This document shows positions 1 to 64,000 of a stretch of 64,000 nucleotides of DNA, one piece after another. The position numbers and the translations under genes are program-made. Positions within the stretch are counted from its first letter, which is position 1; each line of letters begins with the position of its first letter. Under the pieces are notes generated by a model. The model made no database searches. It was given only the letters and a program-made list of their open reading frames with translations, and was not told the DNA's origin. Source of the DNA: Anaerolinea thermophila (GTDB lineage Bacteria; Chloroflexota; Anaerolineae; Anaerolineales; Anaerolineaceae); contig NZ_DYHZ01000002.1 in NCBI RefSeq assembly GCF_020723905.1, positions 62,001 through 126,000 on the forward strand. Reading direction: 5' to 3'.

Positions 1-4
1 ACTC

Positions 5-907
5 ATGCCCAAAAACTTTGTGTTTTACAACCCGCAGGAACATCAGCACATCATTGCTCTGCTGGAGCAAAAGCAGCCCGCTGCACTGGTGTGCGCCACG
101 GGTAGAAACGCGGCGGTGGCGGGTGGAGTGTATCCCTTCCCGCTCATTGAAGATGGCGATTTTGACATCCCCTCGGTGTACCTGACGGCAGAAGACGGGC
201 AGGAATTGCTGTCCTGCGTGGGCACAATCGTGCAACTGGAGTCTCGTTCGGATCGCATTCCGGCGCAAGCCTATCAGGTGATTGCCCGCAGGGGAGAAAA
301 CCCTGATCAACGCATCGTAATTTCTGCCCACATCGATGCCAAAAAAGGCACACCCGGCGCCATGGATAATGCCTCCGGTGTGGTGGTTTTGCTGTTGCTG
401 GCTGAACACCTTCGGTCGTATCAGGGAGGAATTACCCTCGAACTGATCCCGTTCAATGGAGAAGATTACTATGCGGTGCCGGGGCAAATGGCGTTCCTGC
501 GACAGAATCAGGGGCGCCTTCATACCATCCGACTCAATATAAACATCGACGGGGCTGGTTATAAAGAGGGCAAAACCGCGCTGTCCTTTTTTAACCTTCC
601 CGAAGCCCTGCACGCTCATATGGTGCAAATCCTCACCCGGTATAAGGGATTGACAGAAGGCGCTCCATGGTATCAGGGGGATCACAGCATCTTTCTTCAG
701 CAGGGCATTCCTGCCGTGGCAGTCACCTCTCAGTGGTACCTGGAGAATATGGAAACTCAGGATATCACCCACACGCCAAAGGATTGTCCCGAGATTGTCG
801 ACCCCTGGAAACTGGTGGAGGTTGCCGAAGCGCTCAGTGCTTTCATCCATGGGTTGGCAGATGCACCACAGGATCGCTTTCTCCGTGATTCGTCCCCATC
901 TCTCTGA
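5..907 (+). CDS. M28-family zinc aminopeptidase, 5' end probably outside window
   Basis: Probable metallo-aminopeptidase of family M28 (PA-like N-terminal part plus peptidase domain). The metal-ligand pattern is visible: SAHIDAKKGTPGAMDNASG (His and Asp, then the bridging Asp about 11 residues later), FNGEDY for the usual Glu-Glu/Asp pair, NINIDGAG for the next Asp, and a late His in DITHTPKD. The reading frame is open to the window edge, only four bases precede the first ATG and no ribosome binding site can be seen, so the true start may lie upstream. It ends with TGA and is followed by a long non-coding stretch. Substrate cannot be told from the sequence. Family assignment is firm, start is not. 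Confidence 0.8.
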   Translation: MPKNFVFYNPQEHQHIIALLEQKQPAALVCATGRNAAVAGGVYPFPLIEDGDFDIPSVYLTAEDGQELLSCVGTIVQLESRSDRIPAQAYQVIARRGENPDQRIVISAHIDAKKGTPGAMDNASGVVVLLLLAEHLRSYQGGITLELIPFNGEDYYAVPGQMAFLRQNQGRLHTIRLNINIDGAGYKEGKTALSFFNLPEALHAHMVQILTRYKGLTEGAPWYQGDHSIFLQQGIPAVAVTSQWYLENMETQDITHTPKDCPEIVDPWKLVEVAEALSAFIHGLADAPQDRFLRDSSPSL

Positions 908-1339
908 CTGGCTTTCGCAAGCAGGTGCTTCAGTGACTGCGGTCAGGCGCACACGAAAATTTAAAAATAATAAATTATTATCAACAATTCGTCTTATGAT
1001 GGATTGAATAGACAGGTCATCATAAGGACGATGCGCCAGGCTTCCATCATAGGAGCCCTTCCCCACAACCTGGCGTGCGGTTTTTTCTTCACGCCCGAAG
1101 ACCTGCCCCTGTGCCGTAGATTAGCCCATGCGCTGTAGGAAAAATCGAGGAGCAAAGTCCGCCGGGCGTTGCAGGAGTGCGCCGATATGACCACCTCTCG
1201 CGCATGGGAGTTGCCGAAACAACTGTGGGAAACTGCCAGCAAGCCCCAGAACAATCCCGTGCATGGGTTTCCGGCGATCAAGTTCGAGTACTTCTTTCTA
1301 TTGCTGGATTCCTGCCCTGCCTTCCCGTATAATCAGGGT
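908..1339. other. Non-coding stretch with consecutive, partly exclusive hairpins
   Basis: I see no convincing gene here. An AT-rich segment is followed by a long hairpin (989-1031, TCGTCTTATGATG against CATCATAAGGACGA with one bulged G). Then CGCCAGG (1034-1040) can pair with CCTGGCG (1069-1075). The latter overlaps GGCGTG (1072-1077), which can instead pair with CACGCC (1090-1095) across a T-rich loop. Such alternative pairings resemble a leader RNA, but the downstream methyltransferase start is about 250 bases away and the folding was done by eye. A decayed mobile element is another possibility. Two ORF-track entries here (994-1281 minus, 795-1007 plus) show no recognisable protein. Confidence 0.35.
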
Positions 1340-1987
1340 ATGGACATTCCTTCAGGTTTCTGGGGCACACTCATTGCCTGCGCCCTGTACGGCGCAGTTC
1401 ATTCGGCGCTGGCTTCTCATACCGTCAAGGGATGGGCGGAGCGCCGCTTTGGCGCATGGGCACAGCGCACTTACCGCCTGTTTTTTGTCTTCATGGCTTC
1501 TCTGACCACGCTGGCACTGGCGGCGGTTCCCCTGATTCTGCCTGACCGCCCGCTGTATGTCATTCCCTTCCCGTGGGTGGTGCTGACGCTGGCTGTGCAG
1601 GCGTTTGCCGTGTGGGGACTGCTGATGGCATTGCGTCAAACCGATGCGCTTTCTTTTCTGGGATTGCGGCAGTTATCTGATCCCCAGCCTCTGCGCCGCC
1701 GCGCGCAGAGCGGAGAACTGATCACCGGCGGGTTTTACGGCATGGTGCGTCATCCGCTGTACCTGTTCTCGCTGATTCTCATCTGGCTGTTTCCCGTGGT
1801 GACCTGGAACATCCTTGCGCTGATGATCGGGATTTCGGCGTATCTTTATGTGGGCACTCTGCTGGAAGAGCGCAAATTGCTGGACGAATTTGGCGAAGCC
1901 TACGCCCGGTACCGGCGCGACACCCCGATGATTTTCCCCCGCCTGTTTCCCCGGCGTCCTAAAACGCCACGCCCAGAAGGAGAATGA
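1340..1987 (+). CDS. Membrane methyltransferase-like protein (ICMT/PEMT/NnrU type)
   Basis: Integral membrane protein of about 215 residues related to isoprenylcysteine carboxyl methyltransferase, phospholipid methyltransferase and NnrU proteins. Several hydrophobic helices are followed by the family signature GGFYGMVRHPLYL and, near the C-terminus, LLEERKLLDEFGEAYARYRRDTP, which in this family forms the S-adenosylmethionine and substrate site. The ORF track begins at 1169, but the ATG at 1340 places the first helix directly after the start and avoids a long N-terminal extension with no membrane character. Its 3' end overlaps the convergent phosphatase gene by 29 bases. The methyl acceptor (lipid or small molecule) is unknown. 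Confidence 0.7.
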   Translation: MDIPSGFWGTLIACALYGAVHSALASHTVKGWAERRFGAWAQRTYRLFFVFMASLTTLALAAVPLILPDRPLYVIPFPWVVLTLAVQAFAVWGLLMALRQTDALSFLGLRQLSDPQPLRRRAQSGELITGGFYGMVRHPLYLFSLILIWLFPVVTWNILALMIGISAYLYVGTLLEERKLLDEFGEAYARYRRDTPMIFPRLFPRRPKTPRPEGE

Positions 1988-3257
1988 GCATCTCGGTGCG
2001 GCTCAATCCGCCGTGGCGTCCCAGCAGGGAATTTTCCTTCAACCCAAAGTACCAGTAATCCCCCTCGTGGGGCAGGATGACAAAATCGCCGATGCGATCC
2101 CACAGACAGGGAGTGGGTTCGGTATTTCCCAGCCAGCCCGCCCGCACGAACTCTGCCGCGGGCAGAACCTCAAAGCGCCCATTCCAGATGCTGGTTACGG
2201 CTTCCTGAAACGCGGCTTCTTTGCCTGCGCGGACGAAGGCAAACGGCAGGCGCGCTTCACCGGAAGGTACCATGGTCAGGCAGTCCATTAATCGGGGATG
2301 GCGGCGGACCTCGAACTCCGCCCGCCGCGGGGTGGAGATGTGCCCGTGATCGGCGGCAAACAGCAGGAGGGTTTTTCCGCGGCTTTGCCGGTGAATCTGG
2401 CGGAAGAACAGGTCAAACTGCTGGGTGAACATCAGCCATTCGCGCCATGCCCGTGGATCGGCGGGGGAGAAGCGGTGCATGGCTTCATCCACTGCCCCCC
2501 AGTAGGCGTGGATGTAGCGCGGGTAGGGGGTATGACGAGCTACCAGTTGCTCCAGGGTGACGAACAAATCGCCCAGCGAACCCACCGGGAAAATTTCCGC
2601 TCCGGGGTAAAGCATTTGTGAGAGGCTTGAGCGGGCAATGGAGCGGTGCAGAAGCACCTGCACACCCACCCCCTGTTCGTTCAGGGCTCGACTGATGGTC
2701 GGGACGGGCAGGAAGGTTTCGGGGTTGAACCCCGCCAGCCGCAGGGTGGCACTGCCCTCGGTATATACCGCCGGTTGCAGGGTGATCATGTTGGTGAGGA
2801 TGCCGTATTCCTTCAGGAAAAGTTCATACCCCACCACACCGTGCGCGGCAGGGAGCGCGCCCGTCCACAGGCTGACCAGTGCGGTGGCAGTGGTGCTGGG
2901 AACCACGCTCGTCAGAGGTACGGCGAGGCTGTCGGCGGGCAACTGCGTCCAGAAACGCAAATCATCATCTCGCGAAGCGCGTTCCAGCGTGTTTTGCATC
3001 CAGTCCAGACCGATGCCGTCCACCAGAATCAGAATGACCGTGTCGAAACACTCGTTCCACTGCTGGAGATCGGGCATTGCCAGCGGGGGGCACATGGCTG
3101 GTAGAGGTTCAGCGCCCAGCCAGCGGAATATGCTGGCTGGCAGGTTGACCAGCGAGTAGCCTTCGTAGAGGGGGAAGAAGCGTTCGCTCCCGGCAGGCAA
3201 GATCTGCGTCTGCCGGCGCTCCATCTCGTTCAAGATTGCTTCTATGGCATTTTTCAT
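1959..3257 (-). CDS. Alkaline-phosphatase-superfamily phosphodiesterase/phosphatase
   Basis: Predicted metal-dependent phosphohydrolase of the nucleotide pyrophosphatase/alkaline phosphatase superfamily, about 432 residues. Seen in order: VDGIG (first metal Asp), PSTTATALVSLWTG (Thr nucleophile region), YWGAVDEAMHRF (Asp and His ligands), FAADHGH (Asp-His pair) and GRHGGLS (last His). The ATG at 3257 was chosen over the track start at 3311 because GGAGGG lies just upstream. No signal peptide is visible, so it is probably cytoplasmic. It begins 13 bases after the ABC permease gene and is likely the last gene of that operon, which suggests it acts on the imported compound or a phosphorylated derivative. 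That link is inference. Confidence 0.75.
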   Translation of the reverse strand: MKNAIEAILNEMERRQTQILPAGSERFFPLYEGYSLVNLPASIFRWLGAEPLPAMCPPLAMPDLQQWNECFDTVILILVDGIGLDWMQNTLERASRDDDLRFWTQLPADSLAVPLTSVVPSTTATALVSLWTGALPAAHGVVGYELFLKEYGILTNMITLQPAVYTEGSATLRLAGFNPETFLPVPTISRALNEQGVGVQVLLHRSIARSSLSQMLYPGAEIFPVGSLGDLFVTLEQLVARHTPYPRYIHAYWGAVDEAMHRFSPADPRAWREWLMFTQQFDLFFRQIHRQSRGKTLLLFAADHGHISTPRRAEFEVRRHPRLMDCLTMVPSGEARLPFAFVRAGKEAAFQEAVTSIWNGRFEVLPAAEFVRAGWLGNTEPTPCLWDRIGDFVILPHEGDYWYFGLKENSLLGRHGGLSRTEMLILLLGVAF

Positions 3258-3270
3258 CCACGCCCTCCTT

Positions 3271-4011
3271 TCAGCGCACCTGCCAGCGGCACAGGCGTCG
3301 CTCCAGTCCATCTACCAGAAAATACAGTCCCAGCCCCAGAAAACTCATGGCGAGAATCCCCGCATACATGGCAGGGTAATTCAGCAGGGTACTGCCCTGA
3401 AAGTAAATGTAGTATCCCAGCCCCACGCGGGTGGCAAAAAGTTCTGCCACATACAGCACCGCCACCGCCGTGCCGATGGACTGGCGTAACGCGGTGAGGA
3501 TTCCGGGCAAACTGGCGGGCAGGTACACAAAGCGGAACAGGGCGCGCCTGCCCGCCCCCAGACTGCGCACCGAAAGAATCAGTTCCGGGCGCAGGGCGGC
3601 GGCTTGATCGCGCACCAGCACCAGAATCTGGAAGAAGAGGATGAGGAAGATGACCAGAATTTTGGAGAGGTCGCCAATCCCGAAGAAGAGCAACAGCACC
3701 GGCACAAACACCACTTTGGGGATGGGGTAAAGCAGATAAATGATGGGGGTGAACAGGCGGTTGAGTCTCTGGCTTTGCCCCAGCACCAGTCCGGCGGGCG
3801 CGGCAAGCAGGATGGACAGCAGGGTGCTGGCAACCACACGCCACAGACTGGCAAGGAAGTGTATGGGCAAATCGCCGGAGAGGGTTTCCTGAATCAATGC
3901 GCCGAACACGCGCCATGGATCGGGCAAAATAGGCTGATTCACCAGCCATGCCAGCACCTGCCACAGGGCAAGCAGTGCCAGAAGAGCCAGAAGAAAATCA
4001 CGGCGTTTCAT
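3271..4011 (-). CDS. ABC importer permease (SsuC/ThiX-like)
   Basis: Inner-membrane permease of about 246 residues with six or so hydrophobic helices and the binding-protein-dependent transport signature around VRSLGAGRRALFRFVYLPAS, the EAA-loop equivalent that docks on the ATPase. It resembles the nitrate/sulfonate/taurine and HMP-type permeases. The start ATG overlaps the end of the upstream ATPase gene by four bases, which points to translational coupling. It works with the binding protein at 4847-5815 and the ATPase at 4008-4769. The overlapping track ORF 3254-3964 is a shadow in another frame. Confidence 0.85.
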   Translation of the reverse strand: MKRRDFLLALLALLALWQVLAWLVNQPILPDPWRVFGALIQETLSGDLPIHFLASLWRVVASTLLSILLAAPAGLVLGQSQRLNRLFTPIIYLLYPIPKVVFVPVLLLFFGIGDLSKILVIFLILFFQILVLVRDQAAALRPELILSVRSLGAGRRALFRFVYLPASLPGILTALRQSIGTAVAVLYVAELFATRVGLGYYIYFQGSTLLNYPAMYAGILAMSFLGLGLYFLVDGLERRLCRWQVR

Positions 4012-4769
4012 GTGCGGTTCAATGCCTCCCGCAGGAACTGACAGATTGCCTGATATTCCGGGGTGGCGCGGTAATGGGCTTCACCGGCGCCCGGATTGTC
4101 CAGCACCAGCGCCTGCGTGTTGGGCGGGTTGCCCAGCACCAGAATGCGCTTACCCACCATCGCCGCCTCTTCAATGGCATGGGTTACCAGCACCAGGGTA
4201 AGGTGCTGGTCTGCCCACAGTTCCATCACCAGCGATTGCAGTCCTTCGCGGGTGGGGGCGTCCAGTGAGGAAAACGGCTCATCCATCAGTAAAAGGTCGG
4301 GCTCCAGCGCCAGGGTGCGGGCAATGGCGGTGCGCTGACGCTGTCCGCCGGAAATTTGCGCGGGGAAATGCCCGGCAACTTCCAGCAAACCCAGGCGTTC
4401 CAGCCAGTGGGTGACATCCGTTCGGGGAACGTAGTCTTTCGGGGCATGAATGCCATCGGCGCCGTACAGGTTACGAACCCGCAAGCCCAGGGCGGCGTTT
4501 TCACGCACGGTTGCCCACGGCAACAGCCCGTAATCCTGAATGATTAAACCGGTGTGCGGACGCGGGCGGGTGAGGGGTTGTCCTTCCACCAGCACCTGTC
4601 CCTGAGTGGGGAAGAGTAAACCCGCCGCCAGCGCCAGCAGGGTGGATTTTCCGCATCCGGAAGGTCCCAGCACTGCCCAGGCATCGCCCTTTTCCACCCG
4701 CCAGTTGAAGTTCAGAAAGAGGGGCGCGCCGTGGCGGTATTGAAACGTAACCTGTCGAAATTCCAGCAT
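4008..4769 (-). CDS. ABC importer ATP-binding protein (SsuB/ThiZ-like)
   Basis: Cytoplasmic ATPase subunit of about 253 residues. Visible motifs: Walker A GPSGCGKST, Q-loop LIIQDYGLLPW, signature ISGGQRQRTAIAR, Walker B LLLMDEPFSSLD and the switch His in LVTHAIEEA. The overall pattern matches the nitrate/sulfonate/HMP importer ATPases. It lies between the binding protein and permease genes on the minus strand. A strong hairpin with a T-run precedes it (4780-4825), so it may be made at a lower level than the binding protein. Confidence 0.88.
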   Translation of the reverse strand: MLEFRQVTFQYRHGAPLFLNFNWRVEKGDAWAVLGPSGCGKSTLLALAAGLLFPTQGQVLVEGQPLTRPRPHTGLIIQDYGLLPWATVRENAALGLRVRNLYGADGIHAPKDYVPRTDVTHWLERLGLLEVAGHFPAQISGGQRQRTAIARTLALEPDLLLMDEPFSSLDAPTREGLQSLVMELWADQHLTLVLVTHAIEEAAMVGKRILVLGNPPNTQALVLDNPGAGEAHYRATPEYQAICQFLREALNRT

Positions 4770-4779
4770 TCCTTATATC

Positions 4780-4825
4780 TCAATCAAAAATGGGTTATGA
4801 GGATTGTACTCCATCATAACCCATT
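4780..4825 (-). terminator. Hairpin with T-run between binding-protein and ATPase genes
   Basis: On the minus strand AATGGGTTATGA (4814-4825 side) pairs with TCATAACCCATT (4789-4800 side), 12 base pairs around a 13-base loop, followed by TTTTTGATT. It sits inside an otherwise compact ABC operon, so partial termination would give more binding protein than ATPase and permease. The hairpin is seen directly; the effect is inferred. Confidence 0.6.
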
Positions 4826-4846
4826 CGCCAAAGTGGGCGTTGAACC

Positions 4847-5815
4847 TTACTTTTGGGGCAGGAACGAGGCGTTGATGACGTCCTGATAGGTTTGATCTGC
4901 CTTCAGGAAGCCCTTTTCTTTTGCCCAGGTGAGCGTATCCATGAACTGCTCTTCGGTGGGTACGCCCGCCGTTACAAAGGGCGGAACCACAAAAGTCTCC
5001 GCCAGCGGAGCGGGCAGGATTTTGTTCTCCACCAGCAGTTGCTTCCATTCGGCTCTGGCAGGGTCGGCATTGATAAGCGCCACGGCGTCTTCCAGCGCCA
5101 GCAGGAAGCGTTTGACGGCTTCCGGATTGTTCTTGAGCACCTCGTTGCGGAAAGTCCAGGTGCTGAACGAGTACTGTGGATAGGCGGCATCGGAGATGAT
5201 AGCAACACTGCCTTCTTTGACGGCAACACTGGCAAGCGGTTCGGGCAGGACGGCGGCATCCAGTTCGCCGCTCTTGACCAGCGCCAGGCGGGCGTCAATC
5301 TTGGGCACCGAGGTCAGTTTGACTTCCTGCGGATTCACACCTTCCGCCGTGAGCAGGCGCTCGGTGACGTACTGGATGATAGTGCCTTCGGAAATGCCCA
5401 CCGATTTTCCCTTCAAATCGGCAACCGACTTCACGCCGCTGTTGGGGTTGGCAACCAGAGTGAAAAGGGCGGCGTCTTTGGTGGCGGCGCGGGCATACCG
5501 CACGACCTGAACGCGGGCGCTTTCCTTGTTAAAGTACAGTGCAGAGAGTACTTCGTTGAGCATACCATCTGCCTGCCCTGCCGCAACCAGTTGATCGCGT
5601 TCGGGGGCAGAGCCAGCGGGGATGAACTCAACGGTCAGGTTGTACTTGCTGAACAGTCCCTGCTGTTGGGCGACCAGCACAGGCATGGTGTCCAGAATGG
5701 GCAGAGCCACCACCTTGAGGGTGGCAGGCTGGCTGGTGGGAGTTGCCTGCGGCGCACAGCCCAGCAGGCTCAGCACCACCGCCAGGATAAAAAACAACAC
5801 AAACGTCTTCTTCAC
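4847..5815 (-). CDS. NMT1/ThiY-like ABC substrate-binding lipoprotein
   Basis: Solute-binding lipoprotein of about 322 residues. The N-terminus has a hydrophobic signal and lipobox LLGCAPQ, so it is probably anchored to the outer face of the membrane by Cys20. The body follows the NMT1/THI5-like and SsuA/TauA pattern: VALPILDTMPVLVAQQQGLF, then KGKSVGISEGTI and a C-terminal domain. Such proteins bind pyrimidine thiamine precursors, sulfonates, nitrate or riboflavin; the sequence does not decide which. It is the first gene of an operon with ATPase, permease and a phosphatase. GGAGG lies just before the ATG, and a good promoter lies at 5849-5877. Confidence 0.82.
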   Translation of the reverse strand: MKKTFVLFFILAVVLSLLGCAPQATPTSQPATLKVVALPILDTMPVLVAQQQGLFSKYNLTVEFIPAGSAPERDQLVAAGQADGMLNEVLSALYFNKESARVQVVRYARAATKDAALFTLVANPNSGVKSVADLKGKSVGISEGTIIQYVTERLLTAEGVNPQEVKLTSVPKIDARLALVKSGELDAAVLPEPLASVAVKEGSVAIISDAAYPQYSFSTWTFRNEVLKNNPEAVKRFLLALEDAVALINADPARAEWKQLLVENKILPAPLAETFVVPPFVTAGVPTEEQFMDTLTWAKEKGFLKADQTYQDVINASFLPQK

Positions 5816-5848
5816 ATATCCTCCACAAAGCAGACAAATTTCGGCAGG

Positions 5849-5877
5849 ATTATACCCACTTAACAGTTACTTTACAA
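5849..5877 (-). promoter_or_regulatory. Sigma-70-type promoter of the NMT1-type ABC operon
   Basis: On the minus strand TTGTAA (5872-5877) and TATAAT (5849-5854) are 17 bases apart, some 35 bases upstream of the binding-protein ATG. The region also separates this operon from the plus-strand roadblock gene. I see no clear riboswitch between promoter and start; the leader is too short for one. Confidence 0.55.
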
Positions 5878-6002
5878 TCTTTGATAGAGGGCGAAACTGG
5901 CTGGCTGGCTTTCTTGACTCTGAAAAAAGGCTGTGTTAAAGTATCATATAAGGGCGTTAGTCCTGTCAAACCGATCCAATCCCACTTTTAAGGAGTGTTG
6001 CT

Positions 6003-6374
6003 TTGACGAAATCCCGCACCCAAATGATGGTTGATCGGCTGCGTGAGTTGCAGGCTTCGTCGCCCGATATCGAAGCCTCGGCGGTAGTCAGCGTGGATGG
6101 GCTGACGATTGCTTCTGCGCTCCCGCAAGGGGTTGAGGAAGATCGTGTCTCGGCAATGTCGGCGGCAATGCTCTCGCTGGGCGAACGCATTGCCAATGAA
6201 CTGGGGCGCGGCTCCCTCGAGCAGGTGTACATTAAGGGCGAAAAAGGCTACGTCGTCCTGATGTCGGTTGGTGAAGAAGCCGTTCTTACGGCGCTGGCAC
6301 GCGAACAGGCAAAACTGGGTTTGATCTTCCTGGATATGCGCCGAGCCGCGGAAGACCTGACCAAACTGATCTAG
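6003..6374 (+). CDS. Roadblock/LC7-domain protein
   Basis: Small cytoplasmic protein (123 residues) made of a single roadblock/LC7 domain of the MglB type. The sequence SVDGLTIASALPQGVEEDRVSAMSAAMLSLGERIANEL is typical, followed by the EQVYIKGEKGYVVLM strand pair. Such proteins usually bind and regulate small Ras-like GTPases, but no GTPase is encoded nearby. The start is an unusual TTG, supported by AAGGAG ending eight bases upstream. The stop is 16 bases before the V4R gene, so the two are probably co-transcribed. A signalling or polarity role is inference from the family. Confidence 0.8.
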   Translation: MTKSRTQMMVDRLRELQASSPDIEASAVVSVDGLTIASALPQGVEEDRVSAMSAAMLSLGERIANELGRGSLEQVYIKGEKGYVVLMSVGEEAVLTALAREQAKLGLIFLDMRRAAEDLTKLI

Positions 6375-6390
6375 GAGGGAACCCTGCCTC

Positions 6391-7023
6391 ATGGAACCCA
6401 TTCCGAAGAGTGGCTTGTACTACTCCAATAAAATGGCACGTCTGGCGCTGCTGGCGCTGGAAGAAGTCATGGGCAAGAATGGCTTGAACGCCATTCTCAA
6501 CCTGGCGAACCTTTCTCATCTCATTGATAACCTGCCTCCCGATAACCTGAACCGCGAGTTTGATTTTGCCGACTTTTCCATGCTCAACGGCGCGCTGGAA
6601 GAAATGTACGGTCCGCGCGGTGGGCGTGGGCTGGCAAAACGCGCCGGGCGGGCGGTCTTTATGGAAGGCTTGCGCAACTTTGGCGCGCTGGCAGGCGCCG
6701 GCGATCTGGCGTTCAAAATCCTGCCGCTCTCGACCAAACTGCGCATCGGCATCCCTGCCATGGCAAAAATCTTCAGCACCACCAGCGATCAACACACCAC
6801 CGTTGAGGAAAAAGAAGACCACTTCGTGTACACCATTCACAAGTGCCCGGTGTGCTACGGTCGCCACACCGAAAAACCGTGCTGTCACATTGCCACGGGC
6901 GTGATTCTGGAAGGCTTGCGCTGGGTCTCGGGTGGTCACGAGTTCAAGGTAGAAGAGGTGCGCTGTATTGCCTGCGGCGACCCGACCTGTGATTTCATTA
7001 TCTACAAAGAGCCTGAGTCCTGA
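6391..7023 (+). CDS. V4R-domain protein with Cys-rich C-terminus
   Basis: Protein of 210 residues with a V4R (4-vinyl reductase) domain in its C-terminal half. The N-terminal half resembles the helical region often found before V4R. Cysteines are concentrated at KCPVCYGR, KPCCHIATG, RCIACGDPTC, the pattern proposed to bind metal in V4R proteins. V4R domains act as small-molecule sensors. It follows the roadblock gene with GGAGGG before the ATG and precedes a response regulator, which suggests a shared sensory module. Ligand and partner are unknown. Confidence 0.75.
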   Translation: MEPIPKSGLYYSNKMARLALLALEEVMGKNGLNAILNLANLSHLIDNLPPDNLNREFDFADFSMLNGALEEMYGPRGGRGLAKRAGRAVFMEGLRNFGALAGAGDLAFKILPLSTKLRIGIPAMAKIFSTTSDQHTTVEEKEDHFVYTIHKCPVCYGRHTEKPCCHIATGVILEGLRWVSGGHEFKVEEVRCIACGDPTCDFIIYKEPES

Positions 7024-7107
7024 TTCTTCCCACCCGGGAATGTTTGTCTTTGAGCGTGGGAGGCGCCCTGGGGCTCTCCCATTCCTCTTTTGTGTGCAGG
7101 TGAGCCG

Positions 7108-7959
7108 GTGAACGAGAAAAAGTCAACCCTTTTGATTGTGGAAGATGATCTGGACATCGCCGATATGCTGAACGCGTATTTTCGCGTCCAGGGGTACGAA
7201 GTCCAGACGGTGAACTGGGGCGAGGATGGGGTGCGCGCCGCACAGAGCGGCATGCCCGATCTCATCATTCTGGACATCCGCTTGCCCGATATTGATGGCT
7301 TTGAAGTTGCCCGCCGCCTGCGCACCAACCGCCGCACCCGCGATATTCCCATTATCTTCCTCACCGAAAAGCGTGGGCGCGACGACCGCCTGAAAGGGCT
7401 GGAACTGCAAGCCGATGACTACATCACCAAGCCCTTCGACATCGCTGAACTGCGTCTGCGGGTGCGCAATGCTCTGCAGCGGGCTTCGCAGGAGACCCTC
7501 ATTAACCCCGTCACCGGGATGCCGGAAGGGAAGCCGGTGGATGAAGCCCTGGAGAGCAGTCTGCATCAACCCGATGCCGTGTTGCTGGTGGCGCAACTGA
7601 AAAATCTGGAACGATTCCGCGATGTGTACGGTTTTGTTGCCGGGGATGACCTCCTGCGCGCCGTCTCGCTGATGATGCGCGATACCGTCATCCAGATGGG
7701 CGGGGAAGAGGATTTCTTCGGACACCTGACCCCTTCTACCTTTGTCATCGTCACCCGCGAAAACCAGGTCCACGCCATCAGCGAGCGCATCCGCCGCCAG
7801 TTGGAGCAGTCGTTCGATTACTTTTACAGCGATCAGCACCGCGAGAAGGGCCTGTTTGCCGATCATCCGCTTTCCATCGAATTGCACACATTGAAACCTT
7901 CTGCCCTCCAGACCCATCTGGAGGGGTTGAAAGCGGCGCTCCAGCAGTTCTATCACTGA
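7108..7959 (+). CDS. Response regulator, REC plus degenerate GGDEF-like domain
   Basis: REC domain (residues about 1-125) with acidic pair VEDD, phospho-acceptor Asp in IILDIRLPD, Thr in FLTEK and Lys in YITKPFD. The C-terminal half follows the diguanylate cyclase layout (NPVTGMPEGKPVDEAL in place of the usual D-x-LTGLPNR start), but the GGDEF loop is replaced by GHLTPSTFVIV, so cyclase activity is not expected. The track starts at a TTG (7090); GTG at 7108 has AGGTGAG upstream and starts directly before the first REC strand, so I prefer it. Spacing to the V4R gene is 84 bases and includes a hairpin (TGGGAG/CTCCCA). It is probably a protein-interaction or ligand-binding output. Confidence 0.8.
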   Translation: MNEKKSTLLIVEDDLDIADMLNAYFRVQGYEVQTVNWGEDGVRAAQSGMPDLIILDIRLPDIDGFEVARRLRTNRRTRDIPIIFLTEKRGRDDRLKGLELQADDYITKPFDIAELRLRVRNALQRASQETLINPVTGMPEGKPVDEALESSLHQPDAVLLVAQLKNLERFRDVYGFVAGDDLLRAVSLMMRDTVIQMGGEEDFFGHLTPSTFVIVTRENQVHAISERIRRQLEQSFDYFYSDQHREKGLFADHPLSIELHTLKPSALQTHLEGLKAALQQFYH

Positions 7960-7973
7960 TCCCCGCCGGTTTT

Positions 7974-8702
7974 ATGAAAATCACCTTTGTTATCCCCACC
8001 TACAACGAAGCGGAGAACCTGCCTAGGCTGGTCTCCGCATTGTTTTCATTGCCCGTACCCGATTTTCACCTTCTTATCGTGGACGACAACAGCCCCGACG
8101 GCACCGGTCAACTGGCTGACGAACTGGCAAGCCAGTCCGAAGGACGGTTGAGCGTTCTGCATCGCAGCGGCAAACTGGGACTGGGAACAGCCTACATTCA
8201 GGGCTTTCAGCGCGCTCTGGAGGAGGGCGCCGATGCTGTCGGTCAGATGGATGCCGATTTCTCCCATCCCATTGAGAAGATCACTGCGCTGGTGAACGCG
8301 CTGGAAACCTGTGACTGGGTAATTGGCTCGCGCTACGTCCCCGGCGGTCAACTGGATGAGCGCTGGCCCCTGTGGCGCAAATTCCTCTCTTGGTTTGGCA
8401 ATTTCTACGCCCGCACCATTCTGAACCTGAAAGTACAGGACGTCACCGGTGGGTTCAAACTGTGGCGGGCAGAGACGCTGCGCGCCATGCCACTGGAGCG
8501 TATCCGTTCCAACGGCTATGTTTTTCAGGTGGAGATGAATTACGTTGCCAGCCTGCTGGGGTTCAGGTTCAAAGAAATTCCCATTTACTTTGCCGACCGG
8601 CGCTGGGGGAAAAGCAAGATGAATTTCCGCATCCAGATCGAAGCCGCCCTGCGCACCTGGCAGTTGCTGTGGATGTACCGCGACCTGCGCCGCCGGTCTT
8701 AA
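7974..8702 (+). CDS. Polyprenol-phosphate mannosyltransferase-like GT2 glycosyltransferase
   Basis: Family 2 glycosyltransferase of 242 residues, closest in pattern to dolichol/polyprenol-phosphate mannose synthases. Visible are VIPTYNEAENLPRLV at the N-terminus, VDDNSPDGTG, the metal-binding QMDADFSHP, GSRYVPGG, DVTGGFKLWR and DRRWGKSKM. No C-terminal membrane domain is present, so it is the short soluble type. It probably moves a sugar from a nucleotide donor to polyprenyl phosphate. It starts 15 bases after the response regulator and its stop codon overlaps that of the convergent rsmA gene. Confidence 0.82.
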   Translation: MKITFVIPTYNEAENLPRLVSALFSLPVPDFHLLIVDDNSPDGTGQLADELASQSEGRLSVLHRSGKLGLGTAYIQGFQRALEEGADAVGQMDADFSHPIEKITALVNALETCDWVIGSRYVPGGQLDERWPLWRKFLSWFGNFYARTILNLKVQDVTGGFKLWRAETLRAMPLERIRSNGYVFQVEMNYVASLLGFRFKEIPIYFADRRWGKSKMNFRIQIEAALRTWQLLWMYRDLRRRS

Positions 8703-9622
8703 GATTCCTTTTCTGCTCCCCCTTCCAGTTGTTCATACGCTTCCACCAGTGACGCCCATTCCTCAAGCGCCAGGCTTTCGGCGCGTCGGTTCGGGTCAAT
8801 GCCTGCCTGCTGGAGCAGGGCTTCGGTGCGTGCGCCTGTCCATCCCAGCCCGCCGGAGAGGGCGTTGCGCAGGGTTTTACGCTTCTGACTGAACCCGGCG
8901 CGGATGAGGCGGAAGAAAATCTCCAGCCGTCCGGCAGGGATGCGCGGCTGGGGGGATAAATCCACCCGCACCACCGCCGAATCCACTTTGGGGGGAGGGT
9001 AGAAGGCTCCAGCGGGAATGCGCATGGCAATGTGCGGTGTCCCGTACACCTGCACCGAAAGCGCCAGCAGACTCATCTCGCCCGGCACCGCGCAGATGCG
9101 TTGTGCCACCTCGCGCTGAACGGTCAGCACCACCCGTTGCGGGCGGACGGGTGCTTCCAGCAGATGGCGCATCACCGCCGATGTGATGTAATAGGGGATA
9201 TTGGCAACCACAAAGTACCCCGCTGCGGGCATCAGTTGAGCGGGGTTGAACTTCAGAATATCGCCGTGAAGCACCTCGACGTTGCCATACGGGGCAACCA
9301 CCTCTTCGAGCAGGGGGATGAGGGTGTGATCCAGTTCCACCGCTACCACGCGGCGGGCAACCTGCGCCAGTACACGGGTCAAACTACCCAGCCCGGGACC
9401 AATCTCCAGCACCTCTGCCTGCGGGGGCAGTTCCGCCGCCTCAACAATGCGCCGCAGGATGGCGGGGTCGGTGAGAAAATTCTGCCCCAGGCTTTTTCGG
9501 GGCGCCAGCCCGTGAGTGCGTAGCAGCGCCGCCACCGGCAGAGGCGGCAGGTTCAGGGGAGAATCGCCGGAGGGTTGGGAGGCGCCGGCGTCAGGAAATA
9601 CATCGTCACGTTTTGCGACCAT
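8699..9622 (-). CDS. rsmA: 16S rRNA (A1518/A1519) dimethyltransferase RsmA/KsgA
   Basis: Methylates two adjacent adenines near the 3' end of 16S rRNA during 30S assembly. Motifs: KSLGQNFLTD, SAM-binding LEIGPGLGSLTRVLA, and the catalytic NIPYYIT. About 307 residues, slightly long at the N-terminus. The ATG at 9622 has GAGGA nine bases upstream; this makes the gene overlap the 3' end of the YabE-like gene by 70 bases. In Bacillus yabE lies close to ksgA with rnmV between them; here rnmV is absent and the two overlap. Confidence 0.92.
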   Translation of the reverse strand: MVAKRDDVFPDAGASQPSGDSPLNLPPLPVAALLRTHGLAPRKSLGQNFLTDPAILRRIVEAAELPPQAEVLEIGPGLGSLTRVLAQVARRVVAVELDHTLIPLLEEVVAPYGNVEVLHGDILKFNPAQLMPAAGYFVVANIPYYITSAVMRHLLEAPVRPQRVVLTVQREVAQRICAVPGEMSLLALSVQVYGTPHIAMRIPAGAFYPPPKVDSAVVRVDLSPQPRIPAGRLEIFFRLIRAGFSQKRKTLRNALSGGLGWTGARTEALLQQAGIDPNRRAESLALEEWASLVEAYEQLEGGAEKES

Positions 9623-10929
9623 CGCACATAATCCTCTTCACTGTAGCCAAGGTCTACCCAGTAGGTGCCGGGGATGCCCCCGCCCACGTCGCCAATCACC
9701 CCGAAGCCGTAGCCGGGGATGTACACCCGTGCCCCTTTGAAGAGGCGGTACCAGGAGAGCGTCACCGCCACCACCCCTTTTTGCAGGCGCATCCCGCTGG
9801 ATGTGCTCCACGAACAACGTCCCAGCCCCTGCTGACAGGGGGAATAGGAGGTGGCGTACACAGTCACCTTGCGGTAGTACTCGATAGTGCCGTCGGGGGT
9901 TTCGGCGGTTTGCACGCGCACCTGCGTGCCGTAGCCCACCACCTGATTCACCGGTTCGGCGGCAACCCACTCGCCTTCAGAAATTCGCGCCACTTCCACA
10001 TTGTTTTCATAGCGCACGCGCTCACGGATCACCTGAACGCCGTATGTTCCCGGCTGAATGACGCGCCGCTCGTCCAGCGGAAGGCTGGAATCGGGTTGAA
10101 GGGTGGAGGAGTACGGCAGGTTTTTCTGCTGGAGGACGATTTCTTCGCGCACCCGTACCACGCGGATGCGCCCGTCGGCGGGGATCGGCTCGTGCTCATC
10201 CGGCTCAGCGCGATCCAGCCCCTGTAGAGAGATACCTGCTTCTGCCAGTGCTGTTCCCACAGTGGGCGCCGCGCTGAAGGCAGGAATTTCCCTGCCGTCC
10301 ACCTCAATCAGGATAGGACGGGCGCGCCGCAGGGATACCTGCGCGCCGGTGGAAAGCGGCGTATCGGGGTCAGACGAGAGCATATCGCCCGGTAAAAGCG
10401 GCACCCCGGCGCGCCATAACGCCTGCCGCAGGGTATGGGCAGCGGCAAACAGGGTGCTCTGCCTGTCCTCTTCGGTCAGGTGCACCGCGCGGGCGCGCTG
10501 AATTTGCAGATAAATGGGGGTGTTCCCCTCAAGGGGTTGGACGGGATTCACCGGCACGCCATTGTGCAGAATCACATCGCCGGGGAAGAGCAGGAAGCCC
10601 GCCTGCGCCGCCAGCGCCGCCGGAGCGCGCGCCACACTGTAGAAATTGAAGGGCTGTCCATCCACAAGCAGATGCACGGGCACCGCGCGGTGTACTTCGA
10701 TGGCGCCGTTTGCCGGAATCGACGCGGTTAACGGCGGAATCACCAGGTCTTCGGAAAAAATTTCCACCCCTGCCTGATCCAGCGCCGCGCCAACCGTCAG
10801 CGCCAGGGGATGGGCAGTGATGCTCTGCCCATCCACGGTAATGGACACCGGCTGGGCAAAGAAGACACCCATCAAGGCGATCCCCAGGAATACCAGCAGG
10901 GGAGGAAGCCAGCGGAACGGGTTGCGCAT
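9553..10929 (-). CDS. YabE-like cell-wall protein: DUF348 repeats, G5, 3D domain
   Basis: Secreted or membrane-anchored protein of 458 residues. An N-terminal hydrophobic segment (PLLVFLGIALMGVFFAQP) is followed by three DUF348-type repeats (for example VDGQSITAHPLALTVGAALDQAG), a G5 domain (IQPGTYGVQVIRERVRYENNVEV) and a C-terminal 3D domain with YATSYSPC, GVVAVTLSWYRLFKGARVYIPGYG and GDVGGGIPG, which contains the conserved Asp residues. This is the layout of YabE/resuscitation-factor-like peptidoglycan enzymes. The 3D domain may be a lytic transglycosylase. It lies 11 bases after the DUF362 gene and overlaps rsmA. Confidence 0.85.
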   Translation of the reverse strand: MRNPFRWLPPLLVFLGIALMGVFFAQPVSITVDGQSITAHPLALTVGAALDQAGVEIFSEDLVIPPLTASIPANGAIEVHRAVPVHLLVDGQPFNFYSVARAPAALAAQAGFLLFPGDVILHNGVPVNPVQPLEGNTPIYLQIQRARAVHLTEEDRQSTLFAAAHTLRQALWRAGVPLLPGDMLSSDPDTPLSTGAQVSLRRARPILIEVDGREIPAFSAAPTVGTALAEAGISLQGLDRAEPDEHEPIPADGRIRVVRVREEIVLQQKNLPYSSTLQPDSSLPLDERRVIQPGTYGVQVIRERVRYENNVEVARISEGEWVAAEPVNQVVGYGTQVRVQTAETPDGTIEYYRKVTVYATSYSPCQQGLGRCSWSTSSGMRLQKGVVAVTLSWYRLFKGARVYIPGYGFGVIGDVGGGIPGTYWVDLGYSEEDYVRWSQNVTMYFLTPAPPNPPAILP

Positions 10930-10940
10930 GGGTTAACAGG

Positions 10941-12029
10941 TTATCCCGGATACTGCTCGAACAACTGCCCCCAGGGACTTTCGCGCTTCCAGCGTTCTAC
11001 CACCGGTTTGCCGTAGAGGGGATACCAGAAGTGGTCGTGGTAATACTCGCTGGCAAAGATGAAGATGTTCACCAGCGGGGTATGGAAGAACAGTTTCTGG
11101 AACACCTTCAGCGGCGAGTGCCACAGTAACCGTCCCGTGCCGGTGCCGAGATTGACGCCAACCTTGAAGTTCCAGCGCTCTTCTGCCACTTCGGGCATAC
11201 CCACAATTTCAATGTCGCGCGGGTTGCCCTGGCCCAGACCGCGTTCGGTGGCGTGGGCAATGTAATCAATTTTCATCGGGTCAAAGCCCATCATCTGCGC
11301 GGCAACGGCGTCAATGGCAACCTGATCCGCCGAGGCGAGGATGACATCTTTCTGATGGGGAATGAGCGTGCGCGGACCGGGTCCACTGCCGGCGGTGGTG
11401 CCATCCATGGTGGCGAAGATGCCGGTGTGAATCTCTCGCTGGATTGCCAGCAAATCCACCAGCGTGTCATGAATCCAGGTGTGGGTGTAGTGGCGATTGA
11501 CGTTGAGCAGTCCGCCGAAGGCGTTCTTCATTGCGCCGGTGGTCACCGTGTAACTGTGTGTCTTCACCGTGGGCAGGTGGACAATGTTCTTGCCGATGAA
11601 GAAATCGGGGATGTAAATGCCGTGGGGAAAAATTTTATCCAGCACCGCCATGCGGGCTTTGGGCTTGATCTCCACCCAGCGCATGTCCTCATCGCGGAAG
11701 TTGTATTTTTTGGGAATGCCGTACTTTTCCAGCACCGGGCCAAACTTATTGTAGCGGTCACCCAGGTCAGCAATGGTGACCACGGTTTTGTTGTGCACGT
11801 CTACCAGGTCGTGAAAACCGGCATCGTGGAGGGCGAGGATGGTGCCTTCCAGTTGCCACGGCGTGGTGTTGGAACCGGGGTACATCAGGTGCCAGGAGAT
11901 GTTGTCTTTCAGAATTGTGGTTGCCCCCGGGTCGAGGGCTTCGCGCAACCCCGCCAGCGCGCACAACCGGCGGTAATCGTCCAGCACGGTCTCCGGACGG
12001 GTGCGTAAAACGGCAACTTTTGATTTCAT
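10941..12029 (-). CDS. DUF362-domain protein
   Basis: Protein of about 362 residues of the DUF362 family (conserved phrases LKDNISWH, IVHLPTVKTHSYTVTTGAMKNAFGGLL, DQVAIDAVAAQMMGFDP). No ferredoxin-type Cys motif is present, unlike many members. The track ORF starts at 12149 inside the tRNA gene; the ATG at 12029 with AAGGAG nine bases upstream is the better start. It heads a minus-strand group with the YabE-like gene and rsmA. Biochemical role is not known. Confidence 0.75.
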   Translation of the reverse strand: MKSKVAVLRTRPETVLDDYRRLCALAGLREALDPGATTILKDNISWHLMYPGSNTTPWQLEGTILALHDAGFHDLVDVHNKTVVTIADLGDRYNKFGPVLEKYGIPKKYNFRDEDMRWVEIKPKARMAVLDKIFPHGIYIPDFFIGKNIVHLPTVKTHSYTVTTGAMKNAFGGLLNVNRHYTHTWIHDTLVDLLAIQREIHTGIFATMDGTTAGSGPGPRTLIPHQKDVILASADQVAIDAVAAQMMGFDPMKIDYIAHATERGLGQGNPRDIEIVGMPEVAEERWNFKVGVNLGTGTGRLLWHSPLKVFQKLFFHTPLVNIFIFASEYYHDHFWYPLYGKPVVERWKRESPWGQLFEQYPG

Positions 12030-12071
12030 GCCATACCACTCCTTTTGCTTTCCACCGCTTATTACGCTTAT

Positions 12072-12105
12072 TATAAAAGAAAACAGCCCGCGGAATGGGG
12101 CTGTC
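12072..12105 (-). terminator. Intrinsic terminator after tRNA-Phe
   Basis: On the minus strand ACAGCCC and GGGCTGT form a seven-base-pair stem with an eight-base loop, followed by TTTCTTTTAT. It lies directly downstream of the tRNA and upstream of the DUF362 gene. Confidence 0.7.
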
Positions 12106-12119
12106 AGGATTCTGCAAGG

Positions 12120-12192
12120 TGCCGAGGGACAGGATCGAACTGTCGACACCGCAATTTTCAGTCGCGTGCTCTACCAACTGAGCTACCTCGGC
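12120..12192 (-). tRNA. tRNA-Phe (anticodon GAA)
   Basis: Cloverleaf is complete on the minus strand: acceptor GCCGAGG/CCTCGGC, D arm GCTC-AGTTGGTA-GAGC, anticodon arm CGCGA-CTGAAAA-TTGCG with anticodon GAA, and T arm GACAG-TTCGATC-CTGTC. The discriminator base is A and the terminal CCA is not encoded (ACCTTG follows the acceptor stem). A terminator follows. Confidence 0.95.
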
Positions 12193-12381
12193 TTGCCAAC
12201 CGGCGAGGTTGATTTTAACCGCATGGCGGGCGCATGTCAAGCCTTGAAGTGAAGTTCCAACCCGGGTGAGGACATCGGTGGGAAAGAACCTCGTCCTCCA
12301 AATGCTGTTTTCCCAAACTTGAATTCCTTTTCCGCCTGTGCCCCCAGCCCATCCCTGAATTTCAGAAGTTCCCTCTTGCAT

Positions 12382-12409
12382 TTCCGAAACGGTAATGCTA
12401 TAGTTACCG
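12382..12409. promoter_or_regulatory. Putative operator region upstream of the AsnC gene
   Basis: TTCCGAAACGGTAA (12382-12395) is almost identical to TTCCGAAACGGAAA at 13368-13381, before the carbamoyltransferase gene. It overlaps the inverted repeat CGGTAA-N8-TTACCG (12390-12409). The remaining part of the 12193-12446 intergenic stretch shows nothing else clear. Autoregulation by the AsnC protein is inferred. Confidence 0.5.
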
Positions 12410-12446
12410 CTATATTCAGATCTCCGGTAGAGGTGAGATCAATTCC

Positions 12447-12926
12447 ATGCAACGCTATTCTTTTGATACGGTTGACTATCAAATCCTGCAAGAATTGAAA
12501 GCAGATGCCCGTAAATCAGCCGCTGAAATTGCGCGTAAACTGGGCTTGAACGAACGCACGGTGCGGAATCGGATTGACCGTATAGTCGAGGCGGGAGCGG
12601 CTCGATTGACCTGCATCGTTGATCCGGCGTATTTTGGGTATGTCATCACCGCAGATATTTTTCTGGAAGTTGATTATGAGCAAGAACAGGCGGTGATTAA
12701 TGCCCTGCTGGCGATACCCGCGGTCTCTTATCTGGCATTTGGCCAGGGGACACAGGATCTTTCCATTGAGGTGCGCTTTAAGAATAACGAACAACTGCGC
12801 GAGTTCTTGCGCAGTGTGCTGCCCGCTATCCCCGGTGTGCATGTAAAGGGCTACGCCCTGGTGCCGCGTATTCTGCGCAACATTGACGAATGGATGCCTC
12901 CTGCCGAAGAGTTTATCGAAGAATGA
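12447..12926 (+). CDS. Lrp/AsnC-family transcriptional regulator
   Basis: DNA-binding regulator of 159 residues. Residues about 5-60 form the AsnC-type helix-turn-helix (ILQELKADARKSAAEIARKLGLNERTVRNRID) and the rest is the ligand-binding RAM-like domain (VSYLAFGQGTQDLSIEVRF). Lrp-type proteins respond to amino acids or related compounds. It lies upstream of and in line with the agmatine genes and shares a promoter motif with them, so agmatine, putrescine or arginine may be the effector. That is inference. Confidence 0.85.
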   Translation: MQRYSFDTVDYQILQELKADARKSAAEIARKLGLNERTVRNRIDRIVEAGAARLTCIVDPAYFGYVITADIFLEVDYEQEQAVINALLAIPAVSYLAFGQGTQDLSIEVRFKNNEQLREFLRSVLPAIPGVHVKGYALVPRILRNIDEWMPPAEEFIEE

Positions 12927-13402
12927 TTGCCTCAGGAAATGCGCCCTGAAGGGGGACTTAAGGGTTAGGCGGAGCGTCGTTCAGATCGAGCCGGACGTGT
13001 CGTTGTTCCATCCTGCGTGATTTCACCACCGTATAAAAATAAGAGAGAGACTTAAGCCTCTTCCCGTCCATGAACCACTGCTCAAAAAAGCGTGGGAAAA
13101 GGATGGGGTCGGGTTGATGTTGTTGCCCATATTCCATTTGCCAGGGTCTGGCGGATCCCATCCCGGTTTCCAGTTTCGATCATTGACCTTTGCGCACAGC
13201 CTTTTTATTCAGGCAGGGTTATTGCCGGTGCGCAATGAACCGGATTTTCCCCGTACCGATAATGCTATTTGTCATCTTGGAGCCGGAAATTGATCATATT
13301 TATTCCGATACCGGTTGAATTTAATGGTTAATTGGAATATATTAATATCGTAATCGGAATTTTTAAATTCCGAAACGGAAAAAATATATAGGAGAGGATC
13401 AT
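12927..13402. promoter_or_regulatory. Intergenic control region of the agmatine operon
   Basis: No gene supported. The last 130 bases are AT-rich and dense in repeats: AATGCTAT (13261-13268, also found upstream of the AsnC gene), ATTCCGATACCGG (13302-13314), the palindrome CGGAATTT-TT-AAATTCCG (13355-13372) and, overlapping it, TTCCG-AAA-CGGAA (13368-13380). GGAGAGG precedes the carbamoyltransferase ATG. The spacing suggests several bound regulator dimers, as usual for Lrp-family proteins. The 67-codon minus ORF at 12958-13161 has no recognisable family. Confidence 0.55.
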
Positions 13403-14422
13403 ATGACCGTACGACACTTCATTGACACGCAAGACTTTACCAAAGAGGAATTGCTCGATTTAATTGCGCTGACTCGTTTGATTAAAGAGGCTGACAAACA
13501 GGGATGCACTCCGGAATTGCTCAAAGGCGCCAGTCTGGGGATGATTTTTGAAGAGCCCTCCACCCGCACCCGGGTATCATTCGAGGTGGCAATGACAGAA
13601 CTGGGTGGACATGCTCTTTACCTCAAGCCGGGCGAAATCCATCTGGGGGTGCGTGAGTCGCTCAAAGATACAGCCCAGGTGCTTTCGCGCATGGTGGACG
13701 TCATTATGGCGCGCACGCTGAAACATGAGACCATCACAGGGCTGGCTGCGGGAGCAACCGTGCCGGTCATCAATGGCTTGACCGACTATAACCATCCCAC
13801 GCAGGTGGTGTGCGATGTATTGACGATGATGGAGCACATGCCGGAGGGAAAGCGCCTGGAAGATCTGCGGGTGACCTTTATTGGCGATTCTACCAATGTG
13901 CTTTCCTCCCTGATGCTGATCTGCACACGGTTAGGGATGCATTTCACCCACGCGGCTCCCAAGCGTTATCAACCCCCCGAGGCATGGGTTAAGATGGCGT
14001 TAGAAAATTGCCGGGTGTCGGGCGGTACGTTGCATATTACCGAAGATCCCATCGAAGCGGTTAAGGAGGCTGATTTTATTTATACTGACCTGTGGTGGTG
14101 GGTTGGTCAGGAAGCCGAGATTCCCGAACGAAGCAAGGCGTTCATGCCGCGCTATCAGGTCAATATGGAATTGCTCAAATATGCCCCGGCGCACTGCAAA
14201 TTCATGCACTGCCTGCCTGCCTCGCGCGGAGTAGAGGTCACGGATGAGGTGATGGACTCAGATCGCTCGATTATTTATGATCAGGCGGAGAACCGATTGC
14301 ACACCGAAAAGGGAATTCTGGTCTGGCTGGTGTATCCCCGGTTAAAGCGTCCTGGTGCGGAACTGCAGGCTTATCATGCCGGTCGGATTCAGGCGTTTCT
14401 GGCGGAGCGGATGGGTTTTTAA
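13403..14422 (+). CDS. Carbamoyltransferase, probably putrescine carbamoyltransferase
   Basis: Aspartate/ornithine carbamoyltransferase-fold enzyme of 339 residues. Carbamoyl-phosphate site EEPSTRTRVSFE near residue 55, MARTLKH, NGLTDYNHPTQ and HCLPASRGVEVTDEV are all present. Ornithine enzymes share most of these, but neighbouring permease and agmatine deiminase genes and the absence of arginine-biosynthesis genes point to putrescine carbamoyltransferase: N-carbamoylputrescine plus phosphate to putrescine plus carbamoyl phosphate. The C-terminal helix AYHAGRIQAFLAERMGF fits that family. No carbamate kinase gene is in the window, so the kinase that would yield ATP must be elsewhere. Confidence 0.72.
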   Translation: MTVRHFIDTQDFTKEELLDLIALTRLIKEADKQGCTPELLKGASLGMIFEEPSTRTRVSFEVAMTELGGHALYLKPGEIHLGVRESLKDTAQVLSRMVDVIMARTLKHETITGLAAGATVPVINGLTDYNHPTQVVCDVLTMMEHMPEGKRLEDLRVTFIGDSTNVLSSLMLICTRLGMHFTHAAPKRYQPPEAWVKMALENCRVSGGTLHITEDPIEAVKEADFIYTDLWWWVGQEAEIPERSKAFMPRYQVNMELLKYAPAHCKFMHCLPASRGVEVTDEVMDSDRSIIYDQAENRLHTEKGILVWLVYPRLKRPGAELQAYHAGRIQAFLAERMGF

Positions 14423-14473
14423 TACCCATCCCTCCTTTTCTTTTTGGGGAATCGATTTTGGGAGAGGTATGCC

Positions 14474-15895
14474 ATGACAAGAGAGGATGAGATCAAAAAG
14501 TCTGGGGGTTTTAAGAAGACTTTACGTCGTTTTGATATGATTTTGTTTACGGTTGCAGCGATTCTGGTGGTGGATACTCTTGCCCCCGCTGCTGCCATTG
14601 GACCTTCAGCGGTGTCGTGGTGGATCATCACGCTGATTTTCTTCTTCATTCCTTACGGGCTCATCACGGCAGAATTGGGTTCCACTTACCCTGAACAGGG
14701 GGGGATTTTTGCCTGGGTTCGTCGTGCTTTTGGCGAGACCTGGGCGGCGCGAGTCACCTGGCTTTACTGGGTGAATGTGGCTTTATGGATGCCCTCTGTC
14801 TATATTCTGTTTGCCGGGATGTTCTCGCAACTGTTTTTCCCGGATATGGCCCTGTGGGGGCAGATTGGCATCGGGATCCTGATGACCTGGATTACCGTGT
14901 GGATTGGGATCATTGCTCTGGATGTGGGTAAATGGGTGCCCAACATTGGGGCAATCCTCAAAATCACCATCATCCTGGTCATTGGACTTGGCGCATTTCA
15001 CTATGCCTCGAAGCATGGAGTTGCCAACGACCTTTCGCTCCGCGCCTTGCTGCCCACCTGGGATGCAGGTCTGGCTTTTTTGCCCGTGATTGTCTTCAAT
15101 TTCATGGGCTTTGAGTTGATGTCTGGAGCAGGTGAGGAGATGGAAAACCCGCAGCAGGATGTGCCCGTAGCAATCATTACTGCGGGGATGCTCATTGCGG
15201 TTTTCTACCTGCTGGGTACCCTCGGCATGTTAATGGCGTTACCACTGGATCAGTTGGGTCTGATCTCCGGCATCATTGACACGCTGCGGATCTTGCTGGG
15301 TGAGAGCGCCATTGGGAACGGGCTGGTTACGTTGCTGGGAATTGGCGCGCTGTACACCTTCCTGACCAATATGGTGGTGTGGACTATGGGAGCGAATCGC
15401 AGTGCGGCTGAGGCGGCAAATGAAGGCGTGCTCCCTGCTGTGTTTGGACGCCTTCACCCGGTCAATAAGACCCCGCTCGGGGCTTACCTGATTACCGGCG
15501 TGATCTCGACCGCGGTGATCATTCTCTACGGTTTCTTTGCCGCCACGGCTGAGGATCTCTTCTGGAGCCTGTTTGCTTTCAGTTCCATCGTTTTCCTGCT
15601 CCCTTATCTCATCATGTTCCCATCCTTCTTAAAACTGCGGCTGACGGATACCACCAGCCCGCGTCCTTATCAGGTGCCTGGTGGAATATCAGTTGCATGG
15701 ATTCTTACGGCACTGTGTGAGGTGTTCATTGCCCAGGCCATTCTTTTCTTCGTGTGGGTGCCGGGGCAACCCATTGACTGGCAATTTGCCATCCCCGTCG
15801 TTGCAGGGGTGATTGTAACCCTGATTGTGGGTGAGGTACTGGTTGCACGACGGCGTCGGAGTCTACAGGCTGAGCGGGCAAGCGAGACAATCTGA
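14474..15895 (+). CDS. APC-superfamily amino acid/polyamine permease
   Basis: Membrane transporter of about 473 residues with twelve or so hydrophobic segments. N-terminal [21 protein letters not shown] and [20 protein letters not shown] fit the APC family, glutamate/GABA or agmatine/putrescine antiporter branch. The ATG at 14474 has GGAGAGG upstream; the track start at 14444 adds ten unlikely residues. Between a putrescine-type carbamoyltransferase and agmatine deiminase it is most likely an agmatine importer or agmatine/putrescine exchanger. Substrate is inferred from context only. Confidence 0.8.
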
Positions 15896-15921
15896 ATCAT
15901 TTTTTGATGGGAGGATTTGTT

Positions 15922-17019
15922 ATGTCACGGCGGTTAGATTCGACACCCCGACAGGACGGTTTTCGGATGCCGGGAGAGTTTGAACCCCATGCGGGTTGCT
16001 GGATGTTGTGGCCAGAACGACCTGACAACTGGCGGTTAGGGGCAAAGCCGGCACAGCGCGCCTTTGCAGAGGTTGCCAGTGCCATTGCTCAGTTTGAGCC
16101 GGTCACCATGGGGGTTTCGGCGGCACAGTTTCTCAATGCGCGCTCATTGCTGCCCCCGCACGTGCGGGTGGTTGAGATGTCTTATAACGACTCATGGATG
16201 CGCGACTGTGGCCCGACCTTTGTGACCAGCGGGCGCGAGATTCGCGCTGTGGACTGGGAGTTCAATGCCTGGGGAGGTTTAAAAGGAGGCCTGTACTTCC
16301 CCTGGGATCAGGATGACCTGGTAGCCAGCAAGGTTGCTGAGATTGAGCGGGTGGATGTTTACAGAGCCCCACTGGTGTTAGAGGGCGGCTCAATCCATGT
16401 GGATGGTGAAGGGACGCTGATCACCACAGAGGAATGTCTCCTTAACCCCAATCGCAATCCTGAGTTAACCCGTGAAGAGATTGAGGGTTATCTGAAAGAA
16501 TATCTCAACATTGAGACGATTATCTGGTTGCCCCGGGGCGTTTACAACGATGAAACCAGCGGGCATGTAGATAACCTGTGCTGTTTCATTCGCCCCGGTG
16601 TCGTAGCCTTAACCTGGACGGACGATAAAAGGGATCCCCAGTATGAAATTTCAGCAGAGGCTTTTGAAGTCCTCTCTCAGGCGAAGGACGCGCGGGGACG
16701 ACGCCTGCAGGTGTACAAGATTCATCAACCCAATCCTGTTACCATCACCAGGGAAGAGAGCGAATGGGTAGATGCTATTGAGGGAACCCTGCCCCGGCGC
16801 GAGGGTGACCGGCTTGCGGCATCCTACATCAACTTCTATATGGCGAATGGGGGAGCCGTGGTACCTGTATTCAACGATCCCCATGACAGAGAGGCTCTGG
16901 CTGCGCTTCAGGAATTGATGCCGGAACGGAAAGTCGTTGGCGTTTATGCGCGTGAGATTTTGCTGGGCGGAGGAAACATCCACTGCATAACCCAGCAGCA
17001 ACCCCGCCCGCTGAGTTAG
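15922..17019 (+). CDS. aguA: Agmatine deiminase
   Basis: Converts agmatine to N-carbamoylputrescine and ammonia. About 365 residues, normal for the family. Seen are [48 protein letters not shown] and the C-terminal [11 protein letters not shown] with the nucleophilic Cys. The ATG at 15922 with GGGAGG seven bases upstream is preferred over the TTG at 15904. It is the last gene of the agmatine operon and is followed by a strong terminator. Confidence 0.9.
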
Positions 17020-17038
17020 TCTGTATTTTGACCGTCAA

Positions 17039-17079
17039 ACCCCGGGATACACCCTCATGTGTCCCGGGGATTTTTTTTG
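17039..17079 (+). terminator. Strong intrinsic terminator of the agmatine operon
   Basis: CCCCGGGATACA (17040-17051) pairs with TGTGTCCCGGGG (17058-17069) over a six-base loop, followed by eight T. It ends the agmatine operon. Confidence 0.88.
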
Positions 17080-17342
17080 ACAGGGGGAATAAGGGTTGAA
17101 GGGTATGTTGAGAGTTAATCTGAGAGGTGGAGGGGCAGACCAAGATATGGCTCTGGCATTTTATGACCAGAACGTTTTGGCTTTATCTACCAGCGTTTTA
17201 AGGCGCATCTCGCCAGTATCTTGAGTGCAGGACGTTCCATAGCCCGGGCAGACGATTTACAGCGTCAGTTTTTATTATATGACGCCTCTGTTAAGAAAAA
17301 TATCAAAAATTCACTTATTGTTTTAATAATTTTAAATACATA

Positions 17343-17370
17343 TTGACAAAATTTAAATATTCCTTATAAT
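17343..17370 (+). promoter_or_regulatory. Consensus promoter of the ABC-2 exporter operon
   Basis: TTGACA (17343-17348) and TATAAT (17365-17370) are both perfect consensus, 16 bases apart, about 55 bases before the ATPase start. The preceding stretch from 17080 to 17342 shows no gene and no repeat I can identify. Confidence 0.75.
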
Positions 17371-17423
17371 AAGTTTTGTATTTCAAAAGAATGACTGTGA
17401 TTTTTAAAACCGGAGATGAATCC

Positions 17424-18461
17424 ATGTCCGACTATGCCATTGAAGCCCTTGATCTGGTAAAGAAATTCCCCCGGCGGGCGCCCGCGGAACAGACACCCGC
17501 GCCGAAGAATCCCCTTGCCCGCCTGTTTCACCGCCCGCCCCCGGGTGAGTTTACCGCCGTGGATCATGTCAGTTTTCAAATCCATCGCGGCGAGATTTTC
17601 GGTTTGCTGGGACCGAACGGCGCAGGCAAGTCCACCACCATCCGCATGTTGTGCACTCTGCTGGAACCGACCAGCGGCACGGCGCGCATCAACGGGTACG
17701 ATGTGGTGCGCGAAGCCAACCGCGTGCGTCAGAGTTTGGGCATTGTTCTGGCAGGCGAGCGCAGCATTTACTGGAAACTGACCGGACGCGAGAATCTGGA
17801 GTATTTTGCCGCCCTCTACCACATCCCGCCGGAGGTTGCCCGCAGGCGCATTGACGAATTGCTGGACTACATGGAACTGACCAGCCGCGCCAATGAACTG
17901 GTAGAGAAGTACTCCACAGGCATGCGTCAGCGCATTGTCCTCAGCCGGGCTCTGCTGGCGCGCCCACCCATTATTCTGCTGGACGAGCCTACCCTGGGGC
18001 TGGACCCGCAGGCGGCGCGGCGCATCCGCGAGATGGTGCTGGACCTCAAACGGCAGGGGCATACCATTCTGCTGACCACCCATTACATGGAGGAAGCCGA
18101 TCAACTCTCCGACCGCATCGGGATTATTGATCAGGGGAAAATCATTGCTCTGGATACGCCCTCGGCGTTGAAACAGCGCATCCGCCAGCAGGACGTGATC
18201 AAGATGGAAGTGGCGGGCTGGAAGCCTGAAATGGCAGAGGCGATTCAATCCCTTTCAGGGGTGAGCCAGATGGTCTCTCGCTATCTGGAACAGGACGGCA
18301 TCTGGGAGATTCACCTGCAAACCGGCAACAGCCGCGCCATCCTGCCCCGCCTGATCGAACACGTTAACACCAATGGCACCCATCTGGTCAACCTGAACAT
18401 TGTCGTTCCCACGCTGGAAGACGTGTTCATCCATTTGACCGGCAAAGCCCTGCGCGATTGA
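17424..18461 (+). CDS. ABC-2 exporter ATP-binding protein (DrrA/NatA-like)
   Basis: ATPase of about 345 residues driving the two permeases that follow. Motifs: Walker A GPNGAGKST, signature STGMRQRIVLSRALL, Walker B IILLDEPTLGLD and switch LTTHYMEEAD. An insertion of about 25 residues rich in Pro and Ala (RRAPAEQTPAPKNPLARLF) separates the first strand from the rest of the domain. The ATG at 17424 has GGAG eight bases upstream; the track start (17376) lies at the transcription start region. The C-terminal extension resembles the DrrA-type regulatory domain. Export cargo is unknown. Confidence 0.87.
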   Translation: MSDYAIEALDLVKKFPRRAPAEQTPAPKNPLARLFHRPPPGEFTAVDHVSFQIHRGEIFGLLGPNGAGKSTTIRMLCTLLEPTSGTARINGYDVVREANRVRQSLGIVLAGERSIYWKLTGRENLEYFAALYHIPPEVARRRIDELLDYMELTSRANELVEKYSTGMRQRIVLSRALLARPPIILLDEPTLGLDPQAARRIREMVLDLKRQGHTILLTTHYMEEADQLSDRIGIIDQGKIIALDTPSALKQRIRQQDVIKMEVAGWKPEMAEAIQSLSGVSQMVSRYLEQDGIWEIHLQTGNSRAILPRLIEHVNTNGTHLVNLNIVVPTLEDVFIHLTGKALRD

Positions 18462-18473
18462 GGGAGGCGCATC

Positions 18474-19355
18474 ATGGAAACCACCCTTTCCTCTGGCACC
18501 CACCTGACTTCGCTCAGCCGCACCACCGGGCTGGCGCAACTGCGCGCCTTTGGCGCGATCATCTGGCGGGAGTACCTGCACTTCGTGCGGTATCCTACCT
18601 GGGTCATTGCCTTCATCATCTGGCCCATCCTCTTCCCCGCCACCTACATCTTCAGTTCCTTTGCGCTGGCGGGACCCAGCGGGGTAGGGGTAACACGCTT
18701 CCTGGAAGTGGCTGGCACCGATAACTTCCTGGGTTATATCGTCGTGGGGACTTCGGTGTGGATGTGGGCGAACACCCTGTTGTGGAATGTGGGCTTTGCC
18801 CTGCGCGGCGAGCAGATGCGCGGCACGCTGGAGTCCAACTGGATGACCCCTACCAGCCGTTTCCTCTTTTTGCTGGGTTCGGGTCCGGTGCATGCTGTCA
18901 GCATGCTGATGTTCTTCCTGTTTACTGTGGTGGAATTTCGCATCTTCTTTCACCTGACCTTCAACGCCAACCTGTTCAGTCTGCTGGCGGTGTTTCTGGC
19001 GGCTCTCCCAGCGCTGTACGGACTGGGGTTCACTTTTGCCAGTCTGGTCATCACCGCCCGCGAAGCCAATGCCTTTGTCTTCCTGGTGCGCGGCATTGTG
19101 ATGATTTTCTGCGGTATCACCTACCCCCTCGCGGTCATGCCGCCGTGGATGCAGGCGGTGGCGGAGTGGCTGCCGCCCACGTTGATTATCCGCGCCGCGC
19201 GCCTTGCCGCCCTCAACCATGCCTCGCTGGAGGTCATTGCTCCCGATCTGGTGCGTTTGCTGGCTTACGGCGCCTTCTGGCTGGCACTGGGTTATCTGAC
19301 CTTTTCCCAAATTGAACGGCGGGCGCGTCTCAAAGGGGCGCTCAACCAGTACTAG
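18474..19355 (+). CDS. ABC-2-type exporter permease 1
   Basis: Membrane protein of 293 residues with six hydrophobic segments and the ABC-2 permease pattern (YLHFVRYPTWVIAFIIWPILFP near the N-terminus, FCGITYPLAVMPPWMQAVAEWLPPT near the C-terminus). It begins 12 bases after the ATPase gene with GGGAGG upstream, and is followed by a second, homologous permease, so the exporter is probably a heterodimer of membrane subunits. Confidence 0.83.
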   Translation: METTLSSGTHLTSLSRTTGLAQLRAFGAIIWREYLHFVRYPTWVIAFIIWPILFPATYIFSSFALAGPSGVGVTRFLEVAGTDNFLGYIVVGTSVWMWANTLLWNVGFALRGEQMRGTLESNWMTPTSRFLFLLGSGPVHAVSMLMFFLFTVVEFRIFFHLTFNANLFSLLAVFLAALPALYGLGFTFASLVITAREANAFVFLVRGIVMIFCGITYPLAVMPPWMQAVAEWLPPTLIIRAARLAALNHASLEVIAPDLVRLLAYGAFWLALGYLTFSQIERRARLKGALNQY

Positions 19356-19370
19356 AAAGGACATTCTGCC

Positions 19371-20225
19371 ATGCAACCTCAATCTGCACTGTCTCAACCT
19401 TCCTGGCGATCTCATCTGCGCGCACTGTGGATGATTGCAGTGAATAACTGGAAGCATCACTGGCGCTACCCGCTCAACGCTGTTTCAGATATGCTTCAAC
19501 CGCTGGTGTGGCTGGCGCCGGTGTACTTCATGGGGCAAGCCTTCAGCGTCAATGGTAAAGCGGAGGGTTTTGCCGGGTTTGCCGGCACGGATGATTACAT
19601 GTCCTATATCCTTCTCGGAACGGCACTGACCAACTTCATCATGGCAGTGTTCTGGGGTATGGGCTTTTCGCTCAAATGGGATATGGATGGCGGTGTGCTG
19701 GAAGCCAACTGGACGGCGCCGCTCCCCCGCCCGTTGATTCTGGTGGGGCGCACCCTGAGCAGTCTGGCAACCACCACGCTCACCTCGCTGGGGATGATTC
19801 TCATCGGTGCGCTGGTATGGGGGTTCCACCCTACCGGCAATGTCCTCTCAGCAGTGCTGGTCACCATCCCCCTGCTCATCGGGCTGTATGGCTTTGGGTT
19901 CGCCTTTGCTGCGCTGGTGATGATCCTGCGCGAAGCCAACACACTGGTGGATTCGGGTAGTTTCATCGTCATGCTGCTCTCGGGCGCCAACTTCCCCGTC
20001 ACCGTCCTGCCCCGATGGCTTCTGCCGCTTTCGCTGGCGCTCCCGCTCACCTACGGCTTTGACGCGGTGCGCGGCTACCTGCTGAAAACGCGCACGCTTC
20101 TACCGCTTAACGTGGAAATCGCCATTCTGCTGGTCTCGATGGTGTTGATGATCGTCATCGGTTTGCGGGCGTTCTACGCGCTGGAGCGGCGCGTGCGTCA
20201 ACTGGGCACGGTGGGGCAGTACTGA
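19371..20225 (+). CDS. ABC-2-type exporter permease 2
   Basis: Membrane protein of 284 residues, homologous to the preceding permease (shared ...GTLESNWM/GGVLEANWTAPLPRPL and LSGANFPVTVLPRWLLPLSLALP regions). Fifteen bases separate it from permease 1, with AAAGGA before the ATG. It is the last gene of the ABC-2 operon and is followed by a terminator. Confidence 0.83.
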   Translation: MQPQSALSQPSWRSHLRALWMIAVNNWKHHWRYPLNAVSDMLQPLVWLAPVYFMGQAFSVNGKAEGFAGFAGTDDYMSYILLGTALTNFIMAVFWGMGFSLKWDMDGGVLEANWTAPLPRPLILVGRTLSSLATTTLTSLGMILIGALVWGFHPTGNVLSAVLVTIPLLIGLYGFGFAFAALVMILREANTLVDSGSFIVMLLSGANFPVTVLPRWLLPLSLALPLTYGFDAVRGYLLKTRTLLPLNVEIAILLVSMVLMIVIGLRAFYALERRVRQLGTVGQY

Positions 20226-20277
20226 GCCGGTGAGAAGGGCGATTCGATCGGGAAAAATAGAAGAACATCATCTTTGA

Positions 20278-20314
20278 GCGGGCAAATCGGGAAGCATTTG
20301 CCCGCTTTTTTTTT
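20278..20314 (+). terminator. Intrinsic terminator of the ABC-2 operon
   Basis: GCGGGCAAAT (20278-20287) pairs perfectly with ATTTGCCCGC (20296-20305), eight-base loop, followed by nine T. Confidence 0.88.
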
Positions 20315-20362
20315 GGAAACACGGGGAGAAGGGCTTTCTCAACCCGTGCTAAAATCGATTCT

Positions 20363-21286
20363 ATGAGCGAACAACCTGCTGAATTTAAGTCTGGTTTTGT
20401 TGCGGTGGTAGGACGCCCCAACGTGGGCAAATCCACCCTGATGAACCGTTATCTGGGGCAAAAGATTGCCGCCGTTTCGCCGCGTCCGCAGACCACCCGC
20501 CGCCGGCAACTGGGCATCCTCACCCTGCCGCAGGCGCAGATCATTTTTGTAGACACGCCCGGCATTCACAAACCGGTGCACAAACTGGGTGAGTACATGA
20601 ATCAGGTGGCGCTGGATGCCCTGCGGGATGCCGATCTCATCCTCTGGCTGGTGGATGCCAGCGTCAAGCCCACCGATGAGGACCGCCTGTGTGCCCAGCG
20701 CATCACCGAGGCGCTGGGGGAGACTCCCGAAAACGTCCTCCTGGCGCTCAACAAGGTAGATCAGGTGCCTGAAGATCAACGTCCGGCGCGCCTGAAGAGT
20801 TATCAGGACCTGCTCCCCGCGGCATGGGTGGTGTGGATTTCTGCGACCAGCGGCACCGGCACACAGGACCTGCTGGATGAAATCCTGCGTCGTTTGCCCG
20901 CTGGTCCGCCGTACTACGAAGAGGAACAGATCACGGACCTCTACGAGCGCGAGATTGCCGCCGATTTAATTCGTGAAGCCGCGCTGATCCATCTCAAGGA
21001 TGAAGTGCCGCACGCCATTGCCGTGCGCATGGACGAGTACAAAGAGCGCAGTGAAGACACCGCCTACATTGCCGCCACGCTTTTACTGGAGCGCGAAGCC
21101 CACAAGCCCATTGTCATCGGGAAAGGGGGCGAGATGCTCAAGCGCATTGGCACCACCGCGCGCCAGGAAATTGAAGCCATGAGCGGGCGCAAGGTGTACC
21201 TCGATCTGCGCGTCAAGGTGATGGAGAACTGGCGCGACAACCCCGCGTTGCTGCGCTCTCTGGGATATGTGGTGCGAAAGGAATGA
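20363..21286 (+). CDS. era: GTPase Era
   Basis: Essential GTPase that binds 16S rRNA during 30S assembly, 307 residues. G1 GRPNVGKST (17-25), G2 region RPQTTRR, G3 DTPG (64-67), G4 NKVD (130-133) and SAT in G5 are present. The C-terminal KH domain carries VIGKGGEMLKRIGTTARQEIE. It is preceded by the ABC-2 terminator and followed four bases later by the YhhN gene. Confidence 0.95.
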   Translation: MSEQPAEFKSGFVAVVGRPNVGKSTLMNRYLGQKIAAVSPRPQTTRRRQLGILTLPQAQIIFVDTPGIHKPVHKLGEYMNQVALDALRDADLILWLVDASVKPTDEDRLCAQRITEALGETPENVLLALNKVDQVPEDQRPARLKSYQDLLPAAWVVWISATSGTGTQDLLDEILRRLPAGPPYYEEEQITDLYEREIAADLIREAALIHLKDEVPHAIAVRMDEYKERSEDTAYIAATLLLEREAHKPIVIGKGGEMLKRIGTTARQEIEAMSGRKVYLDLRVKVMENWRDNPALLRSLGYVVRKE

Positions 21287-21290
21287 GATC

Positions 21291-21953
21291 ATGAATCTGC
21301 CACTGCTGGGTTTGACCTTTGTTGCCTGTGTGCTGGAATGGGTGGTCGTTCTGCGCAAGAGCCGCTGGCATGATCTGACCAAACCCCTGCCGATGATCCT
21401 GCTCATCCTGTGGTACAGCCTGAGCGGGGGCTGGAGCGGGCAGGGATTGTGGTTCGGGCTGGGACTGAGCGCGTCTCTGCTGGGAGACATCCTCCTCTTG
21501 AGAGAGCGCACTTTCCTGCCCGGCATGGGTGCATTTTTCCTGGCGCATGTCTTTTATATTGTCGGGCTGTGGCACGGATTACCACCCCAGACAGGGCTGG
21601 CGGTTCTTTTCTTTGTGCTGGTGGCTTCTGCTTTTGGCTGGCTGGCGTGGCAGGCGCGCGGAGAGGCATGGCACAGGCTCACCCGCTCGGGCATGGCGGT
21701 GCCGGTGACCGCTTATGCGCTCATCCTCTCGGCAATGACCTTCTCCGCCCTGCTCACCCTGGCGCGCCCGGACTGGAATCGTCAGGGGGCGCTTCTGCTG
21801 GCGCTGGGGGCGGTGATGTTTTTCCTTTCCGATGCCATTCTGGCGTGGGATCGCTTCCTGCGTCCCCTGCGTGCGCCCGGAACGTTGATGATTCCCTATC
21901 TGCTGGGGCAGGTGGGCATTGCCGTGGGCGCCTGGCTTGCCTTTGTGGGATAA
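21291..21953 (+). CDS. YhhN-family membrane protein (lysoplasmalogenase-like)
   Basis: Membrane protein of about 220 residues with seven to eight hydrophobic helices. The pattern LGLSASLLGDILLL, GAFFLAHVFYIVG and VMFFLSDAILAWDRF matches YhhN/TMEM86, whose animal members hydrolyse lysoplasmalogens. Asp residues in LLGD and LSDA are the conserved polar positions. ATG at 21291 follows AAGGA and lies four bases after era; the track start at 21267 overlaps era and adds no membrane sequence. Enzyme activity in this organism is inferred. Confidence 0.78.
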   Translation: MNLPLLGLTFVACVLEWVVVLRKSRWHDLTKPLPMILLILWYSLSGGWSGQGLWFGLGLSASLLGDILLLRERTFLPGMGAFFLAHVFYIVGLWHGLPPQTGLAVLFFVLVASAFGWLAWQARGEAWHRLTRSGMAVPVTAYALILSAMTFSALLTLARPDWNRQGALLLALGAVMFFLSDAILAWDRFLRPLRAPGTLMIPYLLGQVGIAVGAWLAFVG

Positions 21954-22031
21954 CCCCAGCTTGAGATCATCCTGTTTGCGATCTGGCTTTTTTCGACTTT
22001 CAGGAAGCCCTGAAGGATGGGAAAACTCCTC

Positions 22032-22091
22032 TTGACGCTCTGGAAAAAGCCCGGTATTATTTAGCCGGCTAATCATTAGTCGGCTAAATAA
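22032..22091 (+). promoter_or_regulatory. Promoter with 35-bp palindromic MarR operator
   Basis: TTGACG (22032-22037) and TATTAT (22055-22060) are 17 bases apart. A long palindrome starts in the -10 box: TTATTTAGCCG (22057-22067) and CGGCTAAATAA (22081-22091), with two ten-base subsites TAGCCGGCTA and TAGTCGGCTA. Binding there would block the promoter, which fits autorepression by the MarR protein encoded next. Confidence 0.78.
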
Positions 22092-22113
22092 TTTTGAAAC
22101 AGGAAGAATTTCC

Positions 22114-22560
22114 ATGCATTTCCCCGATACACTGGATTTTTTACTGCATCAGGTATGCCACCTGCATCATCACCGCGTGAGGCAGGTATTTGAAAGTCTG
22201 GGATTGTACCGTGGACAGCCACCCATCCTGCGCATTCTGTGGGATGAGGAAGGCTTGACCCACAACGAACTGGCTTTGCGCCTCCATGTTACCCCCGCTA
22301 CCATGTCCAGAACGCTTCAGCGTATGGAAAAAGCCGGTTTTCTGATGCGCAAGCCCGACCCCGCCGACCAGCGCGTTTCGCGGGTGTACCTTACCGGGCA
22401 TGGGCGTGCCGTCCAGGAACAGGTTCAGCAGGCTCTTCAGCGCATTGAAGCCGATACCTTTGCCGGCTTTACCGCAGAGGAGTTGACCATCCTGCGTGGA
22501 TATCTGGAGCGCATTCGCGGGAATCTGTGGCGGGCGACAGAGGAGAAAGATCCCTGTTAA
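22114..22560 (+). CDS. MarR-family repressor
   Basis: Winged-helix regulator of 148 residues. ILWDEEGLTHNELALRLHVTPATMSRTLQRMEKAGFLMRKPDPADQRVSRVYLT is the full MarR helix-turn-helix and wing. AGGAAG lies before the ATG. Its promoter holds a long palindrome, and two ABC exporter genes follow in the same direction, so it likely represses an efflux operon and is released by a toxic ligand. Confidence 0.9.
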   Translation: MHFPDTLDFLLHQVCHLHHHRVRQVFESLGLYRGQPPILRILWDEEGLTHNELALRLHVTPATMSRTLQRMEKAGFLMRKPDPADQRVSRVYLTGHGRAVQEQVQQALQRIEADTFAGFTAEELTILRGYLERIRGNLWRATEEKDPC

Positions 22561-22666
22561 GGGAGTGCCTCCATGCGGGGGGAAGGTTGCCGCAAAGACG
22601 GCAGAAGAAGTTTCCCCTCATGACCCCATTGTCCGCTTTGAACTTTTGTACACACGGAAACACACC

Positions 22667-24415
22667 ATGAAATCTTCTGGCTGGAAGATATTTACATTTC
22701 TAAAACCATATCTCTTGTGGATCATTCTCGCTCCCCTGTTGATGCTGTTGGAAGTCATCATGGACTTGATGCAGCCGCGCATGGTCGAGCGCATTGTGGA
22801 TCAGGGCATCGCTCGCCTGGATTTGACCTTTGTTTTGCATACCGGTTTGCTGATGTTCGGGCTGGCGGTGATCGGTGCCATGGGCGGGATGAGCAACGGC
22901 ATCTTTGCCGAGATGACCGTGCAGGGCTTTGGCGCCGACTTGCGTGAAGCCCTTTTCCGTAAGGTGCAGTCTTTCTCGTTCCGCAATCTGGACGCCTTTG
23001 AAACCGGTCAACTCATCACCCGTCTGACCAGTGACGTGGCTCAGTTGCAGGAAGGGGTACTCATCACCCTGCGCATGCTGGTACGTGCGCCGCTTTTGCT
23101 CATCGGCAGTTTGATCATGGCAATTGTCACCAGTCCACAGTTAGCCTTCCTGCCGCTGGTGCTGATGCCCATCGAACTGCTTGCGGTCGTATGGATTGTG
23201 CGCAAAGCCACCCCGCTGTTCACTCTGGTGCAGGAAAAACTGGATGCCCTCAACGGGGTAATGGAAGAAAACCTCTCCGGGATGCGCGTGGTCAAAGCCT
23301 TTGCCCGCTCTGCGCATGAGAAACAACGCTTTTCCCGCGCCAACAAAAACCTGACCGATCAGGCGGTGCGCGCCGGGCGTACTGTGGCGGTGATGCCCTC
23401 ATTCATGATGCTGACCATGAATCTGGGCGTTGTAGGGGTGCTGTGGTTCGGCGGGGTGCAGGTCGTGCGCGGCAGTATGCAGGTAGGGCAGATTATCGCC
23501 TTCGTCAATTACCTGATGACCACACTCTTTTCGCTGATGATGGTCAGTCAGATGGTCATCCAGTTCTCCCGTGCGGAAGCCTCGGCGCGGCGTATTGAGG
23601 AAGTTCTGTCTGCCGAACCGGATATTCAAGACCTGCCCGGCGCTCTCTGCGATGTGCGCCTGAAAGGGCACGTGGTCTTCGATCGCGTTACCTTTGGCTA
23701 TGACGGAGAAAACAGTGAACCGGTGCTCAAAGAGGTCAGTTTCAGCGCCCAACCCGGGGAGACCGTTGCAATTCTGGGGATGACCGGCGCGGGCAAAAGC
23801 ACACTGGTTCACCTCATCCCGCGCTTCTATGACGTGCTGGATGGACGCATCCTCATTGACGGGATGGATGTGCGTCAACTGGACCAGAAGACCCTGCGCC
23901 GCAATATCGGCATGGTGTTGCAGGAAACCGTGCTCTTCAGCGGCACGATTCGCGACAACATCCGCTATGGCAAGCCTGACGCCAGCGAGGATGAGGTGAT
24001 TGCCGCGGCAAAGGCGGCGCAAGCCCACGAATTTATCCTCAACCTGCCCAATGGCCACGACACGGTCATCGGGCAACGCGGGGTCAACCTCTCGGGAGGA
24101 CAAAAGCAACGCATTGCCATTGCCCGCGCCCTGCTGATTCAACCGGCGATTCTCATTCTGGATGACAGCACCAGCGCCGTGGACGTGGAAACCGAGACCA
24201 GAATTCAACAGGCGCTGGATGACCTGATGCGCAACCGTACCTGTCTGGTAATTGCTCAGCGCATCAGTACAGTGCTGAAAGCCGACAAAATCCTCGTGCT
24301 GGATGACGGGCGGATTGTCGCGCAGGGTACACATGCCGAACTGCTGGCGAGCAGTCCCATCTATCAGGACATCTTTGAATCACAACTGGGCAACGGAGTG
24401 AAATTCTATGGCTGA
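22667..24415 (+). CDS. Heterodimeric ABC exporter half, degenerate-site subunit
   Basis: Half-transporter of about 582 residues: six-helix membrane domain, then ATPase domain with Walker A GMTGAGKST, signature LSGGQKQRIAIARAL and Walker B ILILDDSTSAVD. The catalytic Glu after Walker B is Asp, as in TM287-like subunits of heterodimeric exporters, so this half contributes a degenerate ATP site. I chose the ATG at 22667; the track start at 22496 runs through the end of the marR gene. Its end overlaps the partner by eight bases. Probably multidrug or lipid export. Confidence 0.87.
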   Translation: MKSSGWKIFTFLKPYLLWIILAPLLMLLEVIMDLMQPRMVERIVDQGIARLDLTFVLHTGLLMFGLAVIGAMGGMSNGIFAEMTVQGFGADLREALFRKVQSFSFRNLDAFETGQLITRLTSDVAQLQEGVLITLRMLVRAPLLLIGSLIMAIVTSPQLAFLPLVLMPIELLAVVWIVRKATPLFTLVQEKLDALNGVMEENLSGMRVVKAFARSAHEKQRFSRANKNLTDQAVRAGRTVAVMPSFMMLTMNLGVVGVLWFGGVQVVRGSMQVGQIIAFVNYLMTTLFSLMMVSQMVIQFSRAEASARRIEEVLSAEPDIQDLPGALCDVRLKGHVVFDRVTFGYDGENSEPVLKEVSFSAQPGETVAILGMTGAGKSTLVHLIPRFYDVLDGRILIDGMDVRQLDQKTLRRNIGMVLQETVLFSGTIRDNIRYGKPDASEDEVIAAAKAAQAHEFILNLPNGHDTVIGQRGVNLSGGQKQRIAIARALLIQPAILILDDSTSAVDVETETRIQQALDDLMRNRTCLVIAQRISTVLKADKILVLDDGRIVAQGTHAELLASSPIYQDIFESQLGNGVKFYG

Positions 24416-26270
24416 AATTCGACGCACATCTGCACAACAACCCGCCACCCCACCACCGATAATGGGCTTTCGCCCCGGGGGTGGTCCGCCGTTTGCCTTT
24501 CTACAGGGTGGCGAAAAATCGCGTGATGCCCGTGCTACCCTCTTGCGCCTTGCCCGTTATCTGCGTCGGCAGCGCTGGGTGCTTCTGGGCACGGCTGTGC
24601 TGGTCCTTTTCGTCACTGCGGTGGATTTGCTGGGTCCCTACCTGATGAGCCTTGCCATTGACCGCTTCATCAAGGGCGGCGACCTGCCCGGTCTGGCACG
24701 GCTTATTGGCTGGATGATTCTGGCTTATCTGGTGGCGGCAGGCGGCACCTGGCTGCAAACCTACCTGATGGTTGGGGTGGCACAGCAATCGGTGCGCGAT
24801 CTGCGGGATGACCTCTTTGGGCGCATGCAATCTCTGCCTCTGCGTTTTTTCGACCAGCACGCTCACGGCGATTTGATGAGCCGCCTGACCAACGACATGG
24901 AGAACATCAGCAATGTGCTGGCGACCAGTTTCAGCCAGTTGATCTCCAGCATTGTCGGTCTGATCGGCGTGCTGATTCTCATCTTCATGCTCAACGTGCC
25001 GCTTGCTGTCGTCAGCCTGATCGTCATGCCGCTGACTTACGTGCTGACCCGCGCCATTGCCCGGCGCACCCGCCGCGGCTTTCGCGAGGTGCAGCAGGCG
25101 CTGGGTGAACTCAACGGCATCATTGAAGAAACCATCACCGGCGAGCGCACGGTAAAAGCCTTTGTGCGCGAGGAGATGGTGGTGGGGCAGTTCTCGGAAA
25201 CCAATCAACGGTTACGCCGCGTGGCTTTGCGAGCCCGCATCCTCACCAGTTTCATGGGACCGCTGATGAACATGGTCAATAATCTGGGGCTGGCAATTGT
25301 TGCCTGCACCGGCGGGGTGCTGGCAGTCCAGGGCATGGCAACTGTCGGCGAGATTGCCGCGTTCATTAACTATGCCGGCAGGCTGGGACGCCCGCTGAAT
25401 CAGATTGCGCAGTTGTTCAGCACCATTCAATCGGCGCTGGCAGGAGCAGAGCGCGTCTTCGAGTTGATGGATCAACCCCCTGAGCAGGACGCGCCCGATG
25501 CCCGACCGCTGAGGCATGTGCGTGGAGAGGTGGAGTTCGATCACGTTTCTTTTTCCTATGAGCCCGGCGTGCCGGTGCTGAAAGATATCTGCCTGCACGC
25601 CCAACCCGGCGAGATGATTGCGCTGGTCGGACCGACCGGCGCGGGGAAAACCACTATTGCCAATCTGCTCACCCGCTTTTACGATGTGGACGAAGGTGCC
25701 ATCCGCATTGATGGGCAGGACATCCGCACACTCCGCATGGACGACCTGCGCGAAAAACTGGGGCTGGTGCTTCAGGACACCTTCCTCTTCAGCGGCACCG
25801 TGATGGACAACATCCGCTACGGACGGCTGGATGCCAGCGATGAGGAAGTCATCGCCGCGGCACAACTCGCCAACGCCGATCCGTTCATCCGCCGTTTGCC
25901 ACACGGCTACCAGACTGTTCTGTCGGAGCGGGGCAGCAACCTGAGTCAGGGGCAGCGTCAATTGCTGGCGATTGCCCGCGCCGTGCTGGCAGACCCCGAG
26001 ATTTTGATTCTGGACGAAGCCACCAGCAATGTGGACACACGCACCGAAAAGCACCTTCAGGAAGCCCTGATGCGCCTGATGAAGGGACGCACCTCGTTTG
26101 TCATTGCGCATCGTCTCAGCACCATCCGCGATGCCAGTCAGGTTCTGGTGATTCACGAAGGGCGCATCATCGAGCGGGGCACGCATGCCAGTCTGCTGGC
26201 GCAACGGGGCTTTTACTACCGCCTGTATCAGAGCCAGTTCAAGGGCTTGCCGGTGTCGGTGGGCGTTTGA
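24408..26270 (+). CDS. Heterodimeric ABC exporter half, catalytic subunit
   Basis: Half-transporter of 620 residues, TM288-like. A Pro-rich N-terminal tail precedes the six-helix membrane domain; the ATPase domain has GPTGAGKTT, LSQGQRQLLAIARAVLADP and ILILDEATSNVDTRTE with the catalytic Glu intact. The start overlaps the preceding gene by eight bases. Together with the 22667-24415 product it forms an asymmetric exporter, presumably under the MarR repressor. Confidence 0.9.
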   Translation: MAEIRRTSAQQPATPPPIMGFRPGGGPPFAFLQGGEKSRDARATLLRLARYLRRQRWVLLGTAVLVLFVTAVDLLGPYLMSLAIDRFIKGGDLPGLARLIGWMILAYLVAAGGTWLQTYLMVGVAQQSVRDLRDDLFGRMQSLPLRFFDQHAHGDLMSRLTNDMENISNVLATSFSQLISSIVGLIGVLILIFMLNVPLAVVSLIVMPLTYVLTRAIARRTRRGFREVQQALGELNGIIEETITGERTVKAFVREEMVVGQFSETNQRLRRVALRARILTSFMGPLMNMVNNLGLAIVACTGGVLAVQGMATVGEIAAFINYAGRLGRPLNQIAQLFSTIQSALAGAERVFELMDQPPEQDAPDARPLRHVRGEVEFDHVSFSYEPGVPVLKDICLHAQPGEMIALVGPTGAGKTTIANLLTRFYDVDEGAIRIDGQDIRTLRMDDLREKLGLVLQDTFLFSGTVMDNIRYGRLDASDEEVIAAAQLANADPFIRRLPHGYQTVLSERGSNLSQGQRQLLAIARAVLADPEILILDEATSNVDTRTEKHLQEALMRLMKGRTSFVIAHRLSTIRDASQVLVIHEGRIIERGTHASLLAQRGFYYRLYQSQFKGLPVSVGV

Positions 26271-26324
26271 GGGCAGGGTCTTCCCGCCTGGCTTTGAAAA
26301 AGCCCCCAAAAATTTTATAGATAT

Positions 26325-26344
26325 TTGAACAAATGTGCTATAAT
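26325..26344 (+). promoter_or_regulatory. recA promoter region with SOS-box-like sequence
   Basis: TTGAACAAATGTGCTA (26325-26340) has the form GAAC-N4-GTNC and runs into the -10 box TATAAT (26339-26344). It matches 11 of 16 positions of the palindrome at 29828-29843. A second TATAAT lies at 26391-26396. Gram-positive LexA boxes have GAAC-N4-GTTC, so LexA control is plausible but unproven. Confidence 0.4.
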
Positions 26345-26430
26345 GTGATTATTCTTTGCAGGTGTCTTTTTCTACAGAACGCATTGAATGTATAATCAGA
26401 AAAAGAGTTCGTTCACAGGAGTACACCTAT

Positions 26431-27519
26431 ATGGCACGTAAATCGCAACCCCCGGTCCCGATCCCCTCGCGTCCAGACCCGCTGGATGAAGCCCGCCGTG
26501 CGGTGCTGGATAAAGCCCTGGGGGATATCACCAAACGCTATGGCGAGGGCGCCATCATGCGCATGGGCGAAGCCCAGCACATGGCGGTGGAAGCCATTCC
26601 TACCGGTTCCCTCTCGCTGGATATTGCCCTTGGGGTTGGCGGCGTTCCGCGCGGTCGCATTACCGAAATTTACGGTCCCGAATCGTCCGGAAAGACCACC
26701 ATCTGTCAGCACATTGTTGCCGAGGCTCAACGCATGGGTGGAGTTGCCGCTTACATTGACATGGAGCATGCCCTGGACCCGGCTTACGCCGCCCGCTGTG
26801 GGGTAGATGTCGAAAATCTGCTCATCTCCCAGCCCGATACCGGCGAGCAGGCGCTGGAAATTGCCGAGACGCTGGTGCGCTCCGGCGCGGTGGACGTGGT
26901 GGTGATTGACTCGGTGGCGGCGCTGGTGCCGCGCGCGGAAATCGAAGGCGATATGGGCGACGCCAGCATGGGCATGCAGGCGCGTTTGATGTCGCAAGCC
27001 CTGCGCAAACTCTCGGGCGCCATCAACCAGACCAAGACCACGGTGATCTTTACCAACCAGTTGCGCCAGAAAATCGGGGTGATGTTCGGTAATCCCGAAA
27101 CCACCACCGGCGGCATGGCACTTAAATTCTACGCCTCGGTGCGTCTGGACATTCGCCGCATTCAGTCCATCAAACTGGGCGCGGAGATTATCGGCAACCG
27201 TGTGCGCGTGCGCGTGGTCAAGAACAAGGTGGCACCGCCCTTCCGCACAGCCGAGTTTGACATCATGTACAACGAGGGCATTTCCAAAGTGGGTGATGTG
27301 CTCGATCTGGCGACCAGCCTGGAAATTGTCACCAAGCGTGGGGCGTTCTTCTCCTACGGCGATGTTCGCCTTGGACAGGGACGCGAAAACGCCAAAGAGT
27401 TCCTGCGCCAGAATCCTGACCTGCTTCAGGAAATTGAACTGGCAGTGCGTCAGCGTGCCATGAGCGGCGAACTGCCTCTGCCGCTTGCCGGTGGGGATGA
27501 GGATGCCGAAGAACTCTAG
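26431..27519 (+). CDS. recA: Recombinase RecA
   Basis: Homologous recombination and SOS co-protease, about 362 residues. Walker [10 protein letters not shown] (about 82-90), [19 protein letters not shown] (Walker B), loop [41 protein letters not shown] and an acidic C-terminus (GGDEDAEEL). The ATG at 26431 with AGGAG nine bases upstream is preferred over the track start at 26356, which lies in the promoter. An N-terminal Pro-rich extension of about 15 residues is slightly unusual. The NBR1-like lipoprotein gene overlaps its 3' end. Confidence 0.96.
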
Positions 27520-28036
27520 ACCGTGGGCAATCAGGATGAGCCTTGCGCTCATCCTGTTGATTCTGTCGGGGTGTGGAGGACTGCCTGCACGGGGGACTCC
27601 CACACCAACGCTGGCGCCATTTCGTCCTGCGCCGCCTCTGCCTGCCTCGCCCACGCCACCCGCCAACCCGGAAGAACTGGTTCTGCCGCTTTCCACCCCG
27701 GTCTGTCTGGATAATCTGACCTTCCTCTCGGATGTGACCATCCCTGACGGCACAGAAGTGGAACCTAACTCCACGCTGGATAAGCGCTGGGAGGTACAGA
27801 ACAGCGGCAACTGCAACTGGGACGAGCGCTACCGCCTGCGTTTGATTGCCGGTCCCGCCATGCAGGCATCTGAAGAGCAAGCCCTCTTCCCGGCACGGAG
27901 CGGCACCAGAGCCATCATTCAGGTGGTGTTTCAGGCGCCTTCCGAGGCCGGTACATACCGCTCTGCGTGGCAAGCCTATAACCCCGACGGACAGCCCTTT
28001 GGCGATGTCATTTTCATTGATATTGTGGTGAAGTGA
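27503..28036 (+). CDS. Lipoprotein with NBR1-like Ig-type domain
   Basis: Predicted lipoprotein of about 177 residues. Signal peptide [14 protein letters not shown] with lipobox Cys, then a Thr/Pro-rich linker ([22 protein letters not shown]), then an immunoglobulin-like domain of the NBR1 central-domain type ([21 protein letters not shown] ... [14 protein letters not shown]). Several ATGs lie at the start; 27503 has GGTGGGG upstream and gives a basic n-region. It overlaps recA by 17 bases. In Chloroflexota this Ig-type domain is common on surface proteins; the function is not known. Confidence 0.7.
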
Positions 28037-28043
28037 GCCGAAT

Positions 28044-28091
28044 CCCATCTATGAGATGGGTTCAGGGCGGTGGGGAATTCCCGCCCTGAAC
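28044..28091. repeat. Two adjacent inverted repeats
   Basis: CCCATCT-ATG-AGATGGG (28044-28060) is directly followed by GTTCAGGGCGG (28060-28070) pairing with CCGCCCTGAAC (28081-28091). There is no T-run, so this is a weak terminator at best; it may stabilise the upstream mRNA end or structure the leader of the next gene. Confidence 0.5.
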
Positions 28092-28110
28092 GGTTCAATG
28101 AGGAAAGAAG

Positions 28111-28665
28111 ATGCGTAAAATCACCCTGTTGTTCCTTGTTCTCCTCGTGGCGCTCAGCGCCTGTACCTCTACCGCAGAACCCCCGTCCCCTGCCGTTCCC
28201 ACGCTGGGAGAGACGCGGGAGGTCACCGCAGGGGGCTTTTCCTTCCAGGTGCCGCCGGATTATGCCGCGCGGGTGGTGGAGGGAAAAGTGGACCTCTCCG
28301 ATTCGCAGGGATCGTTAATCCTGCATCTCTATGGAGAACCTGCTGATGTAGGGGATCAGCCTTTTGAACAAATTGTGGATTCCATCGTCAGCGAAGCCAT
28401 GCTGCGCGGTAACGGGGTGTATGAGAAAAGCGCCGTGTACGCGGTCACTGTTGGTGGAATTAAAGGAGATGGCTACAATCTGAGCGGTACGTATTTTGGC
28501 GCGCCTTTTGAGGGTCAAGCCGTCATTGTGCCGCGCAAGGGTGGCGGTTTCTTCTTTGGTATGGGTCTGGCGTTAGGACAGGGAGAACAGGGACGCTGGC
28601 AGAAAGAGGGGAAGGCAGTTTTTCAATCCATTCTGCAAACGGTTCAGTTCACCGACAAGCCGTGA
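28111..28665 (+). CDS. Small lipoprotein, unknown function
   Basis: Predicted lipoprotein of 184 residues: MRKITLLFLVLLVALSAC gives signal peptide and lipobox, followed by a short Pro-rich linker and one globular domain (GFSFQVPPDYAARVVEGKVDLSD ... AVFQSILQTVQF). The domain's layout (a strand pair, helix near VDSIVSEAML and a C-terminal helix FQSILQTVQF) resembles PsbP/LpqN-like lipoproteins, but I cannot assign it firmly. AGGAAAG precedes the ATG. Confidence 0.65.
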   Translation: MRKITLLFLVLLVALSACTSTAEPPSPAVPTLGETREVTAGGFSFQVPPDYAARVVEGKVDLSDSQGSLILHLYGEPADVGDQPFEQIVDSIVSEAMLRGNGVYEKSAVYAVTVGGIKGDGYNLSGTYFGAPFEGQAVIVPRKGGGFFFGMGLALGQGEQGRWQKEGKAVFQSILQTVQFTDKP

Positions 28666-28697
28666 AACAAACCGACTGCCGGTGATCGCTGGAAGGG

Positions 28698-28937
28698 TTA
28701 ACTGGAACTGCCCTCTGCCACGCCCAGCCAGAGATGATTGGGCAGGACCTGTTTGCTGGTGCGCAGTTCAATCGTACCGGCTTTGGGGTGTTCTTCCGCT
28801 ACCATGGAAGGGTGCACAAAGCACAGGGTGGGCATGATGCCGTATTTCTTCTGGTAATACGCCGCTGCGCGCTGTACTTTGGTCTGTAAATCGGCGTGGG
28901 TATCGCCATCATACCAGAGCATACCGGTTCGCATCAT
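28698..28937 (-). CDS. Small conserved-looking protein, partner of FtsK-like gene
   Basis: Protein of 79 residues with no recognised domain: acidic and aromatic N-terminus (MLWYDGDTHADLQTKVQRAAAYYQKKYG) and a central TLCFVHPSMV. GGAGGA lies seven bases before the ATG and inside the end of the upstream gene, whose stop is four bases away, so the two are clearly co-translated. No signal peptide or membrane segment. Function unknown. Confidence 0.65.
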   Translation of the reverse strand: MMRTGMLWYDGDTHADLQTKVQRAAAYYQKKYGIMPTLCFVHPSMVAEEHPKAGTIELRTSKQVLPNHLWLGVAEGSSS

Positions 28938-28940
28938 CTT

Positions 28941-29798
28941 TCATTCCTCCATTTTTTCCACATCAGGCAGGGGTTTGCCTGCCAGTTCAAATTTCAGCCA
29001 GCCTTCCGGCAGGCGCACGCAGAACTGCTCACGGTGATCAAGAACAGGAAGGTTTTCCTCCACCAGCGGCAGGGCGGAATAGGTGTTTCCCTCGCTGGAC
29101 CAGCCCAGAATGCGCGTCTTGAACAGACGCACCCACCGGGCAAGGTTGGGAATACGAGCGGCGGGGGCAGTTGCCACTACCCAGACGCCTGCTTCTGCAC
29201 CCTGTTTGATGAGCCAGTCCAGTTGCACGAGACCATCGTATCCCAGCGCCATCACCGATTCGAGATCGTCAATCAGGATGAGCACAGCAGGACCACCGCG
29301 AACCCCCATGCGGCGCTGTTCCACCAGTTCTGACATGGATTTCAGCCAGCGGGTGCAGGGTTCGCTCTCCAGGGGTTCAATGGCAAGGCAGTGGCGATCA
29401 GCGTTTTGATCACTGCGCCAGGACCACCAGCGTTCGGGTTGTGAAGACAGAATCAGGTATTGCAGGCGGTGAGGTGGATTGCAGGCAATGCCGCTCTCCA
29501 GAATACTGCGCAGAATGTCTCGCCGGGAGGCGCGGTGATCGCTGAGAATCAATACTGCACCGGGAGTAGGATCGTTCAGGTCTAACAGCACGGGTAAGCC
29601 GTCCTCGCCCACTCCCAAAAGGGTGGTGTTGGGTGGAAGTCGTCTCGGTGTGGCGGGACGCTGCCGGGTTCCGGAAGCAGTTTGGGCGCGTGATTGCAGG
29701 GAATCTCCCACACGCTGAGCAACACGCTGTCCGGTTTCCCTCAAACTGGGAAATGGACGCAGAGGTTGAAGCGGGGGCATGGGACGCATGGAGTTCAT
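28941..29798 (-). CDS. Degenerate FtsK/SpoIIIE-like ATPase-domain protein
   Basis: Protein of 285 residues. After a basic, Pro/Gln-rich N-terminus of about 55 residues the sequence follows the FtsK motor domain: LLGVGEDGLPVLLDLNDPTPGAVLIL, where FtsK has the G-TGSGKS loop this protein has SDHRASRRDIL, so the Walker A Lys and Ser/Thr are missing. Walker B-like VLILIDDLESV and a sensor-like GVWVVATAPA follow. It is thus unlikely to hydrolyse ATP as a normal translocase and may be a scaffold or DNA-binding partner. It is expressed from its own promoter with a palindromic operator (29828-29875) and is coupled to the 79-residue gene downstream. Confidence 0.62.
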   Translation of the reverse strand: MNSMRPMPPLQPLRPFPSLRETGQRVAQRVGDSLQSRAQTASGTRQRPATPRRLPPNTTLLGVGEDGLPVLLDLNDPTPGAVLILSDHRASRRDILRSILESGIACNPPHRLQYLILSSQPERWWSWRSDQNADRHCLAIEPLESEPCTRWLKSMSELVEQRRMGVRGGPAVLILIDDLESVMALGYDGLVQLDWLIKQGAEAGVWVVATAPAARIPNLARWVRLFKTRILGWSSEGNTYSALPLVEENLPVLDHREQFCVRLPEGWLKFELAGKPLPDVEKMEE

Positions 29799-29827
29799 GA
29801 GTGTTTCTTTCTTTATATTTACTGATT

Positions 29828-29875
29828 TAGAACATTAGTTCTATTACAGTATACAGTGAATCTCGCGCTTGTCAA
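29828..29875 (-). promoter_or_regulatory. Promoter with TAGAAC-ATTA-GTTCTA operator
   Basis: On the minus strand TTGACA (29870-29875) and TATACT (29848-29853) are 16 bases apart. The perfect palindrome TAGAACATTAGTTCTA (29828-29843) lies just downstream of the -10 box, around the transcription start. Its core GAAC-N4-GTTC equals the Gram-positive LexA box. The same 16-bp form occurs twice near 53.6 kb. Confidence 0.75.
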
Positions 29876-29886
29876 GTGGTTGTTAA

Positions 29887-29935
29887 CAAAAAGGCTCAGT
29901 ATTTTCTGTACCCGGATGGATTCCACCCGGAGCCT
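29887..29935 (-). terminator. Terminator after membrane M28 peptidase gene
   Basis: On the minus strand AGGCTC (29930-29935 side) and GAGCCT (29892-29897 side) close a longer hairpin that includes CCGGGTGG/CCATCCGG, followed by TTTTTG. A second perfect hairpin, ACAGGGGAGAGG with CCTCTCCCCTGT (29944-29973), lies immediately before it. Confidence 0.65.
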
Positions 29936-29998
29936 TTAAACACACAGGGGAGAGGTGCATTCCTCTCCCCTGTTCTGGTTTCCGTTTCTTGAAGGGGT

Positions 29999-31174
29999 TT
30001 ATTCCGGGCGGTCCAGTTCCTGAAGAATTGCCCAGGTAAAGGTTTCAGCGTCGCTGAGCGCTTGCGGTTCAAGCGCTTCAGGCACATCACTCATCTGATG
30101 CCAGCGCGCCGAAGTAGTCTCCCCTGATGGTGGGATGGCGCAAACTGTCAGAGCAATACGTCCCTGCAGGGTGGCGGGCAGGGCATCGGTATACGCCGTC
30201 CCGACTATCTCCTGACATGCCAGTGGTTGAGCGCGGAGCGCTTTCCGCGCCCATTTCAGCGCCTCCGGATGGGTGGGGTGTTTGAAGATCAGCCCATCGC
30301 GGGTAAGGATGCGCAGTTCGCCCGCGCCTACCTGATCGAGGATGACGTACAGGGCATTTTTGTCTACCTCTTCCGCATGCCGGTTGAGAAATGCCCGCAT
30401 TCCCCAGGCGCCGGTTTCCTCGCAGTCGGTCAACAGCACCCACACGCAGGTTTGACGGAGAGGCTGGTTCATCAGCCGTTCTGCCATGCTCAGAATTACC
30501 CCGATGCCCGAAGCGTTGTCGTTAGCGCCGGGCGTATGCGGGGTACGCAGGGCGTGCACCATCATCCCCGCGGCAAAGGACTGTACCAGGAAAAGGGGCA
30601 AAGCCAGTCCGCGCATCCATTCCCAGCCGGCGAAAGCCGCCAGCCCCAGCGCCAGTGTCCCCAGCGCCATGCTGAGGAAGCATCCTGTGACCAGCGCGCC
30701 GAATGCCTTCAACCACGCGCCGGTGGAATAGAACACCGGCGTACGATGAGTATCCAGATGGGCGCACAATACCACCGACCGGCGGGGTCTTTCCAGCGGA
30801 TCGAAGCGGGCAATCAGGTTAACCGTTTCCCGCCGCGGCAGCAGCGGTGTTGCCCAGTGAGGACGGAATTCGCTTTCTGCCAGCATTGCCCACACCCCCA
30901 GCGCATTGAGAACGGCTCCCACAGCGAAAAATCCCGATGATGCGCCCAGGAGAGCAAGCAGAGACCCCAGCGCGGCGGCTCCAAATGCCCACAGGAAGGG
31001 CAGGTACGTTTCCGGCACTCCCCGGAACGATTGCAGGCGTGTTTTGACCGCGCCGCAGGCTTCCAGGAGACGGGCGCACTCCAGCGCCGCATGACGCACC
31101 GCCGGAGAGCAACTGGCTCGCGCGCCGACGGTCGAGATCAGGTGACGAATATGGGTGAGACTGCGTGGTTCCAT
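29999..31174 (-). CDS. M28-like peptidase with membrane segments inserted in catalytic core
   Basis: Predicted membrane metallopeptidase of 391 residues. Zinc-ligand motifs of family M28 are present: CAHLDTHR, GANDNASG, DCEETGAWG, ILDQVG and a late His in ARWHQMSDVPEAL. Two hydrophobic helices lie before the peptidase core, and about 65 residues with two more hydrophobic segments (FGALVTGCFLSMALGTLALGLA; LALPLFLVQSFAAGMM) are inserted between the HLD and the GANDN motif, which are normally about a dozen residues apart. No partner gene is evident. It is transcribed away from the VIT gene. Confidence 0.75.
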   Translation of the reverse strand: MEPRSLTHIRHLISTVGARASCSPAVRHAALECARLLEACGAVKTRLQSFRGVPETYLPFLWAFGAAALGSLLALLGASSGFFAVGAVLNALGVWAMLAESEFRPHWATPLLPRRETVNLIARFDPLERPRRSVVLCAHLDTHRTPVFYSTGAWLKAFGALVTGCFLSMALGTLALGLAAFAGWEWMRGLALPLFLVQSFAAGMMVHALRTPHTPGANDNASGIGVILSMAERLMNQPLRQTCVWVLLTDCEETGAWGMRAFLNRHAEEVDKNALYVILDQVGAGELRILTRDGLIFKHPTHPEALKWARKALRAQPLACQEIVGTAYTDALPATLQGRIALTVCAIPPSGETTSARWHQMSDVPEALEPQALSDAETFTWAILQELDRPE

Positions 31175-31282
31175 GAGAATCAGTATAGCATGGGCAGAAA
31201 AAGAGGAAATACCAAAAAGGTTGATTCTGAGTCACGCCAGTCTTCCCTGTGTTAAAATGGGGCTATCAAGGAGGCTGACACG

Positions 31283-32107
31283 ATGAGTTTTTCCAAACGA
31301 TTAGAAGACGCCCGCAAGGGTTTTTTGAGCGGCAAACCTGAACTTTCGGCACAGGCACATGACCTGGAAACCATCCGCCGTGCCATGCAGCACCGCGAAC
31401 GCCATGCTTCGGCGGGGTCGGAGTACCTGGGCAGCATGGTGTACGGCGGGCTGGACGGCATCATCACCACCTTTGCGGTGGTGAGCGGCGTGGCAGGCGC
31501 CGGACTCAAACCCGAGATCATCATCATCCTGGGACTGGCAAATGTCTTTGCGGATGGTTTTTCCATGGCAGTTGGCGCTTACCTTTCCGAAAAGAGCGAA
31601 ATGGAACTGTACGAGCGCGAACGCCAGCGTGAATCGTGGGAGGTGGAGTATTTCCCCGAGGCAGAGAAGGAAGAACTGCGCCAGTTGTATCTGGCGCAGG
31701 GATACCCCGAAGAGGACGCCAACCAGATGGTGGAGATCAAGACCCGCGACAAAACCCGCTGGGTGGATGCCATGATGCTTGAGGAACTCAATCTGCTCCC
31801 CGCCGATACGAAACCGCTCACCAGCGCGCTGGTCACCTTCGGAGCGTTTGTGATTGCCGGTTTGCTCCCCATGATGGTCTTCCTGCTGGACTGGCTGTTG
31901 CCCTTCACCCTGAGCGGACAGAGCGCCTTCTGGATTTCGGTGGGCGTTTCTGCGCTGGCGTTGTTCGGTTTGGGCGCCGCCAAAGTGCTGGTGACCGAAC
32001 GTCCCCCCCTGCGCAGTGGGCTGGAGATGCTGGTGGTAGGCGGGCTTGCCGCCGCGGTGGCGTATCTGGTAGGCATGTTCCTGCGCAGTCTGGGTTTGAA
32101 CGGATAA
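31283..32107 (+). CDS. VIT1/CCC1-family metal transporter-like protein
   Basis: Membrane protein of 274 residues of the vacuolar iron transporter family. SEYLGSMVYGGLDGIITTFAVVSGVAGAGL is the characteristic first helix with its Asp, followed by ANVFADGFSMAVGAYLSEKSE and a cytoplasmic Glu-rich helical stretch (YERERQRESWEVEYFPEAEKEELRQLY) that binds metal in the family, then three C-terminal helices. It probably exports or moves Fe2+/Mn2+. AAGGAGG precedes the ATG. It is a monocistronic gene as far as can be seen. Confidence 0.88.
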   Translation: MSFSKRLEDARKGFLSGKPELSAQAHDLETIRRAMQHRERHASAGSEYLGSMVYGGLDGIITTFAVVSGVAGAGLKPEIIIILGLANVFADGFSMAVGAYLSEKSEMELYERERQRESWEVEYFPEAEKEELRQLYLAQGYPEEDANQMVEIKTRDKTRWVDAMMLEELNLLPADTKPLTSALVTFGAFVIAGLLPMMVFLLDWLLPFTLSGQSAFWISVGVSALALFGLGAAKVLVTERPPLRSGLEMLVVGGLAAAVAYLVGMFLRSLGLNG

Positions 32108-32145
32108 GTTCTCCCCCGGGAAAAGGCTGTGATATACTCTGCCCC

Positions 32146-33054
32146 ATGCGCATTGCCTGCTGGGGTGTGATTCTTGTGTTCCTGCTTGCCGCTTGCGGCG
32201 GGAGCGTTCCGCCTGCGGCGAGCCCCGCCGTGGTTTCTCCCGCGCCATCCCTGACCCTTCTGGGGGCGACGGGGATATCCCCGTCACCCTCGCCGACCCT
32301 TCAGGCTTCCCCCACATCCATGCCTGTTTCCACCCCCACGCCATGCCCGGAACGGCAGGGGCATTTTGAAGATGGCGAAATGGACTCACGCCTGATGGAT
32401 CGTCCCCTGTACTACCGCATCTATCTGCCGCCGTGCTTTGATGCCCGTTCCGACACCGCCTACCCGGTGCTGATTCTGCTCCACGGGCAGAGTTACCGCG
32501 CCGATCAGTGGGAACGGCTGGGCATGGGCGCCGCCGCCGACGCCCTGATCGCCGCCGGGCAGATGCGCCCCTTCGTCATCCTTCTGCCGGAAGAGTGGAA
32601 TACCGGCATTGCTCAGCGTGAAAGCCCCTACGGCAGGGCGCTGGTGGAGGAACTGCTTCCTTTCGTTGAATCGCACTACGGACTGTGTCGCGAACGCGCC
32701 TGCCGTGCCGTTGGCGGGTTATCCCGCGGGGCGGCATGGGCGCTGGATCTGGCTTTTGAGCATCCCGACCTGTTCTCGGCGGTGGGGGCGCACAGCCTTG
32801 CTCCGTATTACGGGCAGGAAACCCATCTCCGTCAGATCATCCTCTCCCATCCGGAAACGGTTTTCCCGCGTGTGTATCTGGATACCGGGCGCGCTGATCG
32901 CTACCGCGCGGAAGCCATCTCGGTGGAGGAGATGTTTACCCGCCTGAGCGTGCCGCACGAGTGGTATTTCAACGAGGGCTTGCATGATGAAGCCTACTGG
33001 CAGGCGCATGTTCCCGCCTACCTGCGCTGGTATACCCGTGACTGGTTGCCCTGA
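32146..33054 (+). CDS. Esterase-type alpha/beta-hydrolase lipoprotein
   Basis: Predicted surface lipoprotein of 302 residues: signal with lipobox LLAACGG, a Ser/Pro/Thr-rich linker of about 45 residues, then an esterase D/Fes-like domain. The oxyanion region LILLHGQSY, nucleophile elbow GLSRG (Ser), DTGRADRY (Asp region) and GLHDEAYW (His) are in order. It may hydrolyse ester-linked compounds such as feruloyl esters or siderophores outside the cell; substrate unknown. It lies between the VIT gene and a minus-strand GH13 gene. Confidence 0.78.
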   Translation: MRIACWGVILVFLLAACGGSVPPAASPAVVSPAPSLTLLGATGISPSPSPTLQASPTSMPVSTPTPCPERQGHFEDGEMDSRLMDRPLYYRIYLPPCFDARSDTAYPVLILLHGQSYRADQWERLGMGAAADALIAAGQMRPFVILLPEEWNTGIAQRESPYGRALVEELLPFVESHYGLCRERACRAVGGLSRGAAWALDLAFEHPDLFSAVGAHSLAPYYGQETHLRQIILSHPETVFPRVYLDTGRADRYRAEAISVEEMFTRLSVPHEWYFNEGLHDEAYWQAHVPAYLRWYTRDWLP

Positions 33055-33120
33055 GGTTGAGCGGGGAGAAGTCGGCGCGCTTCCCCTTGTATGAAGTGAA
33101 AGGGCTTCAGGGTGTGCCCA

Positions 33121-33158
33121 AAATAAAAAATCACCCTCTTCCCATTCAGGAAGAGGGT
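33121..33158 (-). terminator. Terminator of the GH13 gene
   Basis: On the minus strand ACCCTCTTCC pairs with GGAAGAGGGT (33033+100 positions: 33133-33142 and 33149-33158), six-base loop, followed by GATTTTTTATTT. It may also serve the convergent esterase gene. Confidence 0.85.
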
Positions 33159-33180
33159 TTGATTGTTAATCTCTTAAGCC

Positions 33181-34806
33181 TTACGCGATTTGATAGGCAA
33201 TGCCGCTGACGGGCGGGAGGTGCAGTATCCAGCCGTCTCCTTCGCGGGTCAGAGCGTTCTTCGCGCCGTACAGTTCTTTCACCACCTGGCTGAAGCGTTT
33301 GCCGTCCAGATTCACCTCGACGGAGTACGCCGCCGGGTTGATTGCCACCAGCACGGTCTCATCGCCCTGTTTGCGCTGATAGACAAAGGGCAGTTTGCCC
33401 GCTTCGGCATATACCACCTCGAAGGCGCCGCTGGCTTGCAGGGCGGGGTGACTCTGGCGCAGGGCGATCAAGCGGCGCACGCGGTTGAGCAGAGAGTTGG
33501 GATCGTTTTCCTGCGCGGCAACGGTGGGACGTCCGGGGCGCTCATCCACCGGCAGGTAGAGATGCTCACGCGGCGCGGTGGAGAAGCCGGCATTGGCTTC
33601 GTCGCTCCACTGCATGGGTGTGCGCGATCCGGTGCGCTCGTACCCGCCCTCTTTGGAGGGCAGATTCAGCGTCTGCATGCCGATTTCATCGCCGTAGTAA
33701 ATGTACGGCGTTCCGGGCATGGTCATCAGGAACAGGTAAATGACTTCCAGATCGTCCCAGTCGCGGTTGATGGCAATGCGCGGGTTGATGTCATGGTTGC
33801 CGGTGGGGATGGCAATGTATCCCTTTCCGGCAATTTTGTTGTAGTGGTACAGGTACTCATCCAGAAATTCCATGATGTTGCCATGACCGGACTTATCGAA
33901 GAAGGCAAATCCGTAGGGGTCTCCGCCGGGACGGCCTTTGGCGTACTGCTTGCGCATCAGCGAGGTATAGCCGCGCGAGGCAAAGTGCAGAAGGAAGTCC
34001 ATGTGGTAGCCGCCCAGTCCAATGGCTACTTCGGGGTTGCTCCACTCGGAGACCATGGCGGCTTCGGGGAATTCGGCGCTCAGCCAGTCGTGAATCCAGC
34101 GCCAGAAGCGCGCCGTCTCCACCTGACCGGGGTCGTTCTTGACCAGCGAGCCAGCCATATCCACGCGGAAGCCATCGGCGCCCATTTCCAGCCAGAAGCG
34201 CATGATATTCTTGACTTCCTGGCGCACTCGCTGAGGTCCGGGGGCGGTCACGGGCTGCTGCCAGGGCTTGCGCGGATCGGGATGGGCAAAGCCGAAGTTG
34301 AGCGCGGGCTGGGAGTAGAAGAAGTTGGTCAGCGGGTTACCGTGGCGGTCGGCGTAGCCATGCACCACATGGAAACCCGGCTCATCCCAGCGCCAGGGGT
34401 CGTCATTCCAGATGTACCAGTCGGTGTACTCGTTGCGCTCGGCTTTGCAAGATTCCTTGAACCAGGGATGTTCGATGGAAGTGTGTCCAACCACCAGGTC
34501 GAGTAAGACGCGCATACCGCGCCTGTGGGCTTCTTCGAACAGACGGCGGGCGTCTTCATTGGTGCCATAGCGCGGGGCGATTTTGTAGTAATCGGCGACA
34601 TCATACCCGGCGTCGTAAAAGGGCGAGACGAAGCAGGGGTTGAGCCAGATGGCATTACAACCCAGCGATTTGACGTAATCCAGTTTGGCAATGATACCGG
34701 GTAAATCGCCAATGCCATCGCCGTTGCTGTCGAAGAAGGACTGGGGGTAAATTTCGTAAAAAACGGCATTTTCGAGCCATGCGGGCTTGGATGTGGATGT
34801 GTTCAT
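33181..34806 (-). CDS. GH13 alpha-glucosidase / trehalose-synthase-type enzyme
   Basis: Glycoside hydrolase family 13 enzyme of 541 residues, cytoplasmic (no signal). Conserved regions: YPQSFFDSNGDGIGDLPGI, DLVVGHTS, DGFRVDMAG (nucleophile Asp), MVSEWSNP (acid/base Glu) and TGNHDINPR (third Asp), with a C-terminal beta domain. The QSFFDSNGDGIGD start is shared by oligo-1,6-glucosidases, alpha-glucosidases and trehalose synthases, and the sequence alone does not choose. It is transcribed alone, with a terminator 23 bases after the stop; a phosphorylase of family GH94 lies at the far end of the window. Confidence 0.85.
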   Translation of the reverse strand: MNTSTSKPAWLENAVFYEIYPQSFFDSNGDGIGDLPGIIAKLDYVKSLGCNAIWLNPCFVSPFYDAGYDVADYYKIAPRYGTNEDARRLFEEAHRRGMRVLLDLVVGHTSIEHPWFKESCKAERNEYTDWYIWNDDPWRWDEPGFHVVHGYADRHGNPLTNFFYSQPALNFGFAHPDPRKPWQQPVTAPGPQRVRQEVKNIMRFWLEMGADGFRVDMAGSLVKNDPGQVETARFWRWIHDWLSAEFPEAAMVSEWSNPEVAIGLGGYHMDFLLHFASRGYTSLMRKQYAKGRPGGDPYGFAFFDKSGHGNIMEFLDEYLYHYNKIAGKGYIAIPTGNHDINPRIAINRDWDDLEVIYLFLMTMPGTPYIYYGDEIGMQTLNLPSKEGGYERTGSRTPMQWSDEANAGFSTAPREHLYLPVDERPGRPTVAAQENDPNSLLNRVRRLIALRQSHPALQASGAFEVVYAEAGKLPFVYQRKQGDETVLVAINPAAYSVEVNLDGKRFSQVVKELYGAKNALTREGDGWILHLPPVSGIAYQIA

Positions 34807-34897
34807 AGAATACTCCTTTCTCTGGCAGGAATCATACCCTGTTTAAACAACTTTCCATGCTGATGAAACTCTCTGTTTCTTAAGAAGCCTTTCCCTG

Positions 34898-35701
34898 TTA
34901 CGGGGTTGGGCTGGGGATTGGCGTGGCGGTGGGGATGCGCGAGGCGTCCAGGGCGCGCACTTCCAGCGCTGTAAACGTTACCGTGAGCGGGGAGGACCCG
35001 GCGGCGCGGGCATACACCCCGATGCTCCCTTCCGTCCACACCGGGTCACGCACGCTGAATTGATACACGTCGTTGACGAACAGGCGCAGTTCCTGCCCTG
35101 CCATCCACACCCCCAGGCGGGCAGGCAGTAACCCCGAAGGCAGTCCAGCCACCGGCGTCCAGTCCTGCAGAAGGGCAATCTTGCCATCCTTCAGGCGCTC
35201 GGCGCGCAGGAAACCGCCGCAGTTGAACAGGAGACGGTAGCCATCCCGGGGAGAGGCGGCGCGTACCAGCACGCCGTACACATCTTCCGGACGGCACAGA
35301 CTTGCCTGAAGGGTGATCTCCAGATACCCTTCGCCGGGAAGGGTGCCGTTGCGCAGACTGGTTAAAATGCCTCTTTCGGCAGTCACCGCCAGGGTCAGTT
35401 TGCCGTGGCTCAGGGTGATGCGTCCGGCTTCACTTTCACCGGTCTTCCAGTTGTTGCCGGTGAAATCATCCCCTGCCACGACTTCGCCAACCCCCGGACG
35501 CATATCCAGTGTTGGCACCGGCGTGGCGGTGGGAATGGGGGTGGGGGTTTCGGTGGGGGGAAACCACACCGGCGTGAGGGTGGGGGTCAGCGTTGCCGTT
35601 GGGGTGTTAGTGACCCGCGGGGCGCTCTCCACTGGCTGGATGGCACATGCCGCCAGACCGAGCAGAACAATGCCCGTCGCCCACACTTTCCACAGTCTCA
35701 C
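34898..35701 (-). CDS. Lipoprotein with concanavalin-like domain
   Basis: Predicted lipoprotein of about 267 residues. GTG at 35701 overlaps the purA stop in a GTGA arrangement with AGGTGGA upstream, and gives a proper signal VWATGIVLLGLAACA; the track ATG at 35761 lies within purA. After a Thr/Pro-rich linker (TNTPTATLTPTLTP) follows a jelly-roll/LamG or 3-keto-disaccharide hydrolase-like domain (GDDFTGNNWKTGESE ... GVLVRAASPRDGYRLLFNCGG ... GSIGVYARAAGSSPLTVTF). It ends in a second short TP-rich tail. Translational coupling to purA is likely; a functional link is not. Confidence 0.68.
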   Translation of the reverse strand: MRLWKVWATGIVLLGLAACAIQPVESAPRVTNTPTATLTPTLTPVWFPPTETPTPIPTATPVPTLDMRPGVGEVVAGDDFTGNNWKTGESEAGRITLSHGKLTLAVTAERGILTSLRNGTLPGEGYLEITLQASLCRPEDVYGVLVRAASPRDGYRLLFNCGGFLRAERLKDGKIALLQDWTPVAGLPSGLLPARLGVWMAGQELRLFVNDVYQFSVRDPVWTEGSIGVYARAAGSSPLTVTFTALEVRALDASRIPTATPIPSPTP

Positions 35702-36987
35702 AGATCCACCACCTGCTCTCGCTCTGGACCAACGGAAACCTGACATACCGGAACACCGCACAGTTCAGAAATCCGCGAGAGGTAGCGCTGGGCTTCCATG
35801 GGCAGGTCGTTCCACGAGCGCGCACTCCGCACATCGCTCGTCCAACCGGGAAGTTCCTCATAGACGGGTTCAAAAGGCGAGAGATCGGCGGGACCCAGCG
35901 GCAGGTCGGTGTAAGTGGTCCCGTTGATGCGGTAGCCGGTGCACAGCAAAATGACGGGCAAGCCGGTCAGCACGTCCAGTTTGGTTACCACCAGATCGGT
36001 GATGTTGTTGATGCGCACGGCGTAGCGTAACAGTACGCCATCCAGCCAGCCTACCCGGCGCGGACGTCCGGTGGTGGTGCCGTACTCGTCCCAGGGGTTG
36101 GCACCGGTGCCGCGCAGGCGGGTTGCCATCTCGCCGCTCACCTCGGTGGGGAAGGGACCCGCACCTACGCGCGTCTGGAAGGCTTTGGTCACACCAATCA
36201 CGCGGGTGGCAGTGCCAGGACCCAGTCCCAGTCCCACCAGCGCGCCGGCGGCGGTGGGGGTGGAACTGGTCACGAAGGGGTAAGTGCCGTGATCCAGGTC
36301 CAGCAGGGTGCCCTGGGCTCCTTCTGCCAGTACGGTTTGACCGTTCTGAAGCGCCTGCCAGAGGAACAGGGAGGTGTCGGTAATGTAGGGGCTCATTTTT
36401 TCGGCGTAACCGGCGTATTCGTCGGCAATAGCCTGCGGATCGAGCGGTTCTGCCTGATACACGCCTACCAGCCACTGATTGGTCTCTTCTACGTGCGCCA
36501 GGATGCGTTTGTGGAAGGCATTGGGGTTGAGCATTTCTTCCAGGCGGATGCCGCGGCGGGCGGCTTTGTCGGTGTAGGCGGGACCGATGCCGCGCCCGGT
36601 GGTGCCAATCTGTCCTGCGCCGCGGGCGGCTTCCTGGGCGTGGTCAAGGGCGCGGTGCGCCGGCGTGATCAGGTGGGCGGCATGCGAAAGGCGCAGGCGT
36701 TCGGGCGAGGCGTTCACGCCGTTTTCCTGAAGCATGTTGATTTCGCTGAACAGCGTGGGCGGGTACACCACCACCCCGTTGCCAATCACTCCGATGGTGG
36801 TGGGATGGATGATGCCGGAGGGGATGAGATGCAGTTTGAAGACTTTTTCGCCCACCGTGACGGTATGACCGGCGTTGTCGCCGCCGTTGTAACGGGCAAC
36901 GATGTCGGCGCGGGCGGAGAGCAGGTCCACTACCCGTCCCTTGCCTTCATCTCCCCACTGTGTGCCAATAACGATTTCCAGGGGCAT
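35698..36987 (-). CDS. purA: Adenylosuccinate synthetase
   Basis: First committed step from IMP to AMP: IMP + Asp + GTP to adenylosuccinate. 429 residues, normal. GTP-binding GTQWGDEGKGR (8-18), NGGDNAGHTV with the catalytic His, GTTGRGIGPAY, EGAQGTLLDLDHGTYPFVTSS and TTTGRPRRVGWLD are present. GGAGGA lies upstream of the ATG. The gene diverges from ada. Confidence 0.96.
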   Translation of the reverse strand: MPLEIVIGTQWGDEGKGRVVDLLSARADIVARYNGGDNAGHTVTVGEKVFKLHLIPSGIIHPTTIGVIGNGVVVYPPTLFSEINMLQENGVNASPERLRLSHAAHLITPAHRALDHAQEAARGAGQIGTTGRGIGPAYTDKAARRGIRLEEMLNPNAFHKRILAHVEETNQWLVGVYQAEPLDPQAIADEYAGYAEKMSPYITDTSLFLWQALQNGQTVLAEGAQGTLLDLDHGTYPFVTSSTPTAAGALVGLGLGPGTATRVIGVTKAFQTRVGAGPFPTEVSGEMATRLRGTGANPWDEYGTTTGRPRRVGWLDGVLLRYAVRINNITDLVVTKLDVLTGLPVILLCTGYRINGTTYTDLPLGPADLSPFEPVYEELPGWTSDVRSARSWNDLPMEAQRYLSRISELCGVPVCQVSVGPEREQVVDL

Positions 36988-37211
36988 GGGTTTTCCTCCA
37001 GAGGATGGTGCTTGCAGGACAGGATGACCGGATCGGTCTGATATGGCTCATCAGGCATACCCTGCATTCGCAGAACGCTGTGCATGGAGAGAACGGGATG
37101 CCATTCCTGTGGATGAAAGGTTCAGCCTGTCCGGCGTTCGATTTCATTATACCGAACTTTGACCGCAAAAAACGGGTAGCCAGTTGGCTTCAGAACGAGT
37201 ATCATGTGGGT

Positions 37212-38291
37212 ATGGCGATTGAAACGCATGATGAAGAAACGCTCTGGCAGGCGGTGATGGCGCGGGACGCCGCCCGGGACGGCACGTTTGTTTTTGCAGT
37301 GCGTTCTACCGGCGTGTACTGCCGTCCGTCCTGCCCTTCGCGTCGTCCGCATCGCGATCAGGTGCGCTTCTTTGCCACGCCAGCCGAAGCCCGCGCCGCC
37401 GGATTCCGCCCCTGTAAACGCTGTGCGCCGGATGACCCCCTGCCGCCCCCGCAGATGTGGGTGCTGGAAGTGTGCCGTCTGCTGGAAGAAGCCGGACGAC
37501 CGCTTCCATTGAGCGACTTGAGCCGCGCGGTGGGCATCAGTCCTTCTCATCTGACGCGCGGGTTTAAATCTGCGCTGGGGGTCACTCCCCGACAGTACGG
37601 CGAAGCCCTGCGTCGTCAGGCGCTGCGTCAGGAATTGCGGGCGGGTGACTCGGTCACGGCGGCGGTGTATGCCGCCGGCTATGGCTCTCCGGCGCGCATG
37701 TACGCTGGCGGAGCGGTCACGCTGGGGACCACACCGCATCACTACCGCATGGGAGGTAAGGGAATGGACATAACCTACACGCTGGTAGACAGTCCGCTGG
37801 GACGCCTGCTGGTGGCAGGCACGTCCCGGGGGATCTGTTTTCTGAGCATGGGCGATGAGGATGATGTCATGCTGGAGGCGCTCCGGCAGGAATACCCGCA
37901 GGCGCAGATTCGTCCCGCGGGGGAGGAAATGCGCGCCTGGGTGAGCGAGGTACTGGCTTACCTGCGGGGTGAATTGCCGGATGTGAGTCACCTGCCGCTG
38001 GATGTGCGCGCTACGGCGTTTCAGTTGCGGGTGTGGGAGGAACTGCGCCGTATCCCGTCGGGTGAGACGCGTACCTATGCGCAGGTAGCAGAAGCGCTGG
38101 GCAATCCCAGAGCGGTTCGCGCGGTGGCGCGGGCATGCGCTACCAATCCGGTCTCGCTGGTCACTCCCTGTCACCGGGTGGTGCGCGGGGATGGCTCGCT
38201 GGCGGGGTACCGCTGGGGGGTATCGCGCAAGCGCCGTTTGCTGGAACGGGAAAAGCAAATTGCCCGGTCCGCGCCAGAGCCAGAAAATTGA
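37212..38291 (+). CDS. ada: Ada-type regulator and O6-methylguanine-DNA methyltransferase
   Basis: Adaptive-response protein of about 359 residues. N-terminal Ada zinc domain with STGVYCRPSCPSRRP (methyl-accepting Cys) and RPCKRCAPDD, then an AraC helix-turn-helix (LSDLSRAVGISPSHLTRGFKSALGVTPRQY), then the methyltransferase domain ending in SLVTPCHRVVRGDGSLAGYRWG with active-site Cys in PCHR. It repairs O6-methylguanine and probably activates its own gene after methyl transfer. The ATG at 37212 is preferred; the track start at 37005 adds 69 residues unlike any Ada and overlaps the purA upstream region. Confidence 0.9.
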   Translation: MAIETHDEETLWQAVMARDAARDGTFVFAVRSTGVYCRPSCPSRRPHRDQVRFFATPAEARAAGFRPCKRCAPDDPLPPPQMWVLEVCRLLEEAGRPLPLSDLSRAVGISPSHLTRGFKSALGVTPRQYGEALRRQALRQELRAGDSVTAAVYAAGYGSPARMYAGGAVTLGTTPHHYRMGGKGMDITYTLVDSPLGRLLVAGTSRGICFLSMGDEDDVMLEALRQEYPQAQIRPAGEEMRAWVSEVLAYLRGELPDVSHLPLDVRATAFQLRVWEELRRIPSGETRTYAQVAEALGNPRAVRAVARACATNPVSLVTPCHRVVRGDGSLAGYRWGVSRKRRLLEREKQIARSAPEPEN

Positions 38292-38298
38292 CCCGGGG

Positions 38299-39035
38299 CT
38301 AGCCGTTGCCGGTCTCTTTGCCGTTCATGGCGTGATGCAGGGAATGTAAATGCGCCAGAGCGATGAACAGACTTGCCAGTTCGACCAGAACCTGTTTGCG
38401 CTGTGGGTCGTCGGCAGGCGGCTTGCCTTCCTGGGGGTCGGCAGAAGCCATGGTCTGACGGTAAATTTCAGTCTCCAGCCGGGTGATTTCCTGTAAGACG
38501 CGGGCAATTGGCTCCAGTTCTTCCAGGGTGATGCCTTCCTGAGCGAAACGCTGAATCAGTTGCCCCATCACCACGCTGTCGGAGTGAAAGTGTTCGGGTG
38601 CCGTTTCACCATCCCGCGATGGGTAGATTAATTTCAGGGCAATCAGGTGCTCCAGTTGCGCATTGGTTAGCCCGGTTTTATGCAGTAATTCCTCGCGCGA
38701 AACCGTTTGTGCCTCACGGGTCGGCGCGCCGGACGGAAGACGCGGTTGCGTACTTCCAGCGCCAGGCTTAGCAGGTTTTCTTCCAGCGAGTGGGTGAGTA
38801 ATTCCCGAATCTGGGTCAGGGAAAGACCATAGCGCGAACGCAACTGATGAATCAGGCGCAGACGGCTGACCGTCTCGGCGTTGTAGTATGCCATGTTGCG
38901 CGCGGTCTTCTCCGGTTCGGGCAGCAGTCCTTCCCGAATGTAAAAGTTGATGGTCATGCGCGTTAAGCCAGTTAACCGCTCCAGTTCGCGCATGGGAATG
39001 CGATCTGGATTGCGTTTCTCTCCACCTTGCCCCAT
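38299..39035 (-). pseudogene. MerR-family regulator interrupted by a one-base frameshift
   Basis: The N-terminal part (39035 to about 38735) is a MerR helix-turn-helix and coiled helix: MRELERLTGLTRMTINFYIREGLLPEPEKT ... YYNAETVSRLRLIHQLRSRYGLSLTQIREL. The C-terminal part continues in another frame (SREELLHKTGLTNAQLEHLIALKLIYP ... ALAHLHSLHHAMNG), a second winged-helix-like segment. One extra base near 38735 (minus strand AACCGCGTCTTCCG) would join them into one protein of about 245 residues. It may be a real mutation, a sequence error or, less likely, programmed frameshifting. It diverges from the radical SAM gene, which has a MerR-like operator. Confidence 0.7.
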
Positions 39036-39116
39036 ACGTCCTCCACTCCATTTCTGTTTTTATTGTAACCGGAATCCATTCAGCGCAGGCGGGATGGGAA
39101 AAAAGGCAGGTGTTAA

Positions 39117-39136
39117 ATAGTGTAGAGTGTCACTAT
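39117..39136. promoter_or_regulatory. MerR-type operator, ATAGTG-N8-CACTAT
   Basis: A perfect inverted repeat ATAGTG-TAGAGTGT-CACTAT lies between the divergent MerR and radical SAM genes, about 72 bases upstream of the latter's ATG. Dyads of this size placed between promoter boxes are typical of MerR regulators. The -35/-10 boxes are not obvious. Confidence 0.5.
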
Positions 39137-39208
39137 ATACTTTAAAATAAACGGGGCAAAATCATACCGAAACTTTGATGGAATGCCGTTTTTCTCAAGG
39201 AGGTACTT

Positions 39209-40609
39209 ATGGCATGGAATTCCCTTTCCCGGCTTGCGCAGGAGCAGAGCCTGTCTGCCCTGCTGACCTTACTGGAGCACGCATCCGATTCGGATGTGGA
39301 GCGTATTCTTTCCCTGGCTGAGCACATCGCCGGAGATAACCCCACCGCCCGACAGCAAATCCCCGCCATTCGGCGGTTGTGGCAGGAAAAGCACCCCGGC
39401 GCGTTGTTGATTCGCCGTTTTTTGAAGGAGTGCAATCCGCAGGTCAAGCGCGCGTTGATTCGCAATGTGGTCTTCAACAACAGTTACGGTCCCGCCGCAC
39501 AGGTGCGCACCCGCCTGATGGAAACGGAAGGCTTCCGACCGCCCTTTACCATGCTCATCAGCCCCACCATGCGTTGTAATCTGCACTGTGTAGGCTGTTA
39601 CGCCGCCAATTACACCCGCAAAGATGACCTGCCCGCCGAGACTTTTGACCGTCTGCTTCGCGAGGGCAAGGAACTGGGCATTTATGTGGTTACCGTGCTG
39701 GGCGGCGAACCGTTCGTCTACCCCGAACTGTTTGATCTGTGCGAACAACATTCGGATGTGGCTTTCATGATTTTCACCAATGGAACTTTGCTCAACGAGA
39801 AAACTGTTGAGCGCATTGCCCGACTTGGCAATATTGCTCCGATGATCAGCGTGGAAGGTTTCCGCGAGGAGACTGACACCCGCCGCGGCACCGGCACCTT
39901 TGAGCGTTTGAGCCGGGCGATGCAGGACCTGCATCAAGCCGGTGTGTTCTTTGGCTTCTCCAGCATGGTCACCCGCCACAATCTGGAAACGGTCTGCAGT
40001 GACGCCTTCAACGACTGGCTGGTGGAGCAGGGCGCCTTCATCGGGTGGCATTTCATGTACATGCCGGTAGGCGATCACCCCAATCCGGAGTTGATGCCCA
40101 CACCTGCTCAGCGCGAATGGATGCGCCTCAACGGCGCGGCGCGCATCCGCAATACCCGCCCGCTCTTCGTGATTGACTTCTGGAACGATGCCCCCTGGGT
40201 GGGCGGATGCATTGCCGGAGGCAAGGAGTACTTTCACATCAACTCGCGCGGAGATGTCGAGCCGTGCATTTTCACACACTTTGCCACGCACAACATTCAT
40301 CAGGTCAGTTTACGCGAGGCGCTGGATACGCCCTTCTTCCGCGCTATCCGCGAGCGGCAACCCTTCAACCCCAATTTGCTGTTACCCTGCCAGTTGATTG
40401 ACAACCCCCACGTCTTCCGGCAGATCGCCGCTCAATATCATCCCTATCCCACGCACCCCGGCGCAGAGACGCTGCTCACCGAACTGGCTCCGGCGCTGGA
40501 TGAATACGCGGCCTGTGTCCAGCAGATTTTAGCGCCGGCATGGGAGAAGGATTTTGTTCAGAAAGGCTTCCGCGTGCCGCAATCTCAGCCAGAGCCGGCA
40601 ACCGTATAA
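39209..40609 (+). CDS. Radical SAM protein with C-terminal Cys cluster
   Basis: Radical S-adenosylmethionine enzyme of 466 residues. The Fe-S motif MRCNLHCVGCYAAN (CX3CX2C) lies near residue 125 after a helical N-terminal region of about 110 residues. GGEP (GGEPFVYPEL) and TNGTLL follow. The C-terminal part carries GGCIAGGKEYFHINSRGDVEPCIF, a SPASM-like arrangement that could hold a second cluster, and LLLPCQLIDNP. Product unknown; such proteins modify lipids, peptides or cofactors. AAGGAGG precedes the ATG. Its operator suggests induction by the divergent MerR protein. Confidence 0.78.
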   Translation: MAWNSLSRLAQEQSLSALLTLLEHASDSDVERILSLAEHIAGDNPTARQQIPAIRRLWQEKHPGALLIRRFLKECNPQVKRALIRNVVFNNSYGPAAQVRTRLMETEGFRPPFTMLISPTMRCNLHCVGCYAANYTRKDDLPAETFDRLLREGKELGIYVVTVLGGEPFVYPELFDLCEQHSDVAFMIFTNGTLLNEKTVERIARLGNIAPMISVEGFREETDTRRGTGTFERLSRAMQDLHQAGVFFGFSSMVTRHNLETVCSDAFNDWLVEQGAFIGWHFMYMPVGDHPNPELMPTPAQREWMRLNGAARIRNTRPLFVIDFWNDAPWVGGCIAGGKEYFHINSRGDVEPCIFTHFATHNIHQVSLREALDTPFFRAIRERQPFNPNLLLPCQLIDNPHVFRQIAAQYHPYPTHPGAETLLTELAPALDEYAACVQQILAPAWEKDFVQKGFRVPQSQPEPATV

Positions 40610-40629
40610 AAATGGTTTTCCTCCGAAGC

Positions 40630-40662
40630 GACATGGCATCCTCCCTGTGAGGATGCCATGTC
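40630..40662. terminator. Perfect 14-bp hairpin between convergent genes
   Basis: GACATGGCATCCTC (40630-40643) and GAGGATGCCATGTC (40649-40662) form 14 perfect pairs around a five-base loop. T-runs are weak on both sides (GGTTTT on the minus side), but the position between the ends of the radical SAM gene and priA suggests bidirectional termination. Confidence 0.6.
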
Positions 40663-40711
40663 CTGTTCTCAGAGAAAATTCCTTTGCTTTCCTTCATCCA
40701 GAGAGGGTTTC

Positions 40712-43240
40712 CTACAGCAAAGAGGGTGGGTCAATCTGCACCTGCCAGCCTTCCAGCGGCTTGCCGCGCAGCAGTGCCGCCGGATCTCCGCCGCGCAGGA
40801 TGATCTGCCAGCGGTACAGCCCGGCGCGCCTTGCAAAGAAGCAGGGCGTTGGACCGCTCATTTCCAGAGTGGTCATTCCGCTCTGCTCTATCCAGGCATG
40901 AATTTGATTTGCCATGCGATGGGCTTCCTCGCGGGCGTGTGTCGGGTCGGCATGGCGCAGTTCCAGCCGTGCCAGCCGGACAAAGGGCGGGTAGCCCAGT
41001 CGCCGCCGCTCGTGCAGTTCGCGCTCCAGAAAGGCATTGTAATCGTGCCGGCTGGCAGTCTGAATGGCGTAGTGACCGGGCATATAGGTTTGCAGAATCA
41101 CCCTGCCGCCCAGCGGACTGCGCCCGGCGCGCCCTGCAACCTGCGTGAGCAACTGAAAACCACGTTCGGCGGCGCGATAGTCCGGCAGGGTCAGCCCGAT
41201 ATCTGCCAGAATCACGCCCACCAGAGTGACCAGCGGCAGGTCCAGCCCTTTGGCAATCATCTGCGTGCCGATGAGGATATCCGCCTCATGATGGCTGAAG
41301 TGCCGCAGGAGCAGTTCGTGTGTGCCTTTCAGACGGGTGGTCTCGGCATCCCAGCGCAGGACGCGGGCACCCGGAAAGCGCGCTTTGACCTCGGCTTCCA
41401 CTCGCTCGGTGCCCAACCCCACCTGACGGATGGCACGGCTGGCACACTGCGGGCAGGTGGTGGGCATCTTGCGGGAATAGCCGCAGGTATGACAGATCAG
41501 CGCAGTGGCGTCGGCATGGTACACCAGCGGAACTTCGCAGCGCGGACAGCGCAGGGTGAAGCCGCACTCCCTGCAAAACACATGGGTGGCACTCCCGCGG
41601 CGGTTGAGGAACAGGATGGCTTGTTCCTGCTTTTCCAGCACTTCTTCCAGGGCGTTCTCCAGCGCGCGGGAGAAGATAGAACGGTTACCCGCTTTGAGTT
41701 CCTGGCGCATGTCCACCACCTGCACGGGAGGCAGGTCCAGGCGGGCGCTCTCCCCTTCTCCCACTTTCAGCAGAGAGACCTTCCCCAGCCGTTCCAGTTG
41801 CTTCTCCACGGCTTGACGGTGCGCCAGAATGCGTTCGGGCAGGTGCAGGATGCGCCACGAAGACCGCTGCGCCCGCTCCATCAGAGACACGTCGGGCGTG
41901 GCAGAGCCGAGCAGGATCAGACTGTTGGTCAGGCGTGCCAGCATCAGCGCGGCTTCCACCGCGTGATAGGTGGGCGGTAATTCATCCTGGTAGAAGGACT
42001 CATCGTGAAACTCATCTACCACAATCAACCCCGGTTGAGGAAACGGGGTGAACAGGGCACTACGCGGACCGACAATGATGGGCAATTGACCGGCGCGGGC
42101 GCGCCGCCAGGTATCGTAGCGCTCACCCTGTGAGAGTTTCGAATGGATGACGCCCACCTGTCCGGGGAAGCGTGCCGCAAAACGCTGTACCATTTGTGGG
42201 GTGAGCGAGATTTCCGGTACCAGAATCAGAGCCTGTCTGCCCATTTTCAGGGTTTCTTCCACTGCGCGCAGGTAAATTTCCGTCTTACCGGAACCGGTAA
42301 TGCCGTACAGAATGTGCGGAGGATTGCTCTGCCCGTTTTCCACGCGCCTCAGGGCGGTTTGCACCTCGTCCCAGACGGCTTGCTGTTCGCCGGTCAACTG
42401 CGGCGCCTCGCTCAACGGGGGAATATCCATGCGCTCCAGCGGGTTGCGAATCACCTCGCCCACCAGCGAGCGAATCAAGCCGTGCTCTTCCAGCCAGCGC
42501 AGATCGGCGCTGGTGCCGCCACCGGCTTCGGTGAACAGCCATGCCGGAGCCATTGGCTCGTGTTGAGCCGCCAGCACCCGCAACAGGGTCAGTCGCCGTT
42601 CATATGCGGCAGTGCCGGGACGTCCCAGCCGGGTGCAGTGGGCTTCGATCTGTGCAGGGGGAATGGCAAGGGTGATCAGGCGCTCACGGCGGGGCGCCAC
42701 TGTCGGGGCAGGCAGGATGGGTCTGGCTTCCAGCCAGCCGCGTTGGGTCATGCGGCGGGCGACAGGGCGCCAGTCTACCCCTTTGATGTGAGTATCAATT
42801 TGAGCGCCGCGTAAAGCGCCGCGTTCTTTCAGCAAGTCCACCAGCCGCCGCTGAATGGGGGAGAGGCTTTCCAGAGGCGGCAGAGCCTCCAATCGCAGAG
42901 AGAGAAGGGTATCTGCCTGACGGGATAACCCGGGGGGGATCATCAGCGCAATGCAGGCTGGAAGCGGCGCCAGATAGTGCTGTGAAAGCCACTCCGCCAG
43001 TTGCTGTTGCGCCGTCGTCAGCACCGGTTGCGGGTCCAGAAGTGCACCGATGGGGCGAGTTTCGCTCACCTGTGGGGCAGAGACGTAACGCCAGACCACG
43101 CCCTGCATCACCTGCCTGCCGAACGGCACGACCACCAGACTGCCCGGCTGGATTTTGCCTTCCAGTTCGGCGGGTACGTGGTAATCGTACAATTCGGGAA
43201 GGGTTGTAAGATTGACGGCAACCTGCACGTAGGTTGTCAT
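40712..43240 (-). CDS. priA: Primosomal protein N' (replication restart helicase PriA)
   Basis: Helicase of about 842 residues that reloads the replisome at stalled forks. N-terminal DNA-binding part (VQVAVNLTTLPELYDYHVP), Walker A YGITGSGKTEIYL, Walker B VVDEFHDESFYQDE (DEFH where DEEH is usual), LGSATPDVSL, the zinc-binding Cys pairs CRECGFTLRCPRC and CHTCGYSRKMPTTCPQC, and helicase motifs DILIGTQMIAKGLDLP and QVAGRAGR. The ATG at 43240 starts directly with the conserved N-terminus; the track start at 43402 adds unrelated residues. Confidence 0.95.
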   Translation of the reverse strand: MTTYVQVAVNLTTLPELYDYHVPAELEGKIQPGSLVVVPFGRQVMQGVVWRYVSAPQVSETRPIGALLDPQPVLTTAQQQLAEWLSQHYLAPLPACIALMIPPGLSRQADTLLSLRLEALPPLESLSPIQRRLVDLLKERGALRGAQIDTHIKGVDWRPVARRMTQRGWLEARPILPAPTVAPRRERLITLAIPPAQIEAHCTRLGRPGTAAYERRLTLLRVLAAQHEPMAPAWLFTEAGGGTSADLRWLEEHGLIRSLVGEVIRNPLERMDIPPLSEAPQLTGEQQAVWDEVQTALRRVENGQSNPPHILYGITGSGKTEIYLRAVEETLKMGRQALILVPEISLTPQMVQRFAARFPGQVGVIHSKLSQGERYDTWRRARAGQLPIIVGPRSALFTPFPQPGLIVVDEFHDESFYQDELPPTYHAVEAALMLARLTNSLILLGSATPDVSLMERAQRSSWRILHLPERILAHRQAVEKQLERLGKVSLLKVGEGESARLDLPPVQVVDMRQELKAGNRSIFSRALENALEEVLEKQEQAILFLNRRGSATHVFCRECGFTLRCPRCEVPLVYHADATALICHTCGYSRKMPTTCPQCASRAIRQVGLGTERVEAEVKARFPGARVLRWDAETTRLKGTHELLLRHFSHHEADILIGTQMIAKGLDLPLVTLVGVILADIGLTLPDYRAAERGFQLLTQVAGRAGRSPLGGRVILQTYMPGHYAIQTASRHDYNAFLERELHERRRLGYPPFVRLARLELRHADPTHAREEAHRMANQIHAWIEQSGMTTLEMSGPTPCFFARRAGLYRWQIILRGGDPAALLRGKPLEGWQVQIDPPSLL

Positions 43241-43301
43241 AAGATTCCGCTCCGTGTGTAGTATATCACCCGTGCAGGCTTGCGTCAGCGAACATGGATA
43301 A

Positions 43302-43330
43302 AAAATCCCCCTGAACTTCAGAGGGATTTT
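43302..43330 (-). terminator. Terminator between OsmC and priA genes
   Basis: AAATCCCCCTGAA and TTCAGAGGGATTT form a hairpin with one mismatch; on the minus strand it is followed by TTTTTTATCC. It follows the OsmC stop by a few bases, so priA probably has its own promoter. Confidence 0.65.
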
Positions 43331-43335
43331 ACTGT

Positions 43336-43734
43336 TTACTCCACAACACGGGTGTAGGTGTTGAATTTGGGCGGATTCTCCAGATGCTTCTTGACCGCAC
43401 ACATATTTGCCGAGCGCACCAGGGATTCATGGTACTTCTCCGGGAAGGTGGGCGGAACTTGAATTTCCAGTTCAATGGTGCCGATCAAACCGGTGGTGAA
43501 ATCGCGGTACGCCCGCTGGATAATGCGAATGCCCTCGGTGGGCAAGCCGCGCTGACGGCAGAAGCCCAGCACGTAAATGCCTGCGCAGGTACCGATAGAG
43601 GCAAGGAAGACCTCAAAGGGCGCGGGCGCGGATCCATCTCCGCCGCCCATGGGGGGCTGGTCGGTCTTCACTGTAAACTGACCAAAATGGGCGTCCACTT
43701 TGGCGCCGCCGGGAAAATCGATGATCATTTCCAT
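43336..43734 (-). CDS. OsmC/Ohr-family protein
   Basis: Cytoplasmic protein of 132 residues with the OsmC fold: DQPPMGGGDGSAPAPFEVFLASIGTCAGIYVLGFCRQRGL holds the first redox Cys (IGTCAG), and the second is in RSANMCAVKKHLENPP. The family reduces organic hydroperoxides or binds small thiols; this short form is nearer YhfA/OsmC than Ohr. Single gene with its own terminator. Confidence 0.85.
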   Translation of the reverse strand: MEMIIDFPGGAKVDAHFGQFTVKTDQPPMGGGDGSAPAPFEVFLASIGTCAGIYVLGFCRQRGLPTEGIRIIQRAYRDFTTGLIGTIELEIQVPPTFPEKYHESLVRSANMCAVKKHLENPPKFNTYTRVVE

Positions 43735-43926
43735 AAGAGTGTTTTATCTCCCAGTTTCTGATTGTTTAATCAGTTATTGGATGCGGTCAGAGACAAAAGG
43801 TTACATGGAACGACCCTGATGGAATAGCGCACAATGAAATTAATTGACTGGATTATTGTTGTAAGACTTTGCGCTGATATTGCACCTTCAGTACAATGGA
43901 GATGCACGTCTGTGAGGAGAATGGAA

Positions 43927-46239
43927 ATGCTATCAGAAACGGATTCACGCACAACCCGCGTTCTAAATACTCTCATCACCGTGAGCGTTGCGACTGGGAT
44001 GTTTCTTGCTACCGGGAATATGGTTCTCTGGAAATTCAGCCCGGTGATGTGGGGCATCTCTCTGGTGTTTTTTACAGTGGCGAGCCTCGTCTTTGTGGGA
44101 AGCATGGGAAAAGAGATGCTCCCGCGCACCGGATTGGAAGGAATTTTTGTGCTGGGAGCCATTGCGTGGGGGCTTTCACTGGCTTTTGCTCGCCATCCGC
44201 AACGGGGATGGGAGCCTCTTGCCATGACCACGGGATATGTCATTCTGTTTTACGGCGCGCTGGTGTTGTTAGGTCGTGGCGTTTCACATCAGCGGGTTGT
44301 GGATGGGCTTTTGCTGGTCAGCGGTTGGGTGGGCGCCATGGCAGTGGCAGAAATTTTCTGGTGGTACGAAGGCTTCTGGCAGGTGGCTGGTAGTCGTTCC
44401 ATTCTTCCTCCCTTTCCCTACCGGGTGATCAGCATCATTGGGCATCCCAATCCTTTCATGGCAGTGATGAATCTCTATGCTCCTCTGGCAGCACTTCATT
44501 TACGCCGTGGTGGGGTGGGGCGTCGCACAGGCGCTTTCCTCTGGCTTGTACTGTACGCCTTTGCGTTGCCTTTTTCCAGTTCACGCTCTGGCTGGCTGGG
44601 CGCTCTGGTTGGCTGGGGAAGTCTGATGCTCTTTTGGGGCTGGGACGTCCGGCACAAAGTCTGGGAAGTGTTACGGCGCCATTGGAAGCGCATGGTACTG
44701 GTAGTGGTGCTGTGTTTTGTGATTGCCTTTGGGGTTGCAAGACTGGGATACACGTATTTTAGCGCTCACCCTTCACATGGCGCAGGCACACTGGCGCAAT
44801 CGCGCACAGGCATTTGGGGGTTTGTCCTGCAAGCATGGCGGGAACATCCACTCACGGGCGTTGGGGCAGGCAATTTCATGTTAGCGTACTTAGAACACAG
44901 CCGGGATTTTCCCGGAGGATTTCTGGCACCGCATGCCCATAATGTGTACCTTCAGGTGCTCACAGAGTTTGGCATTATCGGGCTGGTCGTGTTTATTCTT
45001 CTGATCGTGAAACTGTTCTATCGTTTATGGATGGTTTGGCGGCATACTCCGCTCAATTCCCCTCTCCGAATGGAGAGGGCGGTATTTATGGCGTCGCTGC
45101 TTACCCTGATCGCGCATGGGATTGGGGATGATATTTCTTTCTCTCCGGTTATTATAGGTGGAGCCGTATTGATTACCGCCATGGCGTGGGATGACGGAAA
45201 GCCGAATGCGCCGCGCTTGCCCTTGCGAAGTATCTGGTTACTTTTGCCCATGGTATTTGTCATCGGGCTGGGTGTAAGAGCATGGTGGGGAGCTCTGCCT
45301 GCTGTGAAGGCGGCGCAGGCATTTCAGCAGGGGGATGCACTCTCAGCCGCATTGCGGTATGAGGAAGTCGTCCGGCGAAATCCTGCGGATTTTCTATATC
45401 GTCAGCAGGCGGGAATGGCGGCGGCGTGGGCATGGCAAGCCAGTGGAGATACACGCTGGCTCGAACTTGCCCGTCAGCGCATGGAAAGTGTATTGAAAGA
45501 AGAACCTGCTCCCGCGCACTGGCATGCTACTCTGGCAGGGATATATGTTGCTGAGGGGAAATTGGAAGCGGCGTGGCAATCCATCAAAGAGGCGCGGGCG
45601 CGCGCCAGAAATGAGCCCTCGTTTGCGCTGTATGCTGGCTGGATTGCCGAACAGTTGGGCTGGCAGGAACAGGCACTGGAAGCCTATCGCGAGGGTCTGC
45701 GTCTTGACCCTTTGCTGACAAGCAGTCTTTTCTGGGAAGAAACTCTTCTACGACGTCAGGCGAGGGATGACGCAAGTCTACCGCGCCAGGATCCTTTCTA
45801 CTGGCAGGAAGCACTTGCTGCGCTGGAAACGGGCAAGATGGACAAAGCCCGGCAGTGGATTGCCTTCAGCCGTGCCGCCGGTGAAAAAGGTTTTTCACCT
45901 CAAGTGGCAGAGTGGCGGGTGGCTCTGGCAGTTGGAGATATGGATTGGGCATTACGCAGTGCCCGTTACCTCCGTGATGGGCTGGGGCGGGTTTTCACCG
46001 GCTCGCGGGGGTACTATCTGGCAGGATATCTTGATCGTGCCGTGTTTCCCGTTGATATACCGCCGAATTTCCTGTTCCTCTCTCCGCAGGATGGGCGACT
46101 GGAAGCGCTGGCGTGGCTTTGGGAACAGGAGATGCGCGCGGGCAATTGCACCGAGGCTCAAAAGACGTGGAAGGTCGAACAGGGTATCCGGCAGTATGGG
46201 ATGCTTTCATCTCTCCTGGAAGTCCCTGCCTGTCCCTGA
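43927..46239 (+). CDS. O-antigen ligase/polymerase-like membrane protein with TPR tail
   Basis: Membrane protein of about 770 residues. Ten or more hydrophobic helices carry the Wzy/WaaL-type signature: IIGHPNPFMAVMNLYAPLA, SSSRSGWLGALVG and the long external loop ending in APHAHNVYLQVLTEFGIIGLV with the conserved His. From about residue 460 a soluble tail contains TPR-like helices (ALRYEEVVRRNPADFLYRQQAG; WAWQASGDTRWLELARQRME; AGWIAEQLGWQEQALEAYREGLRLDP). ATG at 43927 with AGGAG eight bases upstream is preferred to 43834. It likely ligates or polymerises a surface glycan; no other glycan genes are adjacent. Confidence 0.8.
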   Translation: MLSETDSRTTRVLNTLITVSVATGMFLATGNMVLWKFSPVMWGISLVFFTVASLVFVGSMGKEMLPRTGLEGIFVLGAIAWGLSLAFARHPQRGWEPLAMTTGYVILFYGALVLLGRGVSHQRVVDGLLLVSGWVGAMAVAEIFWWYEGFWQVAGSRSILPPFPYRVISIIGHPNPFMAVMNLYAPLAALHLRRGGVGRRTGAFLWLVLYAFALPFSSSRSGWLGALVGWGSLMLFWGWDVRHKVWEVLRRHWKRMVLVVVLCFVIAFGVARLGYTYFSAHPSHGAGTLAQSRTGIWGFVLQAWREHPLTGVGAGNFMLAYLEHSRDFPGGFLAPHAHNVYLQVLTEFGIIGLVVFILLIVKLFYRLWMVWRHTPLNSPLRMERAVFMASLLTLIAHGIGDDISFSPVIIGGAVLITAMAWDDGKPNAPRLPLRSIWLLLPMVFVIGLGVRAWWGALPAVKAAQAFQQGDALSAALRYEEVVRRNPADFLYRQQAGMAAAWAWQASGDTRWLELARQRMESVLKEEPAPAHWHATLAGIYVAEGKLEAAWQSIKEARARARNEPSFALYAGWIAEQLGWQEQALEAYREGLRLDPLLTSSLFWEETLLRRQARDDASLPRQDPFYWQEALAALETGKMDKARQWIAFSRAAGEKGFSPQVAEWRVALAVGDMDWALRSARYLRDGLGRVFTGSRGYYLAGYLDRAVFPVDIPPNFLFLSPQDGRLEALAWLWEQEMRAGNCTEAQKTWKVEQGIRQYGMLSSLLEVPACP

Positions 46240-46271
46240 GGGAAGGTTTTTTTCTCACCTGTTCCATCATT

Positions 46272-46313
46272 AGCCATCCATTCCCATAAACTTTGGGGGA
46301 TGAATGGCTTTTT
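46272..46313 (+). terminator. Intrinsic terminator after the ligase-like gene
   Basis: AGCCATCCATTCCC (46272-46285) and GGGGATGAATGGCT form an imperfect hairpin including G-T pairs, followed by TTTTTCCC. It isolates the mevalonate genes from the upstream gene. Confidence 0.65.
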
Positions 46314-46383
46314 CCCTATCAATACCAATCCTGATAGTTTTTGCCAGTGTCGAAACCTTATATATAAAGCAGTTTGACCTTTT

Positions 46384-46397
46384 TTCTACGGGTAGAA
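46384..46397. promoter_or_regulatory. Palindrome TTCTAC-GG-GTAGAA upstream of HMG-CoA reductase
   Basis: A perfect 14-bp palindrome between TTGACC (46374-46379) and TATATT (46403-46408), 47 bases before the HMG-CoA reductase ATG. The 23-base spacing of these boxes is too long for an ordinary promoter, so the exact promoter is uncertain. A regulator site is plausible. Confidence 0.4.
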
Positions 46398-46443
46398 GAA
46401 AGTATATTGGTTATACAAACCATGTACAGGTTGGAGGATGAGA

Positions 46444-47721
46444 ATGGCTGAGCCGGGTTTGAAGTTTTACGATTTGCCGCTGGAGGAGCGCCGGCGCTGG
46501 GTTGCCGAGCAGGCAGGCATTCCCCTGAGTGAAGTGGAGATGCTCAGTGGACTGCCCGGCTTGACTCCCGAGCAGGCTGACCACATGATTGAGAACGTCA
46601 TCGGGGTGTACGGCTTGCCGCTGGGGATTGCCCGCTATTTCCGCGTCAATGGACGGGATGTGCTCGTGCCCATGGCGCTGGAAGAGCCTTCGGTGGTTGC
46701 CAGTGCCTCTTTCATGGCGAAACTGGCGTTGCAGGGCGGGGGCTTCTTTGCCACCACCAGCGCGCCGGAGATGATCGGTCAAATGCAGGTGCTGGATCTG
46801 GACGACCCGGCTAGCGCCCGTCTTAAGATTCTGGAGCATCGTCAGGAATTGCTCGACGAAGCCACTGCGGTGGATCCCGTGCTGGCAAAACTGGGCGGGG
46901 GAGGGCGGGATCTGGAGGTGCGTCTGATTGCCGACTCGCCCATTGGGTCTTATCTGGTGGTGCATTTGATTTACGATGTGCGCGATGCCATGGGCGCCAA
47001 TGCGGTTAACACCGCGATGGAACGCCTGGCTCCGCGGGTGGAGCAAATCAGCGGGGGGCGGGTGCACCTGCGCATCCTCACCAACCTTGCCGAGCGGCGA
47101 GTGGCACGGGCGCGCTGTACCATCCCGGTGACAGCGCTGGCGTTTGGCGACTACGCTGGCGAGCGCGTGCGTGACGGCATCATCGAGGCATGGGCGTTTG
47201 CCGCCTCTGATCCCTACCGCGCTGCTACCCACAACAAGGGTATCATGAACGGCGTGGATGCGGTGGTGATTGCCACCGGCAACGACTGGCGTGCTGTGGA
47301 AGCCGGCGCGCATGCCTACGCCGCCCGTTCGGGACGCTACACCTCATTGAGCACATGGGGCAAAGACCGCGAGGGTAATCTGGTGGGGACGCTGGAGATG
47401 CCCATGGCAGTGGGCATCGTGGGTGGGGCAACCCGGGTGCATCCTGCGGCGCGCGCCGCCATCCAGTTGATGGGGGTGAAGAGCGCCGCCGAACTGGCGC
47501 AGATTATCGTTTCGGTGGGGCTGGCGCAGAATCTGGCGGCTCTGCGGGCGCTGGCAACCGAGGGCATTCAGCGCGGACACATGACTCTTCATGCCCGGCA
47601 GGTTGCCATTGCTGCAGGGGCAAGCGGGGACCTGATTGACCGGGTTGCCAGCCGAATGGTTGAAGAAAAAGTGGTGCGCATTGACCGCGCCCAGGAAATT
47701 TTGAAAGAACTGACTTCATAA
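46444..47721 (+). CDS. mvaA: Class II hydroxymethylglutaryl-CoA reductase
   Basis: Reduces HMG-CoA to mevalonate (425 residues), the bacterial/class II form. [15 protein letters not shown] holds the catalytic Glu, [12 protein letters not shown] the Lys, and [13 protein letters not shown] the C-terminal His; [15 protein letters not shown] is the NAD(P) region. The second ATG (46444) has GGAGG six bases upstream; the track ATG at 46438 abuts it. First gene of a group with HMG-CoA synthase, a thiolase homologue and a DUF35 protein; the reductase stop is 25 bases before the synthase start. Mevalonate kinase and later enzymes are not in the window. Confidence 0.93.
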
Positions 47722-47746
47722 CTCTGGAGAGGATGGACAAAACGTT

Positions 47747-48808
47747 ATGAGCGGACGTGTATTGAAATCGAACCGACCGGTGGGAATCATCGGCTATGGT
47801 GCATACATCCCGCGCTACCGCCTGCCTGCCAGCGAAGTTTCGCGGGTGTGGGAAGGCGGTAAGGGCAGCGGTCCGGTGAAAGAAAAAGCCGTTGCCGGGC
47901 TGGATGAGGACGTCATCACCATGTCCATTGAAGCCGCGCGCAACGCGCTGGCGCGGGCGCAGATGGACGCATCCCTCTTGCGTGCTGTGTGGGTGGGTTC
48001 AGAATCGCATCCGTATGCCGTCAAACCCACCGGCACGGTGGTGGCAGAAGCCATTGGCGCGGGTCCCTCCATTGAGGCGGCAGACTGGGAGTTCGCCTGC
48101 AAAGCCGGCACCGAGGCGCTGGTGGCTGCGATTTCTCTGGTGGGATCGGGCATGGGCGATTACGCCATGGCAATTGGCATGGATACGGCACAGGGTAAGC
48201 CCGGCGATCAACTGGAGTACACCGCCGCTTCCGGCGGAGCGGCGTACATCGTCGGTCCGGCGGAAAATGCTCTGGCAGTGTTCAATGGCTCGTATTCGTA
48301 TGTCACCGATACGCCCGATTTCTGGCGGCGCGCCAATCAGAAGTATCCGGAGCATGGTCAGCGGTTCACCGGCGAACCGGCGTACTTCAAACACATTGTT
48401 GAAGCCGGGAAAGCCCTTATGGAAGAACTGGGCACGCGCGCGGAAGATTACCGCTTTGCTGTTTTCCACCAGCCCAACACCAAGTTTCCCCAGCGTGCCG
48501 GGCAACTGCTGGGATTCAGCGATGAGCAGATCAAAACCGGCCTGCTTGCGCCGGTCATCGGCAACACGTATGCCGGAGCGGCCCTGGTGGGCTTGAGCGC
48601 GGTGCTGGATGTTGCCCAACCCGGCGACCGCATCCTGGTGGTTTCCTTTGGCTCGGGTGCCGGTTCGGATGCCTTTGACTGGGTGGTAACGGACAAAATC
48701 GAAGCGCGGCGTAATCTGGCGCCGCGGACTGCCGACTACATTGCCCGCCGTACCGAGATTGATTACGCTACCTACGCCCGCTTCCGCGGCAAGATTGATA
48801 TGGGGTAA
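47747..48808 (+). CDS. Archaeal-type hydroxymethylglutaryl-CoA synthase
   Basis: Condenses acetyl-CoA with acetoacetyl-CoA to HMG-CoA. 353 residues, the short form typical of archaea and Chloroflexota. [13 protein letters not shown] at the N-terminus, [13 protein letters not shown] with the catalytic Glu, [12 protein letters not shown] with the nucleophilic Cys, and [12 protein letters not shown] with the His are all intact. The thiolase-like gene begins four bases after its stop. In archaea the corresponding synthase forms a stable complex with thiolase and a DUF35 protein that channels acetoacetyl-CoA. Confidence 0.93.
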
Positions 48809-48812
48809 GGGT

Positions 48813-49976
48813 ATGAGCGACGTTGTCATCGCAGGTGTTGGTCAAATCCCCGTTGGGGAACACTGGGATGTTTCTTTGCGTTCGCAGGCTACCCGCGCAG
48901 TGCTGGCGGCGATCAAAGATGCCGGTGGGTTGAAGCCGCAAGCCATGTACATTGGCAACCTGCTGGCTCCAACGGTATCGCATCAGAGCAATCTGGGTGC
49001 GCTTCTGCCCGACTGGAGCAATCTGACGGGCATTGAGGGTATCACCGTGGAGGCGGCAGGGGCTTCAGGCGGTGGAGCGTTTCGCCTGGGGTATCTGGCG
49101 GTTGCCTCCGGGTTTGTGGATGTAGCCATTGTGGTGGGTGTGGAAAAAATCACCGATGTCGTTGGACCTGAACTGGAACGCGCCATTGCTGAAAGCACTG
49201 ACTACGACTACGAACTGGCGCAGGGGTTGTCCCTGACGGGCCAGGCGGGGCTGGTGATGCAACTGTACCTGCACGAGTACAAAGCCCCGCGGGAAGCCTT
49301 TGCAGCCTTCCCCATCCTTGCCCATGAGAACGCTGTGGGCAACCCCTTTGCCATGTACCGTAAACCCATCAACCAGAAAGCCTATGACAGTGCGCCCATG
49401 CTCAGCGAACCGGTCAACCTGATGGACATGGCGCCCTATGCCGACGGTGCGGCGGCGGTGGTGCTCACCCGTCGAGAACTTGTTCCTGAGTCGATCAGGC
49501 ATCCGCTGGTGAAGGTTTCGGGCTCCAGCGTTTCCAGCGACACCCTTGCCCTGCACGACCGCACTGATCCGCTGGCGTTCGATGCCGCGCGGCTCTCCGT
49601 CGAAGGAGCCTGCCGCCAGGCGGGCATTCTTCCGCAGGATGTGGACTTCTTCGAATTGACCGATTCCTTCTCCATCTACGCGGTGCTTTCGCTGGAAGCG
49701 GCGGGTTTTGCGCCGCGCGGCGAGGGCTGGAAACTGGGACAGGATGGCACTCTGCGGCGGGATGGTAAACTGCCGATTCTGACTATGGGCGGCTTCAAAG
49801 CGCGGGGTAATCCGCTGGGCGCCGCCGGGATCTATCAGGTTGTTGAGGCAGCCTTACAATTGCGTGGCGAGGCGGGGAGCAATCAGATCCCCAACGCACG
49901 CCGTGCGCTGGTGCAGAATCTGGGCGGTCCAGCCTCAACGGCGGTAGCGCACGTGCTGGAACGGGTCAACGGATGA
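48813..49976 (+). CDS. Thiolase homologue lacking all catalytic residues
   Basis: About 387 residues with an archaeal-type thiolase fold, colinear with acetoacetyl-CoA thiolases. The catalytic positions are changed: VEAAGASGGGAFRLGYL where the family has VEAACASGG (Cys to Gly, codon GGG), ELTDSFSIYAVLSLEAAGF where it has HD-F (His to Thr), and GGFKARGNPLGAAGIYQ where it has GHPxGATG (His to Asn). It should not form acetoacetyl-CoA, but may keep a structural role in the synthase complex. The ATG at 48813 follows four bases after the synthase; the track start at 48741 is inside it. Confidence 0.82.
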   Translation: MSDVVIAGVGQIPVGEHWDVSLRSQATRAVLAAIKDAGGLKPQAMYIGNLLAPTVSHQSNLGALLPDWSNLTGIEGITVEAAGASGGGAFRLGYLAVASGFVDVAIVVGVEKITDVVGPELERAIAESTDYDYELAQGLSLTGQAGLVMQLYLHEYKAPREAFAAFPILAHENAVGNPFAMYRKPINQKAYDSAPMLSEPVNLMDMAPYADGAAAVVLTRRELVPESIRHPLVKVSGSSVSSDTLALHDRTDPLAFDAARLSVEGACRQAGILPQDVDFFELTDSFSIYAVLSLEAAGFAPRGEGWKLGQDGTLRRDGKLPILTMGGFKARGNPLGAAGIYQVVEAALQLRGEAGSNQIPNARRALVQNLGGPASTAVAHVLERVNG

Positions 49977-50105
49977 AATTTGATAGGTTTTGATAGGGTT
50001 TCAGGCGACAATGATAGCCATTGAGAGCCACGCAGCCCTATAGTCAACCTTGAACTTGTCAAAAAGAACACGGCTTAATGGTCCGAGAGAAAAGGAGTAA
50101 GAAAG

Positions 50106-50513
50106 ATGGAAAATCCACGCCATTGGAGAATTCGTAAACAGCGTTACGCCCTGGTGGGCGAGGTGTGCCCGCACTGTGAAGCCAAAATCTTCCCTCCGCG
50201 GGATGTCTGCCCGAACTGCGGCGGCGAAGCCAAGACGCAATTTAACTTTAGCGGTAAAGGCACTGTATTCTCATTTACCGTCATGAACGACGCCCCCGCA
50301 GGCTATGAAAAGAACCTGCCCTATGCGGTGGCGCTGGTTAAACTGGAAGAAGGTCCCATTGTGACTGCTCAGTTGACCGATCTGGGCGATCAGCCGGTGC
50401 AGATTGGTATGCCCGTGGAGATGGTCACCCGCCGGATTCGCGATGATGGCGATGAAAAGGGCATCATTGTGTACGGCTACAAGTTCCGCCCGGCGATGTC
50501 CAGCGCGCAGTAA
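50106..50513 (+). CDS. DUF35 OB-fold/zinc-ribbon protein
   Basis: Protein of 135 residues: N-terminal zinc ribbon (GEVCPHCEAKIFPPRDVCPNCGG, four Cys) and C-terminal OB fold (GTVFSFTVMNDAPAGYEKNLPYAVALVKLEEG). In archaea the homologue binds HMG-CoA synthase and thiolase and shares a CoA-binding site between them. Gene order here supports the same complex. A 129-base gap separates it from the thiolase-like gene, larger than the other gaps; AAAGGAG precedes the ATG. Confidence 0.9.
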   Translation: MENPRHWRIRKQRYALVGEVCPHCEAKIFPPRDVCPNCGGEAKTQFNFSGKGTVFSFTVMNDAPAGYEKNLPYAVALVKLEEGPIVTAQLTDLGDQPVQIGMPVEMVTRRIRDDGDEKGIIVYGYKFRPAMSSAQ

Positions 50514-50534
50514 ACATTAAATCACGCCTGATTC

Positions 50535-50570
50535 ACCGTGCCTTCTGCAAGAGGAAGGCACGGTTTTTTT
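50535..50570 (+). terminator. Terminator of the mevalonate-entry operon
   Basis: ACCGTGCCTTC (50535-50545) and GAAGGCACGGT (50554-50564) form 11 perfect pairs, eight-base loop, followed by a run of T. The remaining 50571-50816 stretch upstream of the RCC1 gene shows no gene and no clear promoter. Confidence 0.88.
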
Positions 50571-50816
50571 AATGTGGCGCTGATTTTCTCCTCCTGAAAG
50601 CGCCTGGAAACAACCGGGCTGGCTTTCCTCCCTCACGGGATGGAGAGAAGCCCCGCAGTTGAAACGTTTGGCCTAAACCAAAATCCGGATGATCAGCCTG
50701 TTGTCCAGATTCATGTCCGGTTTTGGGAAAGAAATGATTGATTTTCCTTCTACAATAAGTTACATTGATTACAAGTTCACCTCTTAAGATCAAAGATTAG
50801 GAAAAGGGGGACACAA

Positions 50817-53198
50817 ATGAAAAAGAACCTTTTTTTCGTGATGGGACTGTTATTCCTGTTGATTTCAGCGTTTGCTCCGTATGGGGAAGTTGCCCGGTTG
50901 GGAAATGAGCAGTCCGAAGCGAGGGGAAAGGAGGCAGTCTTCTCCGCGCTGGAGGAGAGCAGGGACGCTCTGCGTTTGGGGGAAGGAATCTCTGCCCGGC
51001 GCCTCCTGACATTCGAACCACTTGAGGGGGTGACTGCGATAGCCGTGGGGTACAGTCACACCTGTGGGCTGACGGACAGTGGGGGAGTGCTGTGCTGGGG
51101 AAATAACGAGTACGGTCAGTTAGGAAACGGAATGAATGAGGATCGGGCGACGCCCGTGGCGGTGAGCGGACTTTCCGGCGGGGTGACTGCGATAACCGCG
51201 GGATACAGTCACACCTGTGCGCTGACGGACAGTGGCGGGGTGCTGTGCTGGGGAAATAACGAGTACGGTCAGTTGGGGGATGGGACGACGTTGGGGCGGC
51301 TGACGCCTGTGGGAGTGAGCGGACTGTCCAGCGGGGTGATTGCGATCGCCGCCGGGGGGTACCATACCTGTGCGCTGAAGAACAGTGGCGGGGTGGTGTG
51401 CTGGGGAGATAACTGGAATGGTCAGTTGGGAGATGGGACGAAGGAGGATCGGCTGACGCCCGTGGCGGTGAGCGGACTGTCCGGCGGGGTGACTGCGATA
51501 GCCGCAGGGTACAGTCACTCCTGTGCGCAGAAGAACAGCGGCGGGGTGGTGTGCTGGGGAAGCAACGCGTTTGGTCAGTTGGGAGATGGGACGACATTGG
51601 AGCGGCTGACGCCTGTTGGAGTGAGCGGTCTCTCCAGCGGGGTGGTTGCGATCACTGCGGGGTACGGTCTCACCTGTGCGCTGACGAACAGCGGTGGGAT
51701 GTTGTGCTGGGGAGACAACCGGTACGGTCAGTTAGGGGATGGGACGACGTCGGGGCGGCTGACGCCCGTGGCGGTGAGTGGTCTCTCCGGCGGGGTGATT
51801 GCGATCGCCGCAGGGGATGGTCACACCTGTGGGCTGACGGACAGTGGCGGAGTGCTGTGCTGGGGAAATAACTGGAATGGTCAGTTAGGGGACGGGACGA
51901 GAGAGAACCGGCTGACGCCTGTTGGAGTGAGCGGACTGACCGGCGGGGTGATTGCGATCGCCGCAGGTGGGTCTCACGCCTGTGCGCTGACGAACAGCGG
52001 CGGGGTGCTGTGCTGGGGCAAAAACTGGAATGGTCAGTTAGGGGGTGGAGCGCTGGGGTACCGCGTGTTCCCTGTAGCGGTGAGCGGACTGTCCGGCGGA
52101 GTGACTGCGATAACCGCGGGGTACAGTCACACCTGTGGGCTGACAGACAGTGGTGGAGTGCTGTGCTGGGGAGATAACTGGAATGGTCAGTTAGGGGATG
52201 GAACGAGGGAGGATCGGCGGACGCCTGTGGGAGTGAGCGGACTGTCCAGCGGGGTGGTTGCGATCGCCGCAGGAAGGTACCATACCTGTGCACTGACGAA
52301 CAGCGGCGGGGTGCTGTGCTGGGGAGATAACCGGTACGGTCAGTTAGGGGACGGGACGACGCTGGGGCGGCTGACGCCCGTGGCGGTGAGTGGTCTCTCT
52401 AGCGGGGTGACTGCGATAACCGCGGGGTACAGTCACACCTGTGCACTGACGGACAGTGGTGGGGTGCTGTGCTGGGGAACCAACTTGTATGGTCAGTTAG
52501 GGGACGGGACGACGTTGGGGCGGCTGACGCCCGTGGCGGTGAGCGGACTGTCCGGCGGAGTGGTTGCGATCTCTGCCGGATGGGATCACACCTGTGCAAA
52601 GACGGACAACGGCGGGATGCTGTGCTGGGGAAGCAACCGGTTCGGTCAGTTAGGGGACGGGACCTGGGAGGATCGGCGGACGCCCGTGGCGGTGAGCGGA
52701 CTGTCCACCGGGGTGAGATCGATAGCCGCGGGTGGGTACCACACCTGTGCGCTGAAGAACAGCGGCGGGGTGGTGTGCTGGGGAAGCAACCGGTATGGTC
52801 AGTTAGGGGACGGGACCTGGGAAGATCGGCTGACGCCTGTGGCGGTGAGCGGACTGTCCACCGGGGTGATTGGCATCGCTGTGGGGCAAAATCACACCTG
52901 TGCGCTGAAGAACAGCGGCGGGACAGTGTGCTGGGGAGATAACCGGTATGGTCAGTTAGGGGACGGGACGAGGGAGGAGCGACTGACGCCCGTGGCAGTG
53001 AGCGGCCTCTCCAGCGGGGTGAGAGCAGTAGCCGCGGGTGGAGATCATACCTGTGCGCTGACGGACAACGGCGGGGTGCTGTGCTGGGGAGATAACCGGT
53101 ACGGTCAGTTAGGGGATGGAACGTCAGGGTACAGCAGTGTACCTGCGCCGGTAGTTATCTATCCCTTCAAGGTCTTTTTGCCCGCAGTGCGGAAGTAG
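50817..53198 (+). CDS. Secreted RCC1-repeat protein, two predicted seven-bladed propellers
   Basis: Exported protein of 793 residues: signal peptide (LFFVMGLLFLLISAFAP), a linker to residue 70, then 14 near-identical repeats of 51 residues (GVTAIAAGYSHTCALTDSGGVLCWGxNxYGQLGDGT...TPVAVSGLS). One RCC1 propeller has seven blades, so 14 repeats give two. Each repeat has two Cys (HTCAL and LCWG), a likely disulfide. The C-terminal tail YPFKVFLPAVRK is like the ends of many Chloroflexota secreted proteins. It may bind protein or glycan at the surface; no enzyme motif. GGGG(G)ACAC lies before the ATG, a weak ribosome site. Confidence 0.87.
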   Translation: MKKNLFFVMGLLFLLISAFAPYGEVARLGNEQSEARGKEAVFSALEESRDALRLGEGISARRLLTFEPLEGVTAIAVGYSHTCGLTDSGGVLCWGNNEYGQLGNGMNEDRATPVAVSGLSGGVTAITAGYSHTCALTDSGGVLCWGNNEYGQLGDGTTLGRLTPVGVSGLSSGVIAIAAGGYHTCALKNSGGVVCWGDNWNGQLGDGTKEDRLTPVAVSGLSGGVTAIAAGYSHSCAQKNSGGVVCWGSNAFGQLGDGTTLERLTPVGVSGLSSGVVAITAGYGLTCALTNSGGMLCWGDNRYGQLGDGTTSGRLTPVAVSGLSGGVIAIAAGDGHTCGLTDSGGVLCWGNNWNGQLGDGTRENRLTPVGVSGLTGGVIAIAAGGSHACALTNSGGVLCWGKNWNGQLGGGALGYRVFPVAVSGLSGGVTAITAGYSHTCGLTDSGGVLCWGDNWNGQLGDGTREDRRTPVGVSGLSSGVVAIAAGRYHTCALTNSGGVLCWGDNRYGQLGDGTTLGRLTPVAVSGLSSGVTAITAGYSHTCALTDSGGVLCWGTNLYGQLGDGTTLGRLTPVAVSGLSGGVVAISAGWDHTCAKTDNGGMLCWGSNRFGQLGDGTWEDRRTPVAVSGLSTGVRSIAAGGYHTCALKNSGGVVCWGSNRYGQLGDGTWEDRLTPVAVSGLSTGVIGIAVGQNHTCALKNSGGTVCWGDNRYGQLGDGTREERLTPVAVSGLSSGVRAVAAGGDHTCALTDNGGVLCWGDNRYGQLGDGTSGYSSVPAPVVIYPFKVFLPAVRK
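51027..53153 (+). repeat. Fourteen tandem 153-bp coding repeats (RCC1 blades)
   Basis: Unit boundaries fall every 153 bases from 51027 (the fourteenth starts at 53016). Segments such as CAGTTAGGGGACGGGACG recur almost unchanged, showing recent duplication or gene conversion. Repeat 7 differs most (GGGALGYRVFPVAV). Length is exact to the base, which keeps the frame. Unequal crossing-over could change the number of blades. Confidence 0.85.
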
Positions 53199-53574
53199 TC
53201 AACCCCGAAAGGATATGGTTTTCCTGTAGAGATTGAAAGAGCCGATAAAGGGATGAAAAGGAGCCTCTCGCCCGATGAAGGGGTCGCATAAAACCCCGAT
53301 CAGGGGGAGGTTCCTGTGGAACCATTTAGCCCTCTGCACCGATGGGAATGGGCTGTCCCGTTTGTAAAGGGAAGTCTTGTGCTTCCTGGTGCCGATTCAA
53401 ACAACCAGCAACAGCCGCAGGAAGCGTTCTTCGGGTGGTTATCCGGTATCACTGGATGACGCCACCCCTTTCCGGTGGGGGAGGAATCATACCTGCCGCC
53501 GGATTGCTGGCTTTTTCTGCCTTTGATCAACTCTATAGTTCCGCCCGATTTCTGGAATCTGGAAAAAATCATCC
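53199..53574. other. Intergenic stretch without recognised gene
   Basis: Between the RCC1 gene and the promoter at 53575 I see no supported gene. The two track ORFs here (53300-53581 minus, 53342-53578 plus) overlap each other and show no family features. No terminator with a T-run was found after the RCC1 gene. Confidence 0.4.
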
Positions 53575-53629
53575 TTGACATTATAGAACATATATTCTAT
53601 AATCACTTTACACTAGAACAAATTTTCTA
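53575..53629 (+). promoter_or_regulatory. Consensus promoter with two TAGAAC-type operators
   Basis: TTGACA (53575-53580) and TATAAT (53598-53603) are perfect, 17 bases apart. The palindrome TAGAACATATATTCTA (53584-53599) fills the spacer, and TAGAACAAATTTTCTA (53614-53629) lies just downstream, 30 bases from the first, or about three helical turns. Both are 16 bp and match the operator at 29828-29843. A strong promoter held by two operators implies tight repression. Confidence 0.78.
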
Positions 53630-53668
53630 ATCTGTTCTGTTCTTTCCAGGAGTAAGGAGGCGAACGGT

Positions 53669-54475
53669 ATGAACAACAACAGTCGTGCCATGAGCGCGCA
53701 ATTTCGCTCAGCCATTTCCCGCGCGGACCCGAGTGTGGTGTTCCTGGTGATGATCCTGGGGGCGTTGGTTGCCTTCGAGATCTTCAACTACAGCACCACC
53801 GATCACGCCCTGCGGGACCTGCTGGGTGACCTCAAATTTGGCGGGATGTACTGGTCCACCATTCTCGCAATTGCCTTTTGCGGGATTGATTTTGCCGGGA
53901 TTGCCCGCCTGTTCACCCCCGAACAGGGCGCTGATGAACCCCGCGAAATCTGGTATCTGTTCGGGGCGTGGTTGCTGGCGGCAACCATGAACGCCATCCT
54001 CACCTGGTGGGGGGTGTCCATGGCAATCACCAATCACAAGGTGCAGAGCGCCGCTGTCATCAATCCCAAGACGATTGCCACGGTTGTGCCGATCTTCGTT
54101 GCCATCATGGTGTGGGTCATCCGGGTGTTGATTATTGGCACGCTTACCGTGGCGATGGATCGGGTGCTCCGTGGAGAAAGTTCTCGTTCCCGTTCATGGA
54201 GGAGCACAGCGGCAACTTCTGCCGGTTTGCCCACCCCTGCACCTCTGCCCACTGCCCCATCCTTTGCACCGCGTCCAACGCCCACCCCATCGTTGAGCCG
54301 CAGTGCCGCACCCACTTCGCGGGCTTCTTCCAGCGCCTCATTCTCTGCGCCTGCGCCTGCTGAGTCTGCGCCGATCCCTGAACCCACCTATCACAGTCTC
54401 TCCATGAGCGGACGCGCTTCCAGCGCTGCACCTGTGGGCAGTCGCCCTGCACAAACACCCACCCGCCGATTATAA
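53669..54475 (+). CDS. Four-helix membrane protein with Ser/Pro/Ala-rich tail
   Basis: Protein of 268 residues. About four hydrophobic segments (VVFLVMILGALVAFEIFNY; YWSTILAIAFCGIDFAGIARLF; WYLFGAWLLAATMNAILTWWGVSMAI; TIATVVPIFVAIMVWVIRVLIIGTLTVAM) are followed by a charged turn (DRVLRGESSRSRS) and about 85 residues of low-complexity Ser/Pro/Ala/Thr. AAGGAGG lies nine bases before the ATG. No family recognised. Its promoter shares an operator with the degenerate FtsK-like gene, so the two may belong to one regulon. The product could be a membrane anchor; no more can be said. Confidence 0.7.
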   Translation: MNNNSRAMSAQFRSAISRADPSVVFLVMILGALVAFEIFNYSTTDHALRDLLGDLKFGGMYWSTILAIAFCGIDFAGIARLFTPEQGADEPREIWYLFGAWLLAATMNAILTWWGVSMAITNHKVQSAAVINPKTIATVVPIFVAIMVWVIRVLIIGTLTVAMDRVLRGESSRSRSWRSTAATSAGLPTPAPLPTAPSFAPRPTPTPSLSRSAAPTSRASSSASFSAPAPAESAPIPEPTYHSLSMSGRASSAAPVGSRPAQTPTRRL

Positions 54476-54503
54476 AAACAGGGATGAAAAATTGAATAGC
54501 GAT

Positions 54504-55916
54504 TTATTCCCGTGACGCGCCTTCGGGCGCGTCACTGCTTTTCTGGGGCTGGGTGAGCGGCAGGTGAATGACAAAGGTGGTGCCTTTTCCAACCACCGAG
54601 GTCACGTCAATTCTTCCCCCATGCACCTGCACAATCCAGTAGGCGATGGAGAGCCCCAGTCCAAAACCGCTTGCCTGCCCCTGACTGCGCGTGCGCGACT
54701 TCTCCCCGCGGTAAAAACGTTCGAAGATGTAGGGCAGGTCTTCCTCGGGAATGCCGGGTCCGGTATCGCTCACTGTGATACGGGCATATCCGTCGCTCTG
54801 GGTCAGTCCAAGGGTCACCACCCCGCCTGCCGGAGTGTACTGCACCGCATTGCCCACAATGTTAAGAAGCACCTGCTTGAGGCGGTCCCGATCGCCAATC
54901 AGGGAGACCTGCTCCAGCGGATTCACCTCGATACGCACCCGGTCTCCTGCCAGCGTGCGCATTTGCTGGAACACTTCCAGCAGGATGGTATCCATCTCCA
55001 CCGGTTTCAGATCCAGCGGCAGGCGTCCCGATTCTGCCTGAGCCAGTAACAGCAGGTTGCCAACCAGCCGGGAGAGGCGGTCCACCTCCGACTCAATGCT
55101 CTGGAGCGATTCCTCGTCGCCACATTTCATCTTGCGCATCAGGCTCACCTCACCCTTGATGACCGTCAGCGGGGTGCGCAGTTCGTGGCTTACATCGGCG
55201 ATGAAGCGCCGCTGGGTGGTGAAAAGGCTTTCCAGTCGGCTGAGAGTCTGATTGAAGGCTTGAATCAGGCGTCCCACCTCGTCATCGCTATCGGGCGGGG
55301 TGGGAATGCGCCGCGAGAGATCATCGGCACGGGTGATGGTGGTGGCAACTTCCGTGACCATCTCCAGCGGTTCCAGTGTGCGCCGCACAGCCACCGATGC
55401 CAGCAAGGCGGAGAAGAAGGTCGAAATGAGCGAAAGGAAAATGAGAATGGATGCCAGCGTGGAGCGCACCGCATCCACCAGCGCCAGACTCAACCCTACC
55501 TGTAAAATCCCCACCGGACCACGTCGGGAGACCAGCGGTACCGTCAGCACGCGCATGTGCTGATCGTTGCTGAAGGCGGCGCTGAACATGGTCCTGCCGG
55601 ATTGACGGGCGGCGGGATCGAGCGGTTGCGTCCAGGTGCGCGGGCGGGCAAACTGCAGACGGCGGTTGTTGTCCCAAACCTGAATGACCAGGGTGCCTTC
55701 CGCCGGCTCAAAGGCATCCAGCCAGCGGCGGTCAAACTGCCCCATGGTATTCACTCCCAACCCTTCAATCAGGCGGGCGGCTTCCCGTTCCAGAACGCTG
55801 TCCACCTGTTCGGTTAAAACAACGCTCACCAGTCCGTAGACCAGCGAGCCAAAGATAAGCAAAGTGCCCCCCAGCACAAGCGTGAAGAGGAGGGCAAGCC
55901 GGGTGCGAAGCGACAT
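54504..55916 (-). CDS. Sensor histidine kinase
   Basis: Two-component sensor of 470 residues: N-terminal membrane helix, an extracytoplasmic domain of about 110 residues, second helix (ASILIFLSLISTFFSALLASVA), HAMP linker, HisKA with DVSHELRTPLTVI and HATPase (NIVGNAVQYTP, DTGPGIPEEDLPYIFERFYRG, GFGLGLSIAYWIVQVHGG). Its start overlaps the response regulator stop by one base. The signal is unknown; the extracytoplasmic domain shows no recognisable ligand motif. Its last codons contain a strong hairpin that probably terminates the convergent gene. Confidence 0.9.
   Translation of the reverse strand: MSLRTRLALLFTLVLGGTLLIFGSLVYGLVSVVLTEQVDSVLEREAARLIEGLGVNTMGQFDRRWLDAFEPAEGTLVIQVWDNNRRLQFARPRTWTQPLDPAARQSGRTMFSAAFSNDQHMRVLTVPLVSRRGPVGILQVGLSLALVDAVRSTLASILIFLSLISTFFSALLASVAVRRTLEPLEMVTEVATTITRADDLSRRIPTPPDSDDEVGRLIQAFNQTLSRLESLFTTQRRFIADVSHELRTPLTVIKGEVSLMRKMKCGDEESLQSIESEVDRLSRLVGNLLLLAQAESGRLPLDLKPVEMDTILLEVFQQMRTLAGDRVRIEVNPLEQVSLIGDRDRLKQVLLNIVGNAVQYTPAGGVVTLGLTQSDGYARITVSDTGPGIPEEDLPYIFERFYRGEKSRTRSQGQASGFGLGLSIAYWIVQVHGGRIDVTSVVGKGTTFVIHLPLTQPQKSSDAPEGASRE
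54512..54535 (+). terminator. UUCG-capped hairpin inside the kinase 3' end
   Basis: GTGACGCGCC-TTCG-GGCGCGTCAC, ten pairs and a very stable tetraloop, followed by TGCTTTT. It is placed to end transcription of the membrane-protein gene, while encoding the tail of the convergent kinase gene (DAPEGASRE). Confidence 0.7.
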
Positions 55917-56593
55917 CAGGGGGTTTCTCTCAGCACGTATCCTACCCCGCGCACGGTATGGAGCAGGCGGGGCTCTCCGTCACTTTCCAGTTTTTGCCGT
56001 AGATAGCGAATGTACACGTCCAGGACGTTGCTTTCGCCGCCAAAGTCATAGCCCCACACGCGGTCGAAAATCATCTCGCGGGTAAGCACCTGCCGCGGAT
56101 GCCGCAGGAAGAGTTCCAGCAAGTCGTATTCCTTGGCGGTCAGGGGAATGGTGCGGTTGCCGCGGGTGGCTTGCCGGGTGGATGTGTCGAGAGTCAGGTC
56201 GGCAAACGAGAGTACCGGAGCGCGTTCCATCTGGGTGCGGCGCAGGAGAGCGCGAATGCGGGCAAGAAGTTCTTCCAGTTCAAAGGGCTTGGTCATGTAA
56301 TCATCGGCGCCCGAGTCAAGCCCCTGCACGCGGTCCTGCAGGGTGTCTTTGGCTGTCAGCATCAGGATAGGGGCATTGCAGAGGGTGCGCAAACGCTGGC
56401 AGACTTCCAGTCCATCCATGCCGGGAAGCATCCAGTCCAGGATGATCAAATCGGGGCGATGCTCGCGCGCCAGTTGCAGTCCACTTTCCCCTTCCAGCGC
56501 ACTTTCCACCAGATAACCCTCATAGGTCAACGCCCGCTTTAGAACGCGAACGATGCCCTCATCGTCTTCAATGATTAAAATGCGTTCCTTCAT
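55916..56593 (-). CDS. OmpR/PhoB-family response regulator
   Basis: 225 residues. REC domain with IEDDEG, phospho-acceptor [16 protein letters not shown] and YMTKPFE; winged helix with [31 protein letters not shown] and the [10 protein letters not shown] recognition region. It is upstream of and coupled to the sensor kinase gene. Target genes are not evident nearby. Confidence 0.92.
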
Positions 56594-56749
56594 GTGCCCC
56601 TCCTCTGAAATTAATATACCATGATTCGCGGTTGGAAAGTATGCTTTATCCTCACTCTCTCAACAGGAGGGGGCAAAAAGGGGCGGCGGCATGGGTGGAT
56701 GCCGCCGCCAGAAAGAAGGGAAGGGAAGAGATGATGAAGAATGGGGAAT

Positions 56750-56983
56750 TTACGCTGAATGCCCCGTCCAGGCAGAAACCAGTTGCAGGGCTTCGCCGGC
56801 GTATTCAGCAGGAACGCGTACCTCAAAACGCCCGTCCGGAAGGCGTTTCATCTTTTTTGCCAGGCGGGCGGGCAGATGGGCGCACTTCAACCGTTCGCAA
56901 ATCTCCACTGCCAGCGCCAGTGCTACCGTGCGGAAGACCGGTGTATCCGCAGGTGTCTCATCAGAAGAAGGGGGATGACTCAT
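56750..56983 (-). CDS. Small cytoplasmic protein, unknown
   Basis: 77 residues from the ATG at 56983, which has a strong GGAGGT seven bases upstream; the track start at 57022 lies before that site. Sequence features: TVALALAVEICERLKC and LPDGRFEVRVPAEYAGEALQLVSAW, an amphipathic alpha/beta layout. No signal or membrane segment and no recognised family. Near the DUF952 gene but with a gap of 95 bases. Confidence 0.6.
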   Translation of the reverse strand: MSHPPSSDETPADTPVFRTVALALAVEICERLKCAHLPARLAKKMKRLPDGRFEVRVPAEYAGEALQLVSAWTGHSA

Positions 56984-57078
56984 AGGGATTACCTCCGTCC
57001 AAAAGGATTGCAGTCTGAACAACCTTCTGAACAGAGATAACCCCGCAAAATGGACAAAGTGACGGGGAATTTTTCCCG

Positions 57079-57441
57079 TTACCGGTGCGTGGGAATGGGG
57101 TGTAAATCGGGAAAGCGCACAAATGCGCCATCGCCAGCGGGGGTCAGGGTTCCCACTGCGCGCACGGCGTCCAGGTTCAGCGCGCCGTACAGGTGGGGGA
57201 ACAGTTCTTTCCCTCCCTCCAGTGGTGGTTCCAGACGCAAAGGCGCCTGAAGCAGGGCGCTCTCCACCTCCAGCACCACCAGATCCCGTTGACCTCGAAA
57301 GAGAGTATTCGCCACCCGCAGGAGTTGATCGCGCATGGAAAAGTGGATGAATCCCTCACGGTTGAGCGACTCGGGACGGTACATCCCCGCTTCACGGGCG
57401 CTTTCCCAGTCCGAAGCGGTCAGTATGTGAAATAGAATCAT
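57079..57441 (-). CDS. DUF952-domain protein
   Basis: Protein of 120 residues of the DUF952 family: FHILTASDWESAREAGMYRPESLNREGFIHFSMRDQLLRVAN and EGGKELFPHLYGALNLDAV. These phrases match the family well. GAGGT lies before the ATG. The fold resembles glutathione-S-transferase-associated proteins, but the function is not established. Confidence 0.82.
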   Translation of the reverse strand: MILFHILTASDWESAREAGMYRPESLNREGFIHFSMRDQLLRVANTLFRGQRDLVVLEVESALLQAPLRLEPPLEGGKELFPHLYGALNLDAVRAVGTLTPAGDGAFVRFPDLHPIPTHR

Positions 57442-57471
57442 GGTGCAACCTCGTTGTAAACGGTATTGTCC

Positions 57472-58425
57472 CTATTTTAAGACCACTTCGCCCCAGGTGG
57501 TAGGATCGGTGAGCGCGCGGCGCGGTGCGCTGGACACCATGCTCTGCTGAACGGCATTGCCGGGCAGGTCGTTATCCGAAACCGAGAGCGCAAACCCCAG
57601 ACGCATTCCCCGTGTGGGGGTGATGCCAAACACCGACCAGGGGATGGCAATCTCGGCGCGGTAAATGGCGCCCTCATAACGGGCGGCGATCTTTACTCCG
57701 GAAGGCGTGCCACTCTTTGAAGATGGATACCACAGGTAGGCTTCCGGATTGCCGGAGGCTATTTCCGGGCGTCCGAGGGCAAAACCCAGTTGAAAATCAT
57801 CCCCGTTGAGGCGGTCGGTGGAAAAATCGCCCAGCAGATCGGTGTCCAGCAGGAGTTCGATGCTGTCGCCTTTGTAGATCATCTCCCCGGAAGAAGTTTG
57901 CACGTAGCGGTCATCGCGCACCTTGACGGCAAGGTAAAGATAAGTATTGTCCCATCCCACATAGTACGAACCGGCAAGGTCGTCCTCGTTCTGCCACTCA
58001 CTCTTGCCGAAAACCACATGGGTGGCGGGATACTCCCTTGCCACTTTCTTCCATTCACTCCAGTCGCCGTCCAGCGTTGGTGCCGGACTCATGAAGGTGG
58101 CGTTCGAGACCACGCTCCGCCGCGGGGGAGAGGTGGGAGTGGGCGGCACGGGGGTGGGAGGCACGGCTGTCGGCACTGCCTGGGTAGCCGTGGGAGCGGG
58201 CAGTGTGGGCGAAGCCTGCGCCGGCGGGACGCTCGTGGCGGTGGCAACCGGTGGGAAGGTGGGCGTTGGCGGAATAGCCGACGCCGTCTGGTACAGAGCG
58301 GCTAAAGTCTGCTCCAGCGGGGGAACGGTAGGGGTTGCCGCCTGCCTGCCGAACGATGGAAAGTTGCATGCCGCCATCGCCACCAGCAGGGCAACAAACG
58401 GAATCAACAAACGCAAGCGTTTCAT
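57472..58425 (-). CDS. Lipoprotein with CBM9-like carbohydrate-binding domain
   Basis: About 317 residues: signal LLIPFVALLVAMAACNF with lipobox, a Pro/Thr-rich linker (TATSVPPAQASPTLPAPTATQ), then a CBM9/DOMON-like beta-sandwich: PTLDGDWSEWKKVA, YYVGWDNTYLYLAVKVRDD, KGDSIELLLDTDL, YRAEIAIPWSVFGITP and MRLGFALSVSDND. CBM9 domains bind sugar chains; here probably at the cell surface. ATG at 58425 has GAGGAG six bases upstream and is preferred to 58449. No neighbour explains a partner. Confidence 0.8.
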   Translation of the reverse strand: MKRLRLLIPFVALLVAMAACNFPSFGRQAATPTVPPLEQTLAALYQTASAIPPTPTFPPVATATSVPPAQASPTLPAPTATQAVPTAVPPTPVPPTPTSPPRRSVVSNATFMSPAPTLDGDWSEWKKVAREYPATHVVFGKSEWQNEDDLAGSYYVGWDNTYLYLAVKVRDDRYVQTSSGEMIYKGDSIELLLDTDLLGDFSTDRLNGDDFQLGFALGRPEIASGNPEAYLWYPSSKSGTPSGVKIAARYEGAIYRAEIAIPWSVFGITPTRGMRLGFALSVSDNDLPGNAVQQSMVSSAPRRALTDPTTWGEVVLK

Positions 58426-58659
58426 GTTCTTCTCCTCACTTTCCAGCATCCTGAACGCGATGCGGAATCTTCCTTCTGGTTAGACGTAAAGCATTGCTGG
58501 AAGGTTCCCATGCGGTGATTTCAATTTAATCTTACGGCATTACGCCCGCTTTGGCGCCGGGGATTTTGCCTTTTGGGGGTCAATCTGTCCCGTTCCAGGA
58601 GGTGGTCAGACTCTGGCGGGCTTCGTCCCATTGCTCATCCACCCCGGTGGTCTGCCCTC

Positions 58660-58866
58660 TATGTGGCACATCTGGGCAAAGTGAACCTGCGCGGTTTCTT
58701 TGCCTGGCTGATGTGGGTGGCGGTGCACATCTTCCAGTTTATTGGCTTTCACAACCGTCTGGCAGTGATGCTTAACTGGGCATGGGATTATTTTCTCTAT
58801 GACCGTGCGCTGCGCTTGATAGAACAGCCCGAAGAGAAGCCGGAAGAGCAGCAACTGCCGGTATGA
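58660..58866 (+). pseudogene. 3' remnant of a type II NADH dehydrogenase gene
   Basis: The frame encodes VAHLGKVNLRGFFAWLMWVAVHIFQFIGFHNRLAVMLNWAWDYFLYDRALRLI, the C-terminal membrane-anchoring part of NDH-2 (usual form: LRGFLAWLLWLFVH...IGFRNRL...WAWNYF). No FAD or NAD domain lies upstream in any frame; only about 65 residues remain. The track ORF extends back to 58573 over sequence unlike NDH-2. It appears to be the tail of a deleted gene. Confidence 0.7.
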
Positions 58867-58875
58867 GGCGCGGGT

Positions 58876-61689
58876 TTACCCTCCGGCAGAGAAGAAGGGA
58901 CTCAAATACAGCATGTCTTCGGTCTGCTCGCCGCGGTACAGCGCTTCGATAACCGCCGCATAGCGCTGATTCACGATGGGACGGCGCAGTTTCATACTGC
59001 TGGTCAGACTTCCGTCTTCAATCGTCAGGGTATCGCGCAGAACTGCCCAGCGCTTGACCTGTTCCGGATGCGAGAACTGGGCATTGATGCGGGCAATTTC
59101 CTTCTCATACAAGCGGGTTTTGTCCTCGTTCCAGCATGGCTCTTCCAGCCAGAACAGTGCGGCGCAGTAGGGTTTGCTCTCTCCTACCAGCATGACCTGT
59201 GCCACCCCCGGCAGCATGCGCAGTTGCGCTTCGATGGCGGCAGGGTAGATTTTCTTGCCATAGGATGTGACCAGTAAATCCTTCTTTCTACCCTGCAGGC
59301 TCAGGAATCCGTCTGCAGAGAGTTCTCCCATATCGCCGGTATCCAGCCAGCCTTCGGGGAAGGGGATGAAGCGCCCACCTGTGTGATACCCGTCTGCCAC
59401 CTGAGGACCGCGCACATACAGCACCCCCTCGGCATCGCGGCGCACCTCAGTTTCGGGGAGCAGTTCACCCACCGTTCCCAGGCGGTTTCGTCCCAGACGG
59501 TTCATCGAGACCAGCGGTGCTTCGGTCAAGCCATAGGCGTCGTGCACTTCGATGCCCAGTTCGCGGAAGAATGCCAGCAGAGAGGGGTCGGATCGGGCTG
59601 AACCCACAATCATTTGGCGACATCCGCGCAAACCGGCTTTGCGCAGCAGTCCCCAGCGCAACACTTTGCCCACCCCGCGGCGCAGGCGTCCCGGCGGCAG
59701 GGAGAGGTAGCGCTTTCCCAGCGAGGTTTCCAGCACCGCCTGATGCAGTTTCTCAAAGAAGCGCGGCACTGAGAAGAAAATCGTTGGCTCGGCCATTCGC
59801 AGTCCGAGTGGCAGGTCGTTGAAATCCTGCAGGTAGTACAGATCCAGCGCCGCGGGAACAAAATACGGCGAGAAGGTTGCCAGAATGCCCTCTACCACAT
59901 GGCTCAGCGGCAGGAAGGACAGGTAAGACCCCCAGCGGTTGCGTTCCTTCCACGGGTACATGGATGCCAGCGTTTCTGCCACCCAGCGCAGTTGTCCCTG
60001 ACGGTAGAGCACCCCCCGCGCGTGTCCAGTGGTTCCTGAGGTGTAGTACAGCGCGGCGGGGTCGTCCATGCTCAACGTCGGCGGCTGGAAGGAATGCCCG
60101 GCGCCCTTTTGCAGGAAAGATTCCCAGTCCAGTCCATCGGTGAGCGGACTTTTGCCCTCCTGCCGCAGGGTAAAATCTACAATCAGCCCGTGGAAGCGAA
60201 CGTGGTGCAGTTTTGCCAGCGCGGCTTCGTCTCCCACGAAGAAGATGCGCGCGCCGCTGTCTTCCAGCAGGCGGGATATTTCCGCCGGCGGGCAGGTGAC
60301 GTACAACGGCACGCTGACCACTCCGGCAAGCCCGCAGGCAATCAGCAGGGAAAAATACCGGCTGGTGTTGCGTCCCAGAATTGCCACCCGCTCGCCGGGT
60401 TGCATGCCCAGTGCCTGAAGCGCCGCGGCACCGGTGAGAATCTCCTGGCGCACCTCAGCGGCAGAGCGCACCTGCTCGACAAGTTTGCCCCGCCCGCCGC
60501 TGGCAGGCAAATCGTGATACACCACCGGCTTGCGGCGGCTTTGCAGACGGAAGAGCACCTGTTCGTACACTGTGCGCCCGCTGCGATGCCAGAACGAGTA
60601 CCGCACGGCATAAGCCAGCAGATGGGGCAGAAACGCGCGCCAGTCGCGATAAGGATAATCTCCCAGCAGGGCTTGCACGGCATCGCGCCGGAAGATGGGT
60701 TGTTTCTGGAAGTACGGGAGCAGGCGCATCAATGAGGCAAGGTCATCTTTCAACAGGGTTTCCAGCGCCGCCGAAGGGCGAATCAGTTGGTGTAAGGGCA
60801 GGTAGAGCGGCTGGGGCAGGCGGATGCCGAGATGTTCGGCAGTCCATTCGCGCACAAAGGCAACCATTTCTCCAAGGGTGGGCATGGCATCGGGTGGCGG
60901 GGTGAGATGAAACGTCCTGCCCACCGCCTGTGGATGTTCAAGCAGACGCACCACGGCGTCGGCAACGAAATCCACCGGCACCAGATTTACCCGCAGGGTG
61001 GGCGAAGCCGGCGCCACCCGCAGATTGCCGGTCATGTACAGGCGTAAGGGGTAGTACAGGGTGTTGAAAGTCTTGATAGCGCCGGTATGTCCATCGCCGA
61101 CAATCATGCCCGGGCGGAAGACGCTCACCGGTAGACGCGTCATGGCTTCGCGTACCAGGATTTCGGCTTCGTATTTGCTTTGTTCGTAAGGACTGGAAAA
61201 GCCGTAGCGGTCGCTGAGTTCTTCCTCGGCAACTTCATCGGAACGGTTGCCGCACACATAGGCAGTGGAAAGATGCGCCAGGCGCGTCAAGCCATGATGA
61301 TCCTGCACCGCATGAGCCAGTTCCAGAAGATGGCGTGTCCCTTCGACGTTGATCCGGCGCAGTTCTTCCAGCGGCGCAAACAGGCGCACATCCGCCGCTG
61401 CATGGATGATATGGGTCAGCGAAACCGTTAAGCCGTGGTACTGCTCATCGCTCAGCCCGAGGCGGGGCTGGGTGATATCTCCACACAGCACTTCCACGCG
61501 GGAGGGATCCACGCTGCGCAGTTCGGGCAGGTACCACCATTCCCGTTCCAGACGGCGGCGGGCATCTTCACGATCCCTGCCGCGAACGAGCGCCACCAGA
61601 TGGGTATGGGGATCCTGCAAGAGGCGCCGCGCCACCTGCGAACCCAGTACGCCGGTTGCACCGGTCAGCAACACTACCCGTGAGGCCAT
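58876..61689 (-). CDS. Fused thioester-reductase-type SDR and acyl-CoA synthetase
   Basis: Two-enzyme protein of about 937 residues. Residues 1-360: extended SDR/NAD_binding_4 with TGATGVLGSQVARRLL (cofactor), HLSTAYV and YEQSKYEAE (YxxxK), as in fatty acyl reductases. Residues about 400-937: AMP-binding ligase with YYTSGTTGHARGVLY, YGLTEAP, WLDTGDMG and SSMKLRRPIV (catalytic Lys), the long-chain acyl-CoA synthetase form. Likely activates and reduces fatty acids to aldehyde or alcohol. The ATG at 61689 starts right before the SDR fold; 61767 adds 26 residues after a hairpin. No carrier-protein domain is visible. Confidence 0.82.
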   Translation of the reverse strand: MASRVVLLTGATGVLGSQVARRLLQDPHTHLVALVRGRDREDARRRLEREWWYLPELRSVDPSRVEVLCGDITQPRLGLSDEQYHGLTVSLTHIIHAAADVRLFAPLEELRRINVEGTRHLLELAHAVQDHHGLTRLAHLSTAYVCGNRSDEVAEEELSDRYGFSSPYEQSKYEAEILVREAMTRLPVSVFRPGMIVGDGHTGAIKTFNTLYYPLRLYMTGNLRVAPASPTLRVNLVPVDFVADAVVRLLEHPQAVGRTFHLTPPPDAMPTLGEMVAFVREWTAEHLGIRLPQPLYLPLHQLIRPSAALETLLKDDLASLMRLLPYFQKQPIFRRDAVQALLGDYPYRDWRAFLPHLLAYAVRYSFWHRSGRTVYEQVLFRLQSRRKPVVYHDLPASGGRGKLVEQVRSAAEVRQEILTGAAALQALGMQPGERVAILGRNTSRYFSLLIACGLAGVVSVPLYVTCPPAEISRLLEDSGARIFFVGDEAALAKLHHVRFHGLIVDFTLRQEGKSPLTDGLDWESFLQKGAGHSFQPPTLSMDDPAALYYTSGTTGHARGVLYRQGQLRWVAETLASMYPWKERNRWGSYLSFLPLSHVVEGILATFSPYFVPAALDLYYLQDFNDLPLGLRMAEPTIFFSVPRFFEKLHQAVLETSLGKRYLSLPPGRLRRGVGKVLRWGLLRKAGLRGCRQMIVGSARSDPSLLAFFRELGIEVHDAYGLTEAPLVSMNRLGRNRLGTVGELLPETEVRRDAEGVLYVRGPQVADGYHTGGRFIPFPEGWLDTGDMGELSADGFLSLQGRKKDLLVTSYGKKIYPAAIEAQLRMLPGVAQVMLVGESKPYCAALFWLEEPCWNEDKTRLYEKEIARINAQFSHPEQVKRWAVLRDTLTIEDGSLTSSMKLRRPIVNQRYAAVIEALYRGEQTEDMLYLSPFFSAGG

Positions 61690-61767
61690 CAGAAGAGCCC
61701 TTTCCCAGAGGCATGAAATCAGCAGTCCCCTTTCCGCCAGTCCTGATTTTACCAGCGTTAAACGCAT

Positions 61768-61788
61768 CCGCCCGAAATTTTCGGGCGG
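61768..61788. terminator. GC-rich hairpin between two minus-strand genes
   Basis: CCGCCCGAAATTTTCGGGCGG, ten complementary bases on each side. It follows the BNR-like gene and precedes the reductase-ligase gene. No real T-run, so termination is only likely. Confidence 0.5.
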
Positions 61789-61818
61789 ATTGTTAAGCGG
61801 AAGTAAGCCGTTTTATTT

Positions 61819-63258
61819 TCAGAGGGTGGACTTTTTGTAGAGAACTACTCCCACAATCAGAAAAACCACTATCACGGTGGGCAGAAAGCCGAACAGCACA
61901 ATTTGAAGCAGGCTGGGCGGTTGGGTGGGCTGACGGGAGATTTCAGTGGGCAGGACGCGGGTAGGTCCTGCCAGAGAAGATGCACCGCCATCTGTCTTCC
62001 CTGAAAAATCTGCCACCTCGCCCTGAATCTGGACGGGGAGAGGCGTAGGAGAAATGGTGGGCGAGGCAGTAGGCATGGGCGTTGCTGAAGGAACTGCGGT
62101 GGGCGTGGCAGGGATGGGCAGAGGAGTGGTTTTCATGGGGGTGTCCAGAAGTTTCTCGCTAAAGAGCAGGCGTTGAATCGTCCCGTTATGGATGACATAG
62201 ACGGCTCGTAATCCCTGGGCATCGAATACCCAGACGGGATGGTGAACCTCTTGCGCCTCGTCAAAACAGAAGGGGCGTTGCCAGCCTTGATCTGTGCGGG
62301 TGAGATACCAGATACAGCCGGTATCTGCGGTCAAAACGTGCAGCACGCCGTTGACATCCACACCCACTTGAGGGGCGCCTGCTGTTCCATTCCCTGCCGC
62401 AGGGGAGAAATTCTCAACGGGTTGCCATGTCCCATTCAAGGAAAGCGCCCGGAAATACCGTCCGCGCGTCGAGGCTGTGCCATTCCACAGCACTGCCAGT
62501 TGATTCGAATCGGCGAGCAGATTGGGCGATACCCCGGGGGTTTCGTTAATTTTTACCGGCAGGTTCCAGACTTCTCCGCTTTGTTGCGCGGCAAAGAAAA
62601 TCTGTTCCTGTTGCTCCCATACCAGTATCATCTGACCGGTGGCAGGGAAGAATGCCATGCGCATGTTTTGAATCCCATTGCCGTCCGGGAGGGGGTAGTT
62701 TTGCATCCACCATTTCTGTCCATCGGTGGAGTAGTAGAGCAAAAACCCCTCGCCACTGGGGTTTGTAAAAACAGCGCGCAGGATTCCAAAGGCGTCCATT
62801 GCCAGCGCACCGTTTCCGGTGCCTCTGCCAATCGGCGTGGGGCTGCTCCAGGCGGTAAGCGTCTGACTCTGAGTAACTTCCACCCTCCGGGCAAGAACCA
62901 CTCCATCCACTTCATACAGCAGGTGCAGGACACCGCTGGCATCTACCACTGGCTGGGGGGCACCAATTTGTGCTCGCTCATCCAGTGTCAGGACATCGCT
63001 CCATTTACCATCGCGGCGAGAGCGTGTCAGCAGGCGGTCTTCCCCGGTGTGGCGTTCCACCCAGAATACCTGCAGGTTGCCAAAGGGATCTTCCACCAGC
63101 GCCGGGGAAAGAATTTCTGCCTCTCCGCCTGCCAGTTCCACCGGCTCGCTCCACCCCTTGCGATCCCGTGCCTGTCCCGTTGAAACCCAGAGGGTGAGAC
63201 AGATCCCTGCCAGAACAACTACCCGGATCCACACCTTAAGCCAGCGTGTCCTGTCCAT
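61819..63258 (-). CDS. Membrane-anchored BNR/propeller-like surface protein
   Basis: About 479 residues: N-terminal signal (VWIRVVVLAGICLTLWV), a repetitive domain with BNR/Asp-box-like units (ALVEDPFGNLQVFWVER; PVVDASGVLHLLYEVDG; LAMDAFGILRAVFTNPSG; VGVDVNGVLHVLTADTG; WVFDAQGLRAVYVIHNG), which fits a six- or seven-bladed propeller, then a Thr/Pro-rich stalk (TPTAVPSATPMPTASPTISPT) and a C-terminal membrane helix (ILFGFLPTVIVVFLIVGVVLY) with a short KKSTL tail. No sialidase catalytic residues could be recognised. ATG at 63258 has AGAAGG upstream. Confidence 0.75.
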   Translation of the reverse strand: MDRTRWLKVWIRVVVLAGICLTLWVSTGQARDRKGWSEPVELAGGEAEILSPALVEDPFGNLQVFWVERHTGEDRLLTRSRRDGKWSDVLTLDERAQIGAPQPVVDASGVLHLLYEVDGVVLARRVEVTQSQTLTAWSSPTPIGRGTGNGALAMDAFGILRAVFTNPSGEGFLLYYSTDGQKWWMQNYPLPDGNGIQNMRMAFFPATGQMILVWEQQEQIFFAAQQSGEVWNLPVKINETPGVSPNLLADSNQLAVLWNGTASTRGRYFRALSLNGTWQPVENFSPAAGNGTAGAPQVGVDVNGVLHVLTADTGCIWYLTRTDQGWQRPFCFDEAQEVHHPVWVFDAQGLRAVYVIHNGTIQRLLFSEKLLDTPMKTTPLPIPATPTAVPSATPMPTASPTISPTPLPVQIQGEVADFSGKTDGGASSLAGPTRVLPTEISRQPTQPPSLLQIVLFGFLPTVIVVFLIVGVVLYKKSTL

Positions 63259-63353
63259 GAAACCTTCTTTCTCTTCTATATTAAGACAAAACAGGGCGTT
63301 AAGTGCATGAGGATGGGTAAACACAACGAAACTGTAATCCGGCGGGAAAATGG

Positions 63354-63382
63354 AAAGCCGCCATCCCCGGGGATGACGGCTT
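63354..63382 (-). terminator. Hairpin after the GH94 gene
   Basis: AGCCGCCATCCCC (63356-63368) and GGGGATGACGGCT (63369-63381), 13 bases each with one mismatch; on the minus strand followed by TTTCCATTTTCC. Confidence 0.7.
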
Positions 63383-63405
63383 TTGATGGGGGGAGGGGGA
63401 GGGAA

Positions 63406-64000
63406 TCAGCCCAGTTCTACCTCAATGTGGTGTGTGCCGGGGGGAAGCACCGGCAGGAGGTTGCCCTGCCAGGGCTTGCCATTAATCTGCACGCCTGTCA
63501 CTCCTTTGCTGACATGCCGGGGATTGCGTACTTCAATCAGGTACTCGGCGCCGCGGAAACGGCGCTGGAAGGTGAAGCCTTCCCATTCGGGCGGTATGCA
63601 CGGATCAATGCGCAGTCCATCCAGTTCAGGGCGCACGCCCAGAATCCACTGGGTGATGGCAACGTAATTCCACGCCGCGGTGCCGGTGAGCCATGAGTTC
63701 TTGGCTTCACCGTGCGTGGGAGCATCCTTTCCGGCAATCATCTGAGCATAGACGTAAGGCTCACACCGGTGCACTTCGCTGATGGCTTCTCGCCGGGATG
63801 GATTGATGCGCAGGTAGTAATCCAGCGCGCGGGCTCCGTTGCCCACGCGGGTCTCGGCGATTATCACCCACGGGTTGTTATGGCAGAAAATGCCGGCGTT
63901 CTCTTTGTACCCCGGCGGGTACGAGGAAATCTCGCCCAGATGCAGGTAGTAGCGCGAGTATGCCGGCTGTTGAAGAACGATGCCGTGCGGGGTTGCCAGC
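63406..64000 (-). CDS. GH94 phosphorylase, C-terminal part, cut by window end
   Basis: C-terminal 198 residues of a cellobiose/chitobiose-phosphorylase-type enzyme (family GH94). The frame runs on to the window end: [52 protein letters not shown] and [22 protein letters not shown] are well-known GH94 phrases. The catalytic Asp lies further upstream, outside the window. Such enzymes split beta-linked disaccharides with phosphate. The track start at 63867 is an internal GTG, not the true start. Confidence 0.88.

Follow-up and report, generated by a model that had tools for sequence, protein, structure and literature searches.

In archaea, acetoacetyl-CoA thiolase, a DUF35 protein and HMG-CoA synthase (HMGS) form a complex, the rationale given for which is channelling: HMGS pulls the unfavourable thiolase step via a shared CoA site. 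In the structure 6ESQ, each of the three proteins contributes residues to CoA binding (PMC6392133), and thiolase and HMGS are connected through DUF35 (PMC6392133, PMC12329534). A homologous three-protein assembly with one dead thiolase-fold partner is the acyltransferase PhlABC of Pseudomonas protegens (PDB 5M3K), in which the Cys of the HMGS-like PhlA is replaced (Gly115) and this subunit is taken to be required for assembly only (PMC6392133), while the thiolase-like PhlC works. The locus described here presents the converse arrangement, an intact HMGS with a dead thiolase, and PhlABC is the strongest precedent for a dead subunit kept in such an assembly. Among the open-access papers searched, none was found that describes such a counterpart on the thiolase side.

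The window, a stretch of 64,000 nucleotides from Anaerolinea thermophila, contains four genes in one order, all on the + strand. The first is a class II HMG-CoA reductase (HMGR; 46438..47721; TIGR00532, 402 bits against a cut-off of 260; PF00368), which carries the NCBIfam label of the degradative NAD type, yet stands in a biosynthetic context. It is followed by an archaeal-type HMGS (47747..48808; TIGR00748, 542 bits against cut-offs of 353 and 244), by a thiolase-like gene that starts 4 bases after the end of HMGS (48813..49976, open over 387 aa), and by a DUF35 gene (50106..50513), the product of which has zinc-ribbon and OB-fold Pfam domains, both above gathering (PF12172, PF01796), and is the candidate bridge between thiolase and HMGS. 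Immediately 3' of the operon lies an ORF (50817-53198) whose 793 aa consist of RCC1-like repeats (GGVLCWGNNEYGQLGDGT). The thiolase/DUF35/HMGS trio thus has the same gene partners as the archaeal complex (6ESQ/6ET9), in an arrangement kept in relatives, and the three window proteins match its subunits: the best solved matches of HMGS and DUF35 are 6ESQ_I (E=1.2e-130) and 6ESQ_E (E=2.6e-31), respectively. The window operon differs in that it adds HMGR, and in that its thiolase subunit is without the catalytic residues.

Over its full length, the thiolase-like protein can be aligned with the solved thiolases 6ESQ and 7YVY, and both PF22691 and PF00108 score above gathering, which places it in the SCP2/archaeal-type thiolase family. 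Against these two structures, G83 (codon 49059..49061) falls on the nucleophilic Cys (VEAAGASGG vs VEAACASGS), T283 (49659..49661) on the His of HDxF (ELTDSF vs EVHDCF), and N333 (49809..49811) on the GHP His (ARGNPLG vs AAGHALG). The residues expected of an acetoacetyl-CoA thiolase, i.e., the Cys of EAACASG and the two His, are therefore replaced by Gly83, Thr283 and Asn333, as an earlier sequence-only reading had proposed. That reading left room for the real active-site residues lying at shifted positions; the alignment with the two solved thiolases is gap-free near all three catalytic positions and rules this out. A sequencing error, against which the same reading had argued, is likewise ruled out, since dozens of orthologues share the losses. 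By alignment, then, the window protein has the thiolase fold but neither the nucleophile nor either catalytic His; we refer to it as a pseudothiolase. The closest solved sequence is the Pyrococcus furiosus thiolase PFC_04095 (PDB 7YVY; 43% in the structural alignment), which has the same fold, but in which the Cys-His-His triad is intact. A structure model of the pseudothiolase from 36 sequences (pLDDT 94.0, pTM 0.94) superimposes on 6ESQ/6ET9 with a TM of 0.95 and 1.6 A.

Scanning of genome contigs yielded 53 relatives. By a family search, 117 of 121 Anaerolineaceae genomes have matches, in most cases at least two per genome: one about 50-76% identical to the window protein and one about 44-49% identical. 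In Anaerolineae, copies of the closer kind reside in an HMGR-HMGS-thiolase(-DUF35) operon, and the Cys is absent from every one of them (71/71 non-redundant copies). The farther kind occupies non-operon loci with no adjacent HMGS or DUF35, and retains Cys-His-His in all 40 copies fetched. Among the 71 operon-type copies, the Cys site is occupied by G (30), E (20), D (18), N (2) or Q (1), and the three catalytic sites together show 26 residue combinations. It should be noted that the Cys site in the window protein and its Anaerolineae relatives is never A, S or T. The confinement to G, D, E, N and Q may mean that the backbone is constrained at the nucleophile elbow; it might also hint at a role for this site, which would count against the scaffold function proposed below.

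Loss of the Cys is also found in archaea. A recognisable thiolase gene adjoins HMGS in 18 of the 20 Thermoproteota loci fetched, which were chosen from the match list rather than at random, and 7 of these 18 operon thiolases have no Cys (L170, L181, L182, L183, L186, L187, L188). We built a tree with the catalytic columns left out. The Chloroflexota Cys-less operon copies form one clade (56 rows, support 97/89), which also takes in copies of Chloroflexota that do not belong to Anaerolineae; its sister group (87/87) consists of intact paralogues and of intact operon copies of three other Anaerolineae families. Within the Cys-less clade, there are at least 15 state changes at the Cys site, at least 24 at the HDxF His site and at least 12 at the GHP His site, and parsimony requires at least 5 changes of the Cys state over the sampled tree. 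The AU test rejects a tree in which all Cys-less operon copies are forced together (p 0.011), but not one in which only L170 and L183 are made to join the Chloroflexota clade (p 0.108); long branches are involved. It is likely that the Cys was lost more than once. The loss is clade-wide and ancient, and probably recurrent.

Several other departures from the canonical active site were seen. The HMGS-operon thiolase L047:1449-2594, outside the Cys-less clade, has the state C-T-H, in which the Cys and the GHP His are kept and the HDxF His is replaced by Thr; this is possibly a separate path to loss. Four SCP2-type thiolase-like proteins (L143, L144, L145, L217) have Ser, Thr or Pro in place of the Cys, keep both His and have no adjoining HMGS within the stretch seen. 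One group of them resembles ST0096 of Sulfolobus tokodaii (PDB 4YZO), a protein of the SCP2-type thiolase fold in which the alignment shows Ser at the Cys position; ST0096 differs from the window protein in that both His are kept, and probably belongs to another branch (cf. L143). The genome G189, which has a dead operon copy, also carries a second, distant HMGS/thiolase/DUF35-like cluster (L155:5013-7840), with an HMGS about 33% identical.

The Cys-less copies evolve under purifying selection. For the pseudothiolase, pairwise comparisons give a dN/dS of mostly 0.02-0.16, with 0.37 for the distant pair L017-L111 and with some dS values near saturation; it is similar to that of HMGR and somewhat higher than that of HMGS in the same pairs. 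Dead and intact forms have 58 near-invariant positions in common. The three catalytic sites in the dead form exceed 59-82% of sites in variability, and neither a new fixed Cys or His among the aligned dead copies nor a fixed replacement catalytic set among the 71 Anaerolineae copies was found. The dead form has other residues at some positions that the intact form conserves (N145 to A and S207 to A, and also T122 and F141). A comparison of DUF35-linked thiolases with paralogues without DUF35 yielded no partner-binding signature beyond three sites, all of them conservative.

The partners are preserved. Glu86, Cys118 and His241 of HMGS are invariant (124/124) in an alignment that covers operons of both kinds, dead and intact, and in which some genomes occur twice; the view that the pseudothiolase stands between an intact HMGS and a DUF35 protein thus holds, both neighbours passing their family tests. 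DUF35 is present in 15/15 genomes checked; in some genera it is non-adjacent and is found elsewhere in the genome at 74-79% identity. The window genome yielded one close DUF35 relative, the operon copy.

The pathway itself is probably essential. DXR was not found in the window genome, which has mevalonate kinase, isopentenyl phosphate kinase (IPK) and mevalonate decarboxylase, so, as judged from gene content, isoprenoids probably depend on the HMGS operon. This enzyme set agrees with the alternative mevalonate pathway demonstrated in Roseiflexus (PMC3857490). At another locus of the window genome (L189:204-3227), genes for IPK, mevalonate kinase and a decaprenyl-phosphate phosphoribosyltransferase-like protein are clustered, away from the HMGS operon.

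Acetoacetyl-CoA could come from other thiolases, which the sequence-only reading had suggested looking for. The window genome encodes an intact SCP2-type thiolase (C12:56604-57749), 46% identical to the pseudothiolase, and a classical thiolase (C10, about 366 kb) in which the Cys, NEAF, GHP and second Cys motifs are present. Seven Chloroflexota genomes that do not belong to Anaerolineae (G211, G203, G195, G266, G258, G132, G234) combine a dead copy with classical thiolases, and a second SCP2-type copy was not found in them. Conversely, G016 and G048 have an intact SCP2 paralogue and no strong classical match. In five archaeal genomes whose operon copy is dead, an intact SCP2-type thiolase is encoded at another locus (L199-L204, L207), mostly with its own DUF35. 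Every pseudothiolase genome checked has another thiolase, and either source seems to suffice. A link of the classical thiolase to mevalonate kinase was considered and dropped: the neighbouring GHMP kinase (G000 C10, about 365 kb) adjoins threonine synthase and reads as a homoserine kinase.

We consider it probable that the pseudothiolase is a subunit of an archaeal-type complex minus the thiolase chemistry, retained because HMGS needs it. This agrees with the structural, non-catalytic subunit suggested earlier, with acetoacetyl-CoA coming from another thiolase, and is supported by the fold, the purifying selection, the intact HMGS, the presence of other thiolases, and the relaxed catalytic sites with no replacement catalytic set. 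The pseudothiolase would still assemble with DUF35 and HMGS in the manner of 6ESQ/6ET9; CoA would be bound at the interface of the three proteins, with the pseudothiolase serving as a scaffold and as a wall of the CoA site that it shares with HMGS. Were the thiolase subunit removed, HMGS would lose the integrity of its own substrate site, and this proposed need would be the reason why the fold was kept while catalysis went: the catalytic residues would drift, and the fold and interfaces stay. Acetoacetyl-CoA would be supplied in trans, by the intact SCP2-type paralogue, the classical thiolase, or both, and with such a supply the channelling from thiolase to synthase inside the complex would be lost or replaced. 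Two observations speak against this reading: the near-absence of a partner-binding signature, and the genera in which DUF35 is not next to the operon. Whether the complex repeatedly turned into a synthase-only machine, in Chloroflexota and in several Thermoproteota, with the dead thiolase a permanent part of the HMGS CoA site and channelling abandoned, is a question on which we see the chances as even.

The most serious alternative concerns new chemistry, i.e., a remodelled pocket acting on another CoA ester together with the DUF35 partner, in the manner of the steroid aldolases Ltp2-ChsH2 and Sal-Shy. These pair a thiolase fold with DUF35 and have a rebuilt active site; Ltp2 and Sal, of the same superfamily, have Tyr at the HDxF His position (PMC12329534). 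The window protein has Thr283 there, and Tyr occupies the site in just 2 of the 71 Anaerolineae copies. An early-branching group of 12 sequences does retain D/E + HD + N, which could be read as a remodelled site. However, the new catalytic residues of the aldolases are fixed and stand in a steroid context, whereas the 26 combinations in this family include no alternative catalytic residue that became fixed, and the operon context is that of mevalonate only. We regard new chemistry as unlikely. The sequence-only reading had also suggested that the protein may bind another acyl-CoA, with which the present results are compatible. Thiolase activity itself, through other residues, is barely credible: low-level condensation by a Cys-less protein is compatible with the sequence, but the nucleophile and both His are gone, and no conserved Cys or His compensates for them.

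Two further alternatives keep the pseudothiolase close to its original substrate. It could form a heteromer with the intact paralogue, the active site of which would be docked onto HMGS/DUF35, so that channelling would be kept. Such a paralogue exists in most Anaerolineaceae genomes searched, and the one in the window genome has no DUF35 of its own; nevertheless, it sits at a separate, non-operon locus, and the seven same-phylum genomes outside the class have a pseudothiolase with no second SCP2-type copy, for which reasons we give the heteromer little chance. The dead pocket could otherwise be a sensor or regulator, in which bound acetyl-CoA or acetoacetyl-CoA would exert allosteric control over HMGS. 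The strongly retained fold under purifying selection would accord with this, as would the thiolase-like TbSLP, which was crystallised with acetoacetyl-CoA and malonyl-CoA (entries 5AB6, 5AB7). Yet the altered positions N145, S207, T122 and F141 are conserved in the intact form and some of them probably line the pocket, and we attach very little weight to a regulatory role.

Taken as a complex subunit that has parted with its chemistry, the pseudothiolase would mean that a large group of bacteria and some archaea, dependent on this pathway, have kept the genes of the complex and discarded the thiolase chemistry. If confirmed, the assembly would be held together by the shared CoA site and not by channelling, and the acetoacetyl-CoA thiolase assignments made by annotation pipelines would be wrong for these genes. 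The dead-thiolase operons would also be natural variants for direct tests of the channelling hypothesis.
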